This document shows, in pieces, positions 1-64,000 of a stretch of 64,000 nucleotides of DNA. The notes below the pieces were generated by a model. The model searched no databases, was not told the origin of the DNA, and saw only the letters and a program-made list of their open reading frames with translations. The DNA is taken from NCBI GenBank assembly GCA_023853785.1, contig JAJIRX010000105.1:42532-106531 (forward strand), written 5' to 3'. Made by a program: the position numbers and the translations under genes. How positions within the stretch are numbered: position 1 is the first letter of the stretch; every line of letters begins with the position of its first letter. The DNA is from Psilocybe azurescens (Eukaryota > Basidiomycota > Agaricomycetes > Agaricales > Agrocybaceae).

Positions 1-330
1 CGGAAACATGTATTATCATTGAAAAAGCGCAGACTAGGCCTAGGAACTTTTGAAATGGGGAAGGAATATGTCTAGACAAGTGCTAGACATGCTGAATTTG
101 GTCAGAAATGTGTATTATTATTGAAAACAATTCAGACCATGTCTGGGAATCTTTTAAATGAGCTGCAAATATGTCCTCACAGATGTCAAACATGGAATTA
201 TGAGTTGAGTAGGCACGGAAATGTATAAAATAGTTTGTAAAATACCCCAGAAACATGGATTATCATTGACAAAGACTCATACTGGGTGTGGCAAGAGGTT
301 AAATAGCCTGTAAACATGTCTGATCAAGTC
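1..330 (+). repeat. Left arm of a large inverted repeat
   Basis: This arm is the reverse complement of the sequence at 1297-1682. Matching blocks include AGACTCATACTGGGTGTGGC near 266-285, read on the other strand as the 'gccacactcagtatgagtct' block near 1338. The arm begins at the window edge, so its outer end is not visible. No coding capacity is seen. Confidence 0.8.
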
Positions 331-1296
331 GATATAGACTGAGCCTTAAAACATGTATAATTGGTGCACAATTGCTTTGACTTGGTTCAGAAACATGGAA
401 AATATTCCACAATCATGTTCTGGTATATGTATATAATCAACAAAAGACTCAGCTCATGTGCTGAAATGTAGAACACGGTCCAATGATCTTTTTGTACACT
501 CATTTCCCTTTCAACTGCCGTGTCCTGTACTTTGTCTTATCACAATCTCTACACCTGGCCAAGGCTTGAAAAGGTACAGGTTGTAGGTGCACATGAGAGT
601 GTAAATTTGGTTAGCAAGTGCATACTATTCTATTGTCCATTATTTTTCTCCTTTTATACTTTCCCCAGGCAAGGTGTCAGTTAGTGAAATGAGTTGTGTG
701 AATGAACCGCAAGTATGGGTGGTGAATGTGCATACGTGAGAGGAGAAAGCATGTGCAGTGCTGCTTGTTAGTTGTCATGCCTGCCTTTCCATTGAATGTA
801 TTCTAAAATTCATGTCAAGCACTAAAAAGAACTAACAGACATTTCCACTGATTGTTAACATTATTAAGCAGATTGACATGGATGCATACTTGATAAAATT
901 ATTGCTGGTTGGATACTGGTATTTAATGAAAACAAGAGTGTGGTTGCATTCAAAACAAAAAGTGATGCTGGTCATAAAAGTTACAGAGCAGATTGAGAAA
1001 CAAGCAAGTAGCACTCTGATTGTTACTGCTATTTGTAACTTGTGAAAGGAATTATACAAAGAGTGGAATAACCATGGAAAAAGTAAAAGCAGCTGCAGCT
1101 TGAACTGAAATGACCAATATGTCTACAGTTAGGTTAATTAACACAGATAAAATGAGGTATTGATACTGATTGCAATAGCAGTCAGATACTACAATGAATT
1201 GCACAAGAACTTCCACCCCATTTTGCTTTTTAGAATCATAATCTGTATGTCTGGAATAGTTTACAGACAATTATACATATTTCAAGGATCGGTCAT
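331..1296. other. Spacer between inverted-repeat arms, no gene recognised
   Basis: AT-rich sequence with only short ORFs (832-1059 and 1052-1270 on the minus strand) that carry no recognisable domain. It is the loop between the two inverted arms. It could be the internal part of a non-autonomous DNA transposon, but no transposase motif is visible. Confidence 0.5.
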
Positions 1297-1682
1297 ATTG
1301 ACCTGATCAGACATGTTTACAGACTATTTAACCTCTTGCCACACTCAGTATGAGTCTTTGTCAACAATAATCCATGTTTCTGGGGTATTTTACAAACCAT
1401 TTTGTACATTTCCATGCCTACTCAACTCATAATTCCATGTTTGTCATCTGTTCATACATATTTCCAGCCCATTTCAAAAATTCCCAGACATGGCCTGAAT
1501 TGTTTTCAATAATAATACACATTTCTGACCCAGTTTGCTATACTGAACATATATCTGGACATATTCCCAAGTGTGGTCCGCATTTTTCAATGATAATTCA
1601 TGTTTCCGGACATATTCCCACCCCATTGTAAAAATTCCTGGGCCCAGCATGCACTATTCTCAATGATAATACATGTTTCCGG
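1297..1682 (-). repeat. Right arm of the large inverted repeat
   Basis: Reverse-complement partner of 1-330. The match runs through the 'tttctggggtattttacaaacc' region near 1377 and on into the GGACATATTCC-type units, so the arm merges into the tandem array that follows. Confidence 0.8.
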
Positions 1683-2225
1683 ACATATTCCTGCCTCATT
1701 GCAACCATTCCTGGGCCTAGCATGCACTATTCTCAATAATAATTCATGTTTCTGACCCAGTTTACAATTTCTGGCACTTTTCCGGACATATTCCTGCCCC
1801 ATTACAAAAATTCCCGGGCCCGGCATGCACTATTTTCAATAATATTTCATGTTTCCGACCCGGTTTACAATGTCCGGCACTATTCGGACATATTCCTGCC
1901 CCATTGTAAAAAATCCTGGGCCCAGCATGCACTATTCTCAATAATAATACATGTTTCCAGACATATTCCTGCTCATTGCAACCATTCCTGGGCCTAGCAT
2001 GCACTATTCTCAATAATAATTCATGTTTCTGACCCAGTTTACAATTTCCGGCACTTTTCCGGACATATTCCCGCCCCATTACAAAATTCCCGGGCCCGGC
2101 ATGCACTATTTTCAATAATATTTCATGTTTCCGACCCGGTTTACAATGTCCGGCACTATTCCGGACATATTCCCGCCCCATTGCAAAAATTCCCAGGCCC
2201 GGCATTCACTTTTTCAATGATAATT
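1560..2225. repeat. Tandem array of 70-80-bp units with a ~279-bp higher-order period
   Basis: Units carry the ordered words TTTCCGGACATATTCC, CCCATT(G/A)CAA, TTCC(T/C)GGGCC, AGCATGCACTATT and CAATAATAATTCATG. The block starting near 1728 with GCACTATTCTCAATAATAAT recurs near 2000, which gives a higher-order period of about 279 bp. Short ORFs on either strand are by-products of the repeat. Confidence 0.85.
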
Positions 2226-2264
2226 CATGTTCTGGTCCAAGGCTAAATACAGCAAAAAATTGGA

Positions 2265-2865
2265 AGTTTACAACCCACATATATCACTCAAATTGTGTCC
2301 GTTTTGGCTGTTTCTAGGCTCGTTTTGATCGGAATTTTGTCTAGATTTTTCATGTGTTTTACACCCGGGACCGGGATCGGGGCGGCACTCATTCCCGCTC
2401 TGCCCCGGGGCCAAATACACAAAATTGGATTATTACAACTATTATATCTCCCTCAAATCCTGTCCGATTTGGCTGTTTCTAGGCTCTTTTGATCGGAATT
2501 TTGTCTAGCTTTTTCCATGCGTTTTACACTCGGGACCGGGACCGGGGCGGCACTCATTCCCGCCCTGCCCCGGGCCCAAATACACAAAATTGGATCATTA
2601 CAACTATTATATCTCCCTCAAATCCTGTCCGATTTGGCTGTTTCTAGGCTCTTTTGATCGGAATTTTGTCTAGATTTTTCATGTGTTTTACACCCGGGAC
2701 CGGGATCGGGCGGCACTCATTCCCGCCCTGCCCTGGGGCCAAATACACGAAATTGGATCATTACAACCATTATATCTCCCTCAAATCCTGTCCGATTTGC
2801 ATGATTCTCGGCTTGTTTAAATCACATTTACAGTCCGGTTCTTTCCCGATTGCTCACTTATAATT
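2265..2865. repeat. Tandem satellite, period about 165 bp, 3.5 copies
   Basis: The word CGGGACCGGG recurs at 2366, 2531 and 2695, giving a period of 164-165 bp. Each unit also contains ATTATATCTCCCTCAAATCC, TTTCTAGGCTCGTTTTGATC-like words and GCGGCACTCATTCCCGC. The last unit is partial and diverges after 2800. ORFs of 65-69 aa across it are periodic artefacts. Confidence 0.9.
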
Positions 2866-3003
2866 TATTATGGTGTGTGCACCAATGCTTGTCAATTCAT
2901 TGCAAAATTAAGGCTTTACCAGTTTCCTGTAGACACCCCAGAGCCACAGAATGTATGCCGGACAGCCTACAAAAATGCCTAGGTATGAGCCATTGAGGCG
3001 GAT

Positions 3004-3140
3004 TTACTGTACCATATCATATGGTACAGTGTAGGCTACCCAAAACGGAAGGGAAACATTCACTGGTTCAGAGGGACCACTGAACCCATATGATATGCTA
3101 CACTGTAAATGTACTTTCTATCATATCATATGTTACAGTG
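3004..3140. repeat. Cluster of palindromic CATATCATATG motifs
   Basis: A 20-22-bp motif of the form TTACAGTGTA-CATATCATATG appears three times: inverted at 3005-3035 (with the self-complementary GTACCATATCATATGGTAC core), at 3089-3112 and at 3121-3144. The first two face each other around about 60 bp, like the ends of a very small MITE. Confidence 0.55.
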
Positions 3141-3590
3141 TAACATCAGTATGTGCTCTCTGTATTCGATGTACGTTTCTCTTCTGTATCTTTTACCGCA
3201 TTCTTCAACATGCTCTGATATCTGTCGTCTACGGTGTTTCTGAAATACCCACATTCTGATCCGTTATTGCCCTTCCGTTATGACAGTCCATCCTGAAGGT
3301 CTTCCTCCTGTGCTCTGCTGGGTACTGTATATTCTGGCGAGACAAGATATTCTAGATAAGACTCAATAGGTACGCATACGTTCTCCCCCTACTATTTCTG
3401 GTTCACTCCAAGGCTGTGCTTGATACGTTGCTCATACATATTGCCGTTCACACTTATAGCAAATCAACAGACTCAATGTATCGCTCTTCACACCTCCACC
3501 GCTCTTCTCCGTAGTCGCATTTTATCTGACACTCGGTATGTGTACATGGCTATGATTCTTTGTGATGAGACTTACACTGCATCTAATTGA
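3141..3590. other. Intergenic sequence, nothing recognised
   Basis: No ORF, RNA gene or repeat is supported here. The N-terminal exons expected for the transporter pseudogene that follows were looked for and not found. Confidence 0.4.
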
Positions 3591-3593
3591 CCT

Positions 3594-5815
3594 TGCCAGA
3601 TAAAATCAAGGAACTCTGGGCAATACCGACATGGTTCATCATCGTCACCGGCACGCCGATGGTCGTAGGACGGGTTCTGGGCCGGACATCCGGGTTGAGG
3701 AAATCGCAGCGGTACGTGAAAGCACCCCATTATTCCTTTCTTCCCGTAACTTACACGTCTGCGCTCACCCACACAGGAGCTTCATCACGGCCGTCGCAAT
3801 GTTCTCGAACTCCAACGCGCTCCTCATCATGCTGATGCAGAATCTCATCGTCTCGGTCCCCGAGTTTCCATGAGGTTTAGACGACAACAATAACACGATG
3901 CTCGGACGCGCGCTGACGTATTTGACCATGTGCAGTACGCTCGGGATGGTGGTATGTGCCTATCTTTTGCTCTAGTCCTTCTGTTATCATCTACTGGATC
4001 TCTTTCGTTCGCATCCTATCCCTCTCGCTTACGCCTCCTTCTCTGCCTCCGTCCTTGTATCCTCCCGCATACATTCCGCTAATCCCCTCTAACAGGTCAG
4101 GTACAGCTACAGAGTACGCAACCTCTCATGTGCAGACACCACATCTTCGCGTGGCCCGCCACCATCTCATCCACAACAAGGCCGCCTGCATCTATCGCCG
4201 GACTTGACGCCAACACCGATCGCGACGTCAGGCGCACGCCGCTCCTCGTGTACTTCGCCACCTGCAATGACGACGACTGGAAGGGGAGATAGGGAGGAGA
4301 GGACAGCGAGCATGATGTAAGGATGCACGCGTCGAGTTCGACACTCGTCCATTCGCAGTCGCATTCATCGGCGTCGGCATGAAGAAGAGGGTGGCGGGCC
4401 AATTCACGAAGTCGCCGATGTCGTCCGCGCCCTCGTCGCCCCGCATCATGTTCTCAGGCATCCCTGGTGCTCTAGGTGCCACGTTACTATTGACGACAAT
4501 AGCACGGAACGGCAAAAATCCACAAGCCCAACACACCAGGACAAGGACACCAAAACGGAACAGGAACAGGAGACCCAAGCTCCCGCTTGGGAGGTGCAAC
4601 TCGACGTCCTGCAACCAGTTCCCGGATAGTCCAATTGAGAGCTGTATGCGTGGGGTGTCGGCGTTGGTGCTTCGACTGGCACTGATGCGACGGGGGTGTT
4701 GGAGATATTGGAGGTGTGGGTGCGAAGGACAGGGAGACGAGTGATAGCGACGATGTCGATGTCGATGGGGATGGGGATAAATTCGAACAAGATCTCAATG
4801 GAACCTCCGAACCTCGAACACGGCGCCAGTACTCACCCGCACGCACCACATCCTCCCTCATTTTACAAGCTCTTCTCCTCCCTCCTCTCCACCCTCAGCC
4901 ACTTACATACTGCACCCCCTACGCATGCTCCCCACCGCCCTGCTCTATGCTGCCCCGCTTTCGCTTATTGTCACTCTGACGCCGTCGCTGCAATATGTGC
5001 TGGAGCATAATAGCGCGCTACGGCCTATGAATGGGGCGGTTAGGACGCGTGGGAACAGTGTAGTGCTGGTGACGCTTGTTGTGCTTTGGAGGCATTTTGG
5101 GGGCGGGGAGGAGGGGAAGATGCGGATACTTAATAAGGACGGGGACAAAAGAAGAGGGATAGGACGGGATATATGCGGCGCGTTAAGGATCTTCTACACA
5201 TTAGGACACATTAAAATACGCAACAGACAAGTGGTGGGAAAGGAGACGAGCCAGGGAGGACGCTATCCCAGATGAAGACGGCGCTGCTCGCGATCTCGGC
5301 GTGCATGCTGTCCATGCCGCTGATGACTCTCACGACGAAGAGCGATTGGCATGCTATGTTTGAAGAGTGAGTGATCTTTCTTTTTGCTTTTCTGTGTTGC
5401 ATGTTCTGTATTGTGAGGGCGGGATGTATGCGCCTTTTTTCCTTCTTTCCTTTCTTTTTTTTTGGGGGTGGATTCTATAACGTTCCTTTCTTTGTTATTC
5501 GATCATTTACCGTTCGTGAAACTTTGATCTCGATCCCTCGACTGTCCTTCCTCTTTGATTTCCTTTTCTTTCCCCTTGCTCCTTAAAACAAAATCACGAA
5601 TAATCCCTCCCTCTCCCCTTGCCTCTCACTCGCACAGCCCAATATTTATCGTCGTCAACACTCTCTTTCTCTGCTCCCTGCCCATGCCCACTCTCGCACA
5701 GATCACGTCCGCCGGCATACCAGACAGCCCGTTTGAGCAGCTCATTAGTCGCACGATTGTTGGATCTATTGTGTGTTGACGTATGTTGTTATGTTGGGTA
5801 GTGTACTGGGTAGGT
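3594..5815 (+). pseudogene. Auxin-efflux-carrier-like membrane transporter, degenerate
   Basis: Remnant of a fungal transporter of the auxin efflux carrier / PIN-like family, a polytopic membrane protein. Recognisable blocks run in order. The first is IKELWAIPTWFIIVTGTP (3598-3711). An intron at 3712-3776 is followed by a block with AVAMFSNSNALLIMLMQ and LTYLTMCSTLGMV (3777-3951). A second intron (3952-4095) and a hydrophilic linker (4096-4900) follow. The last blocks are PLSLIVTLTPSLQYVLEHNS (about 4955-5017) and FIVVNTLFLCSLPMPTLAQI (from about 5640). The N-terminal transmembrane part is missing. TGA at 3871 stands where the family has a Trp. One T is missing near 5759, so the frame stops before the final helix, although a helix-like continuation (YVVMLGSVLG) is readable in the next frame. 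The family assignment rests on remembered motifs, but they are specific. Confidence 0.75.
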
Positions 5816-6815
5816 TGCGGTCGGCGGAGCTTTAGGATTGGTATTTTGGAGGGGTGGGGTCGTGGAGGGGTGAGATTGTGGAGAGGGGATCGGGGTGGAT
5901 GGATGTGATATATTTGAGATGGGCGGAAGGTAGGGGTTATCTTGCGATGGGTGTTTTTTTTGTCCCTTCTCTTTTACGCTGCGCTTGCTGGGTCGATTGT
6001 TCATGCTTAATTGCTTAATTGCTTCATTCTTTTGCTCCCTTCGCATTGTCGGTTGTCCGATCGTAATACGTACCCGTTCGTCGCTGCATACTCACAGATA
6101 GGATGTCATTTGTTTTCTGGCACTTTGCTTAGTTTACTGGTCTATTTTTGCGTTTACTGCTCTAAATAATAATTACGATGTATAGTTTGCCGCATACGTC
6201 TGGTAGCTGGTTCGATTAAGATCGTCGAGAATTTGGGAAAGGGGTGATTATATGGTGTTATTTTGAGAAGGAAACATACTTTCTGTTAGTAATTCACTGG
6301 TGTCTAATATCTATGTAGTGTAGTGTAGTGTAGTCTGCGACAAGTCACCTAAAGCCTGGATTTGGGTCTGAACTCTGCCTGACTGTAAATCCGAAACCAA
6401 TTTCTTACGCCGCCAGCCATTTTGGTTTTTCTCTTTCTTGCTCCACCTGAATTTCTTTTTTGTTTTGTTTTATAAGACGGAAAAGCCTTCCGCATCTCTT
6501 TCTTCCAAACCTGAGTATTCATTGTTGCCGCAAGATACAGCACTATAAATATCGGGTTCATAGCTATTCATGTTTGAAGTTTGAACACGTCCAGAACGAT
6601 TGTGATCAGTCTAAGTCTGCTATAGAAATAAATGAATTTGAAAGAACTTGGAGTCCATACAAAGCACACTCAAAGTTTTTATTATCACGGCGGAGACAGT
6701 CGTTTATAGCCACTGACCACGGCAGAGTATGGCTTTGCGTCGTGTGCGAACACCAGAAGTCTCCTTCAGAGAACATAGAGGAATATTTGAAATGTCATCT
6801 CTTTAGGATTTTATC
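5816..6815. other. Intergenic region with a short (GTAGT)n tract
   Basis: No gene is supported. A short GTAGTGTAGTGTAGTGTAGT tract lies at about 6316-6335. A 119-aa ORF at 6460-6819 (plus) has no recognised domain; it contains a CVVC pair near its end, which is too little to call a zinc finger. Confidence 0.4.
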
Positions 6816-7133
6816 GTGAGGTCAGAACGGCCATGGACGGCCTCAAAGCTAGACGTGGAGAAAATGACGCGTCTTCATGATTTGAAAAACGATGAACCTG
6901 CATTGCTTCATTATCGTAAGTCCTTATACCAGCTGACACACTCGCGTCGACCCCTGATCACAGTCGAAACTACGCCAATACCTGCGAACATCGGAAATTT
7001 AGACATAATAATGTCATGCGCTCAGCGAGGCGATCCCGAAAACGAACTAAGACTTGCTCAAAAGATACTCAACATCCTGTTCGAAGAAGCCGCAGCTCTA
7101 CCGGATCATCAAGCTAAAACAGAGGTCCAATGA
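6816..7133 (+). CDS. Uncharacterised 105-aa ORF upstream of the RNase H remnant
   Basis: An open frame of 105 residues with ordinary composition (a charged N-terminus, then LHDLKNDEPALLHYRKSLYQ). I do not recognise a domain. It ends just before the RNase H-like remnant and runs in the same direction, so it may be an upstream piece of the same retroelement polyprotein. It could also be chance. Confidence 0.25.
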   Translation: MRSERPWTASKLDVEKMTRLHDLKNDEPALLHYRKSLYQLTHSRRPLITVETTPIPANIGNLDIIMSCAQRGDPENELRLAQKILNILFEEAAALPDHQAKTEVQ

Positions 7134-7136
7134 TAC

Positions 7137-7622
7137 CTGCTCAACTGCTGGAGGGTCCGTCTCCAGGTCTCTCGATTCCTCGTGGCGTACACCGACATCT
7201 CACAGCACGGAATTGGCCTATTCATCACTGCAACCGAATAGCACTCCGTGTGGACATGGGTCAGCAATCATCTCGCAATCCCGCGCGGGCAGACGGGCGA
7301 GGTCGTCACTTCCCGGGCCGAGCTCGTCGTCGTTGGGCTGTTCCTACGTACTCTGCTCCTGCATCGCGCGCTTATAAACGCTCATCCAAACACCCCATCA
7401 TCCTCTCGGACAACACGGATATCGCTGATGCACTTCGCAGGGGGTATTGGACAGCCGATTTCGGGCTTGACAATGTGGTACAGCGTATTTTAAGGAGGTG
7501 CGATATGCATGGGACCACTTTGGATATGAGGTGGATACCGTTCTGTAAAAATGTCGCAGATAGCGATTTTAAGGGGAGGTGCGATGCGCCGTACAATATG
7601 ATGAGTATGATAGATTAATGGC
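7137..7622 (+). pseudogene. RNase H-like domain of a fungal retroelement, broken
   Basis: The reading frame from about 7160 gives VAYTDISQHGIGLFITATE, the first RNase H strand with its Asp. It continues with a VWTWVSNHL block and an SRAELVVVGLFLRTL helix containing the expected Glu. The frame then shifts near 7395 to PIILSDNTDIADALRRG, with the second catalytic Asp, and LDMRWIPFCKNVADSDFKG, which corresponds to the terminal NxAD-S/P-G motif. An in-frame TAG follows ITATE (about 7221) and one frameshift separates the halves, so it is not functional. The layout matches RNase H domains of fungal retroelements whose host-copy proteins are common in agaricomycetes. RT and integrase or recombinase parts are not seen. 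Confidence 0.6.
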
Positions 7623-8249
7623 AGTGGGTAAAATTGTATCTCAGGGATGAGGCCAGGATATCCGTAGAAGATGTTCCCAGCCATTTAAATTGTCTTGTGG
7701 TGTCCAATGGTCGAGAAGAAGTTCTAGAATATTTTATTCGTCAAGGCCAGTATTGCACATAGTAGTTCGGACAGGGACCTGATTTGTTTTTTGTTTATAT
7801 TACCTTTGTGTCATTGAATACTGTAGATATTAATCATAGAGTTGGATACTTTACTAAAAGGAGAACGGAAAGAAACCCATTAACAACTCATGCTAACCGT
7901 ATAGTATGACGATTCCAAGTGGATCAATTGAGCCAGACAATTGTAAGCAAAATATGTGATCGCCAACACCTGTACATAGTTCGTTAGCTTTAATGAAGAG
8001 GAATCCAAACGCATGTCATGTATAGAGTAATGAAATAGTGCACCTGGATAACCGTCACGTCCTCTGATTGACAGATCGTAGAACCCGGTGGCTCGGTGAA
8101 TCCATCAACACCAGGATACGGTCTAGATCCACATTACAAGAGTATCGAATTGCTCGTGATACAAGACTTCTCACTGAGTCTTGATCCTCGGGAAGTGTGT
8201 GTATTATGCAGCGTAACAGCATTTGTAATGGGGATCTGCACAAACTCCT
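7623..8249. other. Intergenic sequence between opposed RNase H remnants
   Basis: The sequence just after 7623 still reads in frame past the stop (a possible tail of the remnant to about 7760). Beyond that it is AT-rich with no recognised feature. Confidence 0.35.
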
Positions 8250-9005
8250 TCAAATGGTTTGGAGTAGCCATGATATGCTTTTTGACGTAGCAATCGTCTT
8301 TTTACACTTAATATTCAACGTTTCTAGTGCACTCCGTGCCTGTTTTCCTCTCGACGGCCCATCCGCCAAATTAGCTTTTGTAGAGTCCCATTCCACGTTT
8401 AATCTAATGCCCATCATACTACATGTGTCGAGAATGTGTTTCACGACGTTATGTAAATGGAGTTCAATCTTCCATATCCCGTGTTTCTGATTATGAGGGA
8501 GGTTTTTCCCCTGCGCAGTGACAGCACGATGAGTATCATAGTATATCTTTCGATTTTTGGACCAGAGGGAGCTAGGGAGTACTGTCTGCTTATTCCCATT
8601 ATTTGTCGCCTCTGACCCACTGACAATCTTTGCTATCCTGATGGAAGAAATATCCCAGCGCACACAGCGCATGTACGCCAAGTTACACCGCAAGCAATTC
8701 GGCCCATTGAATGACAATCTCTTTACCCTTCGTAAGCTGAATAAACCGGTGTTCCCTGACCCACTTCCAGCAAATCCAGAGACAGGACATCCTTGGACTA
8801 GATTTTGAATTGTTGGGTTTTCTTAACGCTCCACGCTTGATATTCTCGGAGAATGTCTTAAACTCAGACGTAGTGGTGTATACCTTTTTAATGAATGGCC
8901 TTCGTAGGTGTCAGCATGTGGCATACATAGGCAGATTTTGAGTCCCTCACCAAATGCGTCAATGTATACAGCAATGCGCATGTGGCCCATTTCTAAAATT
9001 TCCAT
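8250..9005 (-). pseudogene. Second RNase H-like retroelement remnant, opposite strand
   Basis: On the minus strand the order is: IAVYIDAFGEGL (about 8960-8995, first Asp), a KEIVIQWAELLAV block in another frame (about 8690-8730, catalytic Glu), a degraded SDNK/GDNK-type strand around 8600-8650, then LNVEWDSTKANLADGPSRG (about 8330-8390). The last is the diagnostic NxADGPSRG end motif of these domains. At least two frameshifts separate the parts. It is a different subfamily from the plus-strand remnant at 7137-7622, whose corresponding motif is NVADSDFKG, so the two are independent insertions, not an inverted duplication. Confidence 0.6.
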
Positions 9006-10019
9006 TGTCCTGGACCTTCAATGCGAGTTGTTCGACCTAAATAATGTTTATTTGCTTTTGAGTAATGGAAACATATTTTTACTAGGCAGAGCAGTAGCAG
9101 CAGTACAGAATAGAATGCTGTGTGATTGCTGGACGAATGGAGTGAGGATAGGCGCCCACCTATCACGTGAATGTTCCGATTGACCACAGTTAAAATTCCC
9201 ACGCGTCATTTGTTACTTCGAGCTCCTGCTAATCGGAGAGGCCAAATTGCACATTGCCATCTCTACCAATGTTTATCGTAGTCTATATTTTTATACAATC
9301 TCGGTATAATTTGAGAGTTCGACTAGCTCTCGAAAGGCAAAAGGTATGCTTGATGAGTGGTCGAGGAGGCCAAGTGGGTGATCTGGTAAATTTTCGATGT
9401 CATGGTTTTTCTAAGTCTTTTTAAATCCGTCATCGTTTAAGTTTTTATATATTTTCACAATGACGAACATTCTTACTTTGCTGTAAACGAGAAAGTAGAT
9501 ATACCTGGATGTGACCAAGTGATGTGCACCGCACAGCAATAAGTAGCAATCAGTCGGTGACTAATTTAACCAAGGTATGAGAACAGACGTTTGGACGTGA
9601 TTGATCAAAGATCCTACAGAATGAACAAAACTTCCGGGGAAGGCAACATCGCGACATTGATGAGGCAGGTGTGCAAAATCAAACATAATAACTCAAATCG
9701 AGGATATGCTTAAAGTTACGTCTACGTGATCGCTGTGGGACACTATACAAACACTGTAAGTATGCGCTTGGAGAAAATGCTAGACACCCCAAATAGCTGG
9801 CAGATGTCTGTGAATTATAACATGACCCTATGAGGCGTGTTCCTACAAGTAAAGATGAATGTAGCTGAGCAAGTCACATCATGGACATGGCAGGATGATT
9901 CGATCTAGTGTCCACGGCGACAACCAAATGGAATCACTGATACCAGACTTTGCTTAATTTATGAATACCACACTCTAAAAATAATTCATGACAATCAACA
10001 ACCATTACATTTGAGTTTG
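9006..10019. other. Intergenic sequence, nothing recognised
   Basis: About 1 kb of AT-rich sequence without an ORF of note, RNA gene or visible repeat. Confidence 0.5.
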
Positions 10020-10414
10020 ACTATTTGTAAACCAGCTGTCGCCTTTCTGGCCCGCAAGACTGACAAATAATGAATAGTGGATGAATAGTCGGTACTATGG
10101 GTATACTATAGATGAAATGGATGTTGATTATCACAATACTCAATGCTGACCTCGAAAATGAGTTCCGAGTACAATATATACATGGATGGTATTTTGGGAT
10201 AAAACAGTTATTAAGTTAAATATCAAATCTGTTGCACGTCGAACACGGTGGTCTTCCCAACCATATCTAAGAAGCCAACACTGTATATCTGGTGATTGAA
10301 CTGAGGACGTCAAATTATTGTAGTACTGGGATGATTCTTTGGGGTATCCATAGAGACTGTTCAACAGAATTACTACAAAAAGTAGTATAAGATAAGTCAA
10401 CTAGTCCACCAACA

Positions 10415-10422
10415 TATATAAG
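10415..10422 (+). promoter_or_regulatory. TATA-like box of 7TM copy A
   Basis: TATATAAG lies about 45 bp upstream of the ATG at 10466, in the duplicated upstream region. Copy B has the weaker TACATAAAG near 14004. Confidence 0.4.
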
Positions 10423-10465
10423 GGGTTCAGTGGATGAAGTTCCCCAACCCTAAAACATCATACTA

Positions 10466-11791
10466 TGTCTACACCTGACATTCCGATCCCAGTCAATATA
10501 CAAGAGACTCAAATTAGCGCCAACCTCAATAGCTCAATGCTTTTGAATTTTCTTATGGGTAAATCTCCACCTCTGTGAGATCATCATCACAAACTTATAT
10601 GTTTCAGGCATTTACACCATGGTATATGGAGCAACCATCTACATTTACTGTGGGTTCTTGCTCTCAACTTGAAAAGAAACTTCATCAACTATGTCTTCTA
10701 CGGTATCAAAAAAACCCGAAAATTTTAATCGTCGCATTGTTATATCAACTATTTCCGTGCTATCTGCTATGCTTTTTAGACCTCATTGTGCAATGGTACT
10801 ACCTTACTTGGACAATTGTGATTAATGGAGACCACGCGAGAATCCATCTTTTTGGGAACAGTGGACGGCCCTCAATGGACCTCAGTACTCTCTGCCTTTC
10901 TAGAGAATTCCTTGTTGATTGTTTCCGATGGACTATTGGTTGGTCTGTATTGTTAATTATTATTTGATTCTCATCTATGTCCTGAAAGATATGGAGATGC
11001 TACCACGTCTGGGGACAATCTTCCTGGGCAACTTCCGCTCCATTGATACTTTTAGTCGCTGAATTTGGTGAGCCCCATGGATGAAATTTCAGAATGAACA
11101 CTTCCAGTAATGACATTTCATTGTAGGCCTCTTTGTTGTGACGACAGTTTTAAGTGCAAAATTGGGTTTAATAACCAGTGACGCAAATATTATTTTGTTC
11201 AATAATATTTCAAGTGCTCTCACATTTGTGTCACTGGGGACCACTTTGATTACAACATTTCTCATTGGGTACAGAATGCATTCTGCTTCCCAAATACATG
11301 GTTTACCATCCAGAAGAGTATTCAACCGCATAATGACAATTACTCGTCGGGAATCAGGTGCAGCTGATTTACTGGTACTCCTCCTCAAGGCCATCATCAT
11401 TGTTGTTACATCATTCAATATGTTAAGATCTCCCTTGAGCGAAGCTGATTATTACACGGAATCAATTATCATTGTTGTCTCAGTACGTATCTTCTAATGC
11501 TCATTCTAACACCCTGCATCTCTTACATAGAATTAGGGATTGGCGCCAACAGTTCTGGTCACCAGAATTTCTCTTACAGACACCACCAACACTGTAGTAC
11601 CAGCCACAATCACTCACGTATCCGGCTTGCAGTTTGGATCACAGCAAGGAAGTGGCAGTGGTTATAGTGGAAACATCACTGGAAGAGATGTTAGCGCATC
11701 GGCTGATACAGATGATGCGGAGCAGACCCCAATGATTGAACTGAAGAGGGAGTCCAGCACAGATGCCTTGTCTGGGGACAATCAAGTCTAG
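10466..11791 (+). pseudogene. 7TM fungal membrane protein, copy A, frameshifted
   Basis: Remnant of an agaricomycete family of multi-pass membrane proteins of unknown function. Exon 1 (10466-10558) encodes MSTPDIPIPVNIQETQ and ends at a GTAAAT donor. Exon 2 starts at 10608 with GIYTMVYGATIYIYCGF. A later exon (about 11131-11491) is well preserved, with TSDANIILFNNISSALTFVS and a run of hydrophobic helices. The last exon (from about 11537) gives a hydrophilic tail with FGSQQGSGSGYSGN, MIELKRESSTDALSGDNQV and a stop at 11789. Between these, the frame breaks after CGF (TGA), loses two bases near 10752 within a VL-(Y)-LLCFLDLIVQWYY segment, and shifts again near 10830. Comparison with copy B shows the original frame, so this is a decayed gene. 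Confidence 0.65.
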
Positions 11792-12060
11792 CACATTCGC
11801 GGCACGTCAATAGCAGATTTGTCAACATCAAATTTGGCTTCTTCTCCATTTCCTTTCCTTAAATTTGTGTTTACCATTCTATGATTGGTACATGTCAAAT
11901 AAATGGTTGATCTGTCAATTATTTAACACTTTTTTTCTTGCTTTTAAATCCCTCATTTTTCGATTATTTACTGTTCTCATTTTCCCTACTGTAGGTGAAC
12001 TGTGGCTCCTAGTACATACAATCATTGACATTAAATCCAATCATGTGATTTCACGGTGAG

Positions 12061-13609
12061 ACCATTCCTCGACAGAGTCAGCTCTAGCTGTGCTGCACGC
12101 ACTATCCAGATTCCGATGCCATCAAGACTGCTGCCTGTTTAGGGCCACTCTTAGTTTTGGTTGTAACAGTCCCCGATGCTCATGTATTGCGGTAGCAAGG
12201 ATAAATGTGGCACGAACCGGGTGTATAATTGGAGGAAATACTCCTCTTCCTCTTCCTCTTCCTCTTCCTCTCCTACAATGTACATTTTTGGTATTTATAT
12301 TCCTCCCTCACTCTCCCTGACCCCCTCACGCACCACCCTCCCAATCCTTATCTCTATATGATTTTTTTCGGCCTCCTTCCACAATCATACTCAGGGGACC
12401 AACACCTTGCGCAGCTCATACTCATGATCGGTGACTGACATTGCACCTTCGGCTTTCTCTTATAAGTTTATTCAGTCCTCGTCCTTCCTCGTCCCCAAAG
12501 CAGATGTTGAGTGAGCACATTGCCCATCGACCCCTGCTTTTGCTCAGGCTTCATACAAAGCGTCCCATTTATTGGTTGATAATGTGGCTAATGTGACCAT
12601 TGATAACGGTATGGACCTACTTTCAGAGCACACAAGTAAAGTTCCACACTCATCTATTTGTAACCATCCAAGTACAAAGCAATAGGGGTCTTTAATCTGC
12701 TCTGCAACATTTTGCTCCATATCACATTTTATTCATCGTTGCAACATGCTAGAAGTAACTACAACAGGACTGTAAAGAGAAAGGTAATGATCTCTCCTGG
12801 ATTAGTGGTATGATGGTCTATAAATGGTTTCCAAATAGTCTGAATGAGTCATATTGGGTGGGCCAATTTATGAGGGTGATGTGGGAGATACAGGGGTGTT
12901 AGGGTACTATATCTGATTGTGGGAGAGGCGGAGGTGACGCTGTAGCTAATGTGGATGAATTTCAATGAACTATCAGGCTTCGACATAGCAACGAGAAATC
13001 CGATCTTAAAACAGTCCTCTTACAGGGTTTTCATGCACACCCGAGGCTTCTTCCATACCCGACTCAGATTACCTGCGTGTTCCTTCATAAAAAAGTTGTA
13101 TTGTCTTCTTGCTCTTCTGTCTTCTGTCCTCGTCCACTTTTAAATCCATCCATGTTTTACTCACCATCCCGGCTTGATCATGTCAGCCTTGCTCTCCCTC
13201 GTCGCATTCTGAAACCCCCACAGCCCATACTTCAACTTTGACCTCGGTAGTACCATGGTCTCATTGAGATGTTCACATGGTCGTTTCTATCAGATCACTT
13301 ATGAAGCGCGAGATACCCATACGTGGCAACAGATCTTCAAAATGTAGTACTTGATTGACCTCAGAGCTTCTGTCTCAGGCATAATATAATCGCTAGATGA
13401 TGATCTCAAAATGCTATTTTGGGCACCGTTCTGTTTATCCTGTAACATTCTTGAGCTTAATTAGGTCTTTCTATCTGCGAATCCTGTTACTTCATCAGAG
13501 AAGGTACAGGTGACTGAGCTGATTGAAGTGATGTTGTAGATGTATGATTGTTCTCAGTGTTGCATGGTTAGGGAAAGATATGATGGCGGATCAGCTATCA
13601 CTTTGGGCC
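12061..13609. other. Intergenic region between tandem 7TM copies
   Basis: No gene is supported. ORFs of 60-76 aa around 12090-12440 run through a microsatellite, and 12949-13143 has no domain. Confidence 0.4.
12241..12273 (+). repeat. (CTCTTC)n microsatellite
   Basis: An uninterrupted CTTCCT-type hexamer tract of about 33 bp that produces Leu/Pro or Ser runs in all three forward frames. Confidence 0.9.
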
Positions 13610-14056
13610 TGCTTACTTGTAAATCAGCTACCGTATCTGTGCTCTCCTGGACCGACAAAATGCAGAGTGGCAGATGTCGGTTCGGGAGTTCAATACATCA
13701 TGATGCAGGTCATAATGATTAATTATCGCAATACAGTGATGAGCTTGAACATACTCTAGTACACTACTATAAATAGATAGAAGTATTTGAACGAGACTGT
13801 AACTGGTGTTCTGAGTCAGTTGCTCGTCTGAAGCAACATACCATCCAACGGGTTTCGGTGAATAAAACACTGTATGCCTGGTGAGGGAACTGAGGAGGTC
13901 GAATCATGGTAGTGCCAGAATGATTCCTGCAACATCTATGGCAACTCTTAGGGAAAATAGTGCAAATCTTAGCATAAGATAAGAATATTATGATAAACTA
14001 ATACATAAAGGAAAGTGTTTGGTGGATGAATATCCTCAACTCTAAAAGCATCTCCA

Positions 14057-17000
14057 ATGTCTACACCTGACATTCCAATCCCAGTCAACGTCCAAGAAAA
14101 TGAAATTAGCACCGGCCTCAATAACTCAATGCTTTTAATTTTCTCATGGGTAAATCTCCACTTCTGAGAATAATAGAACAAAAACTTACGCGCCTCAGGC
14201 ATTTACACTATGGTATATGGAGGAACCATGTACCTTTACTGTGGGTTCTTCCATTAACTTGGAAAAAATTGTCAATGATGTGTCCTACAGTATCCAAGAA
14301 GCCTGCAAACTTGAACTGTCACATTATTCTATCAGCCATTTCTGTGCTGTATTTGCTTTGCTTCTTTGAATTCATTGTGCAATGGTACTACCTTGACTGG
14401 GTAGTTGTGATTTCTGGAGACATGCGAGAATCGATATTTTGGGGAGCAGTGGGAGAGGGCCCTCAATGGATTTGGGTAATCAGCACCATTATAAATACTT
14501 CCTCGTTCATTATTTCCGAAGGACTATTGGTTGGTCACTATTGTTGATTATCACATAATTTTCATCAACACTTTGACAGATTTGGAGATGCTACCATGTC
14601 TCGGGACAATCATTCCGGGCGATTGTGGTCCCATTGATACTTTTTGCTGTGGAATGCGGTGAGTCCTATGGATAAAGGTCTGGCATGAATACTTACAGCA
14701 ATAATGTGTCATTGCAGGTCTCTTTGTTACAACAATAGTTTTAGACATCAAATTCAGTCACATAACCAGCGACGCAAATGTTACTCTATTCAATAATATC
14801 TCAAGTGCTCTGACATTTGTGTCACTGGGCACCACTGTGATTACAACATTTTTATTGGTTACAGAATATATTCCATCTCTCGATCAAATCATTCATCATC
14901 CAAATATTATTCAACCGCATTGTGACAATGATCATAGAGTCAGCTGCATCTTACTCACTGATCCTCCTCCTCGATGCCATGGCCATTGTTGTTCCATCAT
15001 TCGCTGTATTGGGATCTCCCATGCAAGAAGCTAGCAAGTACATTGAACAGATTATCATTGTTGGGGCACCAGGAAATGTGCGTGGCAAGGTTGCGTGCTT
15101 GCGTGCGCTTGAGTGCCGCGCAAGTGCACGCAAGCAAATATCTACAACATTTCGCGGCGCATTTGCGTGCATTTGCGTAGACTTTGATCATACAAGCGTG
15201 AATATGCGCAACTTACTTAATTTAGTTGGTCAACCCAATGTATATGTCCGTTTATTTGCGATAAATAAATTATGAGAAATCAATCCAACTCTCTACTACT
15301 AACTTGTGGTATCTTATATCTATGGTTAATTAGCTCTTACTTCGCTTCCTCGAAAGATATAAGGCCGGTATGTCATTCATGTTAATTTATGAACTTACAA
15401 TGATCATCTTATTGCTGTTTATATTTAAATACGAGGCCATGACTGCTAAAGATTGGGATGGGAGGGGGAATCAGCTAACAGGATATTCTCTGCTCTTGTT
15501 CAAATTGAGTATAAATATGTAAGAACTTGAAACAATGAATTTAAAGGCGAAAGTAGCAACAGAGACCACAATCACAACTCAATTTGCAATAGGAATCATC
15601 TCAACAAGAAAATTTGGTGGATTTTACTCATCTAACACTCAAATTTGAAGTAATACGGAAATTTGAAACATAAGGAATGAAATAATCATTTCAACGCAAA
15701 CAATTCACGGTGATTACACATCTAAAACGTCAATTTCGAGTCAGATAGCAAGTTGAAACATAAATACTAATATGCCAAGTGTGTTTAATTTATTTTGATA
15801 TGGCTTTGTGTAGGTGAGGAATACTGAGCACTGACCGAGTGCACTTGCGTGCATCTAAATATTGATTGCGTGGTACTTGCGCTGTAGGTTGAGTGTGATT
15901 GCGCGGTGGTTGCGTGGTGGCTGTGTGTGGTTGCGTGGTGGCTGTGTGCAGGTTGCGTGCGGTTGAGTGTCGGTTGCGAGTGGCTGAATGTGTGTTGAGT
16001 GTTGGCTGAGTGCATTTATGTACAAGTTGCATGTTCACCAGTGTATATTATTCAAACAGGGGTGGTGGTGACGAGGTTGAGAGAAATAACAAGGCACAAA
16101 AATCTTCGGCGGTGAAAGGTTATTACTGCTATGACTTTTGCCAAGTATAGTGCCGGCGCACGGACTCTACAGCGTTAAGTATTGCCTGTGGCTACGTCTT
16201 TTAATATATGTGATCTACACGTCCTAATACAGTACAAATTTGATACCTAGAAGTGTAAATATATTCCTCGCTGTACTTGTTACGTGCTTGTTGTTTATGT
16301 TGTGCTCCGATGATTGCGTACTGATGTCACACGATTATAATTGAGACTCATACTCAACTTATACGGTGTTGAGTTACTACAAAGTTACTAAGAAGGTGCA
16401 CGAAATATAGTATTATCTGTTTTCCCTAAGCTGAACTGCGCACATGGCAGCAATATTGAGTGCATTACAAGAAAATTTCTATTAAGAGTAGGTGGGACAC
16501 AGTAATTAAATGAGCCCCACATAGAACCAACTTCAACACGGAAAGGTGTCAGAAAGCACGGACTTGATGCAAATCCAAGTCAAGTCTCAGTAATCAACAG
16601 TAAATGGATGGCAACATTAATATTATTCATAAAAATAATCCAACTATACACTCAAATGCATGTACTAAGTCCAGGTTGCGTGGCACGCAAATGCACGCAA
16701 GCACGCAAGCACGCAACCTGCCACGCACATTTCCGTATGCCCTCATTGTTGTTGCTGTAAGTACCTTCTAATGCTGATCTGCACGCTCTGTGTCTCTAAT
16801 CTAGAAGCAGGGATGGCACCAACAATTCTGGTCGCCAGAATTGCTACAAATGACAACTACACAGTTGGATCCGCCACAATAACTCACATATCTCGCTTGA
16901 ATTTTGGCTCCCAACAAGGCAGTGATTGCAGCCATGGTGGACATTCCACTGGAGGAGACGTTAACATCACTATTCAGGCAGACCATTCGAAGCTGACACC

Positions 17001-17061
17001 GGTGATCAAAGTGAAGAGGGAGCCCAGCACGGATGCTACATCTGGGGACAATCATGTCTAA
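14057..17061 (+). pseudogene. 7TM fungal membrane protein, copy B, split by a transposon
   Basis: Paralogue of the gene at 10466-11791. It starts MSTPDIPIPVNVQENEIS (exon 1 to about 14150) and keeps a longer correct stretch: SAISVLYLLCFFEFIVQWYY (about 14336-14396), VVVISGDMRESIFWG, DIKFSHITSDANVTLFNNIS (about 14744-14805) and EASKYIEQIIIV (to 15063). The frame breaks near 14855 (about 2 bases lost after ITTFL) and recovers at IIESAASYSLILLLDAM. The 1,679-bp element sits inside the IIIV(V) codons. The exon end and GTAAGT donor follow it at about 16752-16765, and the final exon gives MAPTILVARIA and a C-terminal KREPSTDATSGDNHV with its stop at 17059. The insertion and frameshifts make it non-functional. 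Confidence 0.7.
15064..16742. mobile_element. 1,679-bp non-autonomous TIR element with 9-bp target duplication
   Basis: The ends are inverted: left GGGCACCAGGAAATGTGCGT and right (reverse complement) GGGCATACGGAAATGTGCGT, continuing as GGCA(A)GGTTGCGTGCTTGCGTGC on both sides. It is flanked by the direct 9-bp duplication TCATTGTTG (15055-15063 and 16743-16751). The intact paralogue at about 11466 has an uninterrupted ATTATCATTGTTG at this place. Subterminal and internal TTGCGTG/GTTGAGTG words cluster at 15075-15180, 15850-16000 and 16675-16730, and could be transposase-binding sites. No transposase frame is visible. A 9-bp duplication fits Mutator-like (MULE) elements best. Confidence 0.9.
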
Positions 17062-17230
17062 AGCGTATTGTGGCAAAGCAATAGTAGATGATAGCAGATC
17101 CATCCTACAGAAAATCTCTCTTGGTCCCATAATTACCTTTCTTGTTTTCTCTACTGTAGGTGAACTGTGTCTAGTATATACACTCATGGCCATTTTTTTA
17201 CAAGTAGTCCCATCATTTTTCCATTAACAG

Positions 17231-18344
17231 CGACAGAAAATGATCAGCGTATCAAGACTCACATAAGACGCCTACCCATATAGAACCAATTCTGCATCCT
17301 CCCAATCCCGGGTTGTAAACTGCGTAAGCGCCTATGAAAGTAGTTACCAAGTATTGATATCGACCATCTGTCCCCAACGGAGAGAAATTGAGAGAAGCAG
17401 GATTCTCACTATCAGCAAGTGGTTCTTTTTTTTTTACGCGCAGCTTCACTGAGTTAAATACATCTGTAGCGCTAGAATTGATTGGTACGATGCGTTCCAT
17501 CGGCACGACAGCGCAGTCTAAATTTCTGCGAGATATCATCAAGCATTGCGCTATTGAATCTCGCTCATTACAACACATTCTGATTCGAGCTTAAATGTCT
17601 CCGAGTGCGGCCATCGTGCCTCAAAACATCGGAGCTGCGAGCTGCACTGAGACGCAGAGGTCAACTACTCTCCCATAGGCCTTTGGGTTCATCTATTTCA
17701 CTCACTTCCACGGCCACTCCGTCCCATGCTTTCAGTCATACTCTCAATATGTCCGTCTCCTTCCTACTCACCCACGACTTCAACACCACCATCTGCCCCA
17801 AACCACCCACACTAACCATTCAAATCCGCTATATTGACCCTATTGCACAGATGCACGAATACGGAATATGGGCCGACCCCTCCCCTTCAACTGCCCATCC
17901 ATCACATCACCCTTGTATCCAGCCCAGATGTCCTCAAGCTGGACGTTCTACTCTTGGGACGTATCGAGAACCGGTCAAACGCTCGTGTTCCGTTCTTATA
18001 TACAAGAGTACCCGTGGTGTGAGCCGATGGTGGGGGCTGTGAGAACGTCCATATTGTTCGAGTGGATTGGGAGGAGCGAGTTGCGATGTGTACCTGTTAA
18101 GTTTCATTGTTCCGTTGATGAGCATTTCTGAATCGTTGTAGGTGGAGAATGGGGTTAAAGGATGTCCTGAGTGTGGACAGAGAAGATGGATAGGGAACAA
18201 AACGTACACATTTACATGAATGCACGCCTACAGGATGTATTGACTCAACATCGGGTGCCACCCACAACACAACAACCTGAGCGCTCAGACAGAATGGCAT
18301 GGAGAGGCGTTCTGGTGGCTAGTACAATCCAGACCGTTAGATTG
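17231..18344. other. Unassigned ORFs between the 7TM and segmental-duplication blocks
   Basis: A minus ORF (17252-17578, 108 aa) and a plus ORF (17605-18042, 145 aa, with an internal MSVSFLLTHDFNTTICPKPP start at about 17750) are open. I recognise neither. The plus ORF has an overlapping 87-aa frame at 17868-18131, so a frameshifted gene remnant is possible. Confidence 0.3.
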
Positions 18345-18839
18345 TGAATGACGAGCGAGTGAGGTGTCTTTGATCATTAACTAGTGGTCCTATTTTCAGA
18401 CATCGATTTAATTCTGTATGTCCCCATTTATTCTGATAATTGCACAATCCTGATATCGGCAGGGAGGAATAGAGTAACTTACCTCAACTAGATAAAAAGA
18501 TATTTTCCACATCTCTCGACAAGATGCTATCAGATGCGCTGGGATGCGTTGCACCTCTTCAATAATTATTCACAATATAGACAGATTTCCTGAAGCGGGA
18601 TTGTGAGATGCTCCAACGATAAAGGTCACTGGCATTTGATTATAGTGTTTTGTTTCGATGTTGATGAACAAGCTATGTATTGCGCTTGAACAGCCTTTCC
18701 AGTTATGGTTCTGAAGAACCCACCGTATGATCAGCCCCATCCACGCTCAGACCTCAGCACAGATCCACAGCATGCTCAAGTAATTATACATTGATCTGCG
18801 TTGCCTCACTGTGGCGCTGTGCGCGTGCTAGACTGACGT

Positions 18840-19145
18840 GTGTCCAGTGAGACCTTGAAGAGTTATACTGGACATCAAATCCGATTTAATTTTCTGGTAG
18901 AAGAATACACTCTGGACAGTACTGCGCATATCTTACCCGATAACCATTTAAATTCAAAGAGAAGGCCTCCCAAAGCAATCTATGTTTGTCCGCAAGTTCG
19001 CACGTTATTTGTTCATCACATAGACTGCATTGAGCTCACACCCTGTCAACTTGATACCGAAGTGTGTATATTTATCCCAGGAGCACAAAGCCCGCCAAAT
19101 GATTTTAAAGATATAAAACGAAAGAGGCAGCGATTTTGTGTTTGA
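18840..19145 (+). other. Conserved 101-aa ORF in the duplication, coding status uncertain
   Basis: The last 60 residues (from PKAIYVCPQVRTLFVHHIDC to the KRKRQRFCV end) are almost identical to an ORF at 39395-39742. The upstream halves are frame-scrambled between copies. I recognise no domain. Conservation here is simply that of the duplicated DNA, so it is weak evidence for a protein. Confidence 0.25.
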
Positions 19146-19429
19146 ATATATGTACCGCACGACATTGGGATGATATGACTAACACACAAATCAGTAAGAA
19201 CTACTGGCTATATCAAGACTAATTAGGCGAGGACCTACAGCTATCAAAGACTAAGAGCATACTCGAAGCTCCTATATATGCGGTTTGAGTGTTTAAATTC
19301 AAGCCACGGCAGTGCCCATGGAACGCTTGGCGCACACAATGGGCATGGCGTCGGCATTGATAAAAAAATTGAATACCAATGACCCAAATATGGAGGTCTT
19401 TACACAGCCCCCCATTTTTTGGTCGGACT

Positions 19430-19700
19430 CCGGTCGGACTCCGTCGGACTTTCTATATTCAGAATGACAATTTTTCTGGTCTAGGACTGCTGAAATTTTC
19501 CGGTGAGATTCCGGTGAGATTCCGGTGAAAGTCCGACCGGACTACAAGTCCAACGGACTGTCCGGGCGGACTGTCCACTGAAATGACCGGACAGGACCAA
19601 CGGAAGTCCAATGGAAGTCCATTGGAATCCCACCGGACATGACCATTGGAATTCCAGCGGACAAGTCCAACAGAATTCCAATGGAAGTCCAACGGATGTC
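19430..19700. repeat. TCCA/GGA satellite, left arm of element X
   Basis: Dense repeats of TCCGGT(C/G), TCCAATGGAAGTCCA and CCGGACATGACC-type words, many self-complementary (GGAATTCC, TCCATTGGA). It is inverted relative to 21540-21870. Confidence 0.8.
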
Positions 19701-19734
19701 CTTTTATTATAATTTATACTAGTATAGAAAAAAG

Positions 19735-19815
19735 ACACTAGCGAGAATTGAACTCGGGCATCGGAGAATGCCGGACGCAAGCAGGATAAACCAACTGAGC
19801 CACAAAGGCTTATGA
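19735..19815 (-). other. tRNA-like module of element X (pol III A and B boxes)
   Basis: Read on the minus strand it contains TGGCTCAGTTGG (matches the A-box consensus) and, about 40 bases on, CGAG-TTCAATT-CTCG, a perfect T-arm with the B box GAGTTCAATTC. A hairpin GGCAT...ATGCC lies between them. The acceptor stem does not close, so it is not a working tRNA gene; it resembles the head of a tRNA-derived SINE. The homologous module in element Y is at 57262-57340. Confidence 0.65.
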
Positions 19816-19949
19816 AAATAATAAAATTAGTTAAATACATAGCGATGCCGCCGAAATTCTCGGCACTGCTCGGCACGGGACAAGCAACAACGCGCACGTG
19901 ACATATTGATGCCACGTCGGTCCGTTGTTGATTCCGACCCTAACCCTTT

Positions 19950-21140
19950 TTCCTTCCACCACTACCACCGCCTCGTCGGTCGGAGCCAGGCGAGAGCCAA
20001 CCCGACGCGACAGAGGACGAGAACGACCACGACGGCCACACCGACAAGGACGAGGACGACTGCGACAGCGACAACGAGGACGCGGACGAGGACGCGGACG
20101 AGGACCACGACGAGGACCACGAGGGCGAGGGCGAGGACCGCGAGGGACCGCGAGGACGACGGCTAGGACGACGGCTAGGACCACGACCACGACGGTGAGG
20201 ACCAAGACACCGGCGTGGACCAGGACGACGGCGAGGACGGCGGCGAGAGCAAGGACGACGGCGAGGGCGAGTACGGCGAGAGCAAGGGCGACGGCGAGGG
20301 TGAGTACGGCGGGCGAAGACGAATGCGGCGAGGGCGAGTACAGCGGCGGGGACGAGAACGACGGCGGGGACGAGGACGACAGCGAGGGCGAGTACAGCGG
20401 CGAGGGCGAGTACAACAGCGGGGACGAGGACGACAGCGAGGGCGAGTATGGCGGCGAGGGCGAGTACGGCGGCGAGGGCAGTACGGCGGCGAGGGCGAGT
20501 ACAGCAGCGGGGACGAGGACGACAGCGAGGGCGAGAGACGACAGCGAGGGCGAGTACGGCGGCGAGGGCGAGTACAGCGGCGGGGACGAGAGACGATGGC
20601 GAGGGCGAGTACAGCGGCGAGTGCGAGTACAGCGGCGAGGGGCGAGTACAGCGGCGGGGGACGAGTACAGCGGCGGGGACGAGAACGACGGCGGGGACGA
20701 GGACGACAGCGAGGGCGAGTACAGCAGCGAGGGCGAGTACAGCAGCGAGGGCGAGTACAGCAGCGGGGACGAGGGCGACAGCGAGGGCGAGTACAGCAGC
20801 GAGTACAGCGGCGAGGGCGAGTACAGCAGCGGGGACAAGGACGACAGCGAGGGCGAGGGCGACAGCGAGGGGCGAAGTACGGCCGGCGAGGGAGCAGTAC
20901 AGCAGCGGGGACGAGGACGACAGGACGACCACAACACGCGACGACAGCAGCGACGCGTACCACGACACGTACGGACAACAGCGACACGTACCACGACACG
21001 TATGGACGACACCGACGACAATACCGACGCGTACCACGGCAGGTACGGCCGACGACAACACCCGATGGCGACACCGGCGCATACAACGACGGGTACGGCT
21101 GACCACGACGTCGATAACGCAGACGACGACACCACCAATG
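19950..21140. repeat. GAC/GAG minisatellite core of element X, open in several frames
   Basis: About 1.2 kb made of GGCGAG-TACAGC-GGGGACGAGGACGACAGC-type units of roughly 30-36 bp, with almost no T on the plus strand. Because stops need T (or A-only complements absent here), frames stay open on both strands: 19925-21238 (+, 437 aa), 20215-21102 (+, 295 aa), 19831-21138 (-, 435 aa), 19940-21106 (-, 388 aa). One plus frame reads acidic (GEYSGGDENDGGDEDD), another Arg/Gly-rich, another Ala/Thr/Arg-rich. I do not call a gene; the openness follows from composition. Confidence 0.8.
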
Positions 21141-21346
21141 TACCCTCGCCCCCTTTTTCCGTTCTTTCTTTCTGTTTTTCTTTTTTGTTTCTTTTTATTA
21201 TGTTTTTATTTTATTTTTACCTGTATATAATCATGTAGTATATAGTTTTTAATATATTATATTACATTGTCACATAAATTTAAGCTAAGATTAAAGTATT
21301 CCAGTTGGAATCCAATTGGATTCCATTCCATGTGAATTTAAAGTTG

Positions 21347-21369
21347 GACTTTGTGAAATTCACAAAGTC
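21347..21369. promoter_or_regulatory. Perfect 11-bp-arm palindrome conserved in elements X and Y
   Basis: GACTTTGTGAA-A-TTCACAAAGTC. The same palindrome with a single mismatch is in element Y at 50416-50438. It could be a protein-binding site or a hairpin; its function is unknown. Confidence 0.55.
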
Positions 21370-21539
21370 AGATAATAATGTAGTATATAGTTTACAATAT
21401 ATTATATTACATTGTTACATGAATTAAAGATAAGATTGAAGTATTATTCTAGTGACCTAGCTTCCTTAATATGGCTCCCAAAGCTTCCAAGAACACTGCT
21501 ACTGTCCCTAACTCCCTCCCAAGTCTGCAATTAAACCAG

Positions 21540-21880
21540 CGACAGTCCACTGGACATCCACTGGACATCCACTGGACTCCACTGGACAGAGCACTCTTGG
21601 ATCTGGTCTAATTAAGTGCTGAGAGTCCAGTGGAAGTCCACTGGAAGTCCAACGGAAGTCCAATGGACTGGACAGTCCGGCCAGTCCGCCTGTTTTCTGT
21701 CTTGAAGTGACTTGACCGGACTTTGACCGGAATTTGGCCGGACTCTGACTGGACTGGTACCGAATTTTGTCAAGTCCAATGGAATCCGTTGGACGCCCAA
21801 TGGAATCCGTTGGACGTCCAATGGACTGTCCATTGGAATTGGCTGGGTCCGTGAAAGTCCATTGGAGTCCAACGGAATAT
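21540..21880. repeat. TCCA/GGA satellite, right arm of element X
   Basis: TCCACTGGACATCCACTGGA, TCCAATGGACTGTCCATTGG and GGACTTTGACCGGA-type words. It is preceded at 21300-21345 by CCAGTTGGAATCCAATTGGA-type words that also occur in element Y. Confidence 0.8.
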
Positions 21881-22199
21881 GGGGGCACTGTAAAGTACAC
21901 CAAATATGGACATATTCTGCGAGCTGGGATGAGTCATACTAGGGTCTGGGAAGGTGTCGTGGATGGATGGAAAGGGGAGGGATGGGACATATTCAGATAA
22001 AGTCCATGCTCCATCATTTAATATATGTAGAACTGACACAAACCCACGACCGAAAGCCAACGTCCATCAGTCGTATATAGCAGTCACCCAACCTATTGCG
22101 GCTTCATTGGCTAGATCATTGTCTGCAGAATCCATCGAGTTTACATCACATGATCAGCGTTCATTATGCTTTGGATTTACTACACTCAACTGATCTTTA

Positions 22200-22710
22200 C
22201 TGGTGCCGTTCATTCCATCTTACAACTCGGCTCTCGACTCTGAGTGCAGCGACCATCTGATCAAAGATAAGGCTGTCTTACGGATCTACAATGAATGCAA
22301 CGAAGTAAAGGTTGGCAATGCAAATTACGGATAAATGGAAACACTCGCTTGTGGTGATGCATGTATAAAGTTACGATTCCATGATAACGATGGTACAATG
22401 TTCAACATTTGCTGGATACTGCGGAACTGCCTCCATGTGTTGGACATTCCGTTCAACCCCTTGGGTCGTAATGTATGCGATTCATGAGGAGAAGGTACCA
22501 GGTGCGGGCTTCAACACCGCCTTGATATTCTTGCTTTCGTTGGTGGCCCATGTGCTTAATATTCCTCTTTTCAAATCTCATCATCAGAGTGGAAAATCAA
22601 TGGACAACAATCCGCACACTAAAAGATCCTTTGTGCTTACAAGGCGACGCAGTGTGGTCCAACTCCGTCCTCTTTCCATGCATCCCCCTTCATGCCTCCC
22701 CTGCAACTAG
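22200..22710 (+). other. Duplicated hypothetical segment, inverted in the paralogous copy
   Basis: Frames here include STFAGYCGTASMCWTFRST (about 22400-22455), a hydrophobic stretch FNTALIFLLSLVAHVL (about 22512-22560) and NLIIRVENQWTTIRTLK. The same sequence is at 40110-40615 on the minus strand. I recognise no family; the coding frame changes along the segment, so it may be a broken membrane-protein gene. Confidence 0.35.
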
Positions 22711-22854
22711 AGTGGCTTATTCGACCGCATTTTGGTCCTCTGAGCCTTTTAAATAACTATCGTCGTATTAATATCATGCTGGGGTTGATCGCTCCCCTAT
22801 CCTTTTCTTGGCTCAGGGCCGATCCCACCAGGTTTCCGTTTCAACTTCAAAGAC

Positions 22855-23110
22855 TTGCGCTTGAATACACCTTCCTCTATGTGCGCTGTTTTGGGCTCAG
22901 TACTGTCCCTGGGGTCTTTCCATCCATCATCGTTGAGAATCCCCAGGACACAAACGATTACGACTACCGACAACCTTCAAGATCCTCCCCGTTCACACGG
23001 TGACGCAGAAGTTTCTTTCAGCTCGTCTGGTACTGAACTGCTCCGAATCTTCCTGCGAAAGATCTGCAGTACCATCTTGATCAAAGTAGGGAGTCAGGCA
23101 TGATATTCAC
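22855..23110 (+). other. Duplicated hypothetical segment upstream of the secreted-protein gene
   Basis: Collinear with 40612-40860. The frame SLGSFHPSSLRIPR...SSSGTELLRIFLRKICSTIL is open in both copies, but no domain is recognised and no start is evident. Confidence 0.3.
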
Positions 23111-23290
23111 TACTCTCCCGTTCTGGACACCAATGCACAACTTCAGGTCAGAGAAACTACTGCATAATGAAGCTTCTCTGAATGGACACTAACAGCTACT
23201 TGTGCATTGACACTAAACATCGGTATTATATTCCTTATAACTCTGCTTGTATATACTTCAATATCACCCTTAACGAAATACAATACAAAA

Positions 23291-23834
23291 CTAAACTGGG
23301 CTGCAGCTGAACGAGCTCGCCTGGTCGTTAAAGTTGACATTCCCACCAGTTCCAGGAACCGGATTCCCGAAGCTCCAAGTTCCGCCTTGCAAGACAACCT
23401 GGGAACCCCCTTTCAGAGACAAGCAACCAGCGTCGCTTAAGTTTCAAATCCTAGTATGAGACCAGTATGCTCTATAAGACGACAAAGAAAAAGGGACGTA
23501 CGCGAAGAAAGTGCACACGAAACCACCTGGGACAACAACGGCCGATGACTCCTTGTTGAGGAAGCTGAGCCCGCCAGTGAAGTTGACGCAGGAGTCGGAG
23601 ACGACAGGGATGGTCACGCATCCGGTCCCGACGTTCCCAGTACAGACCTCCACGGTCGGAACGTTATTCTGTTACAATCGAGTGGATTTAGTTGAAAGTC
23701 GTGATAAATTCGGGAACAAAATAACGCACTGCTGCTCTTTTCTCAAAGACGTTGTTGGAGGTGGGTACAGCACTAGCAATGGTAATCATGGAGAGAATTG
23801 CGAGTACGTTGGTGAAGATGGCCTTGGAAAACAT
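23291..23834 (-). CDS. Small secreted cysteine-containing protein, copy 1 (possible beta/gamma-crystallin-like fold)
   Basis: Three exons on the minus strand: 23730-23834, 23502-23668 and 23291-23435, with GT-AG introns (the acceptor before exon 3 is CTTAAG). They give a 138-residue protein. It opens MFSKAIFTNVLAILSMITIA, a clear signal peptide cut near ASA/VP, followed by FEKR, a Kex2-type site. The mature part has a VEVCTGNVGTGCVTIPV segment, SDSCVNFTGGLSFLNKESSA, GGFVCTFFADAGCLSL and a C-terminal NFNDQASSFSCSPV. The cysteines are scattered (no CC doublets), which excludes hydrophobin spacing. The motif pattern recalls fungal beta/gamma-crystallin-like secreted proteins, but that is a guess from memory. 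Nearly identical copy 2 is at 41030-41573, diverged copy 3 at 49175-49709. Confidence 0.8.
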
Positions 23835-23933
23835 TGTTGTTATGTGATAGTTTGCTTTGAAATTGTTCTTTATCTGTGGGAGAACCCTTAGAGTGATTTA
23901 GTGAACTGAAGATATTCAACGGCTCCCTTGAGC

Positions 23934-23942
23934 TTATATACT
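23934..23942 (-). promoter_or_regulatory. TATA-like box of secreted-protein copy 1
   Basis: GTATATAAG on the minus strand, about 100 bp upstream of the start at 23834. The same box at the same distance precedes copies 2 and 3. Confidence 0.55.
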
Positions 23943-23959
23943 GCAGTCCCCTTCGCATC

Positions 23960-24960
23960 TCTGAATGTCTTGGAACTGCTTTGTGCGTAACATATTGTGC
24001 TTGAATTTCTAAAACGCCGAATCGCGACAGTTGAAGGGCCTTGACACACCTGTTAAAAATACCCGGCAGCTAGAAACGCCTGTGTACATTTTTAGCGATG
24101 CTTGCATCCAAAATTCTCACACACTGGTTTTCTTCCCAGAACTTGTCTTATTTATGATGTTCACCGCCATTAAATAAAAATTAAAACGCCGTTCGGCTCA
24201 TGTACACACAATATCCTTGTTTGCCCCTGTTCCAAGTCTAAACTCCAACTAGTTCATAGTCTTCTCGCCGGGTTATTGCCGATTCCAGGTGCCTATTGAC
24301 ACGGTTGCGAGAGTGACCAAGCTCAAGTCTCCAGCCACACGAATAGGATGTCTTGGCGTCTCTCTTCTTCTCATGTTCACGCGAGGTTCACGGTCATCAC
24401 TATAATGCGTTGAGATTTATTTCGATAAATGGATAACCTCATGGTAGTGATGCTTATCATCCCTTTCATTATGAATCGATTTCACATGTCACGAACACCA
24501 ATCAGCTAAATATAACCACTAGTTCAAAATTAAATGTCACGGACACAGAAAATGCCGTGCAATGTGAACTTGCAGAAGCTCCAAGTGGGAAAGACACCGG
24601 AAAGGACGAACGCCTATTGCCTTTGATGGAGTTCTTCGATCTATCGAACATCGAATATCCGAGTCACGTTCAGAATCCCGACAACCTGCAGAGGATTGAC
24701 AAATAATCAAAGTACTTCATCATGAATCTAAAATAATATGTCAGGCCGCTTATGTAGACTGAGTAATCCAAGTCTCGATGGAAAGCCGAAAAAAATCGCT
24801 GATGCCCATGATGAATACTACAAGACTCGGTAAAAGAGCGATAGTATTAGACATCCGAGCTTTGTCCATCCCTTTGAACAATAACAACACAGATGCGGAT
24901 ACGAGGTTCTGAGGTCCTCAGACGATAGTGTACATGAGGCGGTGGATATCGAAACTGTTG
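23960..24960. other. Duplicated intergenic block, one short conserved ORF
   Basis: Nearly identical to 41700-42710. A plus-strand frame at about 24490-24706 (with KLNVTDTENAVQCELAEAP) is open and ends in TAA in both direct copies. In the inverted copy (48298-48594, minus) it diverges after the first half. No domain is recognised. Confidence 0.35.
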
Positions 24961-24964
24961 GTGA

Positions 24965-26230
24965 TGGTTCTATAATTCCGAGTCCACACATAGTTCGAGT
25001 GGATGATGAGAGTCGGGAGGATTTACGTTTGGTGGGAGGGTGCTCTGGGAGGCGTAGGGGTTGTTGAGAGCCCTAGATATTGTTGTGGATGAGGCATATA
25101 TGCTATGGAAGCAGAGGTGAGCGACAGTGATAAAGAAGAGGATGAGGATGAAGAAGCTGACGATGGTGTACGGATATCTGCTCTCGATGACGAACCTCAC
25201 CCACCCGCATCGTCCTTCATCAATATTCCTATGTGATCTCTCATTCTATTCTGCCTTCATTTTTACCATCTGGAACAATCTTTAATTGATGTATGCCCAT
25301 AGAAACCGTGTGCTATGTTCTGAGTCCGTGGAGCAAGGATGTACTACATCGAATCTTTCAATCTAACAGATACGTTTGAACTTACATTCATCCTGGACGT
25401 GGATTCTCCTGAGGGTTGGCGAGTGAAACCGAGCAAATGATACGCATGTATGCGTCCAGGATAAGGGTAATGAGGAGAATGGTTCGCGAATTAGAATCAT
25501 ACGCTGTAAGCTCTGAATGTTATACGTTATTATTCGTCAAGAAAACGAATGACACACCCTGAGTTGTTTCATACTGTATCCAAACAAAGAAAGGTAGGTA
25601 CGACAACGGCAGAAGTATGCGGAAAGGAATGTAATTGCCTATGAGACACAATGGGCTTCGTGGAGAGGAATGAGAAAGGGTAAGGTTTCTTTGGCGAATT
25701 TCATAAGCACGCATATGTACAAAAAATCTTTATTATGAAGTGGAAGTTCGCGGGAAGGGTCTCGGACAGATATAAGAATGCTCTATATGGTATTCTGTCG
25801 TCGAGAAGTCGGCTCTGCACGACGGGATTCGAAAGACGCAGGGTTGAAGTGGTACCCTTTCAGTACGCTGGATACGTGTTGTGGGATGGGAAGTTGGCTG
25901 AATTAAGCCATTGTACGTGTGTATTATCAAGGAAGAGGGAACTGGGAAGAGGGTGTCGGAGGCAGGGGTAGATCATCCGACAGCTGGAATAGGTTCCGGG
26001 TTGTGGATGTTTCGTATACTATGACCTTTAAAGTTAGTCGATACGTTATCCTGCAATCCAAAAATGATATAACTCGTACACCGGTGATCCCATTTGCAAT
26101 GAGATTTGTCGAGTGAGGCATACGGGATGGAGTGAGCGAGCACAGTCTTCTACTCGACAGTGTAAGAACATGACGATTGCATAAATTTCCTTGATGTTTA
26201 CTATTAGAAGGGTGTGCAGAAGTCGACAAT
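24965..26230 (-). pseudogene. Multi-pass membrane-protein remnant, copy 1
   Basis: On the minus strand the recognisable parts are ILLITLILDAYMRIICS (about 25440-25500) and, downstream, ESRYPYTIVSFFILILFFIT with a hydrophilic tail SRALNNPYASQSTLPPNVNP (24970-25190, stop at 24970). Hydrophobic helices are spaced as in a fungal 7TM protein, but frames shift between blocks. I cannot name the family. Paralogue at 42700-43940. Confidence 0.35.
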
Positions 26231-26459
26231 CGCGGAAGGGAGAAGTTTAGATATATTTTAAGTACTGTTCCGAATTTGACGTGGGCCTTTTATCACGTTT
26301 CGACCTACCCTAAACAGTATCAAACGATCAATCCGACATGCGATACATTACCGTCTGTTGTGTCAGGATACCACGCTCATCTGAACTCGGAGATGGGTGG
26401 TACTCAAATGTACCTTTGTTTCTTTTCTATTCCATTTTACTGTCCTATATCTCTCAACA

Positions 26460-26900
26460 GGATGGGTTGAGGTCATACCAGGCCAGATAGCTCATGACGA
26501 GGCCGTCCGTTCGGAATCCCACCATCGTTCCTTTCATCCTCGCCCTCCTCGAGTGACGCCGTCTGTGTATAAATGCGTTTGGGGCATTTGAAGAGTTTAA
26601 TTTACGACACCCGAAACATTTCAGCAGCAGCGCTATCAATCGCAATCCACTTCTCCGCCCTCAAACACCCCTGTGCCCTTTAAATGACACCTGGACGCCG
26701 AAGCGTATCGTCCTCACGAGCCTGCACATGAAGATCAGAAGGCGGACGAGCTCGAAGATTTAGTCTGGGAGAGGCATGGGTTTTTGATAGTAAATTGCTG
26801 GGTAGACAACATGGGGAGGTGTGAGGAGGATGGAAAGGTGCGTTTGTGGTCTTTTTCATTTTTGTTGGACTGACACATGGTTTTTTTTCTCTTTCTCATT
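26460..26900 (+). pseudogene. Partial, earlier copy of the FHA gene 5' region
   Basis: Diverged duplicate of the sequence that starts the FHA gene just downstream. GGCATTTGAAGAGTTTAATT (26584) parallels GGAGCCTTTGAAGAGCCTCA (26933), and the GCATGGGTTTTTGATAGTAA word at about 26774 parallels the exon-1 end at 27295. Only the first exon and part of the first intron are represented; no frame survives. Confidence 0.55.
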
Positions 26901-27103
26901 TTAGTCCTCACCGTCTGTCAATAAAGCCGTTTGGAGCCTTTGAAGAGCCTCATATGCGACCAGCCTCGCCTTTTCAGCAGAGATAACAACACCACCACGC
27001 ACATCCCACCTCACGCACTCCATCCCACCCGATGCATCCGTTCATCCATACCCCCACCTCACCAATCGCCACATCCACCCCAAAACACTCAGCACACCCC
27101 ACC

Positions 27104-30100
27104 ATGCCCTCACCCGTGCCCTTTGCGCAGCTCCTCCAGCAGCAATCCAACTTTCTGTCTTCTAATGCCCACTTCCCAGCGCTCTACCTGTACCCGCTGA
27201 ATGATACCTGGGCGCCGCAGCACATCGCCCTGACGAACTTGCACGCGAAGATTGGGCAGCAGACGAGTTCGAAGACGGCGCCTGGGGAACGAAATGGGTT
27301 TTTGATAGTAAAAGGCAGCATGCGGAGGTGTGGGAGGAGGGTGGAAAGGTGTGTTTGTGATATTTTTCTTTTTCTGGTGGTCTGACGTATGGATTTTTTT
27401 ATAGATTTATATTAAGGACGGGAAGAGTTCGAATGGAACTTTTATCTACGGCGAGAGGATAAGCAGCGAGGGACATGAGGCGGATCCTTTCGAGCACAAG
27501 AACGATAATATCATTGTACGTCCTTCTTTCCTTTCCCTCCTTCCCCCTCCTTTTCTTTCTGTCACCCTGCTCACCGCTCCCTCTTTGATAGGAATTCGGC
27601 ATGGATATCTCCGGCGAAGACAATAAAACAATCATCCACCGTAAAGTTGCCGCGCACGTCGTGTGCGTGTTCACCGAGCAAGATGCACAAATCGCCGCCA
27701 GGGTGAAGCAGCATTAACGGCAGCACCAGCAGATGCATGCTGGCTCTGGTACGGGTTGGGGGCTGCATGGGGAGCAGCACTCGTGTATTACAGGGGCTGA
27801 GCTGGGCGGCGTGGGAGGCATGGGGGTGGGCGGGCAGCTGCAGGGTGTGATTGGCGGTTTGTGAGGGCTGAACGGCGGCGTCAATGGGCTAGGCGGCGGC
27901 CAAGGGGTCAGCGGTGCGCCTAGCAGCAGACCCAGCAGCACCTCCCTTCGCCACCTGCCCACTTCCAAGCGCAGTCCCAGTAATCACGCTGCTCGCTGCT
28001 CGCCCATGGCCTCGGCAGCATGGTCGGGATTGGGCTAAGGCTGCCCGGCAAGACAGGCTTGACGTTGGATGTGATTCTGAGCAGGCTGCAGGGCGATGTG
28101 CAGAAGAGCCGCAAGACGGAGGCAGAATTGGTGCGATTGATGGTGCGATGGGCGAGGTGGGGATGTTCTTGTTGGGGGGTGAGTTTTTTATTTTTTTTTA
28201 TTTTTTGGTTGCGCGAAATGTGCTTTGAGTCTTGTTTTTATTTTTATTTTTTTATACCGCGCTGTCTTTTTCTTTGTCTTATCTCTATTTTCATGAGCAT
28301 ATGCTGACGATTATTCTTCTTCCAGCCTGCAAATCTCCCGTCGTTCCCGGCATATCTCCCGCCCGCACGCGCTCCGCCACCGGATGTAGCGCAACCCTCG
28401 CTGCCGTCTCAGCCTGCTGCTACTACTGCCCCCGCTGCTGCGGGAAGTTCAAGCGCGGCATCGCCCACTGCTCCTGTCGCTATGCCGGCAGCGATTTCAA
28501 CGGAAGCGGCGAGGAAGGAGAATGAGGCGGCGACGGAAGGAGCAGGGACGTCCATGACGTCGTCGTCTCCCCCGCCTGCAGGTCAAACGACATCCGTTGG
28601 CGCCGCGTCCTCCTCCGCTGCACCAGCTACTTCCTCCACCCAACCCACCACCACCACTGCAAGCGACAACGCCCACGCACCCGCGCTCCCAGCGGGCATC
28701 ATCCAGGACCTGCAGGCAGTCGCAGCTGCGCGACGCGCAGGCGCAGCTCGCGGGCCACTTGGAGCGGGTGTGCCAGCTGGAGGGTGTGCTGTAGGAGCAG
28801 GAGGCGATGAGAAGGGAGGTGGGGGTGTTAAGGAAGATGATCATGCGCGGGGCGGGGGCCGGTGGGCCTGATTCTGGACAACATGGACATGAAGAACAAC
28901 GTGGGCATGAGCATGAGCATGAGTAGAGGGATGGGGAGGACAACGAGGAGCATGATAGTGATGAGCAAGATAGTGAGGAAGATGACGACGACGACGATGC
29001 GAGGAGCATCTCGACGGTTGTGCCTCATGAGCTGGAGAGTGTGGAGGAGGAGGAGGAGGAGGAGCTTGCGCGAGCTAAGCGCGGGGAGGCTGGGCATGGG
29101 CATGGGCAAGTCGCGCGTGTGGCACCTGCAGAGGAGGAGGTGTGTGGTGCTGTTGACGCGGAGGGTGAGGCGCAGCATGAGGAAGAGGGAGAGGGTGGTC
29201 ACGAGAAGCCGGGGGCCAAGTCGGAGACGGCGGATAGGGAGACAGTGGAGGAAGATGCAGACGCAGATAGGGACGCGGAGGAGGCAGAGGAGAGGAGGCG
29301 GGAGGACCTGGGTGTCGGGCGGCCGAGGACGCCTGAGCCGTCCATGTTGGGCATGGGCGATCGTGCGAGGAGGTCGAGTGTGAGTTCGCCGTTTGCGCGG
29401 AGACGGGTGTAGTCGCATGAGGGCGAGGATGGAGAGTCCGAGTCGGATGTCGAGGCCGAGCACCACGAGCAGCGCCACGAAGACTCAGACCACGAAGGAG
29501 CAGTACACGAACGCAGCAGCGACAGCGACGTGCTCAAGCAGGAGGTCACGAAGCTCGCCCTGCTGGTATCGAGCGCCGTCGCGCTGACGGCGGCTCTGGA
29601 GCAGCAGCATGCGCTCGCGCAGGGCACGATTCGCGGATTGGAGCGCAAGATGGAGGAGCTGGAGGGGTTGTTGAGGGGTGCTGCTGCTGCTGCTGTGCCA
29701 AGCTCTTCCTCCTCTTCCTCCTCTGCCACCGCCGCCTCTCCTTCCACCCCTACCGTCGACGTCAGCGCCACCAAGACCGAGACGGAGGCGGAAGTGGAGG
29801 CAAGCCAGGAGCGCGACAACGACGACGCGCTGACACACACCCTCGCCGGGAAGATGCAGCTCTGGAAGAAGGCGGTCGGTGGCCAATGGTGCGCCGTGCG
29901 CGAGGTTGGACAGGGCGCGGGAGGAGTGGGAGGCGCGGGCGCGGTTAGTGGAGTTTGGATTGGAGCGGATGAGGGCTGCTCAGGCTGCTACTGCCGGGGC
30001 GGGTGTGGGAGGAGGAGAGGGAGAAGAAGGGTCTAAAAGCCATGCGAGGGGCGAGTTGGTGACCCCACCGAGTCCGCGCTCGCAGAGCTCGGGCTCGGAC

Positions 30101-30874
30101 TCTGGAAGGTACAAGAGGAGGAAGAAGAGGGCGGCTGTCGTTGCTGTTGTTGCTGGTATCGGTAGTGGGAGTGGGAGTGCTAGCGAGGGCGAGGGCGATG
30201 GAGAGGTGTCTGGTGGCGAGGAGGAGGCGGCAGCGAAGGAAAAAGCTGTGATGGGCATTGGGAAGGTGCTGGATCCGGAGAGGATCTCGCGACGCCTACG
30301 CCATCCATGGTGTTCAAGCTCTCCGAGAGCGTCACGTCATCGCTGGACGACGGCGAGTCGGTCAAGGGGCACCGTCATCATCCTTTGAGCGTGGACTCGT
30401 CTGGCCTGGATCTCGACGGCGATTCGGTTTCTCAGCACCACGCTGATGAGGACGATGCCATTGAATAGGAAGATGAAGAAAGCAGGGCGAGTGTTTTTAT
30501 TCGACGTTTGCGAAGGATGCGTTGCTGATTATGTTCTGGGTCTTTGTTTCTTTTTGGGTGTGTGGTCGGGGTTGGTGTTTGCTTGGACGGCCGTGCTTCC
30601 TTCCTGGGTTTCTTCGATGTCCTCGTCGTGGGCTTCTTCATTACCGACTGCATGGGTTTCATCGGTTTGCGGCCACGTCGACTTGTCAATGTCCTTGTCG
30701 GCAATTTGGGATTGGCTCGCACAGGCGCTCAATGGCAAGCACTCATCGTCGTTGTCATCGTCACATGCGATGGACCGGGACGGCATCAACAGCATCAACA
30801 TGCAGACGGCGGTGGGCGTGGTGCAGTTCAGCGTCGCTGCTGCGGCTGTATTTTGGAAGATCAAGCCTGAGTAG
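27104..30874 (+). pseudogene. FHA-domain, coiled-coil, tail-anchored protein, copy 1 (decayed)
   Basis: The start context is CACCATGC at 27104. Exon 1 encodes MPSPVPFAQLLQQQSNFLSS, then the FHA N-terminal part. After an intron ending at 27405 comes IYIKDGKSSNGTFIYGERIS, the core SSNGTFI motif of FHA phosphothreonine-binding domains. A further exon (27593-27716) gives EFGMDISGEDNKTIIHRKVA. Later blocks are an acidic Asp/Glu-rich region (28930-29280), a coiled coil SDVLKQEVTKLALLVSSAVA (about 29520-29580) and a C-terminal hydrophobic anchor MQTAVGVVQFSVAAAAVFWK (30801-30860) with its stop at 30872. The domain order matches fungal tail-anchored FHA proteins of the Vps64/Far10/SLMAP kind. The exon-1 RQHAEVWEEGGK segment is frameshifted with bases lost. 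TAA (about 27715), TGA (about 27862), TAG (28794) and TAG (29409) interrupt the frame, so it is not functional as read. Confidence 0.75.
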
Positions 30875-33418
30875 ATGGTGTCGGCCATCGCTCATTGTCT
30901 CTCTTCCCTTCTCCCTCGTTCTCTGCTCCTGCTGTCATCACCCGTCGTCACCATCTCATCGTTGCACCGCCGTATCGTTGTAGTCATTGTCGCGTCGCAT
31001 CTCATGCTTGGCCTCCCTTCCTGTTAGGCATTCACCAAAAATTCCCAAGTCAGTCCTCAATATGCCCAAAACGACCGACATCGACATCGACATCGGTTCG
31101 ATAATCGCATTTTCACGACATGGTCTTTTAATGTTAACTTTGCTTCGTCGTTTTCTTTCTTTCCCTTTCCCTTTTCAACTTTATTTTGTTTTGTTTTTTC
31201 CTGGTAGCCTGTTGGTCCTTGTTGTTGGGTGTCTGTTGAAAAGACAAGTCATTGTTATATTCTCGCTCGAGTTTGTGTTTGCCTTAGAATGTCAGTTGCT
31301 TTTATTCAGTTATTAATATTTGCCATTTCTTGGAATAATATATGCCCCCTTGTTTCGCATGTTTGTCTACATCCTCCTTTATCTTTTTAAAACTATATGT
31401 TTTCTGTCCCTTTTCAACTCTCACACTATGTAAATAACAGTTTGAATGAAATTCTGTGATGACTTGAATGTCTCGGCCTACCAGCTGATTTGACTGATGT
31501 ACTTGTGAGAGAAATGATGTGTATTTGGGGTCATTTCGTGTGCAATTTTCGTGGAAGTAAGAACTGCACTCGTGAGAGTCAATGGGAATGGATCCAGGTA
31601 ACACCTCTTGAACTTGTACCACCATCATCTCTCAACACCACCTTGATATATTTCCCATTACATCAACAAAATCTTTGTGACAGACCACAGTGAACTGTGT
31701 GATGATATTGGAATTTTACAGATGTTCAGCATCTCAATGTATGTCCTGTTTTGATATCTGCAGTGTATGATATTGATTTTTGATTGGATTGTAGTGATTG
31801 AAGTGGTTTCTATGATGATGTCTGTGTACATTGTATTTGTCTTGATGGAAATTGATAATGTATGTGAATTCATTGGATATACACAGTGTTACCCATGTTT
31901 AAAAACAAATTAGCAGACCTCCAACATCTTCCATCAGAATTGGCTCAAGAGCAATCAAAATCAGAGGGGATCATCACCTCCCTTTCAGTAAAAATAAACT
32001 AAACCTGTTCCATCTAATCACTTTGTATCAGATTGTTGATACTGCCACCTTTTGGAAAATCACCCAAGACTACCATTGAAACACATACTCTGTCATAGTT
32101 CCTTTGATACATTTCCTGTAAGCCTCATTGACACCATCATAGAGGGAAAATATAAGTTTAAACTTAGTGTCTGTACATTATTTTTGAAAAATTTTTTGTA
32201 CATTTGAATAGACATTGGATAGATATATTGGACCTCCAAAAGCTAAATAATTGGTGGTGTTTTGTTTGAGAAATTAATAGTTCATCCACTGTATAATAGT
32301 TCCTGTGAGCACCTTGCAATCATATGATGTAATGAATATGAATGTAAGAATTCTGACTTTAATAAGGAGCTTTAGTTCTTTCTATTTGTGATATGGATTG
32401 TAAAATAATGTTCTGGGGGTGAGGGGGGTGCAAATTAATGCAAAAGTACTGTGTGTTACACAATGAGTGTGGGGCAATACTACAAGCTAAATGGCTTTGG
32501 AGAGATATCTGAAGCTAGCCATTTTGTCTTCATAGACTCATCAGTAGCTATCATACATACATAAGGAATATTACTATGTACTCCTAAAATAAGCACATGT
32601 TTACTAAGCTAAGCACCTATTCTTAGTAAATTGATTATTGATTGCTAATCCTTTTATTGTTATCCTTGTAATTTTTCTCACGCATGCAGGAATGTCAGAG
32701 GTCTTACTGACTAATTACAATAGAGTTGATCAACTCATTACCAATAACATCATGGGATGGATTAGTGATCAAGTCACTTTAATTATAAATCAGGTGTTAA
32801 AGTTGCTCTGATCTAACAATCTGACTAAAAGATTAGTCATTTCTGAATAATAGCTTACCAACTGAGTCGAGAATAGACTGTAGACTTCACAAAAATTGCA
32901 GTCTATTCATGTGTCTAGTGCTATCTAGTGTACTGGCCTGGGCCAAAGTGTACTCCATGACGAGACTGAGTTACTGGGTTCAAGCCTACTAATCCAGTGG
33001 TGCATCATTTTCAGTAAGATCTGCTCTCATGGACAAGTCTATTTTGACAATCAACTGTCAATGCAAATAGACACATCCTTCCCCTATTAAGGTAATTGTT
33101 AGTATTATCTGTTTGGGTAAGTTCATGTTTGGGTTTGGGTTTGGCTATTACAAATCAAAGTGTGCTTGTGAGTTGATATTCAGTCACTCTATAGCATTTA
33201 AGAATTACATATAGTTTGGGGTTTGGGGTAGCACATTGTGACAAAGTTGCAAGTAATTCTTTCATTGATTATTTGCTTTGGAGCTTCTGCTGGATTCTGG
33301 ATGTTCACAGTCTTCAGACCATTCATGTTGGTGTAGTATTATATTTTGCTATTGCTATTGGTAGTTATCTGTTCAGTAGCTTTGTCTAAGTCAGAGTATT
33401 CTTCAACAACACCTTGAA
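30875..33418. other. AT-rich intergenic region
   Basis: No gene is supported. A short (CGACAT)n tract lies at 31075-31097. A pol III B-box-like GGGTTCAAGCC occurs at about 32978 within a block that resembles a tRNA-like insert (32925-33005), but the A box is poor and no cloverleaf closes. The rest has no recognised structure. Confidence 0.4.
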
Positions 33419-35655
33419 TCATAGGAACAACACCACCTTCTTTGGCAATGTTTTCTTCCATACATTTGCAAGGTCAAAGAGATTTGTGTTGTGTTTCTGG
33501 GACACAATCCAACAACTTCTGAGTAGTCCTATTTTATGAAGATCCAGGACATGAATCTCCTCTCCATCGAGCTGGAGAACTGCAAACAGCTCTGGCAAGA
33601 CATCATAAAGGTCATGTTCATCCCCATCACTAGGTTTGATAAAGGGTCTGGATGTAGAGACGCTGAAGTCTCCTTTCTCAGCATCGGTATACCACTCTGA
33701 CCAGTACTTGGTAACAGCTTTTCCAAGTTTGGCAGCTGAGAACCAATTCCATACATCATCAAATTCGGTTTTAAGTACAAGAACACTTTTATTATGCTCT
33801 GTGACTTGCGTTGAAAATTGCTTTTCCCAATGTTCTTGCATGTTTTTCTTACACTGGTGCAGGACTAGTTTTTGGGATAGCCATGCATTAAATAAAGAGC
33901 ATTAAGGTCTTTAATTGCCTCTATGTAGATATCTTTGGAACTACATAACACAGCTAACCAGGATAGCTCTGTAGAACCTTCAATCTGTCTCAGGACAGAA
34001 GAAGGCACATTACAAGAAACCACTCAAAAATCATCATAAGACCAAAATAGAAAACATCTGGCATATTGATCCCAATGCATTGCTCCTGCTCTTGGCCACT
34101 GTCAAATCTCTATTCCTATCCACACACCACATGGTTCCCAAAGGTCAAGGGAAAAGAAAGCGACTCACGTACAAGCTAATAATTCACCCAGGAGCTGGAC
34201 AAGCCCCCAACTGATTGTTGTGAAATAACTTGGACAATCCCAAGCACATAAAGTTTTAGTGTAGAAAACATATTTAAGTAGGCTACTTTAACATGTTTTG
34301 GGGTCAAATTTGGACCTTGAGGAATCACACCTTATATTTTTGCAAGCTCTTTCACTACTAAAAAGCCCTGCATGATCCGCTTGACTAATTACCCCTACTG
34401 TATGTTGCCATGTCTTTGCAATCACATCCTCTATTGCCTTGCTCACATCTTTGTTGCTATCTCATAATCTGTTTTAATTTGCTCCTCTTGTTAATTTCTG
34501 CCATTGCTCCCTGCTGCTCTCATCATGATATATAAACAAAACACCTTTTAGTCCCCCACACTGCTGAATATGCACTCAGCAACAAACACTGACTGTACTT
34601 CCAGTCAGCAATTAAAAGAAAAGGACACATCCTCATCCAGGCAGTTCCAATTATCTTCAGCTCCATGATGTAAACACCTCTTTTGATGTCCAAAGGGTGA
34701 TGCAATATCCATGGAACATGTTCTTAATTGTTTCCAGACTTGACATACTGCTTCTATTGAAGTTTTCCAGACTTCTTGAAGAGGAAGCTGTTAAGAAATT
34801 GACATTCAATGTTGGAAACAGCCCATTCAATCACACATCCATTGAAACAATTTTTTTTTTCAAGCAAGTTAAGGGCTGTCTTTGCTGATTTTGTATAGAT
34901 GATACCAAAGCAATCATCAATGTACCTTCCATAGATGGCCAAGTTGGGATGGTCTAATATCTTTGAACATTTCTCAAAGTGATACCTGTAAAGACTGGCA
35001 AGGTCAGGAGATTCAGCTACTTCTATTGCAAGTCTATTTAACTGTTAGAAATATTTATCACCATGTTGTGTGATTAACTGCATATTGCCAATCTTGATGG
35101 CACTTTTAAAGATTTTCAGCTTAAGCTTATTGTTTTCTAATGAATGAGTATTAAGCCTACTTAATGCATCATCTTTATTAAAATTGCTCAAAAGCCAATT
35201 CCTGTACATAGAATAAATAATTTTTATACACAATTTGAGTGGGATATTTAGGTAATAAGCAACAGCATCTCCAGTCACAAAAACCATTTTTATCTAAAGT
35301 CTATACACAGTTGGCTTAATCTTGTGAAGAGGTTTTTGTACCATAAATAATAGAAAAGCTGAGTTTACAAATGGCTTAAGTTCTTTAGATGTGAACTTTG
35401 CAGCCAGATTAAATATAACCAAATGACATAGTATTATGATACTAAATCCAGTAGACTTTTTATGGATTTTCAGTATGCTATAAAATTGTGGATAGTCAAA
35501 CATTGACTCATTCTCCAGTATTTTGGATTAGAAATAATTCAGTACATTAAGTTTGCGAAGAAAAGATGTTCTTCTACTAGGTTAGTAAGTTGATGCATCT
35601 GTTTTGTTTTTGTTTTCATTACTGAACAATTTTCTGGAGCTCCAAACTGTCTTAT
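33419..35655 (-). pseudogene. Penelope-like reverse transcriptase remnant
   Basis: On the minus strand, starting near 35655: QFIRQFGAPENCSVMK, then FDYPQFYSILKIHKK (about 35460-35500), which matches the (L/I)PKIHK motif of Penelope-like RTs. VFVTGDAVAYYLNIPL (RT motif A region, about 35240-35285), TQHGDKYF and a degraded AMG-type motif follow. Next come YGRYIDDCFGIIY (catalytic YIDD, about 34900-34940), CQFLNSFLFKKSGKLQ, HHPLDIKRGVYIMEL (about 34660-34705) and, after an insertion, LYLMHGYPKN and VLVLKTEFDDVWNWFSA to 33419. The last 140 residues (33419-33841) are still open. Stops and frameshifts elsewhere show it is dead. No endonuclease domain was recognised. Confidence 0.7.
33980..34655. 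other. About 680-bp insertion inside the Penelope-like RT
   Basis: The protein reads HHPLDIKRGVYIMEL at one edge (about 34660) and LSWLAVLCSSKDIYIEA at the other (about 33925-33975). The expected distance between these segments in this RT family is only a few residues, so about 680 bp has been inserted. No TIR, target duplication or ORF is evident within it. Confidence 0.5.
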
Positions 35656-35669
35656 AAATTGATACATAT

Positions 35670-36195
35670 CTACAATAATGCCAACTGAGTATCAGAGCTG
35701 AAATGACCAGAAAATACAAATTGCGCACAGTGAGAATGTTCTGTCATTGCAGAACCCAACATAGGCAGACCTGACCAAATCTCCAACTTTCCCCAGCCAT
35801 CTAGGTCCAATGTCTTTAATCTAGGTAGACCCTTTAGAGCTTGGATAATTTCCACCAGTCTGTTCTGTGCTGGGTGTTTCCATGGGATTTACTCTGCTAC
35901 GGTAATGAAAACGCTCCACATTTCGAGAAGAAAGCTGGCCAGGTTTTTGTTCTCTATATTGTCTTCTTGAATGATTGAGCGGGAAGAGTTTGTCAATATT
36001 CTTTGGGGCATCAGGTGGCAGGATTGTAGCCCCGGTTGTAGACAGCTATTGAGTATGTCGAGGACCTTTTGGTTAATCATCCATGGCTCGTCGTCATCCG
36101 AACTTTGGAGGACAAGTTTGAGAGGGGTTGAGTCAATCATGATGGGGTAATGAAGATGGGAGTTGGACGAGAGCTGTATATTACATACCACTTAC
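35670..36195 (-). pseudogene. DUF3632-type protein remnant
   Basis: On the minus strand the frame gives PLKLVLQSSDDDEPWMINQK, a helix-rich linker, FLLEMWSVFITVAE, a TAA stop at about 35889, then IPWKHPAQNRLVEIIQALKG (35830-35885) and GLPMLGSAMTEHS. The W...F..VAEQIPxxHPAQxRLVELxxAL pattern is characteristic of fungal DUF3632 proteins. The stop replaces the expected Gln (CAA to TAA). The 5' end is tandemly repeated at 36235-36335 (GAGAGGGGT(C/T)GA and CATGATGGGG words recur). Function is unknown. Confidence 0.6.
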
Positions 36196-36344
36196 TCGTC
36201 AGGATCATATGATGCAGTTCGAAAGGCTGTGGTTCCTCGGAGCGTTCTTTCCTTGGAGGACAAGCTTGAGAGGGGTCGAATCAGTCATGATGGGGGTACT
36301 GAAGATGAGAGTTGTATATTATTGACCCTTTGCTGATGATGATC

Positions 36345-37030
36345 ATATCATCGCCATGGTGTGTGATTTGAACGGCCACTTCGGGCGCTCTTCCAAAATT
36401 ACACATTACGATGTCGATGAGCCAAAATTAGCATCGAATGTTCTCGTGTCTCCATTACAGGCACGAAAAGAGCAGGGTACATATTATATATTTGATTTCC
36501 TTCGGTACAATATCCAACAAGTGACATCCAAGCAACGACTACGTATAATCTACCATCGACTAGTGCTAATTGTTTTCTGAGACTGCATTTTGGCATATCA
36601 CTTTTACAGAGTTGTGGATGACTTCCCACAGACCACGGGCTTCCGTGCAACCGCTTTTTTGCAGAGTCGCCTAGAATTATACACCCCTTACACACCCCAA
36701 TTTTGCACGCCCCTGTATACCCTGAATGTCCCTGCTACGGTATGAAACCTGTGCCTCCTTGGAATGGTTGTGAAACGAAGCACTGCGAATGTTGAGCACG
36801 AGCCTATTGGATAGTACGCAAGGAAGTGCAATGCAGAATCCCGCTGGGATTTGATCTAACCCTCGCTAAATAAAATCAGAATGATTAGCTGTAGTTATAC
36901 TAACCTCAAAAACAATAGCGACGGACCCGAACGGTGATCCAAAATACCATGGTGGTAACGTATGTTGCTCCAATTCTGTATTCATTCATTTTCACTTTCG
37001 TATAAATGGGAAGAAAAGGCTGCGATGCCT
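36345..37030. other. Intergenic sequence, nothing firmly recognised
   Basis: A 98-aa minus ORF at 36399-36695 and a 74-aa plus ORF overlap without any recognised domain. Confidence 0.35.
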
Positions 37031-37033
37031 ACG

Positions 37034-38443
37034 CTATGAAGTAGATGAGGGAGTCTCGGAACAAGATATCGACCAGCTGACGCCCGCTTCGAAGAAACGT
37101 CGAAGGGCCTCCCCGAGTCCGATTGATTTAGATATTTGCACTCCTCGAAACAGGGCTAGCCCACATAGTAATGCTTCGAAGCAGGTGATCGGGATCCAGA
37201 AGGTGTAGAAACGCGTCAAGGTACTGACTAGTATGCAAAATTTTCCACCAGGGATTTGTAAAGCTTTTGCTGGATATGTGAGCATTGTGATTAAGCGAGT
37301 AGAGGTGTTAATGTTGTGTTAACAAGTGTTCGCACCTTCGAGGTTTTCCATTACCAATCCCATTATGACTGCGCATATTGTGGAAGAAATGAGAAAGAAT
37401 GTCAGAATGACGACCAATATCTGCTTGTTCAGTCTGTAGAGGGCGTATATCCTGATCTGCAGGATTCCTGAGGGGACGACTATGTAGGTAGTATATTTGC
37501 ACTGTGGGGTGTAGACGTACCTTCAGCCATCATAGTAACACCTATAGCTGACCACGCTTGCCATCGAAAGAAACTGTGGCCTGATAACAAAAATCGAACA
37601 TAGTAAGCGGGGACAAAGCAATAGAGTCGCCCAGACTCACAACTACAAGGAAGAGAAGAACAGATATGGCGTCAGATCAGGGAATGATGTGATTGGTATC
37701 ACTTAGCCTACAGCTGGCAGGTAGATATTGAGTGACTGCTTTGAATAGCAGATATCAGAAACGTTGATTTGCTTACAGAATCCCTGATGGTTGAAGAAGA
37801 GAACACTGATGGGAAGTAAGCATGCATCTAGCTCGGGTGAACGTGAATTGAACCCCACTTACCGTAGCTGTTGAAACTTGGTGGCGTCAATAAAATCAAT
37901 CACGATATATAACTTGTGGGGATTGGACAGGGTCTGGTAAATGGTACCCACATCACGGCAGCCAATACATAGTATCGAATCTGATAGGTGATTGATGATT
38001 GCTCGTGACACAAAAAAATAGAAACTTGACTGGTACATACGCTCAAGAATAAGACATTTCCCAATGACCAAGAGCCCATCTGCATCTACAAATTCAAAAT
38101 TTACTTGAAGCACACAGAGAATGGGATATACCCAGATCAAGTTGACCTAGCCAAACAATTAGTTTAGAGTGTTCTTCGGCTGTGGAAATGCCTGCTAAAA
38201 GACTCACCTCTTGATCAAATGTAATTACTAGCAGACAAGGTCACTCGCAGTTAAGGCTCTCTCATGGACAATAATGAGACGCACAGTGATCAAAAACAAT
38301 GATGCATTCCGCAGACACTGGGAAAAAGCCAATGAGCCGACACGGATGCATGTGCTAGGGAAGAAGTACACATTTGACGTACACTGGGTGTATTGGGTGA
38401 CTTGGATGTCTCGGAAAGTACTGAACAGGGTAGCGTCTGCCAT
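37034..38443 (-). pseudogene. 7TM membrane protein of the DUF6533 type, probably degraded
   Basis: The start is ATG at 38443 (MADATLFSTFRDIQVTQYTQ). Exons read downstream include NLIWVYPILC and the overlapping SWSLGNVLFLSVC (about 38040-38085), close to the W-GK-LFLLNRY motif of these proteins. An LQIRIYALYRLNKQ exon follows with a hydrophobic helix VVILTFFLISSTICAVIMGL (37350-37450), the usual LRVYALY signature. The last visible block is FWIPITCFEALLCGLALFRG (about 37145-37210), a late helix. Several introns are expected, and I could not join all exons in one frame, so it is either a heavily spliced gene or a pseudogene. Such proteins are common, uncharacterised and plasma-membrane-like in mushrooms. 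Confidence 0.5.
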
Positions 38444-38827
38444 TGGATAGTCGCGGCGTGGTTTACTCGAGAGTATCAGTGAAAAGAGCGGAGTTTAAGT
38501 ATCCGCGAATTGTGTTTGCGTGCAACCATCACTGGGGTTATGACGGGCGAGTGAGAGTGAGGTGTCTTTGATCATTAAGTTTAACTAGTGGCCCTATTTT
38601 CAGACATCGATTTAACTCTGTATATCCCCATTTATTCTGATAGTTGCACGATCCTGATATCGGCAGGGAGGACTAGAGTAACTTACCTCAACTAGATAAA
38701 AGATATTTTCCACATCTCTCGACAAGATTCTATCAGATGCGCTGGGATACGTTGCACCTCTTCAATAATTATTCACAATATAGACAGATTTCCTGAAGCG
38801 GGATTGTGAGATGCTCCAACGATAAAG

Positions 38828-39660
38828 GTCACTGGCATTTGATTATAATGTTTTGTTTCGATGTTGATGAACAAGCTATGTATTGCGCTTGAACAGCCAT
38901 TCCAGTTATGGTTCTGAAAGACTCACCGGATGATCAGCCCCATCCACGCTCAGACCTCTACACAGATCCACAGCACTCAAGTAATTATACATTGATCTGC
39001 GTTGCCTCACTGTGCGCGTGCGCGTGCCAGACTGGCGTGTGTCCAGTGAGACCATGAGTAGTTATACCGGACATCAAATCCGGTTTCGTTTGCTGGTTGA
39101 AGGACGCACTCTGGACAGTACTGCATATCTTACCCGATAACCATTTAATTTCAAAGAGAAGGCCTCCCCAAAGCTATCTATGTTTGTCCGCAAGTTCGCA
39201 CGTTATGTGTTCATCACATAGACTGCATTGAGCTCAGGTTACTGGCATTTTATTATAGTGTTTTGTTTCGATGTTGATGAACAAGCTATGTATTGCGCTT
39301 GAACAGCCATTCCAGTTGTGATTCTGAAATACCCACCGGATGATCAGCCCCATCCACGCTCAGACCTCTACACAGATCCACAAGTAATTATACATTGATC
39401 TGCATTGCCTCACGTGCGCATGCGCGTGCTAGACTGACGTGTGTCCAGTTAGACCTTGAAGAGTTATACTGGACATCAGATCCGATTTCATTTGCTGGTA
39501 GAAGAACACACTCTGGACAGTACTGCATATCTTACCCGATAACCATTTACATTCAGAGAGAAGACCTCCCCAAAGCAATTTATGTTTGTACGCAAGTTCG
39601 CACATTTGTTCATCACATAGACTGCATTGAGCTCACACCCTGTCAACTTGATACCGAAGT
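38828..39660 (+). repeat. Local tandem duplication, ~410-bp unit
   Basis: GTTTTGTTTCGATGTTGATG occurs at about 38851 and 39260, and GATCAGCCCCATCCACGCTC at about 38931 and 39342. The counterpart in copy 1 (18640-19100) is single. Confidence 0.85.
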
Positions 39661-39742
39661 GTGTATATTTATCCCAGGAGCACAAAGCCCGCCAAATGAT
39701 TTTAAAGATATAAAACGAAAGAGGCAGCGATTTTGTGTTTGA
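39395..39742 (+). other. Counterpart of the 18840-19145 ORF
   Basis: The last 57 residues are nearly identical to the first copy, while the N-terminal part lies in a different frame. Coding is doubtful. Confidence 0.25.
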
Positions 39743-40109
39743 ATATATGTACCGCACGACATTGGGATGATATGACTAACACACAAATCAGTAAGAACTA
39801 CTGGCTATCAAGACTGATTAGGCGAGGACCTACAGCTATCAAAGACTAAGAGCATACTCGAAGCTCCTATATATGCAGTTTGAGTGTCTAAATTCAAGCC
39901 ACGGCAGTGCCCATGGGACGTTTGGCACACAATGGGCATGGCGTCGGCATTGATAAAAATTGAATACCAATGACCCAAATATGGACATATTCTGCGAGCT
40001 GGGATGAGCCACATCAGGGTCTGGGAAGGTGTCGTGGATGGATAGAAAGGAGAGGGATGGGACATATTCAGATAAAGTCCGGGCTCCATCATTTAATATA
40101 TGTAGAACT

Positions 40110-40615
40110 GACACAAACGACTAGGCACGAAGGAGGATGCATAGAAAGAGGACGGAGTTGGACCACACCGTCACCTTGCGAGCGCGAAGATTCTTTTAGT
40201 GTGCGGATTATTGTCTGTTGATTTTCCACTCCGATGATGAGATTCGAGGAGAGGAATATTGAGCATGGAGCCACTGGCCATGGGCCATCAATAAGAGAAA
40301 GAGTGTAAAGGCGGTGTTGACAACCGCACCTGGTACCTTCTCGTCATGAATCGCATACCTTACGATCCATGAGGTTGAACGGAATGTCCAGCACATGGAG
40401 GCAGTTCCGCAGTATCCAGCGAACGTTGAACGTTGTACCGTTGTTATCATGGAATCGTAACTCTATAATACATCACCACAAGCAAGTGTGTCCATTTATC
40501 CGTAAATTGCATTGCCAACCTTGACTTTGTTGCATTCATTGTAGATCTGCAAGACAGCCTTATCTTTCATCAGATGGTCACTGCACTCAGAGTCGAGAGC
40601 CGAGTTGTAGGAATC
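40110..40615 (-). repeat. Micro-inverted block of the segmental duplication
   Basis: Reverse complement of 22200-22710. The sequence on both sides stays collinear (40095 matches 22030; 40618 matches 22858). Protein-level landmarks STFAGYCGTASMCWTFRST and NLIIGVENQQTIIRTLK now lie on the minus strand. Confidence 0.85.
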
Positions 40616-41029
40616 GCACTTGAGTACACCCTCCTCTATGTACGCTGCCTTTGGGCTCAGTACTTTCCCTGGGATCTTTCCATCCATCATCGTTGAGAAT
40701 CCCCAGGAAGAAAACGACTACAACTATCGGCAACCTTCAAGATCCTCCCCGTTCACACGGTGACGCAGCAGTTTCTTTCAGCTCGTCTGGTACTGAACTC
40801 CTTCGAGTCTTCCTGGGAAAGATCTGCAGTACGATCTTGATCAAAGTCGGGGTCAGGCATAATGTTCACTACTCTCACGTTCTGGATCCTAATGCACGAC
40901 TTCTGATCAGAGAAACTACTGCATAGTGAAGCTTCTCTTATTGGACACTAAACATCAATATTTATTATATTCCTTATAAATCTGCTTGTATATCCTTCAA
41001 TATTACCCTTAACGAAGATACAATGCAAA

Positions 41030-41573
41030 CTAAACTGGGCTGCAGCTGAACGAGCTCGCCTGGTCGTTAAAGTTGACATTCCCACCAGTTCCAGGAACCG
41101 GATTCCCGAAGCTCCAAGTTCCGCCTTGCAAGACAACCTGGGAGCCCCCTTTCAGAGACAAGCAACCAGCGTCGCTTAAGTTTCAAATCCCAGTATGAGA
41201 CCAGTATGCTCTATAAGACGACAAAGAAAAAGGGACGTACGCGAAGAAAGTGCACACGAAACCACCTGGGACAACAACAGCCGACGACTCCTTGTTGAGG
41301 AAGCTGAGCCCGCCAGTGAAGTTGACGCAGGAGTCGGAGACGACAGGGATGGTCACGCATCCGGTCCCGACGTTCCCAGTACAGACCTCCACGGTCGGAA
41401 CGTTATTCTGTTACAATCGAGTGGATTTAGTTGAAAGTCGTGACAAATTCGGGAACAAAATAACGCACTGCTGCTCTTTTCTCAAAGACGTTGTTGGAGG
41501 TGGGTACAGCACTAGCAATGGTAATCATGGAGAGAATTGCGAGTACGTTGGTGAAGATGGCCTTGGAAAACAT
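41030..41573 (-). CDS. Small secreted cysteine-containing protein, copy 2
   Basis: Same three-exon structure and genomic length (544 bp) as copy 1 at 23291-23834: ATG at 41573, stop complement CTA at 41030-41032, both introns conserved. It has the same signal peptide (MFSKAIFTNVLAILSMITIA), the same FEKR processing site and the same cysteine positions. Coding differences from copy 1 are few. The frame is intact, in contrast to the decayed neighbours. The same beta/gamma-crystallin-like speculation applies. A secreted role is inferred from the signal peptide only. Confidence 0.8.
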
Positions 41574-41669
41574 TGTTGTTATGTGATAGTTTGCTTTGAA
41601 ATTGTCTTTATCTTTGGGAGAACCCTTAGAGTGATTCAGTGAGCTGAAGATATTCAACGGCTCACTTGA

Positions 41670-41679
41670 GCTTATATAC
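41670..41679 (-). promoter_or_regulatory. TATA-like box of secreted-protein copy 2
   Basis: GTATATAAG on the minus strand about 100 bp upstream of the ATG at 41573, in sequence nearly identical to copy 1. Confidence 0.55.
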
Positions 41680-41699
41680 TGCAGTACCCTTCGCATCCC

Positions 41700-42710
41700 T
41701 GAATGTCTTGGAACTGCGTTGTGCGTAACATTTTGTGCTTGAATTTCTAAAACGCCGAATCGCGACAGTTGAAGGGCCTTGACACACCTGTTAAAAATAC
41801 CCGGCGGCTAGAAACGCCTGTGTACATTTTTAGCGATGCTTGCATCCAAAATTCTCACACACTGGTTTTCTTCCCAGAACTTGTCTTATTTATGATGTTC
41901 ACCGCCATTAAATAGAAATTAAAACACCGTTCGGCTCATGTACACACAATATCCTTGTTTGCCCCTGTTCCAAGTCTAAACTCCAACTAGTTCACAGTCT
42001 TCTCGCCGGGTTATTGCCGATTCCAGGTGCCTATTGACACGGTTGCGAGAGTGACCAAGCTCAAGTCTCCAGCCACACGAATAGGATGTCTTGGCGTCTC
42101 TCTTCTTCTCATGTTCACGCGAGGTTCACGGTCATCACTATAATGCGTTGAGATTTATTTCGATAAATGGATAACCTCATGGTAGTGATGCTTATCATCC
42201 CTTTCATTATGAATCGATTTCACATGTCACGAACACCAATCAGCTAAATATAACCACTAGTTCAAAATTAAATGTCACGGACACAGAAAATGCCGTGCAA
42301 TGTGAACTTGCAGAAGCTCCAAGTGGGAAAGACGCCGGAAAGGACGAACGCCTATTGCCTTTGATGGAGTTCCTCGATCTATCGAACATCGAATATCCGA
42401 GTCACGTTCAGAATCCCGACAACCTGCAGAGGATTGACAAATAATCGAAGCTCTTTATCATGAATCCAGGATAACAGGCCAGACCGCTTATGTAGACTCA
42501 GTAATCCAAGTCTCGACGGAAAACTGTGAACAAAATTGCCGATGTCCATGATGAAAACTACGAGATTCGGTAAAAGAGCTAATAGTATTAGACATCCGAG
42601 CGTTGTCCATCCCTATGAACAATAACACCGCGGCTGCAGATATAGGGCTCTGAGGTGCTCAGACGACGATAGTGTACATGAGGCGGTGGATATCGAAACT
42701 GTTGGTGACG
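41700..42710. other. Duplicated intergenic block, copy 2
   Basis: Near-identical partner of 23960-24960, including the short KLNVTDTENAVQCELAEAP frame (about 42250-42443). No gene recognised. Confidence 0.35.
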
Positions 42711-42714
42711 GTCT

Positions 42715-43940
42715 TTAAACCCGAGTCCACAAATAGCTCGAGTGCATGATGAGAGTCGGGAGAATTTACGTTTGGTCGGAGGAGACTTTTGTGTCAATGA
42801 AGCGTAGGGGTTGTTGAGAGCCCTAGATCTTGTTGTGGATCACATATATATATGTTATTAAAGGAGAGGTGAGCAACAGTGATAGTGAAGAGGATGAGCA
42901 TGAACAAGCCGACGAAGACGTTCGAAAACACGACGTTCAACAACAACGGATAACCGCTCTCGATGACGCACCTCATGCACTCGCATTATCCTTCATCAAT
43001 ATTCCTATGTGCTCTCTCATTCTATTCCCAACTGCCTTCATTCTTACCATCCGGAACAATATTTAATCGATGTATGCCGTAGAGACCGTGTACCATATTC
43101 TGAGTCCATGGCGCAATGTCAAATGTGCTTTCTCCTCACTTCTACTTTAAGGACGTACTACATCGAATCTTTGAATTTAGTAGATAATTTTGAACTTACG
43201 TTCATGCTGGATTTCAAGAGGCAGACTGTCGAGGTGCTACATATTAATTTGGCATTCTGGATGTGCATTCTCCTGGGGTTTGGCGAGTGAGAACGAGCAA
43301 ATGATACGTATGTATGCGTCCAGAATAAGGGTAATGAGGAGAATGGTTCGCGAATTAGAATCATACGCTGTAAGCTCTGAATGTTATACGTTAGTATTCG
43401 TCGAGGAAATGAACGACACACCCCGAGTTGTTTCGTACTGTATCCAAACAAAGGAAGGTAGATGCGACAATAATGGCAAAAGATTGCGAGAAAGAATGGA
43501 ATTGCCTATGAGACACCATGGGCTTCGTGGGAAAGAGTAAGATTTCAAGAGGCAGTATTCTTCTGTGAATTTCATAAGCAAGCCTCGGACAGATATAAGA
43601 ATGCTCTCTATGATATTCTGTCGTCGAGAAGTCGGCTCTGCATGACGGGATTCGAAAGACGCAAGGTTGAAGTGATACGCACCCATTCAACATACTGGAT
43701 ATGCGTTGTCGGATGGAAAGTTGGCAGAATAAGCCATTGTACGTGTGTGTATCGAGGAGGAGGGAATCAGGAAGAGGAGGTCGGAGGCGGGGTAGATCAT
43801 CCGACAGCTGGGATAGGTTCCGAGTTGTGGATATTTCGTATAGTATGACTTTTGAAAGTTAATTAAGAAGTTACTGCAATCCAAAAATGACATTACATCG
43901 GTGATCACATTGGCAATGAGATTTGTCGAGTGAGGCATAC
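42715..43940 (-). pseudogene. Multi-pass membrane-protein remnant, copy 2
   Basis: Partner of 24965-26230. The minus-strand VGLFMLILFTITVAHLSFNN helix (about 42860-42920) parallels VSFFILILFFITVAHL of copy 1, but a dinucleotide tract (ACATATATATATG) and small indels have broken the tail. The upstream 43158-43690 frames are likewise scrambled. Family not identified. Confidence 0.35.
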
Positions 43941-43944
43941 GGAA

Positions 43945-44285
43945 TGGGAATGCAGTGAGGGACCACAGTCTTTTACTCGACAGTCTAAGAATATGACGAC
44001 TACATAAATTTCCTTGATGTTTACCATTAGGAGGATGTGTAGAAGTTCATTAGATATGTTTTAAGTACCTTTGAAGACATTCGACGTGTGGGCCGTGGGC
44101 CTTTGATCACGTTTTGACCTCCCCTAAACATTATCAAACGATCACAATTACGTCCGACGTGTAACACCACGCTCATCTGAACCACGGGTGGTATTCAATG
44201 CACAAGTGTTTCTTTTCTGTTCCATTTTAATTTCCTATATTTCTCAACAGGATGGGTTGAGGTTACACAGGCCAAGCAGCACTGT
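43945..44285. other. Intergenic sequence of the duplication
   Basis: Matches about 26120-26460 of copy 1 (ATAAATTTCCTTGATGTTTA at 44004 / 26181). No gene is seen. Confidence 0.4.
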
Positions 44286-44289
44286 GACG

Positions 44290-47236
44290 AGGCTGTCCTT
44301 TCGGAACCCCACCATCGTCCATCGTTTCCTTCCATCCTCGTCCTATTCGACTGACGCCATCTGTGTATAAAGGCGTTCGGAGCATTTGAAGAGTTTTATA
44401 TACGACCACTTGAAACCTCTCAGCAGCAGCACGCCCCTTTCCCGGCGCTCTACCTATACCCTTGCAATGACACCTAAGCGCCAAAGCACATCGCCTTCAT
44501 GAGCCTGCACACGAAGATTGGAGGACAGACGAGCTCGAAGACTGCGCCAGGGAGAGGCATGGATTTTTCGATAGTAAAGTGCTGAGTCGCCAGCATGGGA
44601 GGAGGTCGAAAGGTGCGTTTTGTGGTCTTTTGCTTTTTTGTTGGACTGACGTATGGATTTTTCCTTTTTTCTTTTTGAATGTTTTTGTAGATTTATATTA
44701 AGCACGTTAAGAGCACAAATGGGACGTTTATCAATCGGCAAGCGGCTGAATAGCGAGGGACACGAGTCGGACCTTTCGAGCTCAAGAGCGGCGATATCGT
44801 CGTATGTCCTTTCTCTCCCTTCTCTCTCCCTCTCTCCCTTTCTCTCTGTCTTCCATCATCGTCATTCACCCACCACTTACCCACCCGCTGATCCTCCCTT
44901 TTTGTGTTACAGAAATTCGGCATCGACGTCGTAGGCGAGGACAACAAAACGATCGTCCACAAATCCGCTGCGTGCGTCGTGTGCGTGTTCACCGAGCAGG
45001 ATGCGCAAGTGGCCGCCAGGAGAGAGTAACACCAGTAGCACTAGCAAGATGCATGGTGGCGCCGGTACGGGTGAGGGCCCGCATGGGCTGCAGTATCCGA
45101 GTATTGGAGATGTTGGCGGGATGGGGATGGGGATGGGAGGGAAGCCGCAGGGTGTGATTGGCGGTTTGGGGGTTGAACGGCGGCGGCGTAGGGGTCAGCG
45201 GCGCGCAACAACCCCAATCGCAGGGCCAGCAGAACTTCCCCTTCTCCCCCCGCCCACTCCCACTCCCAAGCCCAGGCTCAAACGCAGTCTCAGCAACAAC
45301 GCCGCCCAGGGCCTCGGCAGCATGGCCGGGATTGGCCTGCGGCCCCGGGCAAAGACGGGCTTAACATTTGATGTGATCCAGCGCAGGCTATAGGGCGAGG
45401 TGCAGAAGAGCTGCGAGACGGGGGCGGAGTTGAGGGGGGTGGGGGTTATTGATGGGCGCGATGGGTGAGGTGGGGGATGTCCTTGTGGGTGGGGTGTTTT
45501 TTTTTCTTTTTTTTGGCGGTTTTTGTTGTTGGATATTTTGCAGGCGGAATTTGGATTCGGATTTTCGCGAAATGCACATTGAGTGGCTTTTGTCGCGCTG
45601 TCTCTTTCTTGTCGAAATCTCGTTGTGCTTCATTTCTCTTCCTTATTTCTTGTCGTCTTATCATGGGCATATGCTGACGACACACTTTTTTATTCTACGT
45701 CTAGCCTGCAAATCTTCCGTTGGTCCCGACGTATCTCCCGCCTGTACGCGCCCGCCGCCGGAAGTAGCGCAACCGCTGCCGCCTTCAGCCTACTGCTACA
45801 CCTGCCACTGCCGGAGGGTCGGGTGTGGGATCGCCTACTGCGCCTGTCGCTGTGCTGGCCTCGATTTTGATGGAGGGATGTTGATGGAGGGGGGCGACAG
45901 AATGGGCAGGGGCGTCCACGTTCACATCATCGCCGCCGCCTGCAGTAACAACTTCGTCCGGGGAGGAGCGAGAACAACCGACATCCCTGGGCTCCACGTC
46001 GTCCGCTCCGCCAGCTACAGCTTCCACTTACACTACCGCAAGCGACAGCGACACCAACACCAACAACGTCCCCACGCTCCCAGCGGGTATCATCGAAGAC
46101 CTGCAGTCGCAGCTGCGCGACACCCAGGCGCGGCTCGCGGGTGCGCCAGCTGGAGGGCGTGCTGCAGGAGCAGGAGGCGATGAGAAGGGAGGTGGGAGTG
46201 TGGAGGGAGATGATTATGCGCGGGACAAGGGCTGGGGCAGGACATGAGCGTGAACAGGAACAACAAAGTGGGCATGAGCATGAAGAGGACAACGAAGAGC
46301 ACGATAGTAAGGAGGGAGAAGAGGAAGATAGTGAGGAAGATGACGACGATGACGATGCGAGGAGTATCTTGACGGTTGTGCCGCATGAGCGGGAAAGCAT
46401 GGAGAAGATGGATGAAGAAGCGCTTGCGCGTGCTGAGCGCGGCGTGGATGGGCATGGGCAACTTGTGGAGGGTGCGCAAGTCGAGCGTGGGGCACCTATT
46501 GAGGAGGAGGTACTGGTGCGTGGTGCGTGGTGCAGGTGAAACGGAGGGTGAGGGTGATGCGCAGCACGAGCACGAGCACGAGCACGAGGAGGTGGTTGGC
46601 CATGAGAAAATGGAAGCAGAGTTGGAGACAGCAGAGACAGGGACAGAGGACAGGCAGGCGGAGGAGGACGCAGAGGAGAGGAAGAGAGAGGACATGGGTG
46701 CCGGCGGCCGAGGACGCCTGAGCCGTCCATGTTGCGCATGGGGATGAGCGATTGGGCGAGGAGGGCGAGTGTGAGTTCGCCGCTTTGCGGAGGCTGGTGG
46801 AGTCGCATGAGGGCGAAGATGGGAGTCCGAGTCCGAGTCTAATGTCGAGGCCGAGCACCACGAGCAGCGCCACACAGACCCAGACCGCGAAGGAGCAGTA
46901 CACGAACGCAACGATGGCGGCGGCAGCAGCGGCGACGTGCTCAAACAGGAGGTGGCGAAGCTCGCCCTGCTGGTATCGAGCGCTGTCGCGCTAACGGCGG
47001 CGCTGGAGCAGCAGCATGCGCTCGCGCAGGGTACGATTTGCGTGCTGGAGCGGAAGGTGGAGGAGCTTGAGGGGTTGTTGAGGGGTGCTGCTGCTGCTGT
47101 GCCAAGCTCTCCCTCCTCTGCCGCCGATGCCTCTTCTTCCACCTCTACCGTCGACGTCAGCGCCACTAAGATGGAGACGGAGGCGGAAGCGGAGACAAGC
47201 CCTGAGCACGACAACGATGACGACGCACTCCACATA
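44290..47236 (+). pseudogene. FHA-domain protein, copy 2, lacking both ends
   Basis: Partner of 27104-30874. The exon with the start codon is deleted (sequence jumps from CTCTCAGCAGCAGCA to the GCGCTCTACCTATACCC block at about 44438). The FHA core survives as IYIKHVKSTNGTFINR (about 44692-44739), with the STNGTFI motif, and as EFGIDVV-like sequence after an intron ending at 44911. TAG at about 45392 interrupts the frame (CTATAG for CTGCAG). The acidic block (46260-46370) and the coiled coil DVLKQEVAKLALLVSSAVAL (46934-46995) are retained. At 47236 the homology stops, so the last third and the membrane anchor are missing. Confidence 0.75.
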
Positions 47237-47244
47237 GGACTAGT

Positions 47245-48440
47245 GTAATATGAAAGTACCCGCTTGCCGGTACATCGTCTGATGAAAAGGAGACGCCGTC
47301 ACGTGTATTCACTTTCCCCAAACTTTTACTTTACCCACTCTAAGTCGTACCGACTGCATAGGCAGTCAACACAATTCACCTTACCCATTTATTACCCACC
47401 AAAATTCTCTAAAATACCACCTACCCATCACCTTCATTTTCATATAATTCTTATCCTATTCACAAGTCTGTTGCCATCTATCCCTCTATGCCCTGATGAT
47501 AACACAGCCGCAATGTCATCGACCTCTCCACCCCCTACCGACTACCTCACTACTTATCTCTTAATTACAAGGCGCGACGCACCGTCCTCGAGATAATGTA
47601 GTACCGTTGAATTTATGAATGTGGTTTCTGCCGGCTTCACTCACCATTTCATTCCAAAGTTCAATGGGCAGTACCGGGAAGTAATAATCGCAATCCCAAA
47701 CACCCATACTTCCTGAGCTATCCGAGCTCTAGGACACTATCCTATACTATCCTGCCGACATTACCCGGAATCAGCGCCATTCCAATCTCACAGTCGCCCT
47801 CAACTATAGCATTGTTTCGGGGCCTTCCGCGTGTATGCTACCCATGGTCGTTTTCCCTCAACTTATTCTCTATCAAGTTTAGACGGAGCATCAACATGTG
47901 TATTTGTCTCGAGATGGACACAAATAAGGTCTCTTGCTACCCCAATATCAGTGGATGAGAGGCATTGGACCGCTATATGTTGTAGGCCATTGCTCATCCG
48001 CTTGCAACGAGTACTTTACAAATCCATTCCCAACACGAATATGCCTAGGACTGGAGCATCGGCGCATAAAAGATATTTCTATGTACGATCCTGTGAAAGA
48101 TAGTCTCCGCGTCTGGGGCTCGTGTCTACGAACTGGAAAACCTTAGTCATGGATTTCACAACAGTCACCATGCTTGCTTTGGAAGGGCTAAGTTCATTTT
48201 CCTTGAGTCATTGTATGCATCTATCACCGTGCCCTTCGACGACGAACTTAATGATCTGTATTGTGGTTGTCTCCGGGAGCTCTTTGTATATACGGATCTA
48301 ACGTTCCCACTCCACAGTAATTGCCATATTAGCGACTCGATACTCTAATCCATGCGTGATAAACCCAATCGAAGGTTTGATAAGAGTTAAGCGAGAAGAT
48401 GTATTTGCAGTCATTAAATTTTTCGGACCTGTGTAATAAG
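47245..48440. other. Sequence between the duplication and the inverted third copy
   Basis: No recognised gene. ORFs 47264-47596, 47831-48103 and 47934-48146 (plus) have ordinary composition but no domain and overlap one another. Confidence 0.35.
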
Positions 48441-49067
48441 AGCCATCGAGGGCAATTGGCGTTTGTTCTTTCCGGCGTCTTTTCCCACTTGAAGCTTCGG
48501 CAAGTTCACATTGCACGGCATTTTCTGTGTCCGTGGCATCCAATGTTGAACAAATGATTATATTTAGCTGACTGGTGCTTCTGACATGTGACATTGATTC
48601 AGAATGGAATTCGTCGAAATGAATCTCAGCTGATTATAGTTACGGCCGTAAACCTCGCGTGAAACTGAGCAGTGAGAAGAGAAATACTAAGTGATCCTAT
48701 TCGTGTGGCTTGAGGTTTGAGCTTGGTCACTCTCGCAACTGTTTTTACAGGTACCTGGAATTGACAGTGACCCGGTGAGAAGAATATGAACCAGTCAACA
48801 GGTGAAAACTAAGACTTTGTGTGTACAATTTTTTCTATTAGTAGTGAGCATCATAAAATAAGGTAAGTTCTGAGAAGAAAACTGGCAGTGTGAGAATTTT
48901 GGATGCAAGCCTCGTTAAAAATGTACACAGGCGTTTCTAGCTGCCGGGTATTTTTAACAGATGTGTCAAGGCCCTTCAACTGTCGCGATTCGGCGTTTTG
49001 GAAATTCAAGCACAATATGTTAAGCACAAAGCAGTTCCAAGACATTCAGGTATGCGAAGGGAGTGTC

Positions 49068-49076
49068 GTATATAAG
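49068..49076 (+). promoter_or_regulatory. TATA-like box of secreted-protein copy 3
   Basis: GTATATAAG about 100 bp upstream of the ATG at 49175, conserved with copies 1 and 2. Confidence 0.55.
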
Positions 49077-49174
49077 CTCAAGTCAGCCATCATATATCTT
49101 CAGTTCACTGAATCACTCTAAAGGTTCTCACAAAGATAAAGAACAATTTCAAAGCAAACTATCCCATAAAAACA

Positions 49175-49709
49175 ATGTTTTCCAAGGCCATCTTCACCAA
49201 CTTACTCGCAGTCGTCGCAATGATTACAATTGCTACTGCTGTACCCACCTCCAACAATGTCTTCGAGGAAAGAGCAGCAGTGTGTTATTTTTTCCCGACT
49301 TCATCAGGGCTTGGAACTAAATACACTCGGTTATAACAGAGTGCCGATCCAATGGTGGAGCTGTGTACTGGGAACATCGGGACCGGATGTGAGATCATCC
49401 CTGTCTTCTCCGATTCCTGCATCAACTTCCTTGGCGGGCTCGCATTCCTTGACAAGGAGGTTTCAGCCGTTGTTGTCCCAGGTTTCTTTGTGTGCACTTT
49501 CTTCACGTATGTCCCTCTTTCTTTTGCCTTATAGAGCATATTGGTCTCATGCTGGGATTTGGAACTGAAGCGACTATAGTTGCTTGTCTCTGAATGGGGG
49601 CTCCCAAGTGGTCCTGCCAAGCGGAACTTGGAGCTTCCTGAACCCGGTTCCTGGGACTGGTGTCAGCTTTAATGACCAGGCAAGCTCGTTCAGCTGCAGC
49701 GCACTTTAG
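49175..49709 (+). CDS. Small secreted cysteine-containing protein, copy 3 (diverged, intact)
   Basis: Exons 49175-49279, 49340-49506 and 49571-49709 with GT-AG introns; the third exon start is chosen at the AAG acceptor homologous to copies 1 and 2, where an alternative TATAG acceptor would start at 49580. The product is 136 residues: signal peptide MFSKAIFTNLLAVVAMITIA, then FEERAA (the Kex2-type KR of the other copies is ER here), MVELCTGNIGTGCEIIPVFS, SCINFLGGLAFLDKEVSA, FFVCTFF, and the C-terminal VSFNDQASSFSCSAL before TAG. All cysteines of the other copies are kept. An intact frame after clear divergence suggests selection. Confidence 0.78.
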
Positions 49710-49739
49710 TTTTGTATGGTACAATGTTTGGGCACTCCT

Positions 49740-50170
49740 AGATACAGGCTATGTGATTGCCAAATTTTAAAAATTAATACAAGGATTGCATATTACTACT
49801 GTGATATATCATTTTAAAAATTCTGTAGACTCTAGGTATGTATCTGTTATGCAGTACATTGATTGTAATTGTCACAAAAATGCATTGCTATGGACCCAAA
49901 TGGATCGGAAAAGCAGATGAAAAATAGATGAAACACCCAATTCACACCTTAAAGTGCTGAATCTGAAAGATCAGAATGTATTATAAAAATTCTGGCCTTT
50001 ATATTCAGATTTTTCATACAAACCATTCTACTGCTATAGACTGGATAGAAGCAGATAAGGATCAATGCAAGATAAATAATTCCAAGAGACAACATATTAG
50101 TATTGGTAGCAAAAGTTGCCATGCATCTCCAATGATGCACCACTTGAGTGGCAGTGCCTATTGCTAGGCA
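49740..50170. other. Intergenic sequence flanking element Y
   Basis: AT-rich, no gene recognised. Confidence 0.4.
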
Positions 50171-50189
50171 GCATGCAGTACTTTACCAT

Positions 50190-50510
50190 GCCCCACCCAT
50201 TCCAAATGGAATGCATGGAATGCAACTTGATTCCATGATTCAGTTGGATTCCAACTCAATTCCATGGAATCAGTCGCAATCCAGTTGGAATCCAGACCAA
50301 TTCTGATTGGATTCCAATTAATGGTTTCAAGTGGAATGGAATGGGTCTGGAATCATGGAATGAACCAATTCCAATTGGAATCCAAGTTCATTCCAGATTA
50401 GTTCATTAAAGAGAGGACTTAGTGAAATTCACAAAGTCCAACTTTAATTCCACATAGAATGGAATGGAATGGAATCCAGTTGGATTCCAACTGGAATGTA
50501 TTACTTATGG
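50190..50510. repeat. TCCA/TGGAAT satellite arm of element Y (left)
   Basis: Repeated ATTCCAATTGGAATCCA and GGAATGGAATGGAATCCAGT words, highly self-complementary. Confidence 0.8.
50416..50438. promoter_or_regulatory. Conserved palindrome, element Y copy
   Basis: GACTTAGTGAA-A-TTCACAAAGTC, one mismatch from the perfect palindrome in element X (21347-21369). Confidence 0.5.
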
Positions 50511-50604
50511 TAGATTCACATAATAGTATAATATAATATATTGAAAACTATGTATTACATTATTATCTACAATGTTATGTACAAAAAAAAAAATAGGGTG
50601 AGGG

Positions 50605-51078
50605 TGTTACAACTTCAAGCTTATATTCACGTGCGTGGATAAAGCCGACAGTCAAGTAGTCAAGAACAGCAAGTTCCAAGCAGTGTCAAGTAAGAGGAGG
50701 CTAGATTCTCAAGAACTAGCTAAAGAATACAATGGATCCTTCCTAGTATAAATACTATGAACTGTACAGCAAGTTGAAACGAGTTTGAATGTTCATCAGC
50801 AGATGTATATAAGAATAGAGGAAACAGATCAATTGTTCATCGAAAGATGTATCATAAAAGATGGAAGTGAAAGGAAACAGATCAAACATTCATCAAAAGA
50901 TGTATCATAAAAGATAGAAGTGAAAGTCCATCAGAGATATGATGGAGTTTCGTAGAATGATAGAAAACAAAGTTCATCAGAGCAGATGATGCTGTATCAA
51001 TGATGTGAAGGATGACAAAGAAAAGGAAAAGAAAAGAAAAGAAAAGAGAAAGGGAAAAGAAAAAGACTTGTCATAACA
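50605..51078 (-). repeat. 3' LTR of the gypsy element
   Basis: 474 bp, TGTTAC...TCATAACA. It contains an internal direct repeat (AAAGATGTATCATAAAAGAT twice) and an (AAAAG)n purine run. The putative polypurine tract lies next to it at about 51079-51100 on the minus strand, but is not a clean one. Confidence 0.95.
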
Positions 51079-51775
51079 TTACCCCGTACTACACTCCTTA
51101 TGCCTCAGAAGGAGTGAAGTCTATTACTTGTACGAGTTCATTAGTTTCCGTATGGTTCACCTGTGGTGTTTGCGATTCCAGCGTCACGTCGGGCGAAGAG
51201 GTCTAGGGCTTCAAATGTTGAAAGTGTTTGAGCGTAACGAGGCATGGCAGGTCGTTTGCCTCGTAGGACGTGGAGTTGGCAGGCGTAGAAGAGGGAAGAA
51301 GTGGCAGGGGTATCGATGAAAGACATGTTGTGTTGCTTTGGTAGTTGGGGTATGGTTCAGAGATAGAACGACTTGGCCTTTTTATACTTTGGCAATTAAT
51401 GGAAGGCGTTGATAGAGCTCTTGTTTGACCCTATTTAGTTTGAGGCGTAAAGATCTGGCTTGGTGGTGGGCCAGTTTAGCAGCAGCCAGGCAATGGTTCT
51501 GGTTTGCCGTCTCCTTCTGATTGATCGTCTTGTTGTATTTGGTGAGAATTTCTCTTCGCAGCATCTCGAGTTCTTCTACGGTTTGTTTGGTTAAAGGGGT
51601 ATCGAAGATGGGAGTTTCGAGTTGGTTCGTTTCAGAGTTTCGAGTGAAGGAAGAGGCGTCGTCGGAGAAAGTGAGGCATCAGGATGGTAGGGATGATCAA
51701 AGTTTGTGTAGTTGGTGGTCTTTTTACAGCTTGTGATGTGTTCGGTAAGTCTGTAAGATTTCATTACCGGTTTCT

Positions 51776-53207
51776 TCAAAGACCGGCCGGTTCCCACGTT
51801 GCTTCGGTGATCGGATAGTCCTTCCATTTGACGTAGTATTGGTATTCTCTTCCTCTTTTCCGATGTTTGTGAATTGTCTCTATTTCCCAATGTTCTTCTT
51901 CGTTTAATATCTCTGGTGGCGGTCGAATGAAATTGGGTCCATGTGTTTCGGTCTCGTGGTATGGATTAAGAAGTGTCGCATGGAATACATCGTGAATGAG
52001 CCATCCTTTGGGGAGTTCCAGTCGATAAGTTAGGGGTCCTAAGACTTCTTTGATCTTGAAGGGTCCTTCTCGTTTTGGTGCCATTTTCTTGTGATAATTT
52101 GTCTGTAAATTTGTCGCTTTTAGCCAAACTCTTTGTCCTTGGATGAACGGTGTGAAGTTCGAGTTTTTCCTTTCAGCCATCCTTGTCTGGGCTAGTTCGT
52201 GGGCTGCTAGGGCTTCTTCTCGATCCTTTTGAAGATACTTCAGTCTTTCTTCTACTGAAGGAAACTTGGTGTGTTCGAATGCGGTGGGAATTCGCGATGG
52301 GGAGTATCCGAGAATTAATTCGAATGGTGTTCTCTGTCTGTCCGCATGTCTTCGGTTATTGTGAGTGAATTCGAGGGTCCCAAGTCATTCATGCCAGTCT
52401 TCTGGGTGAGACGAGCAGTATATGGATAGATAGGCTTCAATCTCTTGGTTATATCGTTCTGTTGTTCCGTCCGTTTGAGGGTGATAAGCAGTTGAAAATT
52501 TCGATTTTACTCCAAGGAGTTTCATTAGCTCTTTGAATGATTCAGCGGCAAATCTGGGGTCTCAATCTGATGTGAGGCTGTCTGGTAGTCCAAACCTTTG
52601 TAGAGATTGTCCAGTAAGAGTTTGCCAGTCTTTTCGGCATCCAGTCCTTTCATTCGGCATGGAATAAGGATAAGTCCTTTTGTGTTCCCGTGATCGGTGA
52701 TGCTTAGAATCACATCAAATTCAACTTCTCCTTGCTTGTCCAGGATCGGTGGAAGGTCTGTAAGGAAGTCCATAGCACTGTCTGCAAAGGGTCGGGCTGA
52801 CTTTGGTCCAGGTATCGGTATGAATGATGGGTTAGAGGGATGTCGATTTATTTTGAACTGTTGGCAGGCGGCACATCCTTTTACGTATTGCTTGACAAAT
52901 GATCATAATCCTGGCCACCAGTAATGTTGTTTTACTGAATTGAATGTTTCTAATTCTCCAGGGTGTCCGGCTGAGATAGGGTCGTGATATGATTTGACTA
53001 TGTCTTTCCGTAGGGTTTGATCTTTTGGAATGTAGGCTCGTCCTTGGTAGTATAAGATAGTTTTGCCGTTCACGTTCTCTGTTTTCCATTCTCTGAGGTC
53101 GTGTCGTGCATTTAGTGGTCCTCCTTCTAATAGGGTTTTCATTGCTTCTGCTGCGTTGTGGTCCAGTTCGTTCGCATTGGCAATTCTTTCCTGTAACTCG
53201 GCGTCGA
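51776..53207 (-). pseudogene. Gypsy integrase with C-terminal chromodomain, interrupted
   Basis: On the minus strand: the zinc-binding HHCC region (SAGHPGE ... QHYWWPGL, then SFVKQYVKGCAACQQF at about 52870-52915), the catalytic core beginning MDFLTDLPP (about 52755-52780) with TKGLILIPC, and a C-terminal part with GQRVWLKATNLQTN, FKIKEVLGPLTYRL and IHDVFHATLLNPY (51970-52120). It ends in a chromodomain EEEHWEIETIHKHR and QYYVKWKDYPITEATWEP (51780-51890). Stops: TGA after WWPGL, TGA within the SD-DPRF second-Asp motif (CGA to TGA, about 52555), and TGA after WHE (TGG to TGA, about 52390). The chromodomain is typical of chromoviruses that target heterochromatin. Confidence 0.88.
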
Positions 53208-54706
53208 TTAAGTCGATGAAAAGCTTTTCTGGAAGTAAGGTGATGTTTTCATTGTCATGGTCTTCTTCTGGGGTGAAATCGGGCGTCTTGAAAGGGTATC
53301 GGATTGAATCATTTTGTTTCCAGGTAGATGTACCAACTTCAGATTGAATTCTGAGACATACAGAGACCAGCGTGCCTGTCGTCGGTTTAGATTTTGGGCC
53401 GATCTGAAATATGTCAAATTCTTGTGATCTGAATATACCGTAGTCGTGTGTTCTGATCCTTGGATGTAGTGTCTCCATTCCTGTAATGATCTGATTATTC
53501 CCAGTAATTCCCTGTCGTAGATTTCGTAGTTTCTTTCGGTTGGAGAGAACGTTCTTGATATAAATGCGCATGGGTGTCTTTCACCATTTCCGTCCAGTTG
53601 AGTAAGGACTGCTCCGGAGGCATATTTTGAAGCGTCAGATTCGATTTGAAATGGTTTGGCAGGGTCGGGCATCAAGAGTACCGGTTCTTCCGTGAATCGT
53701 TTCTTCAGTTCATCAAAGGCAGCTTGAGTTGTGTCATTCCATAGAAATCCTTTGTCTTTCTTCAGGAGTTCATTTAGAGGTCAAGCTACTTCAGAGAATT
53801 TCTGGATGAATTTTTGGTAGAAGTTCCCAAAGCCCAGGAACGATCGGACTTGTTTGAGAGTAGTAGGTGCTGGCCAGTCTTGAATTCCTTTGAGTTTTGT
53901 TGGATCCATAGAGATTTTTCCTGCTTCAACAATCATTCCGAGATATTCCACTTTTCCTTGAGCAAAAGAGCACTTTTCCGGTTTGAGATAGAGATTGTTT
54001 TCTCGGAGTCGTTGTAGAACCATTTTGGTGTATTTTTCCAATTCCCCTCGATCTTTCGCAAAGATTAGAATGTTGTCCATATAGATGATTATGAAGTATT
54101 GTGATATCATGTCTTGAAGATTGAGTCCATCATGGATTGGAAGGTTGCTGGGGAATTGCACATGCCAAAGAACATTACAGTTGGTTCGAAAAGTCCTCGG
54201 TTGGTTTTGAATGCTGCTTTCCATTGATCACCTTCTTTTATCCTGATGTTGTTGTAGCCCCATCGGATATCTAGTTTGGTGAAGAATTTTGCACCTTTCA
54301 ATTTGTCCATAAGTTCCGTAATCCGTGGTAGTGGGTAAGTGTTCTTGATCGTCCAGTCGTTCAGATACCTGTAGTCTTGACAAGGTCTAAGCTTTCCATC
54401 TTTCTTTGATACGAAGAAGAAGGGGAGATGCCATAGGTGATTCCGAGGGTCGAATGTATCCTTTGTCCAATTGTTCCTTTGTCCAGGTGTTTGTTCTGCC
54501 GGTGTGATATTGTATGCCTTGAATTTCTTTGGTATGAATCCTTCTTTTAACTCAATTTTATGGTCCCATGGTCTTGGTTCTGGGAATCGGTCTGCTGCTT
54601 GTTTATCGAAAAGGTCTTTCTTGGAGAGGTCTTGTCGGTTTCTCTGGTTCATATTGTTGGGCCAGCATCTGTGAGGTCGTGATTTTGGTGTTAAGCCAAG
54701 TTTCTT
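53208..54706 (-). pseudogene. Gypsy reverse transcriptase and RNase H, active site altered
   Basis: RT blocks: FVSKKDGKLRPCQDYRYLND (about 54355-54415), [40 protein letters not shown] (motif A Asp present), [19 protein letters not shown]. After a frame change, [12 protein letters not shown] follows (about 54057-54090): the catalytic YxDD reads YMDN. Then [19 protein letters not shown] and [20 protein letters not shown], a TGA (CGA to TGA, about 53780), and the RNase H domain with [36 protein letters not shown] and [10 protein letters not shown] (53208-53675). Several frameshifts are present near 54220 and 54640. Confidence 0.88.
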
Positions 54707-56074
54707 TTATTTCGTCTTCGTTTGCATCCCGATATATCGGATGACTAACGATTCAAATTCCTCCAATGGGTGGGTAGTCTTGATTGTTGGTGTTTGTTCG
54801 TCCGTTTCTTCTTCAATGGTGGTTTGATTTATCGTAGGCCCTTGACGTGGTTTCCAAGTTATCTGTCCGTTCTGCCAGTTGATTCCTGGATTCTTTTCCT
54901 GTAGCCAAGGGAATCCTAAAATAATTTTCTGTTTTCCTAGCCCAGAGACCAGTAATTGTTCCCGATGGTTCCGGTTTCCAACCTTTAGGTCCAGGTCTAC
55001 AAATGACAAGATGGTTCCTTTCTTGTTGGTCCTTTCTGTGGACAATCTCTGGATAGATGTCCTCGTTGTTTGCACCTGAAACAGGCGCCTTTCCTGATTA
55101 ATTCGGCTCGTTCTTCGGCTGTCATGGCGCTTACGTCCATCCTGTTTGGGTCGTAGTTCCTGTTGTTTCTTGGGAAGTTGTTCCATCGTGGTGCCCTCCT
55201 ACGTTCTTCTGGTTCTTCTCTAAAGACCTTGGCCAGTCTATAGTTGGTGTCAAATGTTGTTGCTTTTTTTGTACCAGCCTTGGATCGTCCTTGGAAGGTC
55301 TTCAGAGTACAGGATCCTGTCGGCAAGCTGAGGTGTGATGCATTTTTGGAATAATCCAATGAGGTGGGCGTGGTCTGATTCCGTTTCTGTTCCTAGATTG
55401 GCTTGTCCTACCAACAATTTGAACTTGTTGATGATGTCTTCCACTCTTTTGTTGGGTTTTTGCCTAAGTCGTTTTATGTCGTTCATGGCTGATCTGGTTT
55501 CGTCCACCGGGGTGAATGTGTCATGGAATTTTTCGAAGAATGTGCTGAGGGTGTCCCATTCGATGGTTTGATTGGGACTGATTCCTCTCATCCTTGAGGT
55601 TAAGTACTGTTCTTTCCATAGTTTCGCTCCTCCTTCCATGCAGAATGATAAGATGAAGGCGATTTTCTTCTTGTCGGTGTTATAGATGTCTTCGTTTATG
55701 TCCATGTAAAGATAGCAGTCTTGTATAAAAGACTTGGACTTTGTTCGGTCTCCATCGAATACAACGGGTTTGTTGATCGAGATTTCTTTCTTTCTGTTTG
55801 TTTCGACCATGTCTGTGTCTTGTTGTTCTTCTTGGTCTATCGCCAGGGTTGATAATAAGCTGTATAGCGAGTTTGATAGGTCTTTGTTGCCTAGGTTGAT
55901 ATCTTCAGAGCTTTGTCTGGACAGGTTTGGTGTCTGCCAATTTTGTGTCGGGGTTCCTTCTTCTGAGCTGTCGGTAGCGGGAATTCCGCTTTTGGTGGTG
56001 CCGTGTTTCGTTTCGGGTTTCAGAGGTCTCGTCTGCTGGGGAGCGGGCGAGATTTGTAGATAAGCTAGTTCTTT
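54707..56074 (-). pseudogene. Gypsy gag (zinc knuckle) and truncated protease region
   Basis: A gag frame (55250-56149, opening inside the LTR) contains PVVFDGDRTKSKSFIQDCYL and WDTLSTFFEKFHDTFTPVDE. After a frameshift in the A-run near 55265 it continues FDTNYRLAKVFREEPEERR to the CCHC zinc knuckle CFRCKQRGHLSRDCP (about 55038-55085). The next recognisable block is LVSGLGKQKIILGFPWLQEK (54885-54945), the second half of a retroviral-type aspartic protease. The expected D(S/T)G active-site segment between them is absent, so there is an internal deletion with a frame change. Confidence 0.8.
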
Positions 56075-56548
56075 TGTTACGACTTCAAGCTTATATTCAC
56101 GTGCATGGATAAAGCCGACAGTCAAGTAGTCAAGAACAGCAAGTTCCAAGCAGTGTCAAGTAAGAGGAGGTTAGATTCTCAAGAACTAGCTAAAGAATAC
56201 AATGGATCCTTCCTAGTATAAATACTATGAACTGTACAGCAAGTTGAAACGAGTTTGAATGTTCATCAGCAGATGTATATAAGAATAGATGAAACAGATC
56301 AATTGTTCATCGAAAGATGTATCATAAAAGATGGAAGTGAAAGGAAACAGATCAAACATTCATCAAAAGATGTATCATAAAAGATGGAAGTGAAAGTCCA
56401 TCAGAGATATGATGGAGTTTCGTAGAATGATAGAAAACAAAGTTCATCAGAGCAGATGATGCTGTATCAATGATGTGAAGGATGACAAAGAAAAGGAAAA
56501 GAAAAGAAAAGAAAAGAGAAAGGGAAAAGAAAAAGACTTGTCATAACA
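56075..56548 (-). repeat. 5' LTR of the gypsy element
   Basis: 474 bp. It differs from the other LTR at five sites (among them ACGACTTC versus ACAACTTC and GTGCATGG versus GTGCGTGG). The internal side begins AAAGAACTAGCTTATC on the coding strand; I could not assign the primer-binding site. Confidence 0.95.
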
Positions 56549-57130
56549 GAGGGGATGTCATAGCCTTGCTGTACACATTGTGGTGGCCGTCATACATGTC
56601 CGCCATGGCCATTGGTGTCTGTCATGTCTATCATACGCATCGTCATGGCCTGTGTTGTCTTGTGGTGTGCGTCATCCATCTGGTCATCTGTACCTGTCGT
56701 ACCCTTTGTTGTTGTTGCTGCAGCTGCAGCTGCCATCTGTGTTGTCTTCACCCTTGTTATTGCTGCAGCCACAGCTGCTGTTCATGTCATTGTTGTCATC
56801 ATTGCAGCCACCATCCTCACCATCCCTCGTACCTGTCGCTGTCATCCTTGTCACCGTGGCAGTCACTGTCACTATCTTTGTCCTCATCGCTGCCACTGTC
56901 CTTGTCCTTGTCACAGCCACCCTTGCCCTTGCCCTTGCTCTTTCCCTCATCAGGGTCATCATCACTGTTGTCCTCACCTATGTTGTTGTCCAGGTCCTTG
57001 TTGTCACGGTCACTGTCATTGTTGTCCGGGTCCTCATTGTTGCTGTCATCCTTGTCCTTGTTGGCGTGGCTGTCATGGTCATTGTTGTCCTCCATTGCAT
57101 CAAGTTGGCTGTTGCCTGGCTCTGACCAAT
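56549..57130. repeat. GTC/CTTGTC minisatellite core of element Y
   Basis: Complement of GAC/GAG-type units as in element X, but with CpG largely replaced by TpG/CpA. Three plus frames (216, 181, 204 aa) and short minus frames (acidic DNNDSDRDNKDLDNN, Thr/Arg-rich) are open, again from composition. No gene is called. Confidence 0.75.
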
Positions 57131-57261
57131 GAGGTGGCGGTAGTAGTAGTTGGAAGAAAAGGTGGTGTCCAATGTGTCACATGTGTTGTTGTCAATTGGC
57201 ACGTGCTGAGCAATGCCAAGAAATAGGCAGTGTTGGTATATATTTAACTAATTTTTTAATG

Positions 57262-57340
57262 TTGTCAAAGCCTGTATAGCTTAGTTGGTTTATTGCCCAC
57301 ATTCAGTGTGCTCCAATTGCACAAGTTCAATTCTCATGAA
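57262..57340 (+). other. tRNA-like module of element Y
   Basis: A box TAGCTTAGTTGG and B box AAGTTCAATTC with the same spacing and the same downstream CACTAGTATAAA-TATAATAAAA tail as the module of element X. The acceptor stem is not closed. Confidence 0.65.
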
Positions 57341-57399
57341 TGGATTTTATTTTTTTACACTAGTATAAAATATAATAAAATATAATAAAAATATTGGAA

Positions 57400-57600
57400 C
57401 ACTATTCCACTCGGATTCCACCCTATGCCATTGGAATGAACCTGTGTTTGACCAAACTCAATGCAATATATGGTATTCCAGTTGGATTCCAGTTGGATTC
57501 CATATGGATGCCAGCCATTCCATTGAATGAAACTGGAATATTCCATTTGGAATGGCCTATTTTCTGGAATCCAGTTGGAATCCATTCAGAATCCATGTTC
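57400..57600. repeat. TCCA/TGGAAT satellite arm of element Y (right)
   Basis: CCAGTTGGATTCCAGTTGGA and GGAATCCAGTTGGAATCC-type words, inverted relative to 50190-50510. Confidence 0.8.
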
Positions 57601-57689
57601 ATTTTCCCATACAAAATACCAGGGTGATATAACATGATATTCAGACCAGAATCTGATGGAATAGGTGGGGAAGGTAAAGACCTCATTTA

Positions 57690-58263
57690 GTTCCTTAAAT
57701 AATATAGATGCATGGACAAAATTTGATAGGTCTGAATCCACAACTAATATATTAAAGCTTTTGCAGTCTGTTTATAAGACAAAAGAATCTTGTCCTGATT
57801 ACATATGTATTGACAAAGGATGTCAAGTGTTGCAAACAGCTGTTACCAATGGAAGGTGGGATGCTATGTGGAAAAAAACATCAAGATTTATTGTGGACAC
57901 TTACCATTATATTAATCACCAAGCCAATAATTATCTTTGTTGAAAGTACTGCAATCCTTCTCCAGGTGATGGTTCAGCTCTAAGTCTTGTAATTATTGCA
58001 TATGATGATAATGGTAATGCTTATGCCCAGAAAGCCTTTAATACACAAGTGTGTGAACAATTAAATGCATGGCTGGGTGGTTTTGAATCTATACTTAAAC
58101 ATATGACACCTAGCAATTTCAACTGGTTTCTACACACAGTGCTATTTTACCACACAAAATATGACATTGCAAAGCAGAAAAAAAGGCAGAGTCTTCAGAT
58201 AGTGATGATGAAAATGAAGAATTAGGATTGGATGAAGAGACTAGTGATTCTGACTCAGGCTAA
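57690..58263 (+). pseudogene. CxC-type (KDZ-associated) protein, C-terminal part
   Basis: The frame gives LLQSVYKTKESCPDYICIDK, GCQVLQTAVTNGRWD, RFIVDTYHYINHQ, then NYLC followed by TGA (about 57941) in place of the expected Arg (CGA to TGA). It continues in frame KYCNPSPGDGSALSLVIIAY, KAFNTQVCEQLNAWLGGFES, MTPSNFNWFLHTVLFYHTKY and an acidic tail. The CPDYxCIDKxC and YHYINH segments are typical of the CxC5/CxC6 proteins that accompany KDZ transposons in basidiomycetes. The N-terminal part is cut off by the end of element Y. The tail lies in the inverted repeat and recurs at 63755-64000. Confidence 0.75.
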
Positions 58264-58709
58264 ATTGAATACAAGTGTGTAAAAAAACAAGTTAATTCAC
58301 ATAGTAGATTATATAAGCAATGTACAGTAGATGTATGATACAAGGTAGATTACATAATCAGTGTATAGTAGGTGTATGATACAGGGTAGATTATATAAGC
58401 AGTGTACAGTAGGTGTATGATAGTAGTGATAACTGTGTAAATCTATTTTTTATTCAGCCCAAAGGTGTGGGAAATTGTTTTTACTCAGCTTCAAGCTGTG
58501 GGAATTCCACTCTATTACTGTATTGGCTATAAACAACACTATTCCCCTTCATTCCCCCTCCATTCCCCTCCATTCCCTCTCCAATTTCTTCATTCCCTCT
58601 TCATTCCACTCTATTCCCACTCTATTCTCTCTATTCTCTCTATTCCCTTCACTCCCTTTCTCAATCCCTCCAGTCCTAGGGAATATGTGGGGAGTGAGAA
58701 GTACTGTCA
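58017..58709 (+). repeat. Left arm of a large inverted repeat
   Basis: Reverse complement of 63275-64000 (which runs off the window). It includes the CxC-protein tail, three ~41-bp repeats (GTAGATTA-ATAAGC-GTGTACAGTAG-GTATGATACA, 58303-58425) and an ATTCCC(T/C) satellite (58535-58680). The arms enclose 4.57 kb. Confidence 0.9.
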
Positions 58710-60150
58710 TACTGGCTGAACTTTTAGATTAGTGTAGATTAGTACTATGTTAGCGGTATCATGCTTAAATCCATTGTTATTTTTTGCTGTCTCTCCCACC
58801 TTGCCAAGATGTGCCTTAAAAATCAAGATAAGACAGATTGAAAATTGGAAATGTATTTCAATGACGCTCTAGATTAATTGAAATTTTTTTACTGATGTGG
58901 CCTACGATTAATCGATAAGATGTATTCTATCATTTGGCTTGGAAGGTGTGTGAGATGTGATATTATTTGACTCAAGTTGCAAACTTATGAAGGTTTGTAG
59001 TGGTGTGTAGCTACAATCTGGTGTTCAGAAAGTGCTAAAGTGTATGAATTCATGTACATATATTACATGCAGTACAGTACATTCAATCTCCTACTGAAGT
59101 TGACAACATCTCAGCTTCTTCAAGTGCTTCAAGTTCTGCAATAAATTTTTAATATTCTGCTTCCTCTTTTTCACATTGATGTCTAGTCTTTTCCTCTGAC
59201 TATAGATATAATTAAATGGCAGAAGGATACAATGAAGTAAACAGCTTCATACCAATATTTCCAAGTTTTGTCGTTGATCTTGTCTCTATTTTTCTCTTGA
59301 TATCATGCTTGGGCTTGGGCCTGTTAATGTTTTCTCTTTCTCAAGCCCAAGGGCTTTGGGTGTGCTTTGCAGCCTAATATATAGTAAGATAAGCCACAAT
59401 AAGCTGAATGTGAATGTACTGTTTGAGACATTTGTGCTTGTGATCTTTCTCTTGCTCATGTTCTTGATGCTTGAGCACACATTGTCGGCCAATGGATTAT
59501 ATAGAGGAGTACCAAATCACTTACCATTTGTAATGATTCTTTTTCCTTCTGAGTCTTAAAGCTCACTTTTCTGGATCCTCTTCTACAGGTTTAGTGGCAC
59601 GTGGCATGTGGAAAGAGTGAAAGATCAAGAACTGGAATTTTTGGGAAGCACCAAGTCATAAATTTGTTGTAAATTCTAAAAATAGATTATGTCCTAATAA
59701 AGAACGAGGTCAGTTTCAGCCAAGTTTGAACTTTTGAGAGCGCTCTAAGTAGAGACCTAAATGCTGTTTAGACTCAATATAAAGGTGTAATAAGACTAAT
59801 ATGTAGTTATTAAATCAAATGACAGTCTTTTTTTGGGGAAAAAACAGTGTCAGATTTCACCAGAATCAGGTTGAAGAGAAGAGAGAGTTCAGTTGTAACA
59901 TAGCTAAACATATTCCAACTGTTTTGAGAATTACATTTTGGGAAACATTCTAGCACCCCTGAAAATAAAGATCTGTGTACAAAAATTTCAAGGATTCTGA
60001 ATATGTCTTTTGTTTAAATAGAGGCACCAAAAATTGTATGCAAATGTCAAATTAGTGCTTCAAGATTTTGGCCAGAATCACCACTCTCAAATACAAAACA
60101 ACAAATTCAGACTGCACACAGGTGTTAAGAGCCAAGGAATTATATATTGC
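58710..60150. other. AT-rich region inside the inverted repeat
   Basis: An ORF pair at 59286-59559 has a hydrophobic FVLVIFLLLMFLM stretch but no family. No RNA gene or repeat is recognised. Confidence 0.4.
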
Positions 60151-60820
60151 AGATACAGTACATATATATAGGGTAGCCTAGCTATTTGGAAATATTGACC
60201 CCTAAGAATGATGCAATGTCTTGCTCCCACTTTGAAGCCTCCTGCTGGTTATGTTGGTGATGCTCATCCAGGGAGAGTTGCAAAGTGTTCAAGTTGTTCA
60301 CATACCTCTCAACATTTTTTGCAGTTGCCACCTCCAACAGAAGTACCGACACCCCTAGCTGCCAGATCTGGGCAGCTCTCATCACAGTGGCAGAATGAGG
60401 AACACCCGAGGACATGATATGTGTCAACAACAGCGCAGACAATGTGGCCGACTCAAATTTCTTGCCTGCTACCTTCCCTCATTGAATTCAAGTGTGAATG
60501 TATGAGCGTTGAGCTAGATGCAAGGATCTGTTCATCTCCATTTCCCTCCTGTTCATTGTCATCAGCAAAGTCCATGAGGAGTGGTGTGTGCTCCCTGTTG
60601 CGGCCAGTGTCAAGCTCAAGGATGAATGTAATATGTGTCAACAACAGCACAGATGATGTGACTGACTTGATGAACTGGCCTGCATAGGAGTAAGAGAAAT
60701 GCAAATGGCATGGAACATATAGTAGCAGAACACACACAGTGAGTTTATTGGACATGAAATGAACACAGACACTCATTGTCCTCCAATTGTCAGCAACAAA
60801 GCCTGACACCAATTGCAATG
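60150..60820 (-). pseudogene. Fragment resembling the transporter linker at 4.2-4.6 kb
   Basis: The minus-strand frame TPLLMDFADDNEQ ... ILASSSTLIHSH matches the 4.2-4.4 kb sequence that reads TPLLVYFATCNDDDW ... HASSSTLVHSQSH. VAGKKFESATLSALLLTHIM matches VAGQFTKSPMSSA...RIMFSG. An AGQFIKSVTSSVLLLTHI block is a second, tandem copy of that segment about 210 bp away. So this is a fragment of an auxin-efflux-carrier-like gene, or both loci share another unrecognised sequence. No transmembrane part is present. Confidence 0.4.
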
Positions 60821-61555
60821 CACACCATGAACCAAGTGCTTGTCAAAAAGAGGTAGAGGCTTCAAGAGGATGGGAACTCAGTGGATGCTTTAGAGTCCTG
60901 GTGAGTACTGTTGTACTGAGAAATTAGATGGGACACTTATGAATGGTGTATGAAATGGATATCTGTCAGTGATTATCTCCTGGCAGTGGGAGGTGCAAAG
61001 TGTTGTATGATACACTTTGACAGGTAAGATAGTGGCAGGATGAATAGATGGGGGAGCAGTTGGTGGGCTAGCTGGAATACCAGTGTGCTGATAGTGGATC
61101 ACTGCAGGCCATGAGATGGGATGGGAATACCACAGGTGAGCATGCAGTCCATTTGATGAGAGTAACATTGGCACTTACTTCATTGAGCTCGTTGTTAGCT
61201 TGTGGACAGAGCACAATATAGGGGAGGGAGAGCACATCAAAGCCTCACATTCTTGTTGTCGTTTGAGCCCCATGCAAGGTCAGGCCACAATGAAGTTCAT
61301 GTATGCATACAGCTGTGAGTAAAAACATCTAAATGTCTGGGACGTACCTCTCACATCAGCTCATTTGCATCTCCTGTGCTGTTGTGGTGTTGAAGAGCAT
61401 ATGGATCAGCCCTACATCGCCATGTGAATGAGCTTAGTGAGGAAAATGGGAAATATCTTTGGGGGCATTGTTGAGGTTGAAATCAAATTGAAATAATGTC
61501 ATGTCCAATTTGTGCACTCATGTGATATGTGACCCATAGCTCAACAGACAGTCTC
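60821..61555. other. No gene recognised; one 94-aa minus ORF
   Basis: The ORF at 60890-61174 (minus) is open but has no recognised domain. The rest is non-coding as far as I can see. Confidence 0.35.
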
Positions 61556-61579
61556 AGTCAAGTCATTATCTATTATCTA

Positions 61580-63245
61580 TGGCATTCTCCCAGAAACGCC
61601 AGTGGGTTGGCTCTCTTTTAAAGCTGGCACATATCACAACCCAATCCCTGTATTCAATGACTTCAATATTATTCATCATAGTGAAGGTGCTATACGCAAC
61701 ATCGGTGGATCAGCACAGTCTACATGCATTCACCTGTCCCCCAAACACATTGCAGGAGCTTGGGAACAGGTTACATTCTGGTCCCTACCTGATGACAAAA
61801 ATTTTGCCCTTGAACCAGATGAGGGATGGTACAAAAAACACTTGAGGCTGAGGTTATGGAGGATCTACAACCGCCGCCAACTGCAAAACTGAAGAAGAAA
61901 GAAAGTGTGGTTGCAGTAAGGTTCCTTTCTATGTTTTCATTTAACAACTGCTAGCTAATCATATCTATAGCAGCATCCACATGTAGTATGGAAGACAACA
62001 TATCACCAAGAATACCTCAACAAAATGTTATGCTGGGCAGGCAGAGGGGACTTTTGTCAAGCCAATCACTGTCCCAATTGCATATCTCATTCAATAGAAA
62101 CACCTGGCTGTGCAGAGTACCAGTGCAGGGAGTGCATCTCCCTGATCTTACTTGCTTGACATGTTGCATAAAAGGCATAGATTGACTCCATTTCATCATG
62201 TTGAGGTACGCTGTTATGATTCTTACTGTTGTACCCTAGCTAATCTTCTGACAAGAAATGGACAGGCATGCAGTTTGTTGAGGTGTCCCTCAAGATGTTG
62301 GGACTTTGGATACAACTCAACCACACAGGAGGATACTGCAAGAACCCAATTGCATCCCATTCAAGCATGCTGATCCTTCATACCAACGGCATACATTCTG
62401 TCAACCTATTCTATTGTGGATGTTCACACAAAATCCCCACCATCTTCAACTCCTTTGTTGAAGAATTTATCTGGCCTCCCAGATGTCTGTGCAAACATGT
62501 GCAACTTTTGAGCTTCTCCATCACCTCCACAAACTTGCCTTGACCACAAAAGCATTGACATACAACTTTTATGAGTGTTTAGAAAAGTCAACAACAAATC
62601 TAAAAATCCACCCACCCAAATCACAATACCGTGCGTTATTTTGTATGATCCTACAGTGGAGACATCTACAAATGCTAAAGTGGGTAGAGCAAGGACACAA
62701 TGTGACTGGGGTTGTGGGTACTACCCTGGTGGATTAGCCATCAAATGTCCTTCCTGCCCCCACCCTGGAATTAACCTACCGGTTGATTGGGAAACAGTTT
62801 CAAAAGCAATGAAGTAGGTTTATTTTGCAATCTTGAAGCCTGTCAGCTGACATTTGTTCAGATTTCTCTACACAATGATTATCTGTATGGATGCCAACTT
62901 TCAGCTGAAAAACCAGCTGGTATCCAATTACTCTCAGGACCCTGGAATTGGAATAGGGCTGGTGTACATGGTGCCTCAAGAGCCATATGAGACTTATGTC
63001 TTGAGTTGAGCTGATGACAAAGATGTAAGCCTAATATCTCTACTACTTCAACACCTTTCTGACATTCCCCCAGATCAGCACCTATGTTGGATTCCAGGCC
63101 CTTGCAAAGGCAAACACTAAGTTTTCAGTCGGTTTAAAGTACACTGGTGTTGGCACTGTGGTATGCAGACATTCAGAAATGGTCATGCCCATAGAGGTAG
63201 GGAATCTGCAAAAGGAGAGCAGTGAGTTCAGTATGTTTTTCTGAA
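61580..63245 (+). pseudogene. KDZ transposase with CxC2 domain, truncated and interrupted
   Basis: The N-terminal part has GTYHNPIPVFNDF and FALEPDEGWY (61618-61833), then a frame shift to LEAEVMEDLQPPPTAKLKKK (61837-61895). An intron (about 61917-61975) leads into HPHVVWKTTYHQEYLNKMLC with GRGDFCQANHCPNC and CAEYQCREC, the CxC2 cysteine clusters. Then come LKMLGLWIQLNHTGGYC and HTNGIHSVNLFYCGC, then a degraded stretch. GGLAIKCPSCPHPGINLP (62728-62782), ICMDANFQLKNQLVSNYSQD (the DANF transposase motif, about 62880-62940), MVPQEPYETYVLS and a TGA (CGA to TGA) follow. After an intron, ISTYVGFQALAKAN and RHSEMVMPIEVGNLQK are readable to about 63225. The C-terminal half is absent: the inverted-repeat arm begins at 63275. 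Confidence 0.8.
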
Positions 63246-63274
63246 TTGCCTGAAACTGGCCTTACATTAAAGGT

Positions 63275-64000
63275 ACAGTACTTCTCACTCCCCACATATT
63301 CCCTAGGACTGGAGGGATTGAGAAAGGGAGTGAAGGGAATAGAGAGAATAGAGGGAATAGAAAGGGAATAGAGAGGATTGAAGAGGGAATGACAGAATTG
63401 GAGAGGGAATAGAGGGGAATAGAGGGGAATGAAGGGGAATAGAGTTATTTATAGCCAATACAGTAGTAAAGTGGAATTCCCACAGCTTGAAGCTGAGTAA
63501 AACAATTTCCCACACCTTTGGGCTGAATAAAAAAATAGATTTACACAGTTATCACTACTATCATACACCTACTATACACTGCTTATATGATCTATCTTAT
63601 ATCATACACCTACTGTACACTGCTTATATAATCTACCCTGTATCATACACCTATATATTGCTTATGTAATCTACCTTGTATCATACACCTACTGTACATT
63701 GCTTATATAATCTACTATGTGAATTAACTTGTTTTTTTACACACTTGTATTCAATTTAGCCTGAGTCAGAATCACTGGTCTCCACTTCACTAGAATCACT
63801 AGTCTTTTCATCCAATCCTAATTCTTCATTTTCATCATCACTATCTGAAGACTCTGCCTTTTTTCTGCTTTGCAATGATATATTTTGTGTGGTAAAATAG
63901 CATTATGTGTAGAAACCAGTTGAAATTGCTAGGTGTCATATATTTAAATATAGATTCAAAACCACCCAGCCATGCATTTAATTGTTCACACACTTGTGTT
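63275..64000 (-). repeat. Right arm of the inverted repeat, runs off the window
   Basis: Mirror of 58017-58709 with the same ATTCCC satellite (63300-63440) and ~41-bp repeats (63560-63715). Confidence 0.9.
63755..64000 (-). pseudogene. Second CxC-type protein C-terminus, partial at window edge
   Basis: The minus-strand sequence parallels 58030-58263: AFxT-type start, QLNAWLGGFES, MTPSNFNWFLH and an acidic SSDSDDENEELGLDEKTS-like tail. A 9-15-bp duplication in the tail distinguishes it from the left copy. It continues beyond the window, so whether it is intact cannot be judged. Confidence 0.6.

Follow-up and report, generated by a model that had tools for sequence, protein, structure and literature searches.

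How does an element that encodes no transposase of its own spread through a mushroom genome, and why would it carry a promoter of the tRNA type? Both questions are raised by element X, a non-autonomous transposon of 2,508 bp on the forward strand at positions 19393–21900 of the Psilocybe azurescens DNA that was analyzed here (a stretch of 64,000 nucleotides, hereafter called the window). The original prediction described X as a composite and so far undescribed transposable element and correctly stated that it lacks a transposase gene. X is very probably moved by larger transposons of the same genome, which would act in trans and by a cut-and-paste mechanism.

Structure of Element X

The termini of X are GAGGTCTTTACA...TGTAAAGTACAC, with the element opening with GAGGTCTTTACACAGCCCCCC and closing with ...GGGGGCACTGTAAAGTACAC. 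The TIR-like ends that had been claimed are present, and their exact positions are 19393 and 21900 (instead of 19395 and 21901, as first proposed). On both sides X is flanked by the same 8-bp target-site duplication, CAAATATG (19385–19392 on the left and 21901–21908 on the right), in agreement with the direct flanks of 8–11 bp that had been expected. The left arm (19393–19702, + strand) is composed of the terminal repeat GAGGTCTTTACACAGCCCCCC and subterminal TCCRNYGGA motifs, and the right arm (21521–21900, + strand) of subterminal repeats and the terminal repeat (reverse complement GTGTACTTTACAGTGCCCCC). Together, the two arms of X contain 22 TCCRNYGGA motifs, against a mean of 0.06 and a maximum of 2 in 500 shuffles. 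Two larger coding relatives (L012 and L030, see below) carry 26 and 27 such motifs in their arms, and by motif count none occurs in the middle of X, L012, or L030. Within the arms the motifs are often spaced by 10–12 bp. The arms had been described as TCCA/TGGA satellites; the motifs do exist but are really subterminal repeats common to the coding relatives.

Between the arms, a putative RNA polymerase III (pol III) promoter module is followed by a spacer (19863–20012, + strand), which is conserved in X-type elements and more diverged in other families, and by a purine-rich GAC/GAG minisatellite core with an 18-bp period (20013–20952, + strand), which is the variable part of the family (the boundaries of both features were chosen by us). 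The minisatellite comprises 38.8 copies of the 18-bp period at 20226–20919, and its purine fraction on the + strand reaches 0.77 per 100 bp, which bears out the strand asymmetry noted earlier. Because of the repeat, all six reading frames of the minisatellite are long-open, and no gene is claimed for it. Further to the right, an AT-rich stretch (21227–21445, + strand) contains two 74-bp direct repeats (21227–21300 and 21372–21445, 89% identical) and a palindrome. The perfect palindromes of X, one of which had been predicted, include one of 20 bp (21306–21325) and one of 12 bp (19715–19726).

A Dispersed Family with Constant Ends

The host assembly (70.4 Mb in 937 contigs) was searched for X and its ends, as the original prediction had proposed. 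In the DNA search with X, 40 places (X included) were scored among 800 candidates; all 40 match, and 19 of them align end to end in one piece. The end core CTTTACANNGCCCCC occurs at 350 places in the genome (180 forward and 170 reverse), and the reversed pattern, used as a control, at none. With this many copies present, the concern that just two might exist genome-wide falls away.

Forty distinct elements with paired ends, ranging from 2.1 to 9.0 kb, were then compared; they were sampled from the fetched loci in the order of the contigs, with the best matches to X added. Since these elements were picked by the core CTTTACANNGCCCCC, only their outer five bases test the ends independently. In 39 of the 40, GAGGT is found on one side and GTGTA (in two cases ATGTA) on the other, whereas L010 has two left-type ends. 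Perfect duplications of 8 bp flank 23 elements, two more have 7 bp, and another two have 9 bp, while 13 are without a perfect duplication at 4–11 bp (the right flank of L029 is cut at a contig end). When mismatched flank pairs were used as a control, an 8-bp match was obtained in 3 of 1,560 cases. One of these three is the pair L012/L029, which occupies the same insertion site on two contigs, and the remaining two matches come from L006 and L007, two X copies that lie 71 kb apart in inverted orientation on contig C884. Their duplications (ATAAAGTG and CATTTATT) are exchanged; this pattern would result from a recombination between them that inverted about 71 kb, but a misassembly would look alike. 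For L012/L029, 198 bp of flank are identical and the elements themselves, on their two contigs, are 98.6% identical; they are possibly alleles of a dikaryon or a duplication.

The copies of X resemble each other closely outside the minisatellite. Over positions 1801–2130 of X, 17 copies have a mean identity of 99.6% (minimum 97.9%), and in an alignment of 19 elements, scored per 50 bp, the mean majority fraction is 0.96–1.0 in most bins outside the minisatellite and 0.62–0.9 in much of it. Many copies with variable minisatellite cores, as had been foreseen for a mobile family, are thus what the genome contains, and the spread of the X family appears to be recent.

Coding Relatives and the CxC5/CxC6 Gene

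Larger relatives with the ends of X around a transposase-like gene had also been anticipated, and they were found (with the catalytic fold predicted from a homologue). Five elements of 7.7–8.0 kb (L011, L012, L029, L030, and L031, together called F1) carry a CxC5/CxC6 gene, and perfect 8-bp duplications flank L012 and L030. The arms of X (positions 1–309 and 2129–2508 of X) are 84–87% identical to those of L011, L012, L030, and L031 (85–87% for the left arm). In addition, X and the F1 elements share an 81-bp stretch around the start codon of the gene, which in X is located at 21446–21526 (+ strand; ATG at 21471, MAPKASKNTATVPNS; 93% identical). This remnant joins the right arm at a short overlap of up to 6 bp, which reads as a deletion junction, and the interior of X next to it is different from that of the coding relatives. 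X therewith looks like an internal-deletion derivative of a coding element that still carries the start of the transposon’s gene. Two other large elements (L009 and L010, 8–9 kb) were considered as autonomous elements and set aside, as their frames look, by eye, like pieces of retrotransposons.

The gene of the F1 elements has a Cys-cluster (CxC) domain, with CxC5 (PF18718, E=1.8e-27, in a gene piece of L011) and CxC6 (PF18721, E=3.4e-13, in a gene piece of L012) both above the Pfam cut-offs. The CxC5 exon gives 95 scored matches genome-wide, eight of which are open and 95–100% identical over most of the exon. A protein search returned 391 CxC5/CxC6 matching proteins, which are widespread in mushrooms; named CxC5 relatives come from Phlegmacium, Laccaria, Amanita, Infundibulicybe, Pluteus, and others. 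For a CxC5/CxC6 homologue, a good AlphaFold model (based on a 95-sequence alignment) predicts an integrase-like RNase-H fold with a conserved D-D-E. An earlier model from 17 sequences was poor (pTM 0.44), and its Foldseek list was meaningless. Neither the pieces of the partner gene nor the homologues gave a Pfam match to a hAT family.

The X family is part of a wider clan, whose other families have GAGGTCTTTAC/GTACTTTAC-like ends and different subterminal repeats. Besides the element at 50178–57684 of the window, they include one GAGGTCTTTACTGTCCCC and one GAGGTCTTTACCCTCACCC family. Two copies of the latter are coding: L077, in which Pfam recognizes both CxC5 and CxC6, and L078, which is assigned from its match to CxC5 and the motifs it shares. 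Both have ends similar to those of X and 8-bp duplications (CTATAACC and CATCACCC, respectively). Given the predicted integrase-like fold, the D-D-E, and this second family that combines the gene with similar ends and 8-bp duplications, the CxC5/CxC6 proteins are probably the transposases of a TIR transposon group of their own.

The element at 50178–57684 (− strand, ends GAGGTCTTTACCTTCCCC / GTACTTTACCATGCCCC, with a pol III module of its own at 57277–57348 on the + strand) had been taken for a second copy of X but is a member of another, diverged family within the clan; a matching target duplication was not found at its flanks. Nested within it is a probable LTR retrotransposon spanning 5.9 kb (50605–56548), with two 474-bp direct repeats that are 98.9% identical.

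By eye, five further elements (L018, L022, L024, L025, and L026) consist of an L012-type left arm joined to an X-type interior without the pol III module. Their duplications are perfect at 8 bp in L018 and L022, 7 bp long in L024, and 9 bp long in L026, with none in L025. Arms and interiors have therefore recombined, and an exchange of arms between X-type elements and the coding family seems to have taken place.

The Putative Pol III Promoter Module

The module of X (19728–19802, − strand) has the parts of a type-2 pol III promoter and is read towards the left end of the element. It consists of an A box (TGGCTCAGTTGG, 19791–19802) and a B box (AGTTCAATTC, 19745–19754), with a T-run (19728–19733) 11 bp past the B box. 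General consensus sequences of the two boxes were used; a first A-box pattern matched only L077 and L078, not X, and a widened pattern was used afterwards. The combination of A box, B box, and T-run was detected in 28 of 43 elements (the 40 compared above, L077, L078, and the window’s second element), and 27 of these 28 have it on the minus strand close to their left end. Dimer-shuffled elements (20 rounds, 3.4 Mb) gave a single match.

Genome-wide, the exact A/B pair pattern occurs at 131 places and its reversed control at none. For 82 of the 131 modules (contigs up to C553), distances to the listed ends (at most 100 per list), GAGGTCTTTACC type included, were determined, and the outcome was the same with 39 and with all 100 of the listed GAGGTCTTTACC ends. 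A listed left end on the same strand lies 208–504 bp outside (median 351) in 57 of the 82, and none of the 82 has an opposite-strand left end among the ends listed. The remaining 25 are without a listed end, and five of them (on C154, C214, C268, C307, and C384) show a third left-end type. In several diverged families, two coding elements among them, the module recurs at roughly 330–410 bp from the left end; the coding elements L077 and L078 carry it at the matching place. The module thus appears to be an old part of the clan. A third set of A box, B box, and T-run is located at 32926–33011 (+ strand) of the window, away from any exact clan end.

The original prediction called the module tRNA-like, which holds for the A and B boxes but not for a tRNA itself. 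At default settings ARAGORN makes no tRNA call in X, and Rfam finds no tRNA in X (E≤1), in nine other loci (E≤5), or in the window (at the gathering score). The eight weak Rfam matches of X at E≤1 include six miRNA hairpins on the palindromic arms. With the -ps50 option ARAGORN reports a ‘tRNA-Ala’ in X, which was set aside because the same threshold yields three to six tRNAs in each of eight other stretches. As Rfam sees no tRNA, what is kept would be the promoter and not a tRNA.

Is the promoter kept because it works? In a comparison of 15 diverged modules (60–88% identical), the mean pairwise identity of the two-box footprint is 0.877, as opposed to 0.674 for the rest and 0.626 between the boxes, and the footprint ranks first among 220 shifts. 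CpG dinucleotides are mutation hot spots. In columns that are never CpG, the boxes still lead (0.904 versus 0.728, Mann–Whitney p=0.0007), as they do in a purine/pyrimidine code (0.988 versus 0.83, rank 3 of 220). Furthermore, 14 of the 15 A boxes fit TRGCNNAGYNGG, 10 of the 15 B boxes fit RGTTCRANYC, and nine modules fit both. These values, together with the module in L077 and L078, speak against the view that the module is a passenger, that is, an old piece of a tRNA in which lack of CpG and common ancestry make the boxes look conserved. That view draws on several findings nonetheless. A 24-bp AT-rich stretch that adjoins the module without belonging to a box equals the boxes in conservation (0.875 versus 0.877), no tRNA match exists in Rfam, and the module pattern is absent from all five F1 coding copies and from the five recombinants with the L012-type left arm, of which L018 and L022 have perfect 8-bp duplications. 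We regard the passenger view as quite conceivable, if somewhat short of an even chance. From the same recombinants it follows that the module would be dispensable in cis for insertion and movement.

The module may also be no RNA gene at all but a TFIIIC boundary, a portable insulator that holds the left side of the element open. Its constant position and direction close to one end (a same-strand listed end for 57 of 82 modules and an opposite one for none) and the drift of the stretch between the conserved boxes would suit such a role, for which fission yeast offers a precedent, as both TFIIIC sites and a barrier that depends on pol III are reported to function there (PMC4502379, PMC2040200). 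On the other hand, a T-run of at least four within 60 nt past the B box is present in all 10 modules with a fitting B box and would be needless for a pure barrier, even though AT-rich flanks ease such runs. A pure boundary is rather unlikely. Overall, with the balance tipped slightly in this direction, we predict that the module functions as a promoter or as a TFIIIC site.

How X May Be Mobilized

The best explanation, to which we assign a probability of roughly 0.86, is that X is a deletion derivative with a different interior that is moved in a cut-and-paste manner by the CxC5/CxC6 DDE transposase of its larger relatives. It builds on the shared ends, the duplications, the high copy number, the gene of the larger relatives, and the homologue with its conserved D-D-E and predicted integrase-like fold. 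A coding relative would have lost nearly all of its gene through internal deletion, leaving both arms and the first codons in X, with the pol III module, spacer, and minisatellite as interior. The larger relatives with the same ends would produce the CxC5/CxC6 protein as an active enzyme, which is proposed to bind the repeated palindromic 9-bp TCCRNYGGA motifs in both arms, to cut at GAGGT/GTGTA, and to insert with an 8-bp duplication, moving X in trans as it moves its own element. The minisatellite would be a variable filler. A more far-reaching reading combines two claims, namely that a separate, so far undescribed group of fungal cut-and-paste transposons has the CxC5/CxC6 proteins as its transposases and that the clan has its own end-placed pol III unit (a small RNA or a TFIIIC chromatin barrier) kept by selection across families; this we advance tentatively, as nearly but not quite an even bet.

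Alternatively, X might be moved by another transposase (KDZ proper or a different one), with the CxC5/CxC6 gene being itself a passenger. Pfam terms CxC5/CxC6 just ‘associated with’ KDZ, whose catalytic domain (PF18758) matches 170 times in this genome, and the CxC5/CxC6 ORFs of Pleurotus are reported to lie near Copia and not beside KDZ genes (PMC7641404). However, among the matches listed (of 170), every PF18758 place is outside L011, L012, L029–L031, L077, and L078, and the domain was found neither in eight pieces of L011/L012 (E≤0.01) nor in four homologues and three L077 pieces (E≤1). Since the CxC5/CxC6 homologue is moreover predicted to have an integrase-like fold with the D-D-E, another transposase is improbable. 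The possibility that recombination, and not transposition, spread X as a foldback or satellite-derived repeat, which its satellite-rich arms and the apparent rearrangement at L006/L007 might suggest, can practically be dismissed in view of the exact common termini and the 8-bp duplications at unrelated sites.

Relation to Known Elements

X is of an already known kind, the non-autonomous TIR elements; a conserved tRNA-type promoter such as that of X is uncommon in such mobile DNA. Fixed-length duplications, inverted constant ends, and a coding relative with a predicted DDE transposase place X among the non-autonomous class II (TIR) elements. MULEs have duplications of about 9–11 bp, while here 9 bp was found in two of 40 elements and 10 or 11 bp in none. 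MITEs are short (under about 0.8 kb), and the 17 X copies measure 2,313–2,664 bp. SINEs have a pol III promoter, variable duplications, and no terminal inverted repeats. With tRNA-derived SINEs, X shares the type-2 pol III promoter (A and B box, by sequence only). Unlike them, X has terminal inverted repeats and mostly an 8-bp duplication, no SINE body or tail was seen in it, and its module lies in a DNA transposon, towards whose end it is read.

Maize Ds also keeps the ends and some subterminal repeats, has lost its coding part, and depends on an autonomous mover (PMC3260210). In contrast to Ds, X contains a pol III module and a minisatellite, both of which are missing from the F1 coding copies. 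To the KDZ transposons (PMC12730594, PMC12810828), the likeness consists in a Cys-cluster domain in the transposase and in fungal hosts. KDZ Zisupton, Dileera, and Cryptococcus KDZ1 share 8-bp duplications with the X family (PMC12730594 for Zisupton and Dileera). Unlike KDZ proper, the partner gene of X gave no PF18758 match in the pieces and homologues searched. It has CxC5/CxC6 in place of CxC1 (Cryptococcus KDZ) or CxC2 (Pleurotus KDZ), and the terminal repeats here are short and imperfect, as compared with TIRs of 139–241 bp in Cryptococcus KDZ1–3. The X family also differs from TET-bearing Kyakuja, in which the duplications measure 7 bp and the ends are CA..TG, with TIRs absent.

In Pleurotus ostreatus, a 6,792-bp insert in the MSH4 gene contains a 739-aa CxC5/CxC6 ORF and occurs in several copies; the authors linked it to Copia retrotransposons, and neither ‘target site’ nor ‘inverted repeat’ is a term used in the main text (PMC7641404). 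With 6.8 kb, this insert compares with 6.4–8.0 kb for the full coding elements here, both carrying CxC5/CxC6.

Among the papers listed by searches of the openly accessible literature, there was no description of CxC5/CxC6 elements as TIR transposons, of such ends, or of a DNA transposon with a conserved pol III promoter. The papers listed for non-autonomous KDZ/Zisupton elements gave no description of X elements, and in a Laccaria transposable element paper the terms ‘tRNA’ and ‘TSD’ are without occurrence. The claim that the family is undescribed has thus held so far, as no named family with the ends of X was found in this literature. If the proposed reading is true, CxC5/CxC6 proteins, which where named are annotated just as ‘associated with KDZ’ or hypothetical, would gain a function, and inserts such as that of the sporeless commercial oyster mushroom would read as simple transposition (PMC7641404). 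A pol III promoter in a DNA transposon would likewise, if true, represent a new route to host transcription or chromatin.

Other Repeats in the Window

An inverted-repeat structure at 58237–63782 of the window is probably a further transposon. Its ends, about 510 bp long and 87% identical, hold 41-bp tandem repeats and ATTCCCTCTCC/GAGGGAATAG satellites. Moreover, long tandem arrays are found at 1587–2813 and 38826–39635 of the window (73/103/277-bp units, 165-bp units, and a 402-bp unit present twice).
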